39,840 nucleotides of DNA from NCBI GenBank assembly GCA_035939775.1, contig DASZFO010000370.1, forward strand, positions 1 through 39,840. The letters run 5' to 3'. The stretch comes from Pirellulales bacterium (GTDB taxonomy: Bacteria; Planctomycetota; Planctomycetia; Pirellulales; DATAWG01). The notes under the pieces were generated by a model. That model saw only the letters and a list, made by a program, of their open reading frames with translations, was not told where the DNA came from and made no database searches. Below are positions 1-39,840 of this stretch, in pieces; position 1 is the first letter of the stretch; each line of letters opens with the position of its first letter. Position numbers and translations under genes: made by a program.

Positions 1-249
1 CTTAAAGAATCCCTTGGCTATGCTCGGAACCCAAGAGAACGGAAGAAAATCATCTTGGGATATTCTCAACTGGTGATCGTGGAAGGCGGCCTTGGCCGGG
101 GACTGGCTCAGCGCGACGGTCAAGTGATCGCATCGCTCCTGAAGCGCTTCGACGATGCGCCCAACTCCCGCTCCAGTCCAGAGAACACGACCGTCGACGA
201 AGACCGACCGTTCGCCGATAAAGCCGAGCCGAAGTTGCTTTCCGTTCAT
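1..249 (-). CDS. Glycosyltransferase, N-terminal fragment (runs off left edge)
   Basis: An open frame on the minus strand begins with ATG at 249 and continues without a stop through base 1, giving 83 residues. The start overlaps the stop of the upstream ligase/polymerase gene in an ATGA arrangement, which strongly supports this start. The peptide opens MNGKQLRLGFIGERSVFVDG and continues through GAGVGRIVEAL, a layout like the N-terminal Rossmann half of GT4-type (GT-B) glycosyltransferases, where a glycine-rich turn precedes a helix. No catalytic motif lies in the visible part, so the family call is an inference from this fold-like pattern and from the neighbouring glycan genes. Translational coupling to the ligase implies it belongs to the same operon. 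Confidence 0.6.
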   Translation of the reverse strand, partial: MNGKQLRLGFIGERSVFVDGRVLWTGAGVGRIVEALQERCDHLTVALSQSPAKAAFHDHQLRISQDDFLPFSWVPSIAKGFFK

Positions 250-1553
250 GATGTCGGGGCTAGTTGCGGCCGAGCGCCGGCTCCCACGACCGCAAGCGGC
301 TGCAGCTTGCTGGCGGCGACACACATGCCCATCGCCAGTCCGAGCCCAATGCAGAACCCCGGGTTGTAGAGAATCTCGTCGTTGAACATACCACGGACGG
401 CCCAAAGGACCAGCATGTAGCGCAGCAGCTTCCGCGCCTCGATGAACTCTGAGGTCGATCCGCCGCGCCTGGCCGACGGAGGCCACGTCCACAGGCTCCA
501 TGCCAAGAGCAATAGGCAGCCCGTACATAACAGTCCGTTGCCTCCAATAATCAAGCCAAATACATTGTGGGGGCCGACTATCACTTCCTCCACGTGCCCG
601 GTGGCCATATTATGACGGATTTCGTCGGGCAAATTGCCAGGGGAAACGCCTGCGATGGGATTGGCCAATCCAATTTTCACGCATGCTTTGAGGAGATTGA
701 TACGTAGCGTGTCGGACGAATTCCCTTCCACGGTCTGATTCACTCGGCGTTCAAGAATCTCGGTGCTGCCGTGGTTGATAAGATAATAGGCAATGGCCGC
801 GACCACCATGCCGACCAACAGCACACCCGCAATCTTTCGTTCGCGAACGAGAAGCAAGGCGACCAACACCGCTCCCAAATAACCGGATCGGTTGCCGCTC
901 ATGAATATCGCCACCAATACTGCAAGGCTGCAAACGACGGATAAGGTCAGAAGCACTTTCGATTTCGGCTTGATGCGCAGCACCAAATACCCCGCGAGCA
1001 GCAATGCGGGCAAAGCGTACATCGAGTAGGAATTCTTGTTTGCGACTTCGATCGCTTTGACGCCCAAGCCTGCTAAGTCCGGTTCTTCCAGGCCATGCAG
1101 CGCCAGCGCGGCGACGGCCAATAAGAGGCCCGTCGCGCCGGCGATCAGATCGGCACGGCTTCGGACCAAGAGTGCAATGGTGGCGGTCGTCAGAACCGAA
1201 ACGACCAGCTTGAGCATAATGGCCAGCGAAGCCGGCCCTAACGACGTCATGACAAATGACAGCGTGAAAAGCCCCAATCCCAGCAAGACTCTTGTCGGGA
1301 GTTCCTGTAATCGGGACAGCAGAATATAAGGCATCGCCAACAAGATCGGCACCAGGTAGGGCTGTAGCAATAGCCCGCCGATTTCGGGACGGGCCGCTCT
1401 GAACCCTGAGCCAACGACCGTCAAGCCGATGAAGAACAGCAGGATGCCGTTGAGCGTGAGCGTATCAAAAGTAGCCCGACCCTTCTCGTGTCGACGCTGA
1501 ATCTGGGCGATGACCGCCCGTGGGTCGTATGGAAGGGAAGATGTGAAGTTCAT
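246..1553 (-). CDS. O-antigen ligase / Wzy polymerase family membrane protein
   Basis: Predicted 435-residue polytopic inner-membrane protein with about ten to twelve hydrophobic segments. The Wzy_C/WaaL-type signature is visible: a SGNRSGYLG motif after the central membrane segments, a long periplasmic-loop-like stretch, then GPHNVFGLIIGGNGL, resembling the conserved HN...GxxGL motif of O-antigen ligases. Members either polymerise lipid-linked repeat units or transfer glycan from undecaprenyl diphosphate to an acceptor; sequence alone does not decide which. The frame stays open to a TTG at 1676, but the added 41 residues are basic and non-hydrophobic, so ATG at 1553 (MNFTSS) is preferred. 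It sits between glycosyltransferases, and its stop overlaps the next start (ATGA). A gap of almost 400 bp upstream may hold its own promoter. Confidence 0.85.
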   Translation of the reverse strand: MNFTSSLPYDPRAVIAQIQRRHEKGRATFDTLTLNGILLFFIGLTVVGSGFRAARPEIGGLLLQPYLVPILLAMPYILLSRLQELPTRVLLGLGLFTLSFVMTSLGPASLAIMLKLVVSVLTTATIALLVRSRADLIAGATGLLLAVAALALHGLEEPDLAGLGVKAIEVANKNSYSMYALPALLLAGYLVLRIKPKSKVLLTLSVVCSLAVLVAIFMSGNRSGYLGAVLVALLLVRERKIAGVLLVGMVVAAIAYYLINHGSTEILERRVNQTVEGNSSDTLRINLLKACVKIGLANPIAGVSPGNLPDEIRHNMATGHVEEVIVGPHNVFGLIIGGNGLLCTGCLLLLAWSLWTWPPSARRGGSTSEFIEARKLLRYMLVLWAVRGMFNDEILYNPGFCIGLGLAMGMCVAASKLQPLAVVGAGARPQLAPTS

Positions 1554-1947
1554 GTTAACTGCGTTGCCGGTAAGTTGGCCCTCGAGACGCCTCGAAAACT
1601 GACGGCGGTTTGCGGCGCCCTTCGGGAGTGACTGTCTCGGCGCAAACGAAGTCTTACCGATTCGCTCGCCGGCCAATAATTAGCAGTCACGCAGACCATT
1701 GCAGGCCGGCAACTCGCGAGGACTACCGTCAATTCCATGCTAAGACAAATCACTTGAGTTTCAAGAGGAATGCGTGGTCAGCGGGGCCCTTTCTCAAGCC
1801 GCTCGAATGCGCGCTCAGCGCGAACCCGATAATCGTCGATTTGGCATAATCGTGGTAATCGCTCGATTCGGCTTGCCGCGTACGGCGAGCGCCTTTTCGT
1901 GCGGCTTCCCGCAAATCCGGTCGTTCCCAACGCGCTTCGCAAATCGG
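1554..1947. other. 394-bp gap upstream of the ligase gene
   Basis: No convincing gene lies here. Frames that cross it are short, compositionally random, and mostly overlap the flanking genes. On the minus strand a weak sigma-70-like pair is visible: TTGAAA at 1764-1759 and TAGCAT at 1742-1737, spaced 16 bp, about 180 bp upstream of the ligase ATG. This is the largest gap within the left block, so a secondary promoter is plausible but unproven. No hairpin with a T-tract was seen. Confidence 0.3.
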
Positions 1948-3042
1948 CTACGTGGGGTAACTCCCGTTCAACTCCCAGGCGTTCGCGGTGTCGGCGCGGG
2001 CGGATCGCGTCATGCGCCGATAGGCCGTCCGCGCGATCCATTGACCGCACGGCCCAATGTTCAGCAATATGCCGAGGATCCACGTCTTCCGGTTTCGCCG
2101 CGAGTGCCGCGGATAAGCCGCCCGCCCGAATGAATGAATCCGTCGCGCCTGCGCTCGCCTCCCACGAGCCAATTCCGCCAGACCGTGTCGGCCGATGTCG
2201 TACTCGACGAACGCGCGCTCGATCTCGGCCCGCGTGAGGTCCAGTTCCTTGAGGATGTTAGCGTCAATCTCGTAAGTTGACGCGTATTCGTCGACTAGGA
2301 ACTTAAGCGCTCCACTGCCAGTTTGTTGAGCCGTCTGGTTCGATGCATGCCAGCGATAGGCAAACAGGGGCCGATCGACGAAATAGGCCGCGTCGGCCCG
2401 GGACAACAGCTTCCAGTGGAACCATTTATCGGGATTCATCTGACGCGAGCCGCCGTAGCCCTCGACTGCCTCATAGAGTTTGCGCGGATATACGGTTGCC
2501 GCGAATTGAAACGGATTCTGCATCGTTACCAGCGAGCGACGGAGCAGCTCTCGAGCCGAGACCCGATAAACGGGCGCCCCGGCCGCTTCGTCCAATTCGC
2601 CGGCGCGATCGGTTTCTCGCCAAACGTCGTTTCGCGGTAATCCAACTCGTCCAATGGTCCGGTCCTCCGCATCGATCACGTCCATCGCGCTCGTGAAAAT
2701 CGCCTTCTCTGCAACTGGCCCCAGACGATCGAAGAGCGAGCGATACGTCGCCAGCGCAGCGGGCCGCATCAGGTCGTCCGAGGATAGCATTAGCATCCAG
2801 TCCCCGTCGGCCAAGTGAGCCGCGCGGTCCAGATTCGCAGCGAAGCCGACGTTGCAACGGTTTACGTGCAGTCGAATGCGCGGATCCGCGAAGCCGCGCA
2901 CGATTTCGACCGAGCGATCCGTGCTGGCATTATCAGAAACGAGGATTTCATATTCGAGGCCGGCTTGGTCGCGAACGCTTTGGATCGTGCGCCCAAGATA
3001 GCGCTCGTAGTTGTAATTCGGAATGCAGATCGAGAACTTCAA
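1948..3042 (-). CDS. Family 2 glycosyltransferase
   Basis: A 364-residue GT-A glycosyltransferase. It starts KFSICIPNYNYERYL, the first beta strand and turn of GT2 enzymes, followed by VSDNASTDRS (residues 36-44, nucleotide binding) and LMLSSDD (84-90, the metal-binding DxD-like site). Such enzymes transfer a sugar from an NDP-sugar to a lipid-linked glycan at the cytoplasmic face. The chosen start is TTG at 3042, whose TTGA overlaps the TGA stop of the upstream GT4 gene. The frame is open to 3141, but that extension is basic filler that would re-read the upstream gene's tail. No Shine-Dalgarno site precedes the TTG; instead a heptamer repeat tract lies there, so expression probably depends on coupling. 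Donor and acceptor cannot be told. Confidence 0.85.
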   Translation of the reverse strand: MKFSICIPNYNYERYLGRTIQSVRDQAGLEYEILVSDNASTDRSVEIVRGFADPRIRLHVNRCNVGFAANLDRAAHLADGDWMLMLSSDDLMRPAALATYRSLFDRLGPVAEKAIFTSAMDVIDAEDRTIGRVGLPRNDVWRETDRAGELDEAAGAPVYRVSARELLRRSLVTMQNPFQFAATVYPRKLYEAVEGYGGSRQMNPDKWFHWKLLSRADAAYFVDRPLFAYRWHASNQTAQQTGSGALKFLVDEYASTYEIDANILKELDLTRAEIERAFVEYDIGRHGLAELARGRRAQARRIHSFGRAAYPRHSRRNRKTWILGILLNIGPCGQWIARTAYRRMTRSARADTANAWELNGSYPT

Positions 3043-4331
3043 GGGGCGAGGGGCGAAGGGTGAGAGGCGAGGGATAGTGCAGGTCGGCCGACGGGGCATT
3101 TCACGGCTTCTTCGTAGGCTTGGAGGATGCCGGCTGCGCAAGTTTCGAGCGAATAGTGGGATTCTGCCCGCTGGCGGCTGGCGACGCCAAGTCGTGTACG
3201 GAGCGGCGGATCGTTTACCAGACGCATGATCGCCGCGGCCATCGTCGCCGATTCGCCTGCGGGGACCAGCAGCCCAGTCACTCCGTCGAGCACCGTTTCA
3301 CCGACGCCGCCACCGCGGACGCCGACGACCGGCAGTCCAGCGGCCATCGCTTCGACCGGAGTGCGACCGAACGATTCGTTGTCGGCAGGATGAACCAGGA
3401 TGTCGATTTCGGCCATAATTTGGGCTGGATCGGCCACGTGTCCCGGCCAGCGAAAACGGTCAGCCAAACCGCGCTCGCGGATAAGTCGATGGATTTCTTC
3501 CGCGTAACGATCACCCGGCCGAGTTCCCCCCGCCGTCGAATCGTGGCCGTAGATCCGGAATTCGACGCCCGCGGTCTCGCGCAGCCGCGCGGCTGCTTCG
3601 ACAAAGATTGAATGCCTCTTGGTTCGCGAGGTCAATGACGCAACCATGGCGACGATCAACGGTCCCTTTCGGACCTTATCTTGCCGCGGAACAAACGCTT
3701 GCACGTCGATGCCGTTTGGCACGACCCGCAGCATCGCGGCCGGAATCCAGCCGCGCGCCTTATCGGCCGCGATTTGTGAATTGGCAATTACCAGCGACGC
3801 ATGTTGCTTGATGAACCGGCTCAAGCCAGGTTTACTCTTGGCGATCCGAAAGGGCTGCCCGGCGCCAATCAGTTCGCGCAAATGCCAGATGTGCGGCAAT
3901 CCGAGCCGCCGCGCCGCGACTCCGCCTTCAGGGGTCAACATCGTGTTGGTGTGAATCAAATCAACTTGCTGACGGTGGGCGAAATCCGCCACTTTCCGCG
4001 ACGAACCGCGCATCCAGCCCGTTTGCAGGAGTTGATGAAGTTCGATCAACGGTCGCCTCCAGAGCGCGGCCCGGATTTTTCGGTTCCACCAATAGAGCGG
4101 CGTGAATAGAACCGCGCCGCGCGTCGCTTCGCGAAGTCGATCCCGCTCCTCGGAAGATCCCGCGTCGTGGCAGACTGCACAGGCCGCGATTCCCTGCTGC
4201 GAGTGTGACTCCATTACAGCAATCGTGCTCATCGCCGCGCCACCGCCGGCGCTATTAAGCACGTGCAACACCTTCCGCGGACGGTTCGTCGGCTTCCGCG
4301 GCGACGAAGGTTTAGATTCCACCAAAGTCAT
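3039..4331 (-). CDS. Family 4 (GT-B) glycosyltransferase
   Basis: A 430-residue GT4 glycosyltransferase. The N-terminal half begins KVLHVLNSAGGGAAMST, the glycine-rich acceptor-domain loop. The C-terminal half carries VVPNGID, the linker typical of GT4 enzymes, and NESFGRTPVEAMAAGLPVV, the E-x7-E type donor-binding motif. It probably adds a sugar to the lipid-linked repeat unit in the cytoplasm. The start is ATG at 4331, in an ATGA overlap with the stop of the upstream nucleotidyltransferase; a longer frame to 4409 exists but would cover the end of that gene. The extreme C-terminus (SLASHPSPLAP) is encoded by a heptamer repeat tract and is unlikely to be functional protein. The next gene is coupled by TTGA. 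Confidence 0.88.
   Translation of the reverse strand: MTLVESKPSSPRKPTNRPRKVLHVLNSAGGGAAMSTIAVMESHSQQGIAACAVCHDAGSSEERDRLREATRGAVLFTPLYWWNRKIRAALWRRPLIELHQLLQTGWMRGSSRKVADFAHRQQVDLIHTNTMLTPEGGVAARRLGLPHIWHLRELIGAGQPFRIAKSKPGLSRFIKQHASLVIANSQIAADKARGWIPAAMLRVVPNGIDVQAFVPRQDKVRKGPLIVAMVASLTSRTKRHSIFVEAAARLRETAGVEFRIYGHDSTAGGTRPGDRYAEEIHRLIRERGLADRFRWPGHVADPAQIMAEIDILVHPADNESFGRTPVEAMAAGLPVVGVRGGGVGETVLDGVTGLLVPAGESATMAAAIMRLVNDPPLRTRLGVASRQRAESHYSLETCAAGILQAYEEAVKCPVGRPALSLASHPSPLAP
3045..3072. repeat. Heptanucleotide tandem repeat (4 units)
   Basis: Four consecutive 7-bp units on the plus strand read GGCGAGG, GGCGAAG, GGTGAGA, GGCGAGG. They span the last codons of the GT4 gene and lie directly before the TTG start of the GT2 gene. 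Because 7 is not a multiple of 3, gain or loss of one unit would change the reading frame at this junction. Confidence 0.7.
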
Positions 4332-5050
4332 GGAGCAAAATGTTGCAAGAAGTGCCGCAGGTCTTCGGGCGTCCCCATCGCCCAAACTTCTTCCGCCGGA
4401 TCGATGCAAACCTCGGCGCCGGCGGCAATCATTCGGTTGTAGACTGGCACGACGTAAAACTCGCCCTTGATCCGCTCATTCTCGGCAATCATTGCTTCGG
4501 CATGACGGACAAAATCACGGCCACGGCGAAAATAGTAAAGCCCCGTGCTGGCCCAATCGGAGATTCGTCGTTTTTCGGCAGTCTCCAGCACGCGGCCGTT
4601 GGCGTCCGTTCGAGCGAAGCTCCATTTCGTTCCCGGCGCACGAAATACGCCGATCAGCCCGGCGATCTGCGGCGGCAACGCCGGAAGTCGCCGCGAGAGC
4701 CCCGTCTGGCAATATGTATCCGCATTGTAGATCAACAAGGGCTCGTCGTTGTCGATGAGCGCCGACGTCGTAAGGACGGTGCATGCTTGCCCCTCGGTGA
4801 CCTCGTCGAGTCGGACCACCTCGGGATTCAAGTGCGCGTAACGGCGATGAATATCGTCCTCGAGCGAACGCTGACGGAGATGCTCTTCAAGGCAAACGAA
4901 TATCACCCTCGAGGCCAACTCCAGCGGCAGGCTGTCCATCGCCCACGAATACATCGGCCTGCCATCGACGTCGATGAGCGGCTTGGGCGTATCGATCCCG
5001 ATCTGAGCGAACCGACTGCCTCGGCCCGCCATGGGCATGACGATGTTCAT
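4328..5050 (-). CDS. Nucleotidyltransferase (LicC/Cj1416-like sugar- or alcohol-phosphate NTP transferase)
   Basis: A 240-residue single-domain NTP transferase. It starts MNIVMPMAGRGSRF, the nucleotide-binding loop, with TPKPLIDVDGRPM (21-33, containing the conserved Lys23), TEGQAC (85-90) and YNADTYC (Asp111, metal binding). This compact form resembles cytidylyltransferases such as LicC and C. jejuni Cj1416, which activate phosphocholine or phosphoglutamine, as well as small sugar-1-phosphate nucleotidyltransferases. It is the third gene of a tightly packed cassette with a nucleotidyltransferase-kinase fusion and a HAD phosphatase. Both of its junctions are ATGA overlaps, so the start is secure. 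The substrate is unknown; activation of the product of the upstream kinase/phosphatase is the contextual inference. Confidence 0.85.
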   Translation of the reverse strand: MNIVMPMAGRGSRFAQIGIDTPKPLIDVDGRPMYSWAMDSLPLELASRVIFVCLEEHLRQRSLEDDIHRRYAHLNPEVVRLDEVTEGQACTVLTTSALIDNDEPLLIYNADTYCQTGLSRRLPALPPQIAGLIGVFRAPGTKWSFARTDANGRVLETAEKRRISDWASTGLYYFRRGRDFVRHAEAMIAENERIKGEFYVVPVYNRMIAAGAEVCIDPAEEVWAMGTPEDLRHFLQHFAP

Positions 5051-5454
5051 GACCGGTCGCGCGCCGCCCCGTTTTTCTGCGTTACAAATCTCGACTCCGC
5101 ACTAATCGGAAGCGAACTCCCGTCGGCGCTGATCCCGTCCCAACCCTCGAATCGCACGGCATTATCGTCGAGATACACATCGGCATGGGGCTTGCCGAAG
5201 TGAATCTCATCGTATTCGATTCCGTGCTCGGCAAGCCATTGGAGCGCAACAGCTCCCTGGCGCGCAACGACCTGACCGATATTCCCCCCGCAGGTCTTCA
5301 TGTGTCGCGCGGTGCAAATGATCACGTAGTGCCCGGCGGACCGCAAGGCGCGAAGTTTCTCGATCGCGCCCGGAACCGGCTCGAGGTCGGCATATTGCTG
5401 TCCCTCCTGTCGCAATTGGCAGATCACGCCATCGAGATCAATGCAGATTCGCAT
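5047..5454 (-). CDS. Small HAD-superfamily phosphatase, capsule-locus type
   Basis: A 135-residue HAD hydrolase. The opening MRICIDLDGV carries the DxD nucleophile pair (Asp6, Asp8), motif II is CTAR (Thr48), and HFGKPHADVYLDD supplies the motif III Lys88 and motif IV Asp96/Asp97. Small proteins of this form, with a GKPxADxYxDD motif, occur in capsule loci (BcbF-like) beside nucleotidyltransferases. It probably removes a phosphate from a pathway intermediate in the cytoplasm. The start is ATG at 5454, 14 bp after the kinase-fusion gene, with no clear ribosome site. Its stop overlaps the following nucleotidyltransferase by ATGA. The natural substrate cannot be read from the sequence. Confidence 0.85.
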   Translation of the reverse strand: MRICIDLDGVICQLRQEGQQYADLEPVPGAIEKLRALRSAGHYVIICTARHMKTCGGNIGQVVARQGAVALQWLAEHGIEYDEIHFGKPHADVYLDDNAVRFEGWDGISADGSSLPISAESRFVTQKNGAARDRS

Positions 5455-5468
5455 GAGAGTGCTGTCGT

Positions 5469-7253
5469 TTAACCCGGGGCCAATGGCGACGGCGCATGCC
5501 CGGGAGGCTCCATCCCCGCAGGTTCCGGAGGAAACAAAGTTGGAGACGAAAGTGCACCGATGTCCGGCACAAACAACTCGTCAAACAATTGCAGCGCGCG
5601 GGCGTACATGGCAATCTGCCGCGAAGGCGCATCGTAGTGCAGCGCTGGCATGCTCGCGAACAACAAGCCCGTGATCAGTAGGATCTCGCGACGGTCGAAC
5701 TGCTCGAAGAACACGCGTTCGAATCGCTCGCGAATTTGTCGATGCTGAGGGCGCGAGCGGATGTCCAGCCGAAGCTCCGTGCCACTCGCTGAAACATGGA
5801 ATAGATCGTTGGTGATGAAATCGTACAGGCCGTATATCGAATGATACAGCTTGGCGACGTCGTAACGCGGATCACCATAGATGCCCGACACGCCAAAGCT
5901 GCCTCGAGGATCCAACAGCTTGCAGACTCGCGAACGCATGTCGTACAAAATGTTCGATAGACAGAGGTCGCCGTGGATGACCGAGCCGCGAACGTCGGCC
6001 GCCAGCTTTTCGACTTCCGACTCCAATCGCTTCCAGAGCGCGGGAATGTTCTGCAGCGGGCGGCCGTTGACAATCAGTGGCCCCGTGTGCCGAGTCAGAC
6101 TCAACAGCTCGCTCGGTCCCTGAAGGCTTTCCAGTCGCTTGCGCGTCTTGCCAAGATACATGTCCTCGAGCGCGCCACGCGGAAGCGGATACGGCCTTTG
6201 CATGAATCCTTGCAAGATGATCTGCCGGAGGTGAACGAAGACTTGTTCCCAAATCCCCGGATCGACGTTCTCGAAGACGAATACCTCGGCCAGCGTCGGG
6301 TACCCGTAATACTCCATCGACAGCCACGGATCATGATAGTCGCTCGAGTAGCCGACCACTCGCGGAAACAGCACCGACAGTTCCGGCGGCAAAAGCCGCA
6401 GATAGTTGATCTCGTCGAGAAACTTCTCGACATGGCGGCTCCTCTTCGTCACGACGCCGAATACATTGTCGATCGAAAGTTCGTTGAAATCCCGCTTCTG
6501 CAACAAGGTTCGATGAGAGCTATCGCGGCGGTCGGCATTGCCGCAATCGAGCCAATCGCCGGCTGAAATAGCCTGAACCGGGCGGCGCTCGGCGATAATC
6601 TTCAGAATATCCGCCATTTCCGTGCGGCGTCCTTCGGCCGCCGCCCGTTCGTCCGCGGCGCCTGCCGCCATTTGCAACTCCACGAGATCTGGAAAATGGT
6701 AGACGCCGATCAATGCGGGGAGCGGTCCGGGCAGCCCGGCTTCTTTGTCGTGCCACGCCGTGACCGCGCCTTCCGCATCCAGCTCGACGGTACACCAACG
6801 GTAGGGATCGCTCACCGGCTGGGTCAATACAAGCGCCTCGCGTCGATCCAAGATCGTCGTATCCGCGAACTGAAAATAGGTGTCTCCCAGCACGACGAGC
6901 GCTCGGTCGGCCTGTGCAGCTTCGGCAAGTTCCGAGACAGTCCGGCCCACGCCGCGACTGATCGAAGGGACCATGAACGAAACGTCGCAATCCGTGCCGA
7001 ACGTGCAATCGACAAAATCCTCGATGAACATTCCGCGCCGCGATACCGCGATCAGAAACCGTTTCAGGCCCAACGAGCGGAGGTATTTCATCGTCCAATA
7101 GATAACGGGCCGTCCCGCCACGGGAATCATCGCCGGACAGCCGATATTCCCAAGCGCCAGAATTCCCTCCGGTACGCCGCCGGCGGCGGGAATCAACACC
7201 GCCGTCTCGGCGAGGGAATTCAAGTGAGCGCCGTTGTCCTTCGAACTTGTCAA
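5469..7253 (-). CDS. Nucleotidyltransferase-phosphotransferase (APH-like kinase) fusion protein
   Basis: A 594-residue two-domain protein. Residues about 15-245 form an NTP-transferase domain: LIPAAGGVPEG in place of the usual GxGTR loop, MIPVAGRPVIYW (42-53), VLGDTYF with metal-binding Asp124, and LDCGN (236-240). Residues about 260-560 form an aminoglycoside phosphotransferase/choline-kinase-like domain: hinge MEYYGYP, catalytic loop VIHGDLCLSN (His427, Asp429, Asn434), and LLDPRGSFG, the DFG equivalent at 447-454. This order matches LicC-LicA fusions known in some spirochaetes, where the enzyme phosphorylates and then activates choline. The substrate here is unknown. The start is TTG at 7253, preceded by GAGGA at 7262-7258 four bases upstream. 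The degenerate nucleotide loop could mean altered or weak NTP use. Confidence 0.8.
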   Translation of the reverse strand: MTSSKDNGAHLNSLAETAVLIPAAGGVPEGILALGNIGCPAMIPVAGRPVIYWTMKYLRSLGLKRFLIAVSRRGMFIEDFVDCTFGTDCDVSFMVPSISRGVGRTVSELAEAAQADRALVVLGDTYFQFADTTILDRREALVLTQPVSDPYRWCTVELDAEGAVTAWHDKEAGLPGPLPALIGVYHFPDLVELQMAAGAADERAAAEGRRTEMADILKIIAERRPVQAISAGDWLDCGNADRRDSSHRTLLQKRDFNELSIDNVFGVVTKRSRHVEKFLDEINYLRLLPPELSVLFPRVVGYSSDYHDPWLSMEYYGYPTLAEVFVFENVDPGIWEQVFVHLRQIILQGFMQRPYPLPRGALEDMYLGKTRKRLESLQGPSELLSLTRHTGPLIVNGRPLQNIPALWKRLESEVEKLAADVRGSVIHGDLCLSNILYDMRSRVCKLLDPRGSFGVSGIYGDPRYDVAKLYHSIYGLYDFITNDLFHVSASGTELRLDIRSRPQHRQIRERFERVFFEQFDRREILLITGLLFASMPALHYDAPSRQIAMYARALQLFDELFVPDIGALSSPTLFPPEPAGMEPPGHAPSPLAPG

Positions 7254-7280
7254 TTGATCCTCATCACCGCAACTCGACGG

Positions 7281-8915
7281 TCACTTGCCGCTGGTCACTC
7301 GAAACCCGCCACTCCCGCTTGTCGCCAGCGGCGGCTGATCGTTTCCCGCGGCAACTTGCGCGCGGAGGAAATTGCCAATGTCCAACAAGGTCAGGCTTCC
7401 GTCGACCGCCGGACCGCTTTCGCGCGTTCGCTGCAGGGTCGCCAAATCGCTGTCCGTGTCATAAACAAAGCAGGGCACATATTCGCGCGCTGCCTGGCAA
7501 TTCGGCATGAAGTCCGGGGCAACCGCCGGGTCCGCTGGATGATCGGAATAGATCACGACCGTGGCCGAACTCAGCGAACCGATGTAGGCACTGATTTGGT
7601 TGTCGAGATAACGCATGTTGTTCAGATAGTTCTCGGCGATCGATTGCGGCTGTGGAAAAACATCTCGCTGATTGCAGCCGAGCAGATTGTAGGGCGTGTG
7701 CGTCGTCAGGGTGATTATGAAATGGCAGACTTTCCCGGAGGCCTCTTGAAGCCGTCGCGCCGAGAGATCCAAAACCTGCCGGTCTTCAATTCCCCAAGCA
7801 ATTTGCGGCAGGCCGTCCCGCTCGATCATTTCTTCCTCGAAGTGGATCTCCGCAAATCCCATCTTTTCGAAGGCTGCACGTCGATTATAGAAGTTGCCCG
7901 TGTTGCCGTGAAATGCTTCCGTTCGATAACCGAATTGACCAAGAAACTGCGGCAGCGTGTTGCGATAGGGATAGTTCGGGATATTGTAAGTGATGATGTG
8001 CATCGAAGGCATCACGCTGTTCAACATCACGAAATCCGCGTCCGCCGAGCCGATGTATCGCGCGGCCGAGATTCGATAGAACAACGACCGCTCGCGAAGC
8101 CGGTTCAAGAACGGAGTGACTTCCTGGCCGTTGGCCTGACAACCTAACACGTTGAAATCCAGGCTTTCGGCCTGAATGATCACGAGTTGACGGCGAATCG
8201 GTATCGACGTCTCAATCGGCGTCAGAGCGTCGGACGTGACTTGCTGCTGCCGGATTGCGCTTTCGAGCACTTGCCGCTTGCCGAGGTAAAAGAACTCCGC
8301 CAGCCAGGTGACGAAATACCCGCGGATCATCCCGAGCCGCCCGATGCCGCGCGTTGTCAGGATTCTGTCGAGTGGATCAATCCAACTGGCCAGCGCCATC
8401 AATCCAACGTAGCCAACCGCAGCCACAGTGCCGACGGCCCACAACATACCGCGTCCGACGCCCGGATCCGGGGCTGTCGCCAAGAGCGCAAGTTTGACGA
8501 GCAGGCTAGCGCCGAAGATCAAATTGAGCCCTCGTGTGCGAGCCCTTACCGAATGGCTGCTTGCTTTCGCACCCTCGCGCCAATTGTGATACATCGTTAG
8601 CGCTGACACGGGGCGCAGAAAATATTGGAAATGGACCATCAAGCCCAAATGCGCCAAAAACACTATCACCGAGACGAGCATGAGTCCGACCGGCGACAGA
8701 AACATCGTGATCGCCGTCGTGAAGCAAACGTCGATGGAAAGGCGGATCCGCGGCGCCCAGCGAGCGAACTGCGGACTGCTATCTTGTGGAGATAGGAGCG
8801 TCTTCGCCTGAACCGTGTACAATCCCGTGGTCCAAAGCCCAATGAACGCCAGTGTATGCCAGAGCCACCCCGCGTCAGGCACGGCCAGCCAACCGAAATA
8901 AAAAGCAAATCCCAT
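7281..8915 (-). CDS. LtaS-like phosphotransferase (alkaline phosphatase/sulfatase superfamily membrane protein)
   Basis: A 544-residue protein with about five membrane segments (roughly residues 16-36, 58-77, 78-98, 129-147, 156-178) and a large extracytoplasmic catalytic domain. Metal and catalytic motifs match lipoteichoic acid synthases: QLVIIQAESLD (Glu250), GSADADF where LtaS has its threonine nucleophile (here Ser290), AFHGNTGNFYNR (His336), LTTHTPY, and IYSDH (Asp458, His459). Relatives move phosphoglycerol or phosphoethanolamine from phospholipids to glycans. A Ser nucleophile is plausible but differs from LtaS Thr. Its place directly before a kinase/nucleotidyltransferase/HAD cassette suggests a phospho-substituent on the glycan. 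ATG at 8915 is the only good start; no Shine-Dalgarno site is seen. Phospho-donor and acceptor are unknown. Confidence 0.85.
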   Translation of the reverse strand: MGFAFYFGWLAVPDAGWLWHTLAFIGLWTTGLYTVQAKTLLSPQDSSPQFARWAPRIRLSIDVCFTTAITMFLSPVGLMLVSVIVFLAHLGLMVHFQYFLRPVSALTMYHNWREGAKASSHSVRARTRGLNLIFGASLLVKLALLATAPDPGVGRGMLWAVGTVAAVGYVGLMALASWIDPLDRILTTRGIGRLGMIRGYFVTWLAEFFYLGKRQVLESAIRQQQVTSDALTPIETSIPIRRQLVIIQAESLDFNVLGCQANGQEVTPFLNRLRERSLFYRISAARYIGSADADFVMLNSVMPSMHIITYNIPNYPYRNTLPQFLGQFGYRTEAFHGNTGNFYNRRAAFEKMGFAEIHFEEEMIERDGLPQIAWGIEDRQVLDLSARRLQEASGKVCHFIITLTTHTPYNLLGCNQRDVFPQPQSIAENYLNNMRYLDNQISAYIGSLSSATVVIYSDHPADPAVAPDFMPNCQAAREYVPCFVYDTDSDLATLQRTRESGPAVDGSLTLLDIGNFLRAQVAAGNDQPPLATSGSGGFRVTSGK

Positions 8916-8940
8916 TTAGTTTATCAACCGCTAATGCGGA

Positions 8941-11001
8941 TCATTCAAAAGTCACACCGGACCGAAGCGCTAGCGATGGGCGAGAATCGCTTTCCTTAGC
9001 GAGCGCTTCCGGATGTTGTGCTGCCTTGGCCGTCGGCGCGTCCAGCACGTTGCGACACCAAAGTTCCAACAGCATCAACGACCAGAGCCGCGGATAAACA
9101 TTTTCCGCCAATGACTCCGAAGATTGCATCAGCGGGGCGACCACCGCCGGATCGATTAGCCCACGGCGCGCAATCGTCTGCGGATTGCAAACATCCGCAA
9201 GCATCGGCTTCAGATTGGTGCGCAGCCAATGCACAAGCGGTAGCGCGAATCCACGCTTCGGCCGGGTCGCAATGTCGGCGGGCAATACGTCGCGCATGGC
9301 TTGGATCAACACGCGCTTCGCGCCACTCTGGGCATATCGGTCATCGAAGCCGCCGTCGAATCGGAGCTTGAATTCGTCCAGACAAGTCCGTGAGAACTTC
9401 GCGACCTCCACGTCAACGAGCGGGGTCCGCAACTCCAGCGAATGGGCCATGCTCATCACGTCGGAATCGCGAAGCAATTGGTTCCCCATGTAAACGCCAG
9501 AGTCGAGCAAGCAGGCCAATCCAATCGGCGACTCGCGGCGAACGTCGTCGCTGATCGTCGAAAGATAGCTTTCCAGTTTCGTGACGTCCCCCGCCGAGTC
9601 GAACGACAACCCAGCGATGCAACGAGATTCGTCATCGTCGAACGACAAGCCGGCCATGCAACGAGATTGGTCGTAACGGAACACGTGATGCGCGTGTAGC
9701 CAAGTCGCTAGCGGCGAGCGCCGCGTCGACAGATTGTGCGCGCGTTGACGGATCCGACCCTCAAGCAATCGCGATTGCAATCGCGACGCCAGTTTGCCGG
9801 CCATAGCCTCCAACCGCCCCAGGGGATGCGTGGCATAATAGGTCATTCTTCGCGTCACCGGGTAGCCGGCGAACCACTCGTCGCCCCCCACTCCGGAGAG
9901 CACGGCCTTGACATCGTGCGCCGCCGCGCGCGAGATGAGCCAGGTGTTTAGCCCGTCGATCGACGGCTGATCCATTGCCCGAATATGCTCCGGCAGCAGC
10001 TCGATCATTTCGCTACCGCGGACTTCGACGACCGTATTGACGCAGCCGAGCGCATGGGCCGTGGCGGTTGCGTAATCGGACTCGTCCGCTCGCGGCAGGT
10101 CCGGAAACTTGAGCGTATACGTGCGGAGGTTAGGAATGTGCTTGCGCATCATGCCGGCGATGCCGCTGGAATCGACGCCGCCGCTCAAAAACGCCCCGAC
10201 GGGCGCATCGGCAAAGGCGTGCAGGGCGACGCTGTCCTCGAGCACGCCGCGCAGCCGCTCGGCCGCTTGATCGAGCGTTTCTTGTCTCGGTTCATAGGCC
10301 GGGATTCGCCAAAACCGGCGCCGTTCGACTGGCTTGCCTGGGGCATAGCGTTCGAGCGTGCCGCAATCGAGCAATCGCACGCCGGCGATAATCGTTTGCG
10401 GCTGGATTATGAACCCGCGCGCGAGGTACTCCGCTAATCCATTTGGATCGACGCGCCGTGGAACCAGCCCGCTGGCCAGTAGGCCGCGAACTTCGGATGC
10501 GAAGATTACGCCATTCGGATTGCCCTTTGGCGCAGCGACGTAGAGCGGCTTGATCCCGAGCGGATCGCGAGCCATTACCATCACTGGGTTACCACCGGCT
10601 GACGACTCGCGCCAATCGAAGATCGCCAGCGCAAACATGCCGCGGAGACGATCGACGAAGTCCATTCCCCGCTCCAGATACAGGTTCAGAATAACTTCCG
10701 TATCGGTGGTCGTTCGGAACCGGAAGCCTTCTCGCTCGAGTCGCTCCCGCTCGCCGCGGAAGTTATAGATTTCGCCATTAAAAACGATCGCGACGCGACG
10801 ATCGACCGACCATAGCGGCTGCTGCCCGCGATCCGAAAGGTCCACAAGCGCCAGCCGCACCATCCCCGCCGCACCGCCATCGAAGGCAAGCATCCCCCGT
10901 CCATCCGGACCACGATGCTGCATCGCATCGAGCATCGCGCCGACGGCCGCGCCGGCATCAGCGCCGCTCTGCAGGTTCCAAATTCCGGCTATTCCACACA
11001 T
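8941..11001 (-). CDS. asnB: AsnB-type glutamine-dependent amidotransferase (asparagine synthase-like)
   Basis: A 686-residue class II amidotransferase. Cys2 of MCGIAGIWN is the glutaminase nucleophile; NGEIYNF and the TDTEV region complete the N-terminal domain. The synthase domain has the ATP-binding PP-loop SGGVDSS and the conserved SLELRTPLVD near the C-terminus. In glycan loci such proteins often convert uronic acid carboxyls to amides rather than making asparagine, and that is the likely role here. It carries a 13-residue tandem duplication (SRCMAGLSFDDDE then SRCIAGLSFDSAG) encoded at 9601-9678, and a C-terminal extension beyond the core. It lies 25 bp before the LtaS-like gene and 45 bp after the SDR epimerase gene in transcription order. 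A paralogue sits at 26785-28749. Confidence 0.88.
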   Translation of the reverse strand: MCGIAGIWNLQSGADAGAAVGAMLDAMQHRGPDGRGMLAFDGGAAGMVRLALVDLSDRGQQPLWSVDRRVAIVFNGEIYNFRGERERLEREGFRFRTTTDTEVILNLYLERGMDFVDRLRGMFALAIFDWRESSAGGNPVMVMARDPLGIKPLYVAAPKGNPNGVIFASEVRGLLASGLVPRRVDPNGLAEYLARGFIIQPQTIIAGVRLLDCGTLERYAPGKPVERRRFWRIPAYEPRQETLDQAAERLRGVLEDSVALHAFADAPVGAFLSGGVDSSGIAGMMRKHIPNLRTYTLKFPDLPRADESDYATATAHALGCVNTVVEVRGSEMIELLPEHIRAMDQPSIDGLNTWLISRAAAHDVKAVLSGVGGDEWFAGYPVTRRMTYYATHPLGRLEAMAGKLASRLQSRLLEGRIRQRAHNLSTRRSPLATWLHAHHVFRYDQSRCMAGLSFDDDESRCIAGLSFDSAGDVTKLESYLSTISDDVRRESPIGLACLLDSGVYMGNQLLRDSDVMSMAHSLELRTPLVDVEVAKFSRTCLDEFKLRFDGGFDDRYAQSGAKRVLIQAMRDVLPADIATRPKRGFALPLVHWLRTNLKPMLADVCNPQTIARRGLIDPAVVAPLMQSSESLAENVYPRLWSLMLLELWCRNVLDAPTAKAAQHPEALAKESDSRPSLALRSGVTFE
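9601..9678. repeat. 39-bp in-frame tandem duplication inside the amidotransferase gene
   Basis: Two adjacent 39-bp units (9601-9639 and 9640-9678) share the start GAACGACAA and the core ATGCAACGAGATT, with about nine differences. They encode two 13-residue copies in the protein. The divergence shows that the duplication is not a recent assembly artefact. Confidence 0.75.
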
Positions 11002-11046
11002 CTAAAGTTTGCAACTTCTCCCAAGCGACATTCGAACGTCACCGAC

Positions 11047-12021
11047 TCACTCCTTGCGTACCGATCCGTCGGTGACTCCGTAAACCTTCTTCATCCATTC
11101 GATCGTGCGCCGCACGCCTTCCTCGAGTGTAACGCTGTCCTTGTGCCCCAAATCGCGGACCGCTTTTGAATTGTCCACCTTCTTCACGCGAGTGGTCAGT
11201 ACCTCCGCGTCGCGGTACTCGACGAGCCCCGGATCGGCGCCAGTTACCTTGAGTACCATGTCGGAAAGCTCTTCGATCGAATGGTATTGATTGCTGCCGA
11301 TGTTATAGACTTCGCCGGGCTTGAAGTTGGTGCAGATATTGGCGAGCGACCGCACCGTATCTTCGACGTAGGTCGAGCTGCGGTAATAGTTGCGAAAGAC
11401 GACCCAGGGCAGGCCCATCAAGCCGCAATACATGAAGCGGCAATTGACCGAGCGGTATGGACTGTAGTATTCGCCGGGGCCGTAAGTATTGAATAGCCGC
11501 ACGACGACGCTTTCGGTGCCGAATTGAACTCGCGAGTTGCGGATCTGACACTCGTTGACCCATTTCGAGAGGGCGTAGTCGTTCATCTGCTTGATTTCAT
11601 TCTTCTCCATCACGTCTTCGGACATCACGTCGTCCCAATCGCCATAGACTTCGGACGACGAGAAATGGACGAGGCGGAAGCGATGTTGCTCTTGCAAGCG
11701 CAAGACGTTTTTCGTGCCGACGGCGTTCGTTCGCCAAACCTGTTCGTAAAAATCTTCGCCGTTCCAGCGGCCGAATTCGGCCGCCAAGTGATAGACGACG
11801 TCGAAGGGTCCCATCACGTCGAAGATTCTGGCCAATTGCCGGCTGTCTCCCACATCGCAGCGAACATAGGTCGGCTTTTCCACGTCGGTTCGCAGGCTGA
11901 AGCCGATTTCGTCGGTGCCGTGGGTCAAGTCGCAACTAACGACGCCATGGCCGCGCGCCGCAAGTTCCCGGGTCAAAACCGATCCGACTGTTCCACGTCC
12001 GCCGGTAACTAGAATCTTCAA
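11047..12021 (-). CDS. NAD-dependent sugar epimerase/dehydratase (extended SDR)
   Basis: A 324-residue extended short-chain dehydrogenase. It starts MKILVTGGRGTVGS (GGxGxxG dinucleotide-binding motif), has SSSEVYG holding the catalytic Ser region, and YALSK supplying the Tyr and Lys of YxxxK. It probably epimerises, dehydrates or reduces an NDP-sugar in the cytoplasm. The exact substrate is not clear; UDP-glucose 4-epimerase and dTDP-glucose 4,6-dehydratase relatives share this pattern. The start is TTG at 12021, well supported by GGGAGG at 12035-12030, eight bases upstream. This is the best Shine-Dalgarno site among the minus-strand genes, and the gene follows a 92-bp gap, so a separate transcript or strong internal initiation is possible. 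Confidence 0.85.
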   Translation of the reverse strand: MKILVTGGRGTVGSVLTRELAARGHGVVSCDLTHGTDEIGFSLRTDVEKPTYVRCDVGDSRQLARIFDVMGPFDVVYHLAAEFGRWNGEDFYEQVWRTNAVGTKNVLRLQEQHRFRLVHFSSSEVYGDWDDVMSEDVMEKNEIKQMNDYALSKWVNECQIRNSRVQFGTESVVVRLFNTYGPGEYYSPYRSVNCRFMYCGLMGLPWVVFRNYYRSSTYVEDTVRSLANICTNFKPGEVYNIGSNQYHSIEELSDMVLKVTGADPGLVEYRDAEVLTTRVKKVDNSKAVRDLGHKDSVTLEEGVRRTIEWMKKVYGVTDGSVRKE

Positions 12022-12029
12022 AACTCGGT

Positions 12030-12035
12030 CCTCCC
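12030..12035 (-). promoter_or_regulatory. Strong Shine-Dalgarno site deciding a TTG start
   Basis: GGGAGG on the minus strand, eight bases before the TTG at 12021-12019. It fixes the non-ATG start of the SDR gene. Most genes in the window lack such a site. Confidence 0.7.
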
Positions 12036-12113
12036 GGAAAAGTAGCCAGTGAGATTAACGCGGCGCCGTCAATTGAAGATTACCACGCGTTTCGGACGGC
12101 GAATGCGCCCCAG

Positions 12114-13478
12114 CTAAACAGCCGCCTTGGCCGTTTCCTTGGTTGAAGTTTGCGTCTTCTCTCGGGGGCGCTTACCGCGCGACGACGTTTCTTCAGCGAT
12201 TATTGCCCACAGCAACCGCCTGTTCTCTTCTGGCGAAAAAACACGGAGCGTATCCAACCGGTCCGAGTCGTCAAGCGATTCGACTGCTCCTGCCAGCCAT
12301 CGCTGGAGCCAAGCTTCAACGGCGACGGGCCCGGCCTCGTTCACGACGAGCCCGCAATGGTGCGATGTGAAGAACCGCGACAGCTCGAAATGTCTTGGCG
12401 AGTGGACGAGAATCGGCGTTCCGGAGACCAGATAATCGAGACTTTTGGTCGGAAACGCGTATTGCAGCGAATCGGTGGTGACATTCGGCGTGTCGAAGAA
12501 TGCCAGCGGCAAATAGAGCAGATCGCAACCCGCCAAGTGGGTCAGCAGCCGCTCGTAGTCCGCCTCATACGCACACTCGACTCGAATGCCGGCGATCCCA
12601 GCGCGGCTCAGATCGGCCGGCGCCGCGTCGGACCAGATCTTCAGTCGCAGCCGCGGATTGGCTTCGACCACTCGCGCCAATTCCGCCAATTGTCGGCGGT
12701 TGTTGTCGTAAATCGCCCCGGAAAACCCGATCACGATTTCCTTAGCCGCGAAATCGATCCGTCGAGGCGGCAGCGCGCGATGGCGGATCATCTGTCGAAG
12801 TACAGTGCACTCGATGCCGTAGCGCTGGCGATAGTAATCGGCCAAATAGGGATGCAACACAAGCACGCGGGCAGCCGACAGCGCCCGTCGGTCGAGCCAT
12901 TTCGAATAGGCCGAATTCCTGCGGCGATTTGTTTGCTCTAGAAACGTGTCGTGGACGTAGTACAGCAAGGGAATTCCGCTTAGCCGCGAGGCGATCCACG
13001 TCGCCAAAATCCAGTGGGGCTGCGCGTAAACCGCAAGGATGCAATCCGGGCGAAACGTCTTGATTCGCCGCAAAATAAGCGCCACTAGCAGCGGAACTCC
13101 CATGCGAGCCAATCGACCGCGGAGACGGTGCCCCCGCTTGAACGGCCAAAGCCGCGTGTGGAGGCGGTATTTGTAAATCGGATGCTCGACTTCGACGTGC
13201 CGTCGGCACTTGTTGTCAAGATTCTCCTCCGTCAACACTTCGGAACATCCCGCGGGAAAGTGCCGCAGCAAATCGCAGAGAATCACCGGCGTTCCCGAGG
13301 CAACGTCCAGTTCGGTCCAACTGCAGAACAACACGCGCGGATCGCGCGCAGGAACTTCGCCATCCACGTATGACCGCGCGGCGCCGTCAATCGGGTTTCG
13401 ATCGCTCGATTCTCTCAAGTCTTGATCCGCAAACGAGCCAAAGCCTTCCAATCCGGCATGGACAGCCAATTCGTCCAC
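12114..13478 (-). CDS. Glycosyltransferase, GT4-like (GT-B fold)
   Basis: A protein of about 454 residues with GT-B features. The N-terminal half has VLFCSWTELDVASGTP and YYVHDTFLEQ, like acceptor-side loops. The C-terminal half begins IVIGFSGAIYDNN and ends with FPTKSLDYLVSGTPILVHSP, which is the donor-binding segment of GT4 enzymes. It is expected to extend the lipid-linked glycan. The start is uncertain: the frame is open to 13631, but that region overlaps the upstream methyltransferase, so GTG at 13478, 28 bp after its TAA, is preferred. The C-terminal tail (RGKRPREKTQTSTKETAKAAV without function) is basic and low in complexity. A 92-bp gap separates it from the SDR gene. Confidence 0.75.
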   Translation of the reverse strand: MDELAVHAGLEGFGSFADQDLRESSDRNPIDGAARSYVDGEVPARDPRVLFCSWTELDVASGTPVILCDLLRHFPAGCSEVLTEENLDNKCRRHVEVEHPIYKYRLHTRLWPFKRGHRLRGRLARMGVPLLVALILRRIKTFRPDCILAVYAQPHWILATWIASRLSGIPLLYYVHDTFLEQTNRRRNSAYSKWLDRRALSAARVLVLHPYLADYYRQRYGIECTVLRQMIRHRALPPRRIDFAAKEIVIGFSGAIYDNNRRQLAELARVVEANPRLRLKIWSDAAPADLSRAGIAGIRVECAYEADYERLLTHLAGCDLLYLPLAFFDTPNVTTDSLQYAFPTKSLDYLVSGTPILVHSPRHFELSRFFTSHHCGLVVNEAGPVAVEAWLQRWLAGAVESLDDSDRLDTLRVFSPEENRRLLWAIIAEETSSRGKRPREKTQTSTKETAKAAV

Positions 13479-13506
13479 GGTAGCGCGCCCGGTCGTTTCC
13501 CGGTTC

Positions 13507-14424
13507 TTATCGCGGTTTCGACGCCACCACGAGCTGATGGTCTCGGTAATAATGCATCGCGGCGGGGGGCCGACCCAAAACGCGGCGCATGCCGTTGCCG
13601 CCAATCCGACGCAACCATTTCGCCGTGCCAACCCCGCCGGGATGCTCGACGCGATGGGTTTGCACGTTCGTGAACCCGAGTTTTATCAACATCGCGACAA
13701 GTCCGACTCGACTGAACACGCTGACATGGCCAATGCAATGGAGGTAATACCAGAGCGATCCAGCAACTCTCGCGGTCCAGGCATCGGCGGCGCCGGTAAA
13801 CACGATGAGCACGCCGCCAGGACGAAGCATCTCAGCCACGGCCCGCAATTCCGTCACGGGATCGGCCAAGTGCTCGACAACGTCGATCATCAATGCGGCG
13901 TCGGCCACCCGATTCAGTCCCAACGCCCCGGCCGTTCCCGCCTGAACCTCCAAGCCTCTCTGGTTTGCCAGTGCGACGGCGCGAATACCCGGCTCGATCC
14001 CGTGTTTCGTCCAACGATTCTCTAAGCTTTCCAAGAGGTGTCCGGAGCCGCAGCCGATGTCCCACAAGTCGCCGCCGTCGCGCCTCTGCGACAAATGTCG
14101 ATCGATGACGCGACCGAAGTTGGTCTGCGGGTTCAATCGAGACCAATAGGAATCCGGCAAGGTGCGATAAACCTCCTCCAGCAGTTCCGGGTCGCGGCGG
14201 CCGTCGATTGCAACGAGCGAAGCGCAGGACGCACACCGTGCAAAGCTGAGTTCATCGAGCAGTCGCCCCAAGTCCCCGGACAACATTTCATCGGCACAAC
14301 CATCGAGTGGAATATGGATCGTTGCAGTCGAACTCCATTCACAACGGCAGGCCGGGCATTGAGCTGGTGGTACGCAGACCATCTTGGCTTGTCTAGCGAA
14401 CTTTGCGGCGGTTTGGCTAGGCAT
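13507..14424 (-). CDS. Class I SAM-dependent methyltransferase with N-terminal zinc-binding cysteines
   Basis: A 305-residue protein. Residues 23-30 (CPACRCEW) and a later CASC pair form a zinc-ribbon-like N-terminal module; LWDIGCGSGHLLESL is SAM motif I, and MIDVVEHL is a motif II-like segment, a sequence common in methyltransferases of sugar modification clusters. It probably methylates a sugar of the surface glycan. The chosen start is ATG at 14424, overlapping the stop of the preceding gene by eight bases (ATGCCTAG). A frame open to 14676 exists, but its extra N-terminus is just the neighbouring gene in another frame. Target sugar and position are unknown. Confidence 0.82.
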   Translation of the reverse strand: MPSQTAAKFARQAKMVCVPPAQCPACRCEWSSTATIHIPLDGCADEMLSGDLGRLLDELSFARCASCASLVAIDGRRDPELLEEVYRTLPDSYWSRLNPQTNFGRVIDRHLSQRRDGGDLWDIGCGSGHLLESLENRWTKHGIEPGIRAVALANQRGLEVQAGTAGALGLNRVADAALMIDVVEHLADPVTELRAVAEMLRPGGVLIVFTGAADAWTARVAGSLWYYLHCIGHVSVFSRVGLVAMLIKLGFTNVQTHRVEHPGGVGTAKWLRRIGGNGMRRVLGRPPAAMHYYRDHQLVVASKPR

Positions 14425-16279
14425 TATTACCAAGTTTGGCGGCGGCCTCGGCCGGCTCTTGCAGTAGGGCCGCGATCGCTTGGGCCGAAAGCTGAGCGGC
14501 ATTGCCCTGGCCGCCGTTAAGCATGTCGTTAACCAATCGCCGCCGTCCCGCGGCGAGACTTTGGGCGAGTTTCGCGTCGCTCCGGAGCGATTGAATTGCT
14601 TCGGCGATTCTTTTCGCGTCGCCGTCGCCATTGACCGGCACCTCGAGGGCCGCGTTGTACTCGGCGTAAGGCCCAAAGCCTGGCACGCCTTCCGGGCGCA
14701 ATACGATTAACGGCTTGTCTGCCATGCAGGCTTCTAGTCCCGTCGTGCTTGAAAGAACGATTACCACGTCGCTTTGGCAAATCACCTCTTGAGAACCGCC
14801 CTCCTTGACGACCGTGCAACCGCGACGCTTTCCAACCAGGCGTTCCACCATTCCGGTCTTGTCGCCGGGATGGAGTTTGACGACCAACCGCGCGCCGGCG
14901 ATTTCGCTCGCCGCTTGGATAACGCTCGACAGGCACAATTTAGCAGTCGAATAACTTACGGCGGCGCCGCCAGTCCGCGATGCCATATAGGCGATGGCAA
15001 GGGAACCTTCACGGGCTGGCAGAGGCTTTGACCGGGCACTCTTGGCGCGGCAAACCAAATCGTCATAGATTGTCGCGCCGACCACTTGGACCTGTTCGTC
15101 GCCAATTCCATGATTGGTTATGAATCGCCGGTTGCTTTCTCCCCAAAGCAGAAGCGTGTCGTTGCAAAACCGCGTGAAGAATTCGCGATCCGGAAACAAC
15201 CCGTGCTGCAGATAGATCGATCTTCCGCCGTGCCTTTGGCAGGCAATGGCCGCCGCCCGACCTGGAATACTGCTATATGTCGTTGACACCACGCAACGCG
15301 GGCGAATTCGAGCGAACGTGCGCATCAGCGCGTCGAGCCAATAGGTGGCTTGCTCAAGCGCCGACGTCAAGTGCTGTCTCAAGGCCGGTTGAAGATAGCG
15401 TCGCCCGACCACATCAGTTGTGCCGCGAAAGATCGGATCGGGAAGCTGATTCAGCGAGTCTTCGAGCCGTTCGCGATCCTCGATGGTGAATGGAGTCCGC
15501 GCGTCGGCAGCCTCCGGCACGAATTGATTTATCAAATGAGGAGCGATCCCCGAGCGGCGAATCAAAGTGGCCACCGGCTTGCGCAACGCCAGCCACATGA
15601 CCTCGATGCCGTGGTCGTCGCCAAGCGATTTCGCCACCGGCAACAAGCCCTTGGCGCTATTTGGAAAATACTCGGCAAATACGACGCGCGTATCCAGGGG
15701 CGAAGGAGTCCGAACGGTTGGTATCGTAAACCGCGACAAACCGTGAATCAGCCATTTGATCGGTGGCCGCGCGATCTGCTTGGCCGTTTCAAAGAGCCTG
15801 CTGGCGACTCCGCGCGGACCAGCACCACCGACGAACTCGATCCGAACCGGCAACGCGTTATCTCCCAGACCAGTCAGTTGCCGAAGCCGCCCGGCGGGCG
15901 CCACCCAGATCACTCGATCAGCGGCGTGCCGCCGCCACATTTCGACGAGAGCGCGCCAACGCTGCTCGACGGCGGCAAATTCGAAGAAGAAGTGATACCG
16001 GGCAATCTCCAAGAGAGTTCGAACCTGATGCCCACATTGGTGAACGCTGCCATTCGCTTGCAGCAACGCCTGGAATAAGCGGTCGATCCAGTCCATCAAT
16101 TCCGCTTGGTAATCGTAATCGCGCGGACTAGGAACATGCTCGGGGGGACTGCCGCCGATCCCCAATGGCCAAACGACGCCGCGGGCGACGAATTCCGTCG
16201 TGCCGGGCGCGCACCGCCGCGCGAGTTGGATGTCGCCGGGCGAAACCTCTTCGAGATCGTAGTAGATGCAAGTGGTCAC
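14417..16279 (-). CDS. Unassigned 620-residue protein with GT-B-like C-terminal half
   Basis: The N-terminal 200 residues match nothing I recognise. From about residue 198 (RVVFAEYFPNS) the protein looks like a GT-B enzyme: YLQHGLFPD (357-364), LLLWGESN (376-383), a VVKLHPGD segment near 460, and VIVLSSTTGLEACMADKPL near 503-521. The HG / HPGD / SSxxxxEA pattern resembles capsule polysaccharide transferases, CDP-glycerol glycerophosphotransferases and related surface-glycan proteins. No membrane segments are seen, so it likely acts in the cytoplasm. It lies just after the flippase gene, and its GTG start shares one base with the flippase stop (TAGTG). It could be the transferase that uses the CMP-nonulosonate made by the genes before it. 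That assignment is inference. Confidence 0.65.
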   Translation of the reverse strand: MTTCIYYDLEEVSPGDIQLARRCAPGTTEFVARGVVWPLGIGGSPPEHVPSPRDYDYQAELMDWIDRLFQALLQANGSVHQCGHQVRTLLEIARYHFFFEFAAVEQRWRALVEMWRRHAADRVIWVAPAGRLRQLTGLGDNALPVRIEFVGGAGPRGVASRLFETAKQIARPPIKWLIHGLSRFTIPTVRTPSPLDTRVVFAEYFPNSAKGLLPVAKSLGDDHGIEVMWLALRKPVATLIRRSGIAPHLINQFVPEAADARTPFTIEDRERLEDSLNQLPDPIFRGTTDVVGRRYLQPALRQHLTSALEQATYWLDALMRTFARIRPRCVVSTTYSSIPGRAAAIACQRHGGRSIYLQHGLFPDREFFTRFCNDTLLLWGESNRRFITNHGIGDEQVQVVGATIYDDLVCRAKSARSKPLPAREGSLAIAYMASRTGGAAVSYSTAKLCLSSVIQAASEIAGARLVVKLHPGDKTGMVERLVGKRRGCTVVKEGGSQEVICQSDVVIVLSSTTGLEACMADKPLIVLRPEGVPGFGPYAEYNAALEVPVNGDGDAKRIAEAIQSLRSDAKLAQSLAAGRRRLVNDMLNGGQGNAAQLSAQAIAALLQEPAEAAAKLGNNA

Positions 16280-17883
16280 TAGGCCGCCATTGAAACGCGC
16301 TTGTCAATTTGACGGCGCACAAACACCAATACTTCTCGGACGCTCGGATCGCCTGTCAACCAAAGAAGCGCCATGTAGACGGCCACGCCGCCCATGCCGA
16401 TTGCTAGTTGCAGAAATGGGCTCGTCACGCCAATTATGAGCGTCGGTAAATATGCCGCCGCACCGCAAACGGCAATTCGGATCATGCTGAACCACGAATA
16501 AGGGATCTCGACCAACCGGCATGAAATGACGCCTGCAACCAACGCCGACATCAACATCCGAGCCGCACTGCCCCAGGCCACGCCTGCCGCACCGTAGGTC
16601 TTCACCGTAAGCACGGCGATCGCGATCTCGATAGCCGCCGAACCATAGACGATCACCGGCATGAGCCATGTTCGCTTGCTGAAAAAGATCTCCGGGCCGA
16701 GTAAGTTGTATGCCGTCATGCCCAAGAATCCGACGGCGAAGATCGGCACCAATGGCGCCGCCGCGTGGTAGTCGCCCGGGGTCACCAGCACGACGAGCGG
16801 TGGTCCCATCAGGGCCGCCGCAATGGCGAAGGCGACGGCCGCTGCCCAGACGTTGCGCGCCGTTACGGCCAGGCGATCCAGTCCGGCGACGGTCCCTTCC
16901 TTCCGGACCGAGAAATAAACCGGATTGTAAGCGGTCTGAAAGGCAAGACCCAACATCGTTAGCGGCTGCGTCACTCGAAGCGCCAGATAAAACAGGCCGT
17001 TCGCCGCGGTAGTTTGGACCCCAGACAGAACCGCGCCGGTCACAAAGGGCGTCAGGTTGCCGACAAAATCCCCTGGCATCATCCCCCAACCGTAACTCAA
17101 CGACGATTTCAGCATCGACCGGCGAAAATGTCCCCGCAGTTCCGCGCGGAGATACCAGATCGCCACCAAACCCAGCACTCCGTACGACACCACTTCCGCC
17201 GAAAGGACTCCTAACGCGCCCCATCGAAGAACGACGACCAAAAGGATCGCCAAGACGATCGAGATGCTGGCTCGGCCGACGTTCAGTCGGGCTTGATACG
17301 AAGATTGCTCGCGGGCTTGAACCAGTCGACTCTGCAATTCTCCATTGCAATACGCGATACCACTTAAGATCGCCAAAAACGCCAGCGGCAGCGGCAGGCC
17401 AGGCACCAGGTAGCCCAAGAGCCAAGGAGATACCATCGTCGCGACCAGCGCAACGAGCAGGCTAGAACCCAGCAAGTACCAGGCGACAGTCGTAACATAG
17501 TCCCGCAGCGAAGGGCCTTCGTCGTGATCGTAGTAGTATCGCGCGACTGCTCCCGGCACTCCCTGCCGCATCAAGGCCATAATAAATCCGCCGAACTGGA
17601 TCGACAGAGAAATCCCCCCGTACTCCATCGGCGATAAGATCCGCGTATAGACTGGCAGCAGCAGGAGCTGGATAAACTTTGGGATCGATTGACCGAGACC
17701 GTAGTTGAATGTTCCGCCGACAACCCGGCGGACCAGGCCTCGGCGTTGTCCATCACTCCCAGGTGCGGACTTGGCCGCGCTCGTGACGTCGGTATTTATT
17801 CCGCCCGGCGGCATGTCATGCATCACTGACTTCGCGCCGGCGACAGCTTGGGCGGTCGCGTCTTTTATCTCTTCAACGCTCAA
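16279..17883 (-). CDS. Wzx-like oligosaccharide flippase (polysaccharide transporter family)
   Basis: A polytopic protein of about 534 residues with around twelve to fourteen hydrophobic segments, matching the polysaccharide transport (PST/MOP) superfamily. The family signature is seen in GGTFNYGLGQSIPKF followed by LLLPVYTRILSP, with a C-terminal block of paired helices. It should flip undecaprenyl-diphosphate-linked repeat units to the outer face. The preferred start is TTG at 17883, overlapping the neuA stop as TTGA; a GTG at 17907 is an alternative that adds eight residues. About 50 hydrophilic residues (KDATAQAVAGAKS onward) precede the first membrane segment, which is longer than usual for Wzx. 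Flippase and CMP-sugar synthetase are therefore translationally linked. Confidence 0.88.
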   Translation of the reverse strand: MSVEEIKDATAQAVAGAKSVMHDMPPGGINTDVTSAAKSAPGSDGQRRGLVRRVVGGTFNYGLGQSIPKFIQLLLLPVYTRILSPMEYGGISLSIQFGGFIMALMRQGVPGAVARYYYDHDEGPSLRDYVTTVAWYLLGSSLLVALVATMVSPWLLGYLVPGLPLPLAFLAILSGIAYCNGELQSRLVQAREQSSYQARLNVGRASISIVLAILLVVVLRWGALGVLSAEVVSYGVLGLVAIWYLRAELRGHFRRSMLKSSLSYGWGMMPGDFVGNLTPFVTGAVLSGVQTTAANGLFYLALRVTQPLTMLGLAFQTAYNPVYFSVRKEGTVAGLDRLAVTARNVWAAAVAFAIAAALMGPPLVVLVTPGDYHAAAPLVPIFAVGFLGMTAYNLLGPEIFFSKRTWLMPVIVYGSAAIEIAIAVLTVKTYGAAGVAWGSAARMLMSALVAGVISCRLVEIPYSWFSMIRIAVCGAAAYLPTLIIGVTSPFLQLAIGMGGVAVYMALLWLTGDPSVREVLVFVRRQIDKRVSMAA

Positions 17884-18590
17884 TGGATTGCATCCCGGGG
17901 GCGGCACCCTGACCGAAGGAATTCAGCAAACGCCAAATCCAATTCATCGTTGATATCGATCGACCGCTCGCGCGTCATGACGTGGCCGCGGCAATCATCG
18001 CCGATGATTCTCCCGGCGTCGATTGCGGTTCGGCGGGCCACGTACACAGAGCAATTCCGCACGAAAACCCGCGGCAACTCGTGGACCGCCATCCGCCCCG
18101 CTTCTGCTTCAAAGTAGGGCAATAGACGATTCTCGTGCATGACTTTGAACTTCGCCGGGTGCAAATCGTGGCTGACTTCCACGACAGTGACGGCGCTATC
18201 GGCCCCTGAGGTTTCAAGCAGATCAATTGTCGCATCAATGTCCGACGGCAGCGTCAGCGGGCTGCTCGGCTGAATAATCGCGACGGCGTCGAATCGCTGC
18301 GGTTCGCCCGGCTCAACGCTGCGGAGCGCATGGAGCACGTAGTCGATGGCCGGCGACGTGTCGGTGCAAAATTCAGCGGGCCGCCGCAGTGGCAATCGCT
18401 GGTCGTATGTCGTGGCAAGGCCCAGAATCTCGGCGTCATCGGATGAAACTACGAGTCGATCGACGCGCTGCGCTCCGCGCGCCGCTTCGATCGCCCAAGC
18501 CACGAGCGGTTTGCCCGCGAGCAGCCGTAAGTTCTTCCGCGGAAGGCGCTTTGAACCGCCTCGAGCGGGAATGATGCCCAAAATCCTCAT
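17880..18590 (-). CDS. neuA: Acylneuraminate (nonulosonate) cytidylyltransferase
   Basis: A 236-residue enzyme of the NeuA/PseF/LegF family, which transfers CMP from CTP to a nonulosonic acid. It opens MRILGIIPARGGSKRLPRKN, the diagnostic CTP-binding loop, followed by GKPLVAWAI, VSSDD, and IIQPSSPL, all conserved. The C-terminal SIDINDELDLAFAE matches the family ending. The start is ATG at 18590, two bases after the stop of the dehydrogenase gene. Together with NeuB and NeuC upstream it completes a CMP-sialic-acid-type pathway. Which nonulosonate is activated (Neu5Ac, legionaminic or pseudaminic acid) cannot be decided here. Confidence 0.92.
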   Translation of the reverse strand: MRILGIIPARGGSKRLPRKNLRLLAGKPLVAWAIEAARGAQRVDRLVVSSDDAEILGLATTYDQRLPLRRPAEFCTDTSPAIDYVLHALRSVEPGEPQRFDAVAIIQPSSPLTLPSDIDATIDLLETSGADSAVTVVEVSHDLHPAKFKVMHENRLLPYFEAEAGRMAVHELPRVFVRNCSVYVARRTAIDAGRIIGDDCRGHVMTRERSIDINDELDLAFAEFLRSGCRPRDAIH

Positions 18591-18592
18591 GT

Positions 18593-19555
18593 TCAGGCGG
18601 CCGCGCACCCGGCGAGCGCCGCCACGACCTTGTGCGCCAGGAAAAGCTCTGTCTTCTCAAATGACTCGATCGTGTTTCCGCCGATATGCGGTGTGAGAAT
18701 CACATTGACATGCTTGCGAGCGTAGGAAACCACCGGATGGTCGGGGCGAATCGCCGGTTCGCCGTCCAATACGTCAAGCGCCGCGCCGGCGAGACGGCCC
18801 GACGAAAGTGCGTCGATCAGCGCCGCTTCATTCACGATGCCGCCGCGCGAAGTGTTGATCAATACCGCGCCGGGCTTCATCTTTCTAAACTCATTCGTGC
18901 CGATCAGGCCCCGCGTGGCCTCTTCGTATTTCACCAGCAGCACGACGATGTCCGCCTCGGCGAGCAACTCACCGAGTTGCGCCACGCGCTCTGCAGCCTC
19001 TGTGGGGTAATCATCGCGCGGATCATAGCCGATCACGCGAGTTCCGAAGGCTTTGAAATAACCGGCGGCCAAAGTTCCGAGCCGGCCCATGCCGACGATC
19101 CCGACCGTGCGGCCGAACAATTCCCGCCCGCGAAATTGATCGCGGTCCCAAATCCCCTCCCGGGCCGCAACCTGGGCGGCGGGGATTCTTCGCAATAGGC
19201 TGAACGTGAGACCGATCGTAAGTTCCGCCGTCGCTCGTACATTTTTGAGAAACTCGGTTTCGCCGCGCAAGCTCACGACGCGAACCCCTTGCGCCTCGCA
19301 GGCTGCAAGATCGATATGGTCCAGTCCGGTGACGGGGGTCGCCAGGATACGGCAGCGCGGCCTCGATCCAATCATTGTTTCGTCGATCCGATATGCCAAG
19401 CGAAACCAGATCACGTCGTACGCGGCGAATGCGGCAGCCAAATCTTCACGCCGACACTCTCGCAACTCGACTTCTCCAACCTTCCGCAAAATCGCCAATG
19501 CCGCGGGACTAAAATCGAGCGGCTCGGCAATCAGTATCTTTGGATTCGTCAACAA
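18593..19555 (-). CDS. D-isomer-specific 2-hydroxyacid dehydrogenase
   Basis: A 320-residue enzyme of the D-2-hydroxyacid dehydrogenase family, complete with the Arg-Glu-His active site: NTSRGG (Arg237), DGEPA (Glu266) and LTPHIGG (His290). The NAD-binding loop is VGIVGMGRLG (151-160). Such enzymes reduce a 2-keto acid to a D-2-hydroxy acid or the reverse (phosphoglycerate dehydrogenase, glyoxylate or hydroxypyruvate reductase, CtBP relatives). Its place between neuC and neuA is odd because standard sialic acid synthesis has no such step. It may act on the keto acid of a nonulosonate, supply a C3 unit, or make a hydroxyacyl substituent. The start is a TTG at 19555 followed by a second TTG; no clear ribosome site is visible. 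Confidence 0.85.
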   Translation of the reverse strand: MLTNPKILIAEPLDFSPAALAILRKVGEVELRECRREDLAAAFAAYDVIWFRLAYRIDETMIGSRPRCRILATPVTGLDHIDLAACEAQGVRVVSLRGETEFLKNVRATAELTIGLTFSLLRRIPAAQVAAREGIWDRDQFRGRELFGRTVGIVGMGRLGTLAAGYFKAFGTRVIGYDPRDDYPTEAAERVAQLGELLAEADIVVLLVKYEEATRGLIGTNEFRKMKPGAVLINTSRGGIVNEAALIDALSSGRLAGAALDVLDGEPAIRPDHPVVSYARKHVNVILTPHIGGNTIESFEKTELFLAHKVVAALAGCAAA

Positions 19556-19596
19556 ATGGAAAGGCCCGGCGAAGCCGCGACCAATGTAGCAGGCAT

Positions 19597-19631
19597 ACTC
19601 CGTGTGCCGTCGCTGTCACGGCACACGGAGT
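19597..19631. repeat. Perfect 14-bp palindrome with 7-nt loop between neuC and the dehydrogenase gene
   Basis: ACTCCGTGTGCCGT (19597-19610) and its exact complement ACGGCACACGGAGT (19618-19631) flank the loop CGCTGTC. It begins just four bases past the neuC stop on the minus strand. No T-tract follows on either side, so it looks more like a dispersed palindrome or a transcript-processing/stability hairpin than an intrinsic terminator. Only one copy is in this window. Confidence 0.75.
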
Positions 19632-19635
19632 GTAC

Positions 19636-20827
<1,192 letters not shown>

Positions 20828-20835
<8 letters not shown>

Positions 20836-21880
20836 AATGGTTCTCCGCGAGCAAGGTGTCGGCGGTCACCGCGACGGTCAAGCGCCGACCGATCACTTCG
20901 TTGAGCCGTGCGGCGGGAATTCCGGTGCCGGGTTTCTTGAGCGCCAAATCATCCGTGCCCAATCGATGCCCGGAGGGCAGGTCTCGCGCGGCGACGATGC
21001 TCTTGCCGAACAGCGCGCGAATCTCGTCCAATTGAGCAGCCTCAGCGTCCTTGTCGAGCGGGTTGGCAACCGCCTTCTCGAGAAAGCGAACCCCGTCGAC
21101 TAATTGCTTCAACTCGGCAGTCGTCACCGATGCGGACACATCCGGCCCGAAACACTCGCGCGACAACACGACGTGGACCTCGAGCAGATTCGCGCCCAAC
21201 GTCACAGCGGCCAGGCCGGGATAGATGGTGCCCGAATGATCCGATAGGCCAACAGGGCATGCGTAGCGATCGCGGATTTCAGCGAGCACATTCAGGCCGA
21301 TCTTCTCGGGCGGACACGGATATGCGGTAGTACATTGCAGCACGGCAACCGGCGCCCCCGCGCCGCGAACCAAGTGCACCGCGGCATCGAGATGCTCCCA
21401 CGAGGCCATTCCACTCGACAGAATCACCGGTCGGCCCGTTCCGGCGAGGCGCTTCAGAAAAGGCAGATTCGTCAATTCGCCCGATCCCACTTTCCATGCC
21501 GGCGTATCGATCGCCTGAAGCTGATCCACGGCAGCGAAGGAAAACGGTGTCGATAGGAAAATAAGCCCCATGTCGCGAGCATGATCGGCCAATTCGCGCC
21601 AGGCTTCGGGCGCGAACTCCATTCGCTTCCAATAGTCGAATCGCGTTGCATCTTGATGAGAAAAGCGGACGCGGAATTGTTCGGCGGCGGTCGATTCGGC
21701 CGCGGCGATGTGCGTTTGGAATTTTACCGCATCGGCGCCGGCTCGTGAGATCGCGTCGATATAGGCGTGGGCTGTCCCCAGGCTTCCGTCGTGCGCTTGG
21801 GCTACTTCGCCGACGATGAGGCAAGGGTCACCGATGCCGACGGAATGTCCTTCAATTTCCAGAGCGTTCGCGATCAGAAT
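20828..21880 (-). CDS. neuB: N-acetylneuraminate/nonulosonate synthase with anomalous start
   Basis: Condenses a ManNAc-type sugar with phosphoenolpyruvate. An ATG at 21622 would give only 264 residues, but the frame stays open upstream to 21880 and encodes the conserved barrel start: GIGDPCLIVGEVAQAHDGS, GADAVKFQTH and SHQDATRFDYWKR. With it the protein is about 350 residues, the family's normal length. The C-terminus holds the SAF (antifreeze-like) domain, GTGIPAARLNEVIGR. No ATG, GTG or TTG precedes this N-terminus after the in-frame TAA at 21883-21881; the first candidates are ATT (21880) and CTG (21877). A TTG overlapping the upstream stop (TTGA, 21895) is in frame but is ended by that TAA after four codons. 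Rare start, nonsense mutation or sequencing error are all possible. Confidence 0.85.
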
Positions 21881-21891
21881 TTAAACTACCG

Positions 21892-23865
21892 TCAATCGAG
21901 ATGGGTGGCCTGCTCGCTGCCCAACGTCGCCGAGTGCCCGTTCGCCAGCGATGGATCGGAGTGCCCGTTGGTCAAGATCGGCTTGGCGGGCGGCGCTGCT
22001 GCCGGCCCTGAATGCTCCACGGCCGGCGGCGTATATTCGGGAATCAAGTCGCGAAGCCGGCGCGAGATCGTTTCCGTCGTTTCGTGGACAATCGGCTTCA
22101 AGGCCTCGATCATCTGGTTCACTTCGGTCAGATGGTATGGCCGGTGATAGGCGACGAACAATTTCGGATGCGGCGTGGGGAGCATCTCTTCATCGTCGAA
22201 GTACAGCTCTTCGTAGAGCTTCTCGCCGGGTCGAAGTCCGGTGAAAACAATCTCGATATCGTCGGGATCGAGCCCCGAGAGCCGGATCAAGTCTTGGGCC
22301 AGATCGACGATTCGGACGGATTCTCCCATGTCGAGCACGAAGATCTCGCCCCCCTTGCCCATGGCCGCCGCTTGGAGCACGAGTTGCGAGGCCTCGGGAA
22401 TCGTCATGAAATAGCGCTCAATCTCGGGATGCGTCACCGTGATCGGACCGCCGAGGCGAATTTGCTCCTGAAATATTGGCACCACGCTCCCCGCGGAAGC
22501 CAGCACGTTGCCAAATCGCACGACCACGAACTTGGTCGTCGCCACTTCGGAGAAAGCATGCACGTAGCGCTCGGCGATCTGCTTCGACACTCCCATCACG
22601 CTCGTCGGATTGACCGCCTTATCGGTCGAAATCATGACGAACTCTTGCACGCCATGTTCATCGGCCAGCTCGACCAATTGTTTGGTGCCCAGGATGTTGT
22701 TCTTGATCGCCTCGCCGGGGTTGGTCTCCATCATCGGCACATGCTTATGCGCCGCGGCATGAAACACGACGGCCGGCTCGTGCTCGGCGAAAATCTGGCC
22801 GATTCGCTGGCAATCGGTGATATCGGCGATGCAAGGAAACAACTCGGTATCGGTCTTCGATCGGCGGATTTCCTGCTCGATCAAGAACAGGTTGTTTTCC
22901 GCCCGTTCGACCAGCACGAGCCGTTTGGGATGGAACCGCAGCACCTGCCGGCAGATTTCCGAACCGATGCTGCCGCCGGCCCCAGTGACGAGCACCGTGC
23001 GGTCGGCCAAGAGCGTGCCGATCTCTTCGCTGCTGAGTTGGACCGGCTCGCGGCGCAGCAAATCGTTGATATCGACATCGCGAATTTGAAACGAATAATC
23101 GCCGGTCAGCAGGTCCTCGAACGCCGGAATCACCTTGAGCGACACATCGACCGCGGCGCAGGTTTCCATCAGCCGCCGAAGCTGCTTGCCCGTCAAAGTT
23201 CCCGAGATAACGAGCAGTTCTTTTACATCCAGCCGCACGGCAATTTGCGGCGCCCGGTCGGGGGGACCGAGAACTGGCAGTCCGCCGATCAATGAGCCGT
23301 GCTTCGTCGTGTCTTCATCCAAGAAGCCCAGCACGCGATACTTCGGATGCTGCTCGCAGTGGAGATGGCGGGCTAGCGTGTGCCCGGATTGATTCGCGCC
23401 GATAATGACCGTCTTCTGAGCGCTGCTTCTGGAAAACGAAAAGCGGAATTCCTCTCGCGACAAACGATAGAAGGCGCGCAGGCCGCCTAGGATCAAAATC
23501 GTCATCGCCCAATCGACGAACGGGATTCTATAGCTCAGTTTGAGGTGCGATTCCATTAGGAAATAGGGAATGGCGATCGCCGTCCCCGAGATCGTCGCCG
23601 CTTTGATCAGCGATGCCAGATCGGAAAACGTGACGCTTTGCCACGAGAGCCGATACTGGCCGAGTATCGAGAAGACCAGCGACTTGATGACCAGCACGCC
23701 CGGCAGCGTGAATAGAAACAAGACCGTTTGGTCGGCCGGGAACGGGAAGTCGTACTTCAGCGCGAACGCCGCCCAATAAGCGGCCGCGAACGCGGCCAAA
23801 TGCACTCCGACAACCAGGATCGCTCGCCGGATATACCACGGCGGCGTGATGCGACTTTTGATCAT
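21892..23865 (-). CDS. Membrane UDP-HexNAc 4,6-dehydratase (WbpM/CapD/FlaA1 long form)
   Basis: A 657-residue polysaccharide-biosynthesis dehydratase. Four N-terminal membrane segments (about residues 13-33, 47-67, 86-106, 115-133) are followed by a CoA-binding-like Rossmann domain (VIIGANQSGH) and the SDR domain (VLVTGAGGSIGSE, HAAAHKHVP, ISTDKAVNPTS, SVMGVSK). The catalytic Tyr is replaced by Met in MGVSK, the SMK form known in long membrane-bound WbpM-like enzymes. It converts UDP-GlcNAc to a 4-keto-6-deoxy sugar, the first step to several deoxy-amino sugars. The C-terminal 60 residues are a low-complexity tail with repeated NGHS motifs. The start is ATG at 23865 after a 296-bp gap. No dedicated C4 aminotransferase gene follows; the nearest is the WecE-type gene in the right block. 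Confidence 0.92.
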   Translation of the reverse strand: MIKSRITPPWYIRRAILVVGVHLAAFAAAYWAAFALKYDFPFPADQTVLFLFTLPGVLVIKSLVFSILGQYRLSWQSVTFSDLASLIKAATISGTAIAIPYFLMESHLKLSYRIPFVDWAMTILILGGLRAFYRLSREEFRFSFSRSSAQKTVIIGANQSGHTLARHLHCEQHPKYRVLGFLDEDTTKHGSLIGGLPVLGPPDRAPQIAVRLDVKELLVISGTLTGKQLRRLMETCAAVDVSLKVIPAFEDLLTGDYSFQIRDVDINDLLRREPVQLSSEEIGTLLADRTVLVTGAGGSIGSEICRQVLRFHPKRLVLVERAENNLFLIEQEIRRSKTDTELFPCIADITDCQRIGQIFAEHEPAVVFHAAAHKHVPMMETNPGEAIKNNILGTKQLVELADEHGVQEFVMISTDKAVNPTSVMGVSKQIAERYVHAFSEVATTKFVVVRFGNVLASAGSVVPIFQEQIRLGGPITVTHPEIERYFMTIPEASQLVLQAAAMGKGGEIFVLDMGESVRIVDLAQDLIRLSGLDPDDIEIVFTGLRPGEKLYEELYFDDEEMLPTPHPKLFVAYHRPYHLTEVNQMIEALKPIVHETTETISRRLRDLIPEYTPPAVEHSGPAAAPPAKPILTNGHSDPSLANGHSATLGSEQATHLD

Positions 23866-24161
23866 GAAATCAGAGGAGTTGCGCCAAAGCCGATCAAATC
23901 ATGGACCGATAGATTTGCCCGATCGGACGACCGTCGTCTAACGGCCGACGCCGGATTCCAGTCTGCACCAGATTCGACACGGCCGCCTACCATCAATGAT
24001 GCTTCTCTTGGACTGGAATCGTCGGATCGGGCTCCGGCAAGCAAACGGGACTCGCCTCAACGCAGCTCCGAGTTCAGCATAGCGACCCATTGCGCCGAGT
24101 TCAATGAATTGGTCGAATTCAAACCATTTGGAAACATTCTGCATGACGGACGCTGCTAGCG
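23866..24161. other. 296-bp gap between the antiterminator and dehydratase genes
   Basis: No confident gene is seen. A 75-codon minus-strand frame (24165 to 23938) begins with TTG overlapping the antiterminator stop as TTGA, but its product has no recognisable motif and is probably chance. A 6-bp stem with 3-nt loop (GACGCT-GCT-AGCGTC, 24149-24163) sits directly at the antiterminator stop, without a T-tract. The stretch may be an untranslated leader of the long operon; I find no clear ops/JUMPstart-like sequence. Confidence 0.3.
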
Positions 24162-24722
24162 TCAAATCGCTTCCACTTGAAAATCTTCCAGCAACGCCGA
24201 CGCACCTTGTTGCAAGAACCGTACGGAAACGAGCAGCCGCTCCTTATTCTGACGCCGCACGACGACTCCTTCGACCCCCATCAGCGGGCCACTGCGCACA
24301 CGCACGGGGGTGCCGGGCTGAATTCGCGATTCGGGCGTCAACGGGACATTCGCCAATATGAGCCGGCGAATCTGCCGCAGATCGTCAACGAGGCGGTCGT
24401 GATCGGGAACCGTTAGGCAACGCGAAATGCAATTGGTCGTGAGCGCCCGGTGCCGTGCATCGTCGCTGCCATGCATGAAGACATAGCCCGCGAACAACGG
24501 CAAATAGGATTTGCGAATCCGTCCTTGCGGCGATCGCTTTCGTTGCTCGATGATCGGCGAGTAAAAGCCAATCGCTAGCCCGCGTAAGCGTCGCATCAAT
24601 TCTTTCTCTCGCCGCGGCAGCGTGTAGAGCGCCCACCAGGGATCGGCCGCGGTGCCGGCCGATTCGGTGGCATCGAGCAGATGCTCCGGGAAGATGTCGG
24701 ATTCTTTGGCTAGGATGGGCAT
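24162..24722 (-). CDS. NusG/RfaH/UpxY-like transcription antitermination protein
   Basis: A 186-residue NusG paralogue. The NGN domain begins WWALYTLPRREKELMRRLR and includes SYLPLFAGYVF, the conserved core; the KOW domain is PGTPVRVRSGPLMGVEGVV near the C-terminus. Specialised members of this family (RfaH, UpxY, LoaP) load onto RNA polymerase at the start of long polysaccharide operons and prevent early termination. Its position as the first gene of a roughly 24-kb run of same-strand glycan genes fits that role. ATG at 24722 (MPILAKES) is preferred; a GTG at 24746 with a GGGA six bases upstream would add eight residues. The ubiquitous housekeeping nusG is normally beside secE and rpl genes, which are absent here, so this is a paralogue. 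Confidence 0.9.
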   Translation of the reverse strand: MPILAKESDIFPEHLLDATESAGTAADPWWALYTLPRREKELMRRLRGLAIGFYSPIIEQRKRSPQGRIRKSYLPLFAGYVFMHGSDDARHRALTTNCISRCLTVPDHDRLVDDLRQIRRLILANVPLTPESRIQPGTPVRVRSGPLMGVEGVVVRRQNKERLLVSVRFLQQGASALLEDFQVEAI

Positions 24723-25220
24723 TTTGAGTTTGAGTTCAGCGCGCACTCCGTTCCCGTGGGTGACAACGGTCCCCTATTGTTGAATGTAACAAGAAATCGC
24801 TTCGCCCGTGGGGTAATTCCCAAGTCTAGTTTGGCAAATCGCATACCCCATAACGACTTGCGCCGCCGATGTCACAATCACGCGAGATGCGCGATCTGTG
24901 CGGCCGAACTGCTTGGCCTAATCCCGACCAGCCATCGCTTGACCAGGTGGGTGAGGTTGCCGAAAGTACACGACGGCGTTGCTGAAAGTCAACGGATTGG
25001 GCCAAGGCTCACCGCTGGTTTGCCAGCCGACAAGAATCTTGCCCTAAACCACACGGTCCCGATGTGGAGTCGGCTCGAAAAGGAACGCGCGGGATCCGTC
25101 GCCGCCCCGGCCTAATGAGCATCGTTCGCGGCGAATGCCACGGACGCCTCACGAAACATGCCTCTTCATTCTAATCTAAAGGCGGACGCACGGATGTCAA
25201 CGGCGCTCGCGAAAACCCAA

Positions 25221-25337
25221 GAACGCCTAACAAATCCGGCGGGGACTGTCCCCTTTTGCGCTGGCACCATCGCCGCGATGGTCGGCGGAGCAAAACGGGG
25301 ATTGTCCCGTTCTCCAGGCCGGATTTGTCAGACGTTC
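25221..25337. repeat. Palindromic element A, copy 1 (117 bp)
   Basis: Outer 20-bp inverted repeats (GAACGCCTAACAAATCCGGC at 25221-25240; complement at 25318-25337) match in 18 of 20 positions. Inside each arm lies a smaller palindrome, GGGGACTGTCCCC on the left and CGGGGATTGTCCCG on the right, around a unique centre. A second copy is at 35036-35133. It carries no gene and looks like a non-autonomous (MITE/REP-like) element. Confidence 0.85.
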
Positions 25338-25368
25338 TCAAGATAATTCCGCCTCCGAACGAAAACTC

Positions 25369-25397
25369 TTGTGGATTCAGTCGCTTAGGCGTATCTT
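25369..25397 (+). promoter_or_regulatory. Candidate sigma-70-like promoter for the DUF1559 gene
   Basis: TTGTGG (25369-25374) and TATCTT (25392-25397) are spaced 17 bp, about 80 bp before the ATG at 25478. The match to consensus is moderate. A Shine-Dalgarno site TTGGAGA follows, with GGAG eight bases before the ATG. Confidence 0.3.
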
Positions 25398-25477
25398 GAA
25401 GTTGGTTTGAATGGCCGAATACGCCGCGCGGACCAGCCGGACAGGGGTGCGGTCGCAGCCAGATTGGAGACGCTCTC

Positions 25478-26650
25478 ATGCGGAATTCATCAAGGGAATG
25501 GCGCGGATTCTCGTTCGGGGAACGGCGCGGATTTGCGTCCAGGGAACGGCGCGGATTTACATTGGTCGAGCTGCTCGTCGTCATTTCCATCATCGGAATC
25601 CTGATGGCCCTGTTGCTCCCCGCCGTTCAGGCGGCGCGCGAAGCGGCGCGGCGCACGCAGTGCCTGAATAATCTGCGGCAACTCGGGCTGGGACTGGCGA
25701 ATTTTGAGGCGCAACAAGGCGCGTTCCCCCCAGGTCTCCCGACTTGCATGTCCCCCGCCCAAGCTTATACGGCCATCAACGGCAGCGGCGGCGGCGCCTG
25801 CACCTGCTGCGGGCCAAATTGGGCCGTCCAGGTTTTGACCCAGATTGAACAGCGCGACTTGTTCAATAGCGTGATGATCTGCATGGATGCGTTAAGCGCA
25901 ACCCAGACCGTTTGCAACGACTGCGCGAAAGCAGGGACGGCGACGAACGGCACGACTTGGACCGCCGTCGGGCCGTCCGTTCCTCAAACTTTTCTTTGCC
26001 CGAGTTCGAGTGCGGAAGCCATCGCACCAATGAATGGCGTCGGTGGATTCACGAATCCGATTGGTAAGGGGAATTACGCTGGCAACTGGGGATATTCGAC
26101 GTGGCAATACAATGCGTCCGCTTATCCACCTTCACCTCCAGCCTTGCCCAAGCCAACGTTTCAACCGACGGCCGCGGGGATGTTTGAGGTCGTCCAACTT
26201 TCCGCAAGCCCGGTTCCCGTTGGCCGCGCGCGAGTCGGATATCGCAAGGGAGTACGACAGGCCGACGTTGCCGATGGTTCGTCGCACACGATGATCGTCT
26301 CCGAGGTGATGGGCGTGAATTCGGCGACCGATAATCGCGGCGCGTGGACTTGGGCGGCCATGGGGGCATCGTACTTCACGGCCATGGCGGCCCCCAACGC
26401 GCCTTACAATCAGCCAGCAGACGTAATTCCGTTCTGCGACAACACCGTCCTACCGCCGCAGAGTCCACTTACCGGCACGCAGGGAGCGACGGCGACTGCC
26501 TGGAGCGCCGCGGCGCGGAGCGCTCACCCCGGGCTGGTCAACGCGGCGATGGCTGACGGCTCGACCCAAACCATCAGCGACACGATCGACTTGGCGATCT
26601 GGCAAGCCGCAGCCACTCGCGCAGGCCACGAGGCTCTGCAATTGCCCTAG
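25478..26650 (+). CDS. DUF1559 domain protein with type IV pilin-like N-terminal cleavage/methylation motif
   Basis: A 390-residue secreted or surface protein. The prepilin signal is [19 protein letters not shown], expected to be cut between Gly and Phe by a prepilin peptidase, followed by [15 protein letters not shown], a hallmark of the planctomycete DUF1559 family. The C-terminus has [12 protein letters not shown], the H-x9-DG motif of the family. Pairs of cysteines (CTCC) occur early in the mature domain. Before the canonical site the leader holds two more RGF motifs in an 8-residue repeat ([24 protein letters not shown]). ATG at 25478 has a good ribosome site. It is the only plus-strand gene, lies between two glycan blocks and is flanked by palindromic elements. 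A function in the glycan pathway is not shown; it may be independent. Confidence 0.92.
25501..25572 (+). repeat. 24-bp tandem repeat in the DUF1559 leader
   Basis: Units start at 25501, 25525 and 25549, each with GCGCGGATT; the first two are closely alike over 24 bp and the third diverges after about 10 bp into the conserved TLVEL codons. The repeat multiplies the RGF part of the leader peptide. Confidence 0.75.
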
Positions 26651-26665
26651 ACTGGGTGGATGTCG

Positions 26666-26761
26666 AGTGCCATGCCCACACGCGGGGCAACCGCGCCAGC
26701 GGGTCGGCGTGGGCATGAGCCGCGACGGGCATGGCCACTCAGAGCTGTGGCCATGGCACCC
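26666..26761. repeat. Double-hairpin element B, copy 1
   Basis: It lies between the convergent DUF1559 (stop 26650) and amidotransferase (stop 26785) genes. Hairpin 1 pairs CATGCCCAC with GTGGGCATG; hairpin 2 pairs ATGGCCAC with GTGGCCAT around TCAGAGCT. Outer arms GTGCCATG / CATGGCAC bound it. A close copy is at 29902-29997. Its position suits a two-way transcription barrier, though no T-tract follows. Confidence 0.8.
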
Positions 26762-26784
26762 ATCAATTCAGCATTGAAGCTACG

Positions 26785-28749
26785 CTAGGCCCGGCTAATG
26801 ACGCGTACCGTGCCGGCGGCCGATTGTCCGCCCGCAGCTCCAAATCCGTTTCGGCTTTTGCCAATTCCCGCCGATTGGAATGGGAACGAGAACAAGAAGT
26901 TCCATAAGGCGCGCCGATAGTCGGCGCGGCCCGAGAGATGGTCCTGCCAGGCGGCATGGATCACATCGTAGTTGAACCAGCCGCCGCGCCGCGTTTGTTC
27001 GAGCGCGTCGTCCATGCGCTCGCAAAGGATCGTCCTGAGCCAAGTAGCCTGGGGGACACCGAAGCCTTTCTTTGGTTTTCGCATCAAGGCCAGTGGCAGC
27101 AGCTTGGCGGCGACGCGGCGCATCAGGTATTTACCCTTGCCGCCGCGGAAGATCAAGTTCGCCGGCAGATCGCCCAGAAAACTGGCGAGGTTGGCGTCCA
27201 AAAGCGGCGCGCGGACTTCGAGCGCATGGAACATGCTGGCCCGATCGATCTTCGTCAGAATCGAGCATTCGAGATAGGTCCGAATCCACGTCGCCACTTG
27301 GGCATGCACGTCGCCCGCGTGCTTGGCCTCCGAGAAAGCTCGCCGCGTCGGCTCGAGAATCTCCTCGATGTCGATTTGCCGCGCCAGGTCGGGATGGAGC
27401 GCTTGGGCCGCCATCCAGACCGGGAAGCTGGCCATCCAGCCTTGAATTCGCTCTTGCGGCGGGTGCAACAGGCCTTGCGAAAAATGCCGGGCCTTGAAGC
27501 GCAGCGACATATTCGAGGGATCGTTCGGCGAGAGCCGTTCGATCGTCTTGGTGGCCATGTACCACAGCTTTCGCGGCAAGATGCGCTCCATCATCCGCGC
27601 GGGAAACCAGGCCCGGAAAGGATCGTAACCGGCCTGGAGTTCGTCGGCGCCGTCGCCGCCGAGCGCCACCGTCACATGCTCCCGAGCAAAGCGGCAAAGG
27701 AGCGACGTCGGTACAATGCTCGGATCGCCGAACGGCTCGGAGAGATTATCCCAAACAAAGTCGAGTTCGCGTTGCAACTCCTGATCGCCAATTACGAGCG
27801 TATGATGTTCGGCATCGACGGCCTCTGCCATCAGCTCGGCGCTCCACCGCTCGTCGTAGGAAGGCTCTTTGAAGCCGATTGTGAACGTGCGAATCGTGTC
27901 GTCGGGGCGCACCATCCGCCAGACGGCGGCCAACAGCGAGCTATCCAAACCGCCGCTCAAGAACAGGCCGACGGGCACGTCGCTGCGCAACCGCAGGCGA
28001 AACGCGTCTTTGAGTCCCGTTAGAAAATGCTCCTCCGCGTCCGCGATTCCGATCGGCTTCGGATTGGGCTCGAACTGCCAGAACGTGCCGCCGTTCAAGC
28101 GATTTCCGTCGGTGTCCAGCTCGACCCACGACGCGGCCGGCAGCTTTTCGACGCCGCGATAAACCGTCCGCGCCTCCGGCATGCCGTCGTAGACCATGTA
28201 GCGGGCTACGCCCAGCGGGTCGGGATCCGGCGGACCTCCCGGCAAGCCAGTGAACAGCGAAAGCTCCGAGGAGAAAGCGAGCACGCGGCTGCCATCGTCC
28301 AATCGCACGCGGCCCCAGAACAGCGGCTTCTTCCCCCAGCGGTCGCGGGCCAGAATCAACCGCTTCTCCGCCGGGCGATACCAGGCGAAGGCGAACATCC
28401 CGTTGAAATCGCGGAGGATCTCGATTCCCCAGGCCTCGAGCGCGGCCAGCAGCACGGCCGTGTCGTATCGGCGATCGACGGCGTGGCCATGCGCCTCCAG
28501 CCGATCGGCGATTTCCAGATAGTTGTAGATTTCGCCGTTGAACGTGATCACGGAGCGACCGGAGCGGCTGACCATCGGCTGCCGGCCCCCTTCGTCGAGC
28601 CCGATGATGGCCAAACGCCGGTGCCCCAGCGTCAGCTCCGGCGATTCCCATTGTCCGTCGGAATCGGGACCGCGATGCGCCAAGCCGGGCAGGAACTGTC
28701 TAACGAGGGCGGGACCGCGCGGGCCCCCGATTCCCATGATCCCGCACAT
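26785..28749 (-). CDS. asnB: AsnB-type glutamine-dependent amidotransferase (second copy)
   Basis: A 654-residue class II amidotransferase with catalytic Cys2 (MCGIMGIGG), glutaminase motifs LAHRGPDSDG and NGEIYNY, PP-loop LSGGLDSS, and a C-terminal RKPKKGFGVPQATWLR typical of asparagine synthase-like proteins in polysaccharide and secretion-linked loci. A likely role is amidation of a uronic acid or another glycan carboxyl; true asparagine synthesis cannot be excluded. It differs clearly from the copy at 8941-11001, so the two probably have different acceptors. ATG at 28749 begins 50 bases inside the end of the upstream glycosyltransferase gene, an unusually long overlap. It ends the right-hand minus-strand block, facing the DUF1559 gene. 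Confidence 0.88.
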   Translation of the reverse strand: MCGIMGIGGPRGPALVRQFLPGLAHRGPDSDGQWESPELTLGHRRLAIIGLDEGGRQPMVSRSGRSVITFNGEIYNYLEIADRLEAHGHAVDRRYDTAVLLAALEAWGIEILRDFNGMFAFAWYRPAEKRLILARDRWGKKPLFWGRVRLDDGSRVLAFSSELSLFTGLPGGPPDPDPLGVARYMVYDGMPEARTVYRGVEKLPAASWVELDTDGNRLNGGTFWQFEPNPKPIGIADAEEHFLTGLKDAFRLRLRSDVPVGLFLSGGLDSSLLAAVWRMVRPDDTIRTFTIGFKEPSYDERWSAELMAEAVDAEHHTLVIGDQELQRELDFVWDNLSEPFGDPSIVPTSLLCRFAREHVTVALGGDGADELQAGYDPFRAWFPARMMERILPRKLWYMATKTIERLSPNDPSNMSLRFKARHFSQGLLHPPQERIQGWMASFPVWMAAQALHPDLARQIDIEEILEPTRRAFSEAKHAGDVHAQVATWIRTYLECSILTKIDRASMFHALEVRAPLLDANLASFLGDLPANLIFRGGKGKYLMRRVAAKLLPLALMRKPKKGFGVPQATWLRTILCERMDDALEQTRRGGWFNYDVIHAAWQDHLSGRADYRRALWNFLFSFPFQSAGIGKSRNGFGAAGGQSAAGTVRVISRA

Positions 28750-29866
28750 AATCTTCCCCGGATTCCGGTTCGGAGACTCGGCCGCGCGAGTCGTAAATCT
28801 TTTCCACAGTATACGGCCTTGCGTCGCGCGACTCGTAATGCACGCGGATCAGCACTTCGGCGAGGATTCCGGAGAACAGCGACATGATCGCTCCGATCAT
28901 GAAACTCGCCGCCATGGCCGGCAGCGGAGTTTGGATGAAACTCGCCGAGTAGTTGATTCCAATCAGCCGCAGCCAACCGAATTTGAAAACGATCATGAAA
29001 AACAACGTCGCGAACATCGCCGCCATGAATCCCAGTGCCACCTGGCCGAAGAAGTGCATCGGCCGGTTGTAGTAGCGGGTCATGAAGCGGATCAGCAACA
29101 GGTCGAGAAACACCTTGAAGATCCGCCGACTGCCATACTTGCTTACTCCGGCCTTTCGCGGCCGATGATCGACGGGGAGTTCGGTGACCTTGGCGCCGTG
29201 GATGGCCAGATAGAGCGGGATGAAGCGGTGCATCTCGCCGTAGAGGTGCAATTCCTTGAGCATCGAGCCGCGATAGGCCTTGAGCGTGCAACCGTAATCG
29301 TGCAGTTTCACTCCGGAGACGCGACCGATCAGCTTGTTGGCAACGAGGCTGGGCAGTTTTCGCGAGACCGCTTTGTCTTGCCGATTCCGCCGCCAGCCGC
29401 TCACCACGTCGTAGCCCTTTTCGAACTCCGCCAATAGCCGCGGTATGTCGGCCGGGTTGTTCTGGCCGTCGGCATCGAGGGGAAACACGACCGTTCCCTC
29501 GGCCAATTGAAAACCGGCCGACATCGCGGCCGTCTGCCCGAAGTTGCGACGAAAGCGGATCACGCGCGTCCGCAGATCGGTCTCTTCCGACTCACGGCAG
29601 AGTTCCTCGAGCACGGCGAGCGAACCATCTCGCGAACAATCGTCCACATAGATGATCTCCGCCGATCGGCCCGTAGCGCGCAGCGCGGCCCGGATCTCGG
29701 CATCCAGCGGCCGCAAGCTCTCTTCTTCGTTGTAGACGGGGACGACGACGGACAGATCGCACGCGCCCGCGCGATCCGCGTTATCGGGCACCGCATCCGA
29801 CAACGGAACCTCGGCGTCAAGCTCGGTCCGATCGTCGACGATCCCGTTGCCCTGTTTCGAGGTCAT
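28700..29866 (-). CDS. GtrB/DPM-like family 2 glycosyltransferase with C-terminal membrane segments
   Basis: A 388-residue GT2 enzyme of the polyprenyl-phosphate glycosyltransferase type. Motifs are SVVVPVYNEEESL, YVDDCSRDGS, FRRNFGQTAAM, and PLDADGQNNP (metal-binding DxD); two hydrophobic segments near residues 275-300 and 310-345 anchor it. Such proteins load a sugar onto undecaprenyl phosphate for later use at the outer face by GT39/GT83-type enzymes. It starts at ATG 29866 after palindromic element B. The last 25 residues (SEPESGEDYV onward) overlap the next gene and look like non-conserved tail. A GT39-like gene at the right edge of the window could use its product. Confidence 0.88.
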   Translation of the reverse strand: MTSKQGNGIVDDRTELDAEVPLSDAVPDNADRAGACDLSVVVPVYNEEESLRPLDAEIRAALRATGRSAEIIYVDDCSRDGSLAVLEELCRESEETDLRTRVIRFRRNFGQTAAMSAGFQLAEGTVVFPLDADGQNNPADIPRLLAEFEKGYDVVSGWRRNRQDKAVSRKLPSLVANKLIGRVSGVKLHDYGCTLKAYRGSMLKELHLYGEMHRFIPLYLAIHGAKVTELPVDHRPRKAGVSKYGSRRIFKVFLDLLLIRFMTRYYNRPMHFFGQVALGFMAAMFATLFFMIVFKFGWLRLIGINYSASFIQTPLPAMAASFMIGAIMSLFSGILAEVLIRVHYESRDARPYTVEKIYDSRGRVSEPESGEDYVRDHGNRGPARSRPR

Positions 29867-29901
29867 GTCAGTCTTTGCAGCAATTCAACGTAGGGAACGC
29901 T

Positions 29902-29997
29902 GGGTGCCATGCCCACGCGGGCACCTGCGCCAGCAGGTCGGCGTGGGCATGCGACATCGCCGCCACATGGCCACTCAGAGCAGTGGCCATGGCACCC
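29902..29997. repeat. Double-hairpin element B, copy 2
   Basis: Outer arms GGGTGCCATG (29902-29911) and CATGGCACCC (29988-29997) are perfect complements. Hairpin 1 pairs CATGCCCACGC with GCGTGGGCATG (11 bp); hairpin 2 pairs ATGGCCACT with AGTGGCCAT around CAGAGC. It sits between the methyltransferase (stop 30028) and the GtrB-like gene (start 29866), inside what may be one operon. Confidence 0.85.
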
Positions 29998-30027
29998 GTC
30001 AAATCAACTTCAAACCTCCGGCTCCGT

Positions 30028-31080
30028 TCAACCGCCGGTGTCAGCGCTCTGCAACCGGTGCTGAGTTTGGTCGTCCGCCGCCCGCTCTCCGTTCCGCTCG
30101 ACCGTCACGCCCCAGCTCATCCCCCGGCTATGCTCGATCCCCTGCACCGTCCAACCCTCGACGGCGACCATGTCCAACACTTCATCCTTACGCATATAGT
30201 ATGCCACGGGGGCCAATAGTTGGTCGAACACGATCGCGTGGATTTTTGCGAATGAGCCGCTGGCCAACCAGCGCATATAGCCCGAATATGGCAATCTTAG
30301 GCCTATGCCCGGCAATTTATACAAACTCTTCGCCGCCAGCGCAACCGGCACGGCGATCACCGCCGACATCGCTTTCAGCATCCGGAGCGGCATCTTCGAG
30401 GTGATCCGTCGCATGGGGTTTAGAACATAAAGCAGGCCCCCGTTTCCCTCGCGACCGTAAACCCACACCTGAAACCAGCCGCCGGGTTTGATCTTTGACG
30501 CCAAGGCGGCAAAACCGCGCTTCGGCTCGGGCAAATGATGCAACACGCCCAATGAATAGCCGGCGTCAAACGCGTCGGCCTTAAGAGGCGGGTGGTAAAT
30601 ATCCCCTTGCACGATGCAAACCGATTCGAGATCGCGCGTATTCGCGAACGCCGCCTCGACGGCGCTCCCCAAATCAATGCCGACCAACCGCGCAACACCG
30701 TGCCGGGCCGCTATCGTCGCATGCCGCCCCATCCCGCACCCTGCGTCGAGTACCGTCAACCCCGCCAGGTCGGTCAATCGCCTCGGGCAGAACCAAGTGG
30801 CCATGCTCTTTTCTTCTTCCGCCGGATCGAACGTCGAGAACTCATTCCACTCGAATCCGAATCTCTCTGCCGTGTTCTCGCGAAGTGATGACCGGTTGCA
30901 ATCGTTCGGCAACAACCGCGGAACGCCACGCTCGATTGGAAATGAAACTCGACAATTGTCGCAGTGAAGCGCGCCTTGCATGACGTGCCCGTCAGCACCT
31001 GGTTGATCTGCCGGCGCATCAAGGCGGAATTCATGCCCGCAGCTAGGGCAGCTCAACAGTTTGACGAATTCGGCTCTCAA
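30028..31080 (-). CDS. Zinc-ribbon class I SAM methyltransferase
   Basis: A 350-residue protein. The N-terminus has a Trm112-like zinc ribbon (CPSC at 11-14, CDNC at 40-43), followed by VLDAGCGMGRH, SAM motif I, and GVLHHLPEP, a motif found in Methyltransf_11 members. The C-terminal third is hydrophobic in parts (MSAVIAVPVALAAKSLY), which may bring it to the membrane. It probably methylates a glycan or a lipid-linked intermediate. The start is TTG at 31080; no better start lies in frame and no ribosome site is visible. It is followed by palindromic element B before the GtrB-like gene. Confidence 0.83.
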   Translation of the reverse strand: MRAEFVKLLSCPSCGHEFRLDAPADQPGADGHVMQGALHCDNCRVSFPIERGVPRLLPNDCNRSSLRENTAERFGFEWNEFSTFDPAEEEKSMATWFCPRRLTDLAGLTVLDAGCGMGRHATIAARHGVARLVGIDLGSAVEAAFANTRDLESVCIVQGDIYHPPLKADAFDAGYSLGVLHHLPEPKRGFAALASKIKPGGWFQVWVYGREGNGGLLYVLNPMRRITSKMPLRMLKAMSAVIAVPVALAAKSLYKLPGIGLRLPYSGYMRWLASGSFAKIHAIVFDQLLAPVAYYMRKDEVLDMVAVEGWTVQGIEHSRGMSWGVTVERNGERAADDQTQHRLQSADTGG

Positions 31081-31140
31081 AAACGTGTGCCCCGTTTGAC
31101 AATGACGCAGTCCAGCTGGTTCTGCAATTATCAGCAGCGA

Positions 31141-31758
31141 TTAGTCGGCCGGCCTCACGAAGACGTACTCAATCTCTTCGAAACCGCCCACCCAGAAACA
31201 GAACAGTCTCGAAAAGACCATCGGGATCAGATTGGCAACTGCGTCGATCACGGCTCCGACCGCCGAGGCCGCGACGACCGCCGGTCGAGAGGCGACGTAT
31301 GCCTTGAGATACGGTTGCGCGTTCCAGTGCAAACGCATCTGCTTCAGGTCCAGGTGGCAGCCGACATACCAGGGGAGCATCTTGGGATTGAAATACAACG
31401 GAAATGAAACATCGAAGCCGCGCTTATGGTCTGGATGTGTGAATCCGCGCGAGAAGTGCGGCACCTTGATGTGCAATTCCCCGCCCACCGCGAGCAGCCG
31501 ATGGCACTCGCGCATGAACGCGAACGGGTCGTTCAGGTGCTCAAGCACGTGCGAACCGAAGATTCGGTCGTAACTGCCCGCCTCGAACGGGTACGGATAC
31601 TCATCGAGATTGTGGACCACATCCGGCTTCAGCGCCGGGAGGAAATCGACGTTAACGTAATCCTTGAGCGGATAATTGCCAGAGCCAAGATTGAGCTTCC
31701 GCAGCTTCGTCGATGATGCGATTGCTTGGATCACCGGTTGTCTCCCCTTGGTTGACAT
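31141..31758 (-). CDS. Small SAM-dependent methyltransferase-like protein
   Basis: A protein of about 205 residues with the N-terminal core LRKLNLGSGNYPLKDYVNVD, the SAM-binding signature of a subgroup of small methyltransferases common in polysaccharide loci, and GSHVLEHLNDP as the motif II-like segment. The preferred start is ATG at 31758 (MSTKGRQ); ATG at 31800 is an alternative. The frame extends to 32124, but there it only re-reads the acetyltransferase gene. A TATAAT at 31804-31799 could be a -10 box placing a transcript start about 35 bp before the ATG, though no good -35 accompanies it. Near the C-terminus lies a hydrophobic stretch (AVIDAVANLIPMVF). Substrate unknown. Confidence 0.78.
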   Translation of the reverse strand: MSTKGRQPVIQAIASSTKLRKLNLGSGNYPLKDYVNVDFLPALKPDVVHNLDEYPYPFEAGSYDRIFGSHVLEHLNDPFAFMRECHRLLAVGGELHIKVPHFSRGFTHPDHKRGFDVSFPLYFNPKMLPWYVGCHLDLKQMRLHWNAQPYLKAYVASRPAVVAASAVGAVIDAVANLIPMVFSRLFCFWVGGFEEIEYVFVRPAD

Positions 31759-31843
31759 CGAGCGCGTCGCGGCACAATTGCTTCGCGTGTACCGCCTCAT
31801 TATAGTGTAACACTCTTCCGTTGAAACTTTCGGTTTGGGACGA

Positions 31844-32572
31844 TTAGGAATCCAGCCAGAAATGAAAGACGAGTTCAACCTTTTCGACGCTGTAGCCGCA
31901 AGACTCGTAGAGTTGGCACGCCGGCCGATTGTCTCCTTGCGTAACAACCTGGGCATGCTCGAAACCGCGCGTGATAAATTCGCGCTGTGCAGCATTGACC
32001 AGACGCCGGCCAAGGTTTCGGCCCCGTGCGGCGGCCGCCACTGCGAGCAAACCGATATCTCCGCGGCCATTCTTTTCTCCGAGAGTAACCATCCCAGCGA
32101 TCGATCCCGTTGAATCTTTGGCAATTAGAATCCCGCGGGCCATCGTTCCTTCGGCAGATTTCCGAATCCAAGTTCGGTAAAGCTCTTCGAATCCGCCCGC
32201 GGGCATTCGCGGATCCAATCGGAAACGCGACATGCCTCCGCTCTCGATCGCAAGTTCCTCCAATTCGGGCGTCGGGGTCTTCGATTGGAAGAATTCGATC
32301 TGATCCAAGTTGGCAAAATCATCCGGTTCAACGGCGCGTAAGTCGGCAACAAAAGTCGTCTTCCGATCCGCCAAGAAGCCCCCGCGGAGTCTGGCCACTT
32401 CATTGGAAAGAACATTGTCCGCCGCGAACCAATATGCAAGCTTAACTCCCGCAAGTCGCATCTCTAGCAATGTCTCGCCGAGCTGCTCTTGGCTCATTGA
32501 GGAGGGACGAATCCGGGCCACCCGGAATCCAAAAAATGAGGAGTCCCACTCCATCGATTCATACGACGGCAT
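31844..32572 (-). CDS. wecD: GNAT acetyltransferase, WecD/RffC-like (dTDP-Fuc4N N-acetyltransferase)
   Basis: A 242-residue GNAT protein. The N-terminal WDSSFFGF and central SRFRLDPRMP followed by ELYRTWI match the layout of enterobacterial WecD/RffC, which acetylates dTDP-4-amino-4,6-dideoxygalactose. The acetyl-CoA loop is RGRNLGRRL after IGLLAV, and the C-terminus has QLYESCGY, a common GNAT ending. The partner WecE-type aminotransferase gene is two genes upstream, with rmlA and rmlB beyond, so the four steps to dTDP-Fuc4NAc are together. ATG at 32572 is used; an internal ATG at 32554 is possible. Identity with WecD rests on pattern recall and context, so other amino-sugar acetyltransferases remain possible. 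Confidence 0.75.
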   Translation of the reverse strand: MPSYESMEWDSSFFGFRVARIRPSSMSQEQLGETLLEMRLAGVKLAYWFAADNVLSNEVARLRGGFLADRKTTFVADLRAVEPDDFANLDQIEFFQSKTPTPELEELAIESGGMSRFRLDPRMPAGGFEELYRTWIRKSAEGTMARGILIAKDSTGSIAGMVTLGEKNGRGDIGLLAVAAAARGRNLGRRLVNAAQREFITRGFEHAQVVTQGDNRPACQLYESCGYSVEKVELVFHFWLDS

Positions 32573-32584
32573 GTCGAAATCCGG

Positions 32585-33625
32585 TCACGGGAGCTGGTTC
32601 GAATTCGGGCCGCAACCGACGGTCTCACGCACCGCATAGGCGGGCCGATCCATCAAGCGAAAGTGCATGCGAGCCAAGTATTCACCGATGATTCCCAACG
32701 TGAACAATTGAACTCCTGAAAAAATTGCGATGATTGCCGCGAGAAATGGGAAGCCGGCAACTGAGCTACCTTGGATCAAATACCTTCCGACGACGTAGAT
32801 GAGTACGATGATTCCCAAAAAGGTGAAGGAGAATCCCAAGAAACTGCCGATCCGCAACGGCAACGTGCTGAATCCGGTCATCATGTTCATCGCGTGCGCA
32901 ACGAGCATTCGGAAAGTGTAGTTCGAAAGTCCGGAGGCCCGACGTTCGTGTCGAACTGGAATCGCACTGAATCGCTTCGTTCCCCAGGTGAGAAGTACGT
33001 CGACCGAGACGAACGGTCCGTGAAAATGCTCGAAACCGCCGCGGGCGTTTGTGCGCAGCGCGCGAAAGGCACTCACGTCGCGGGCGGTTTCCGCGCCGAT
33101 AGCGGTTTGCAAGGCGAGCTTCGTGACCAGTGATGCGACGTCACGCAAAAGGCCATGTTGCTCTCGCAATGGTTTTCCATAGACGACGTCGTGTCCCTCC
33201 GCGAGCCTCGCCACAAGCTTGGGAATCTCTTCGGGAGGATTCTGCAAATCGTCGTCGAGCGTAACAGTCGTGTCGAAGCTAGCGGAGCGAATCCCACACA
33301 ACAGCGCGTTGTGTTGGCCATAGTTGCGCATGAGATTAATGCCGCGGACCCACGAATGCAGTTCCGCCAATTCGCAAACGCGTTTCCAACTTCGATCGCG
33401 GCTTCCGTCGTTGACCAAAATAACCTCGTATGCGGTGGCGCAATTGGGCAATACCGTGGAAAGCCGTTCGACCAACTCCGCGAGCGTTCCCTCGCCATTG
33501 TAAACCGGCACAACCACAGAGATTCCGCCGGGCAGCGAAGTAGCCTGCTGGGTACGGAAACCTACTGCGGGCGCGGAGGAAGGGCTTCCCGTGCTCGCTT
33601 CGGTTATCGTGTCGAGTCTGCTCAT
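32585..33625 (-). CDS. GtrB/DPM-like polyprenyl-phosphate glycosyltransferase
   Basis: A 346-residue GT2 enzyme with ISVVVPVYNGEG, LVNDGSRDRSW, LMRNYGQHNAL and LDDDLQNPPEE (metal binding), then two C-terminal membrane segments (about FLGFSFTFLGIIVLIYVVG and FPFLAAIIAIFSGVQLFTLG). This is the form of enzymes that attach a sugar to undecaprenyl phosphate. Lying between the wecE-like and wecD-like genes, it is a reasonable candidate for transferring Fuc4NAc or a related deoxyamino sugar to the lipid. The start is ATG at 33625 (MSRLD); TTG at 33646 is possible. It is 42 bp after the aminotransferase stop and 12 bp before the acetyltransferase gene. Confidence 0.87.
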   Translation of the reverse strand: MSRLDTITEASTGSPSSAPAVGFRTQQATSLPGGISVVVPVYNGEGTLAELVERLSTVLPNCATAYEVILVNDGSRDRSWKRVCELAELHSWVRGINLMRNYGQHNALLCGIRSASFDTTVTLDDDLQNPPEEIPKLVARLAEGHDVVYGKPLREQHGLLRDVASLVTKLALQTAIGAETARDVSAFRALRTNARGGFEHFHGPFVSVDVLLTWGTKRFSAIPVRHERRASGLSNYTFRMLVAHAMNMMTGFSTLPLRIGSFLGFSFTFLGIIVLIYVVGRYLIQGSSVAGFPFLAAIIAIFSGVQLFTLGIIGEYLARMHFRLMDRPAYAVRETVGCGPNSNQLP

Positions 33626-33667
33626 AACATCGAAGTTCACCAGCAATTGCGCGGACTCGAGCGGTGC

Positions 33668-34852
33668 TCAAATCGCGGTCTCGGCGATAGGATCGGTCGC
33701 ACGGCTCCCCAGCGGCGAGGTATAGAATCTCTCGATCGCGCGTACGATTCGCGATTGGTCGTCTGGGGAAAGATCGACGTAGATTGGCAATCGCAGCAAG
33801 CGAGCGCTCAGATCTTCCGTAACCGGCAATTGCCCTGGGCAATATCCAAAGCGTTGGCCCATCGGTGAACTGTGCAGAGGAACGTAATGGAAGACGGCAC
33901 CGATTCCTTGCGCCTTGAGGTGATCCAAGATCGCATCGCGCGTCGCGCCGTCGGTCGCCAACATGAAAAACATGTGATAATTCGTCTGGCAACCCTCTGG
34001 AATAAACGGGAGTCGCATGACGCCCACTTGCTCCAGCGAGGCCAACTGCAAGCGATAAAACTCGAAGATCTCGCGGCGGCGGTCTTGGATGGCGTCCATT
34101 TGCTCCAATTGCCCGAGCAGGAACGCGCACGTCAATTCGCTTGGCAGATGCGAGCCACCGATGTCGACCCAAGTGTATTTGTCCACTTGTCCGCGGAAGA
34201 ACTGGCTGCGGTTGGTCCCCTTTTCGCGGAGGATTTCGGCCCGCTCGACGAACGCCGGATCGTTGATCGCCAGCGCGCCCCCCTCGCCGCAGACGTAGTT
34301 CTTCGTGGTGTGGAAGCTGAATGTTGCAAGCTGGCCGATCGAGCCGAGCGGCCTGCCGTTGTACGATGCGTTCACCGCCTGGGCCGCGTCTTCCACCAGC
34401 ACCAGTTTGTATTTTTCCGAAATTGCCGACAGGTGGTCCATCTCGCAAGCCACACCGGCATAATGAACCGCGAAAATGGCCTTCGTGCGGTCGGTGATCG
34501 CCTCCTCGACCAGACGGTCGTCGATGTTGAGCGTATCGGGCCGAATATCGACAAAAACGGGTTTCGCGCCGCGGAGCGCCACGGCATTGGCCGTCGACAC
34601 GAACGTGTACGACGGCATGATCACCTCGTCCCCCGGCCCCAAATCGCACAGCATCGCGGCCAATTCGAGGGCCGACGTGCAGGAGGGCGTCATCAGCACT
34701 TTGCGGATGCCGAACCGCTCTTCGAGCAATTCGGCACAGGCGCAAGTGAAGCGACCGTCGCTGTCGATCTTGCCCGTGCGCACCACTTCGGTGACGTATT
34801 CAAGCTCGTTGCCGCCGATGTAGGGGCGAACAAACGGAATCTTAGGCGGCAT
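33668..34852 (-). CDS. wecE: dTDP-4-amino-4,6-dideoxygalactose transaminase, WecE/RffA type
   Basis: A 394-residue DegT/DnrJ/EryC1/StrS aminotransferase. Long stretches look like E. coli WecE: TPSCTSALE, GDEVIMPSYTFVSTANA, RPDTLNID, VHYAGVACEMD, EKGTNRSQFFRGQVDKYTW and FHYIPLH-like FHYVPLHSSP. PLP contacts include Asp155 (VEDAAQ) and the Schiff-base Lys184 (SFHTTKN). It converts dTDP-4-keto-6-deoxyglucose plus glutamate into dTDP-Fuc4N. The keto sugar would come from RmlA and RmlB, whose genes lie just upstream, and the WecD-like protein would acetylate the product. ATG at 34852 is clear, following a gap with palindromic element A. The family call is strong; use of the product in this glycan is inference. 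Confidence 0.92.
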   Translation of the reverse strand: MPPKIPFVRPYIGGNELEYVTEVVRTGKIDSDGRFTCACAELLEERFGIRKVLMTPSCTSALELAAMLCDLGPGDEVIMPSYTFVSTANAVALRGAKPVFVDIRPDTLNIDDRLVEEAITDRTKAIFAVHYAGVACEMDHLSAISEKYKLVLVEDAAQAVNASYNGRPLGSIGQLATFSFHTTKNYVCGEGGALAINDPAFVERAEILREKGTNRSQFFRGQVDKYTWVDIGGSHLPSELTCAFLLGQLEQMDAIQDRRREIFEFYRLQLASLEQVGVMRLPFIPEGCQTNYHMFFMLATDGATRDAILDHLKAQGIGAVFHYVPLHSSPMGQRFGYCPGQLPVTEDLSARLLRLPIYVDLSPDDQSRIVRAIERFYTSPLGSRATDPIAETAI

Positions 34853-35139
34853 GAAGACTGGTTCCGGGCCGGGGAGCGGATTACAGCGCGTTCCTCAATT
34901 TTATCTTGTGCGGGACGACGACCGCAAGCCGCCGCTGGTCGCCAGCCTCAACCCGTCGCCGCCATAGCTTGCGGGTCAGACCGGATGGCGCGCTCGGAAC
35001 GATTGACGGGACTGAAGGGGCGCGGCCAGACTTAAAGCGCCTAACAAATCCGGCGGGGACTGTCCCCTTTTTGCGCAGTCTGCGAAGCAAAACGGGGACC
35101 GTCCCCTTCTCCCTGCCGGATTTGTTAGGCGCTCTTAGG
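34853..35139. other. Gap between rmlA and wecE with palindromic element
   Basis: 287 bp without a gene. The right part is palindromic element A, copy 2, starting six bases past the rmlA stop. The remainder shows no motif. The wecE promoter, if separate, should lie here, but no clear -35/-10 pair is seen. Confidence 0.4.
35036..35133. repeat. Palindromic element A, copy 2 (98 bp)
   Basis: Perfect 19-bp inverted repeats (AGCGCCTAACAAATCCGGC at 35036-35054; exact complement at 35115-35133). The interior holds GGGGACTGTCCCC and its counterpart GGGGACCGTCCCC around a short centre. It lies six bases downstream of the rmlA stop, so on RNA it would form a long hairpin at that end. Shares the arms and inner palindromes with 25221-25337. 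Confidence 0.88.
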
Positions 35140-36027
35140 TCAACGATCGTCGGCCGATTGGATCAAATACCGCCCATAGTCGTTGTTCATGCCTCGCCCC
35201 AGGGCCACCAACTGCTCGGCCGTAATGAATCCCTTGTTAAACGCGACTTCCTCGATGCAGGCGATCTTGAGCCCCTGCCGGGATTCGATCGTTTCGACGA
35301 AATTGGCGGCTTGAATCAGCGACTCGTGGGTGCCCGTGTCGAGCCAAGCGAAGCCGCGCGTGAAGCATTCGACGAACAGCTTGCCGCGCCGCAGATACTC
35401 GCGATTGACGTCGGTGATCTCCAGTTCGCCGCGCGCCGAGGGGCGGAGGCCGGCGGCGATTTCAAGCACGTCGTTGTCGTAGAAGTAGAGTCCCGTCACA
35501 GCCAGACGGGATTTGGGAACGGTCGGTTTCTCTTCGATCGAACTCGGCCGGCCACGCTCGTCGAGATCCACCACGCCATAACGCTGGGGATCTTTGACCG
35601 GGTAGGCGAAGATGGTCGCTCCCGCATGCCGTTCCGCGGCCCGGGCGAGATACAATTGGAATCCTTGCCCGAAGAAAATATTGTCTCCCAAGACGAGCGC
35701 CACGCGATCCACGCCGACGAATTCGCGTCCGATGATGAACGCCTGCGCCAAACCTTCCGGCTTCGGTTGGGCCGCGTAGCGGATCGAGATGCCGATTTGC
35801 GAGCCGTCTCCCAGCAATCGCTGAAACGCCGCCAGGTCCTCGGGCGTCGTGATCAGGAGGACGTCGCGGATTCCCGCCAGCATCAGAGCCGACAGCGGAT
35901 AATAAACCATCGGCTTGTCGTACACCGGCAGCAATTGTTTGCAGACGGCGCGCGTCACCGGATGGAGCCGCGAGCCTGCCCCGCCGGCCAGAACGATCCC
36001 CTTCTTGCAAAGAGTTGGCGCCGTCAC
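35140..36027 (-). CDS. rmlA: Glucose-1-phosphate thymidylyltransferase
   Basis: A 295-residue RmlA. Signature: [16 protein letters not shown] (nucleotide loop), [38 protein letters not shown] (metal-binding Asp), and EEKP with TGLYFYD. It makes dTDP-glucose from dTTP and glucose-1-phosphate in the cytoplasm. The start is GTG at 36027, overlapping the rmlB stop as GTGA, with AGGAG eleven bases upstream; a GTG at 36039 is an alternative. The frame stays open to 36099, but that portion re-reads rmlB. It is followed by palindromic element A. With RmlB it feeds the WecE step. Confidence 0.95.
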
Positions 36028-37094
36028 GATGGTTTGCACTCCTGGATTAGCCCGAGCCGTTCGCGACGGTACTCGCCGGATGCGACGCGCTCGACCCATC
36101 GTTTATTATCGAGATACCACGCAACGGTCAGATCGAGCCCCGATTCGAACTGCCGCTGAGGGCGCCAGCCGAGTTCGCGCTCGATCTTTCTGGCATCGAT
36201 TGCGTAACGCCGGTCGTGGCCCGGGCGATCATCCACGAATCGAATGAGACTCGAACACGGTGCGTGCGGAAGACTTGGCCGGAGGCGATCGACGATGGCG
36301 GCGATCCCGCGGACCACATCGAGATTTGCTCGCTCGCAGTTTCCCCCGATGTTGTACACCTGGCCCGGAGTCCCCTTCTCGAGAACTAGCCGAAGCGCGC
36401 GGCAATGGTCCTCGACGAACAGCCAATCGCGAACGTTCTGCCCGTCGCCATAGACGGGCAGTGGCTTGCCCTCTAGAGCGTTGAGAATCATCAACGGAAT
36501 GAGCTTTTCTGGGAATTGATACGGGCCATAGTTGTTCGAGCAATTGGTCGTCAGGACCGGCAGTCCGTAGGTATGGTGATAGGCGCGAACAAGGTGGTCT
36601 GCGGCGGCTTTGGAAGCCGAGTACGGTGAGTTCGGCGCGTAGGCTGTCGTTTCGCAGAACGCGCCATCGGTTCCGAGCGAGCCGTAGACTTCATCGGTCG
36701 AGACTTGCAGGAATCGAAAATGCAATTGATCGGCTCCGGGGAGCCGGCTCCAATATCGGCGGGCTGCCTGCAACAGGTGAAACGTCCCTAGCACGTTCGT
36801 TTCGATAAACGCCGCGGGGCCGTCAATCGAACGATCGACGTGCGACTCGGCCGCCAAGTGGATGATCGCGCTGGGACGATGCGTGTCGAGCAGCTCACCG
36901 ATTTTGGCAGCGTCGTTGATATCGGCTTGCACGAACACGTGCAGGGGGTCGTCCAGTGCCGGTCCCAAAGAATCCAAATTGCCCGCGTACGTCAACTTGT
37001 CGACGTTGACGACCTGGATCCGCTCGTCGATCAACTGCCGCACCAAGCAACTCCCGATAAAACCCGCGCCGCCTGTAACGAGGATGCATTGCAT
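36024..37094 (-). CDS. rmlB: dTDP-glucose 4,6-dehydratase
   Basis: A 356-residue extended [16 protein letters not shown] is the NAD-binding motif, [11 protein letters not shown] holds the catalytic Thr/Asp/Glu triad of RmlB enzymes, and [12 protein letters not shown] gives Yxxx[18 protein letters not shown] is also diagnostic. It converts dTDP-glucose to dTDP-4-keto-6-deoxyglucose. ATG at 37094 (MQCILVTGG) fits the family's N-terminus; an ATG at 37127 would add eleven residues. RmlC and RmlD, the later rhamnose steps, are not in the window, so the product likely goes to the aminotransferase downstream. Coupled to rmlA by GTGA. Confidence 0.95.
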
Positions 37095-37153
37095 AGGATA
37101 AATGGATGGCAACTGCCGGGACGACATTCGAGCTTATGCCAATATACCTTTCG

Positions 37154-38026
37154 CTAAGGCTTTCGGAACACGCCTAGGATCGACGTTCCCCAGGGAAACG
37201 GAAACCAGAGTCCCAGCGGCGTTTCCGCGGCGAAGACCAGGCGCAATGCGCCGTTGATCGGGGCAGCCGGCACGCGATGCGTTCGGGCCAGATGATCGCG
37301 GATCTGAATTGGCGTCATCGCCTTGATGTTCGGCCGCTTGATCCGGCTGAGCAGCAACAGCGGGCTGAGGAAGAACATGAAGTAGCGGCTGTAGCAATAC
37401 TGCAATCCGGCCTGCACGGCCAGCTTGCGAAAATAGCCGCGCGAATAACGTCGGACGTGATGGACGAGTTCGTCGTTGTACGACCAAAAGCACCTCAGCG
37501 CCGGCGTCGCCACGAACAGCAGACCCCCTGGCCGAAGCGCCGAGCGAATCTGCTCGAGCGCCTTCACGTCGTCCGGAATGTGCTCGAGCACATCCAGCAG
37601 AAATGCGATGTCCCAGCGATCTTGCCAGTGAAGGTCCAAGAGATCAATTTGATAACGATGGACGTCCGCGCCGACAACGCTCTCGGCAAGTTGCAGGCCG
37701 CGAATCGAAGAATCTCCCAAGGCCAGCTCGCCGAATCGACCGGGAGCGTTTTCCTTCAGATACTTGATCCAGCCTCCGCAACCGCCCCCCAAGTCGATTG
37801 CGCGCGGTCGCTGCGCTTCTCCGGCGGTCGATCGCAATTCGCGGCGAACGCTTCGCAGAATGAAGCGGTGGCGACCGGCATACCAGAAATGCCGCTCCTG
37901 CATCCGCCGCAATTGCTCGAAAGCGTGGGGGTCGTATTCATCCTCGCGATGACGCACTGGGCGCGCTGGCAAATAAACGCCGTCGGGGCCTAACGCGTAG
38001 TTTATCTCGCTCGTAATTCCCGCCAT
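37154..38026 (-). CDS. Class I SAM-dependent methyltransferase
   Basis: A 290-residue protein with AIDLGGGCGGW (76-86) as SAM motif I, a little unusual because of the triple glycine, and FLLDVLEHIPDD as the motif II-like segment. LRPGGLLFVATPA is the conserved post-II strand. A C-terminal hydrophobic stretch (YFMFFLSPLLLL) may associate it with the membrane. It probably methylates a sugar or a polyprenyl-linked intermediate. The start is ATG at 38026 (MAGITSEI), two bases after the stop of the upstream methyltransferase; the frame is open to 38215 but that part lies within the neighbour. Target unknown. Confidence 0.82.
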   Translation of the reverse strand: MAGITSEINYALGPDGVYLPARPVRHREDEYDPHAFEQLRRMQERHFWYAGRHRFILRSVRRELRSTAGEAQRPRAIDLGGGCGGWIKYLKENAPGRFGELALGDSSIRGLQLAESVVGADVHRYQIDLLDLHWQDRWDIAFLLDVLEHIPDDVKALEQIRSALRPGGLLFVATPALRCFWSYNDELVHHVRRYSRGYFRKLAVQAGLQYCYSRYFMFFLSPLLLLSRIKRPNIKAMTPIQIRDHLARTHRVPAAPINGALRLVFAAETPLGLWFPFPWGTSILGVFRKP

Positions 38027-38028
38027 TG

Positions 38029-38940
38029 TTAGCCGCCCGGTTTTCGGGCCTCGATGAGAAACCCGCTGGCAATCACCGATGCGGCTGGATGGTGGATCAG
38101 GAGCACATCGAGGTACTTCAGCGGCGACAAGATCCAGGTAAGCGGCATCAGTAGGCGATACAAGCGTTGGCTTCCGAATGAAAATACCAGCGCCAACCAC
38201 TCCTGTAGAATCCACAGCATTCCGGACGTTGGGCCCGCGCCAGGCCGCAGCGACACAATCTCGAAATCTCTGAACAATTCTCTCATTCCGCTTTTCGTGT
38301 ATCGCTGAAAATCATCGGGCGAAGCGTGATAGCCGACAATGAACGGAATGTAGCAAAGGACCCTTCCCCCAGGGCGCAAGACGCGGAACATTTCCTTCAC
38401 GTGCGCCGGAGGATCGGGCACGTGTTCGAGCACCGCAATGCTGATGATTCCAGCGAGCGTCCCGTCGCCAAACGGCAGATGATCCAAGCGACAAACCACA
38501 TGGACGTTCGGATAGGAAGCCCCATCAACGCAAACGACGTTTTCATCGTATTGGCTGGTTCCGGACCCGAGATCGGCGACTAGCTCCTCATCCAGATGAA
38601 AACGCGACAGGAATGCGGCGACGGGCGGCGCCCAATGCACCGGCGACAAAATCTTGATAGTCCAAGGATAGAATTTGCCGAGTCGCCGCTTGGCCGCTTC
38701 CTTGGCCCGATTCAACCAGTCGGCCTTCAACTCCTGCTCGCTAAAGGCTTCGAAAACGAACTGCCGACTCTCCAATTGCCATTGTCGACCGCATTGCGGA
38801 CAGGTGGCAATCGGCACATCGCCGGCGCTCGCCAACGGATGACCGCAATCCGGGCAAGCAAGAATCTTTCGCACCCGTTCCAGACGATGTTGCCGGCGCG
38901 CGTCAACCTGCGGCGTGCGGATATCGGTGTCGCTCGTCAT
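38029..38940 (-). CDS. Zinc-ribbon class I SAM methyltransferase
   Basis: A 303-residue protein. A zinc ribbon (CPDC at 29-32, CPQC at 47-50) precedes VADLGSGTSQYD, the SAM loop, and IAVLEHVPDPPAHVKEMFRVLRPGG-like segments of Methyltransf_11 enzymes. The ribbon-plus-methyltransferase layout is shared with the gene at 30028-31080, so the two may be distant paralogues within the locus. Its probable substrate is a glycan or lipid-linked sugar. The start is ATG at 38940 (MTSDTDI), 25 bp after the GT39-like gene; the frame is open to 39018 but would overlap that gene. Followed after two bases by another methyltransferase. Confidence 0.82.
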   Translation of the reverse strand: MTSDTDIRTPQVDARRQHRLERVRKILACPDCGHPLASAGDVPIATCPQCGRQWQLESRQFVFEAFSEQELKADWLNRAKEAAKRRLGKFYPWTIKILSPVHWAPPVAAFLSRFHLDEELVADLGSGTSQYDENVVCVDGASYPNVHVVCRLDHLPFGDGTLAGIISIAVLEHVPDPPAHVKEMFRVLRPGGRVLCYIPFIVGYHASPDDFQRYTKSGMRELFRDFEIVSLRPGAGPTSGMLWILQEWLALVFSFGSQRLYRLLMPLTWILSPLKYLDVLLIHHPAASVIASGFLIEARKPGG

Positions 38941-38965
38941 AGGCCGCCTATCATTACGAAATCGC

Positions 38966-39840
38966 TTACTTCCGCACGTACAGCCAGCCGCAATCCGTAT
39001 CCCCCTTTGCAAGACCAAGGAATTCCATCCAATTCCTCAATGAAGATGTTGAACCGAGCAAATCGATTTTGCGAAATCCGCGCGCTTGCAAAGATTCAAC
39101 GGTTGCGTCGGACCCCATGTCCTCGGGAACAAAAATCGCCGCCGGACGACCATCCGCAATGGCCGTGTCGATTTGGCCAAGCTGGTAGTCGAAGCGGCCC
39201 AGATACATCGCCCGATCCACGCGCTCCGCGTAATCGGCCTTCGGCTCCGTATAGCGCACCTCGATTCCTTTGAGCGTCGGACCATCCGGGGCCGACCACC
39301 GGTAATACCACGGCAAGACCAGATAGGTCGCTCCCGATGTTTTGCTCAGAGCGACGGAGTTCCGTAGAGTGGTCGCGACTGGAACCAGCGCGTTTCTATA
39401 GTTCGGCAGCCAGAGATTGATTGCCGCCGTCGCGGCCAGCAGGACGGAGAAGCAGCGGCGCAGAACTACGTCGTCCCTAATCCGGCCCCATGCCGCGGCA
39501 ATCGCACCGGCCGCGCCAATCGCCAGATACGGGGCCAACAGGATGACGTATCTCGGTTCCTGCGCGATGAATCTCAGCGGCCGCAGGCTCAGAAACATGA
39601 GGGACAAGAATATGAGAAAGAGCATGGGGATCATGAACAGCAGCCGGCAATCGAGCCGTTTCATTGCCAACGATCCTAAATAGACCGCCCCAACCAAGAA
39701 TACCACTCCCCCCACGACGCCATGTTCAGCGAGCATGTAGTGGAAGTATTTGAATCGCCCCCCGATCACCGCGACGATCGACGCAAATCCCCCCGACCCA
39801 GAATCGCCCGTGTCGCGAAGAACCGCGCCGAATCCGTGAA
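38966..39840 (-). CDS. GT39/ArnT-like membrane glycosyltransferase, C-terminal part (cut by right edge)
   Basis: The frame has no stop between its end and base 39840, so the gene starts beyond the window. The visible part is about 290 residues: several hydrophobic helices (for example VVFLVGAVYLGSLA, LLFMIPMLFLIFLSLMFLSL), then QEPRYVILLAPYLAIGAAG, a PRY-containing segment typical of GT39-type dolichyl/undecaprenyl-phosphate-sugar transferases, and a soluble C-terminal domain of about 130 residues. Such enzymes take sugars from polyprenyl-phosphate carriers at the outer face. Two GtrB-like enzymes in the window could supply such donors. The catalytic N-terminal loop is outside the window, so the assignment is moderate. 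Confidence 0.65.
   Translation of the reverse strand, partial: HGFGAVLRDTGDSGSGGFASIVAVIGGRFKYFHYMLAEHGVVGGVVFLVGAVYLGSLAMKRLDCRLLFMIPMLFLIFLSLMFLSLRPLRFIAQEPRYVILLAPYLAIGAAGAIAAAWGRIRDDVVLRRCFSVLLAATAAINLWLPNYRNALVPVATTLRNSVALSKTSGATYLVLPWYYRWSAPDGPTLKGIEVRYTEPKADYAERVDRAMYLGRFDYQLGQIDTAIADGRPAAIFVPEDMGSDATVESLQARGFRKIDLLGSTSSLRNWMEFLGLAKGDTDCGWLYVRK

Follow-up and report, generated by a model that had tools for sequence, protein, structure and literature searches.

A conserved kinase, phosphatase and nucleotidyltransferase cassette that may activate a ketofuranose for surface polysaccharides

The window, i.e., the whole stretch of 39,840 nucleotides analysed here (contig DASZFO010000370.1 of a Pirellulales bacterium), carries the following genes in the region of interest:

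8941 to 11001, reverse strand: asparagine synthase-like amidotransferase, located upstream and kept in the nearest relatives
7281 to 8915, reverse strand: LtaS-like membrane protein that has a sulfatase-fold domain and lies outside the conserved cassette
5469 to 7253, reverse strand: FUS, a nucleotidyltransferase-like domain joined to an APH-type kinase, homologue of E. coli K4 KfoE
5047 to 5454, reverse strand: HAD phosphatase belonging to the cassette, with intact catalytic motifs; a sister to the EcbF-BcbF family (TIGR01689)
4328 to 5050, reverse strand: NT2, a nucleotidyltransferase with an intact G-x-G-S-R...PK loop, the proposed nucleotide-sugar maker
3039 to 4409, reverse strand: GT4 glycosyltransferase, in the nearest relatives the gene directly after NT2; by position a candidate transferase
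1948 to 3141, reverse strand: GT2 glycosyltransferase, the gene that follows, also conserved; by position an alternative to GT4 as transferase candidate

All four open reading frames from the LtaS-like gene to NT2, which the original prediction had taken as one unit, are present. The gap between the LtaS-like gene and FUS is 27 bases and that between FUS and HAD 14 bases, the HAD and NT2 frames overlap by 4 bases, and the order of the trio is FUS, HAD, NT2. Pfam assigns Sulfatase to the LtaS-like gene (1.6e-19), APH kinase to FUS (7.3e-06), HAD/NT5C to the phosphatase (3.1e-07) and NTP_transferase to NT2 (9.6e-09).

FUS was examined by structure comparison of a predicted model (pLDDT 88), which consists of a nucleotidyltransferase-like domain (approximately residues 16–250) and an APH-type kinase domain (approximately 250–562). 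The N-terminal part, about 250 residues, has a nucleotidyltransferase fold (best match 8f73, Z 25.1, rmsd 2.6, 234 residues aligned), and its best PDB sequence match is HddC (6jq8, 2.2e-08). The C-terminal domain, compared alone, matches APH-type kinases with Z 15–18; LicA (Z 16.9) is among several nearly tied matches. The fold places this domain among sugar kinases; two of these, maltokinase and 5-methylthioribose kinase, transfer phosphate to an anomeric hydroxyl. The kinase motifs HGDxxxxN (427–434), DPRG (448–451), GDxRYDxAKLxHS and SMxxLHxDxxxRQ are invariant. A recognised glycosyltransferase domain was found in FUS neither by Pfam nor by structure comparison. In place of the G-x-G-x-R...PK nucleotide loop, the window FUS has AAGGVPEGILALGNIGCPAMIP. 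The degenerate loop seen in the original prediction is thus real, and it is a family-wide property, as the canonical loop is missing from FUS in 78 of 79 genome loci.

The two partner proteins keep their catalytic residues. In HAD, D6 and D8 (motif I, DxD), K88 (motif III) and D96 and D97 (motif IV, DD) are invariant in 18 sequences, and in NT2 the intact G-x-G-x-R...PK loop with a conserved Asp is represented by R13, P22, K23 and D111, invariant in 24 sequences. Like the window HAD, the EcbF/BcbF proteins are HAD phosphatases of surface polysaccharide loci; they carry, however, a GKPWCG insertion which the window protein lacks. Against TIGR01689 the window HAD scores 74.5 bits, below the curated cut-off of 162, whereas the HADs of the K4 and K52-like loci exceed it (193 and 203 bits). 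The names EcbF and BcbF presumably derive from capsule proteins of Pasteurella multocida types E and B. The nearest solved relatives are 1xpj for HAD and 4evw (1.2e-23) for NT2, both much closer to the K4 proteins than to those of the window; their PDB names give no function. Both are V. cholerae proteins, and the core of this species contains fructose. The label "LicC-LicA-like" is too specific, since LicA is only one of several tied matches and NT2 is nearest to 4evw.

In a genome scan carried out with FUS alone we found 79 loci; 54 of them had 3 kb or more of flanking sequence on each side and were kept for co-occurrence, counting partners on the same strand within 4 kb of FUS. HAD accompanied FUS in 49/54 of these loci, NT2 in 53/54, and both in 48/54; at some loci HAD and NT2 are fused into one gene. 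The trio occurs in many bacterial phyla, in archaea and in phages; Trichococcus pasteurii, Levilactobacillus suantsaii and Steroidobacter gossypii are among the cultured species that have it. As a unit it therefore stands, while the LtaS-like gene adjoins it in just one other genome, and we reject the latter as a member of the system.

The state of the FUS loop goes with the presence of NT2. NT2 was found at none of the 23 loci with an intact FUS loop, versus 97 of the 105 in which the domain is degenerate or absent (Fisher 6e-19, relatedness ignored). The loops were scored by reading, and NT2 was counted without the strict loop pattern, which misses the K4-type NT2. This either/or relation indicates that NT2 replaces a dead domain and that the three proteins work in a single pathway. 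FUS thus carries at its N-terminus a former nucleotidyltransferase whose job has passed to NT2. The loops of 18 viral FUS proteins are mostly intact on reading. The proposal that a substrate is phosphorylated and activated with a nucleotide is supported, kinase, phosphatase and nucleotidyltransferase being one conserved cassette, and very probably the trio makes, from a common sugar phosphate, the activated sugar used for a cell-surface glycan. A dedicated precursor enzyme is missing from most trio loci, as would be expected if the starting compound were a central metabolite. The WavE family (PF07507) adjoins some trio loci and gave no match in a search of the window genome; being found beside only some trios, it was discarded as a universal partner transferase.

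The link to a particular sugar comes from E. coli K4, where deletion of kfoE, called a fructosyltransferase, yields non-fructosylated chondroitin, with loss of the β-fructofuranose side chains (PMC7925653). The published kfoE deletion primers have 50-base arms (PMC7429809), and both arms match a K4-type locus (L131) with 0 mismatches, one where HAD ends and the other where NT2 begins. Since these arms bracket the FUS gene of this locus, kfoE is FUS. The K4 locus encodes the same three proteins, in the order HAD, FUS, NT2 instead of the window order, and as in the window the FUS loop is degenerate and the NT2 loop intact. K4 differs from the window in being a group 2 capsule with other neighbouring transferases. 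Identity between window and K4 is 27% for FUS, 37% for HAD and 30% for NT2; the alignment shows that kinase, HAD and NT2 have all kept their catalytic residues, and family-specific FUS residues are common to both. The published repeat of the K4 chondroitin backbone contains no phosphate. Fructofuranose is also found in the capsules of P. multocida types B and E and H. influenzae type e (PMC10627249).

In K4, the best reading is that the cassette activates fructose 6-phosphate to a nucleotide-fructofuranose. For the window we propose, with a probability of roughly 0.55, that a ketose phosphate, likeliest fructose 6-phosphate, is converted to an NDP-ketofuranose and built into a surface polysaccharide, the LtaS-like gene standing outside this system. 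The FUS kinase would phosphorylate the anomeric hydroxyl of the ketose phosphate, most likely giving fructose 2,6-bisphosphate from fructose 6-phosphate, HAD would take off the original terminal phosphate to leave fructose 2-phosphate, and NT2 would join the anomeric phosphate to a nucleotide, yielding the NDP-ketofuranose. A neighbouring glycosyltransferase, with GT4 (3039–4409) as the first candidate, would then add the sugar to the polysaccharide repeat unit. We infer the order of the steps, the anomeric position, the nucleotide and the use of fructose in the window organism from these comparisons. Fructose is the likeliest sugar there but unproven, given the 27–37% identity to K4 and the existence of nearer relatives, including a five-gene viral variant. 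In the literature searched we found no description of CDP-, GDP- or NDP-fructose biosynthesis; to our knowledge, no assay of any trio enzyme has been reported, nor any biochemical description of the cassette or of a ketofuranose-nucleotide pathway.

It is possible, though rather unlikely, that the same three-step activation serves another sugar in the window organism: sedoheptulose, xylulose, ribulose, a RibB-derived four-carbon ketone or an aldofuranose. Quick trees place the kinases of K4, K52-like, O78 and O20 loci in a clade of their own, distant from the window kinase, which lies nearer a viral and planctomycete variant with DHBP-synthase-like (RibB) and transaldolase-like genes. In viruses this cyanophage-like variant comprises five genes, i.e., the trio and these two, and its sugar may differ from fructose. 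In phage S-SKS1 RibB and NT2 form one protein, as do RibB and FUS in a planctomycete. The E. coli O78 cluster likewise has an intact trio, and the published O78 repeat is not known to contain fructose. On the other side, RibB-like or transaldolase-like genes were found neither beside the window trio nor in most cellular trio loci, and window and K4 have family-specific residues in common.

The original prediction had the glycan decorated with a phospho-group by the LtaS-like enzyme, which would fit a LicA/LicC-like kinase and cytidylyltransferase making CDP-choline, CDP-ethanolamine or a CDP-polyol, with the LtaS-like protein or a relative transferring the phospho-group. The phosphocholine pathway does resemble the trio in pairing an APH/choline-kinase-fold kinase, LicA being among the nearly tied matches of FUS, with an NTP-transferase-fold enzyme, and CDP-glycerol glycerophosphotransferase-family genes lie near some other trio loci. 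However, this pathway has no phosphatase step, so that HAD would be surplus, lacks a pseudo-nucleotidyltransferase fusion and needs LicD, a protein that Pfam did not show among 30 window genes (two short open reading frames lay outside the scan). The LtaS-like protein matches NF053595 with 83.8 bits (9.8e-24), against an equivalog cut-off of 970, and is a sulfatase-fold relative only. As conservation of the trio does not extend to this gene and the K4 relative is required for the addition of a sugar, β-fructofuranose, to a phosphate-free backbone, phospho-decoration through LtaS is unsupported; the doubt already expressed about phosphocholine was right, and we regard any such pathway as improbable.

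Still less probable is an NDP-heptose-type route, in which sedoheptulose 7-phosphate is isomerised to heptose 7-phosphate and then passes through kinase, phosphatase and nucleotidyltransferase. This pathway (HldE/HddA, GmhB, HddC) shares with the trio the logic and order of anomeric kinase, distal phosphatase and nucleotidyltransferase, and HddC is the best PDB sequence match of the FUS N-terminal domain, a domain which nevertheless lacks the loop. Its kinases are of the GHMP/ribokinase type and not APH-type, its phosphatase belongs to another HAD family, and its isomerase GmhA is not part of the trio; no GmhA-type (SIS) isomerase and no GHMP or HldE kinase was present among the scanned window genes. 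S-SRM01, MA9V-1 and one further locus (L183) are the only ones with a true SIS gene beside FUS. The "phosphoheptose isomerase" annotated as the neighbour of FUS in phages 9183 and S-SKS1 is the HAD itself, so this hint of a heptose pathway is false.

That FUS itself is the fructosyltransferase, as the naming of kfoE implies, is very improbable, because its nucleotidyltransferase-like fold and APH kinase with intact catalytic motifs include no recognised glycosyltransferase domain, and the abolished fructosylation on kfoE loss (PMC7925653) would equally follow from loss of the donor.

The finding ties one conserved cassette, made up of three small soluble enzymes, to fructofuranose side-chain chemistry. 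We know of no activated fructose donor described for the capsules of K4, P. multocida B/E or H. influenzae e. The gene known in chondroitin engineering as a "fructosyltransferase" resembles that of a kinase, and we tentatively suggest that kfoE encodes a fructose-activating kinase within a wider nucleotide-ketofuranose pathway. The full extent of this picture, a ketofuranose activation pathway common to bacteria, archaea and phages, with NT2 displacing a dead domain, KfoE acting as kinase and a five-enzyme viral branch for a further ketose, is likewise offered with some reserve. That NT2 is generally present where the nucleotidyltransferase domain of FUS has decayed or is missing, and absent where it is intact, makes a clear example of domain displacement. 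Fructofuranosides do not withstand acid and can easily disappear during glycan work-up. Given how many phyla, and also phages, carry the cassette, glycans with furanoses may form a class that is under-recognised.

The window under study (contig C370 of a 6.4 Mb genome; G+C 0.60) reads from its gene content as a surface-polysaccharide locus, with many glycosyltransferase genes besides the following features.

249-1676, Wzy_C/ligase-like
4328-5050, minus strand, NT2, a separate nucleotidyltransferase
5047-5454, minus strand, HAD phosphatase
5469-7253, minus strand, FUS, a fusion of a nucleotidyltransferase-like domain and an APH-type kinase
7281-8915, minus strand, LtaS-like
16282-17907, Wzx-like
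17883-18608, CMP-sugar synthetase-like
20831-21622, NeuB-like

The four open reading frames from NT2 to the LtaS-like gene were confirmed where the original prediction had placed them. There is an overlap of 4 bases between HAD and NT2 and a gap of 14 bases between the end of FUS and HAD, a spacing from which the three genes are probably co-transcribed. The end of the FUS gene is spanned by a dispersed 30-base repeat, TCGTTTAACCCGGGGCCAATGGCGACGGCG (5465-5494), of which other parts of the genome contain 13 more near copies (90-93%). The window also holds a nonulosonic-acid-type block (17883-21622) of NeuB-like synthase, 2-epimerase, CMP-sugar synthetase and, as an unexpected member, a D-2-hydroxyacid dehydrogenase; the block is found in part in locus L048 too.

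We used only the FUS alignment to scan 84,980 genomes; this returned 79 loci spread over Planctomycetota, Myxococcota, Acidobacteriota, Verrucomicrobiota, Bacteroidota, Bacillota, Chloroflexota, candidate phyla, Thaumarchaeota and others. Among the 54 loci with at least 3 kb on each side, HAD was found near FUS in 49, NT2 in 53 and both in 48, and in some species HAD and NT2 are fused; these three enzyme classes belong together. The block order in the nearest relatives is amidotransferase, FUS, HAD, NT2, GT4, GT2 (both glycosyltransferases) and Wzy_C. Besides the window, only one other planctomycete (L031 and L048, the same genome) has the LtaS-like gene between amidotransferase and FUS, and the unit is thus one of three genes, not of four as had been proposed. 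The LtaS-like protein scores 83.8 bits, below the LtaS equivalog cut-off of 970 bits. It reads GSADADF (GSSDADF in its one close relative) in the stretch that in LtaS includes the catalytic Thr, with Ser, which may or may not act as nucleophile, at the place of that residue.

In all sequences of a 28-sequence alignment, the C-terminal domain of FUS (model pLDDT 91.5) carries both HGDxxxxN and DPRG, the catalytic motifs of APH. Its structural matches (glucosamine kinase, APH(2''), maltokinase, 5-methylthioribose kinase and LicA) are nearly tied, at Z 17.9 to 16.9, about 1 Z unit apart, and therefore the substrate cannot be named from the fold alone. The fold is capable of phosphorylating an anomeric hydroxyl, as maltokinase and 5-methylthioribose kinase do. 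The catalytic motifs of HAD are all present. The N-terminal domain of FUS has a sugar-nucleotidyltransferase fold by structure comparison of the predicted model (pLDDT 88) and retains two Asp, D124 and D236, at positions that would be expected for metal binding. The degenerate nucleotide loop noticed earlier in the fusion proved to be family-wide, the loop being gone at 78 of 79 genome loci, the window included; it is intact in a few proteins, mostly viral. Genomes, viral contigs, plasmids and E. coli together gave 128 distinct well-flanked loci for comparison: a separate NT2 accompanies 0 of 23 FUS proteins with an intact loop and 97 of 105 with a degenerate or missing domain (Fisher 6e-19, which treats related sequences as independent and overstates the evidence). 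NT2 keeps the full nucleotide loop. This indicates that it supplies the activity lost by FUS, and that NT2 and the kinase act in the same pathway. The window genome also has a second nucleotidyltransferase-kinase fusion (L214, contig C141, around 5859-6239; L039), whose nucleotide loop is intact. No HAD or NT2 was found beside it, and this fusion is a paralogue with another role.

The link to fructose comes from E. coli, where the trio is carried by the O78 and O20/O137 O-antigen clusters, several capsule clusters and plasmids; it also occurs on a Citrobacter plasmid. One locus of strain SCU-115 has protein lengths that fit those of the K4 capsule genes. Both 50-base homology arms of the kfoE deletion primers printed for E. 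coli K4 (PMC7429809) match the K4-type capsule locus L131 with 0 mismatches, one (10220-10269) falling on the end of HAD and the other (11839-11888) on the start of NT2, and therefore the gene deleted as kfoE is exactly FUS (10270-11838). KfoE, though called a fructosyltransferase, is by its sequence a nucleotidyltransferase-like domain plus kinase. Without kfoE, the K4 capsule has no beta-fructofuranose side chains (PMC7925653, PMC7429809); its backbone is chondroitin without phosphate (PMC3593321). Fructofuranose is also found in capsules of P. multocida types B and E and H. influenzae type e (PMC10627249). The HAD proteins of K4 and K52-like type belong fully to TIGR01689 (EcbF-BcbF), whose names come from P. 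multocida types B and E. Fructose is also contained in the V. cholerae core and in K52, the type of ST69 H18 strains. All three cassette parts are homologous to K4 fructosylation genes, for whose products we know of no activity assay.

An intact HAD-FUS-NT2 trio in the E. coli O78 O-antigen cluster (L129 10001-12728) stands in contradiction to the published repeat of four sugars, which to our knowledge holds no fructose. The two would be reconciled if acid work-up had removed a labile side chain, and such a side chain may have been missed. The cluster has one glycosyltransferase beyond what the four-sugar repeat seems to need. In O78, plasmids, Clostridia and others, the trio repeatedly has WavE-family (PF07507) proteins as neighbours, and these are candidates for transferring the activated sugar.

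L129 6798-7754, WavE-family
L105 7582-8670, WavE-family
L128 16309-17331, WavE-family
L063, L069, L091, L096 and L098, WavE-family

Also adjoining the trio are a protein of 562 residues on an E. coli plasmid locus (L123 5351-7036) and one of 829 residues in a K52-like capsule locus (L130 6659-9145); the first and part of the second are homologous (5.7e-73) and weakly DUF7796-like.

The cassette is not a member of the Lic pathway: it has an extra phosphatase, and no LicD was seen among the window genes scanned. The NDP-heptose pathway follows the same logic, but its enzyme families differ. A viral clade and one planctomycete (L053) have two added enzymes, DHBP-synthase-like (RibB), often fused to NT2 and in L053 to FUS, and transaldolase/fructose-6-phosphate-aldolase-like. 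This five-enzyme variant of kinase, HAD, NT2 and the added pair occurs in about 40 cyanophage-like loci besides L053.

L121 4478-8016, five-enzyme variant
L139-L184, five-enzyme variant on viral contigs
L053 8248-12819, five-enzyme variant

The product that the variant makes and activates is probably a ketose of an unusual kind; the sugar of this clade is probably not plain fructose. Two phage genes annotated as phosphoheptose isomerase (L120 4666-5010, L121 6854-7210) are the cassette HAD phosphatase, and the annotation is wrong.

We infer the step order, anomeric position, nucleotide and sugar as follows. The kinase would convert fructose 6-phosphate to fructose 2,6-bisphosphate, HAD would take off the 6-phosphate, and NT2 would join fructose 2-phosphate and an NTP into NDP-fructofuranose, from which a glycosyltransferase would then transfer the activated sugar. 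The window-clade GT4 (3039-4409 in the window) directly follows the trio in L040, L041, L042, L046, L047 and L048. Window and K4 proteins are 27% (FUS), 37% (HAD) and 30% (NT2) identical. Quick trees place the kinases of K4, K52-like, O78 and O20 loci in a clade of their own; the window kinase groups elsewhere, in a clade that also has Myxococcota, Verrucomicrobiota and a viral clade. Given this low identity, the separate clade and the extra enzymes of the viral clade, fructofuranose itself is a tentative assignment for the window, somewhat short of an even chance, while the production of some nucleotide-activated sugar by the three-step route is probable (about 0.75).
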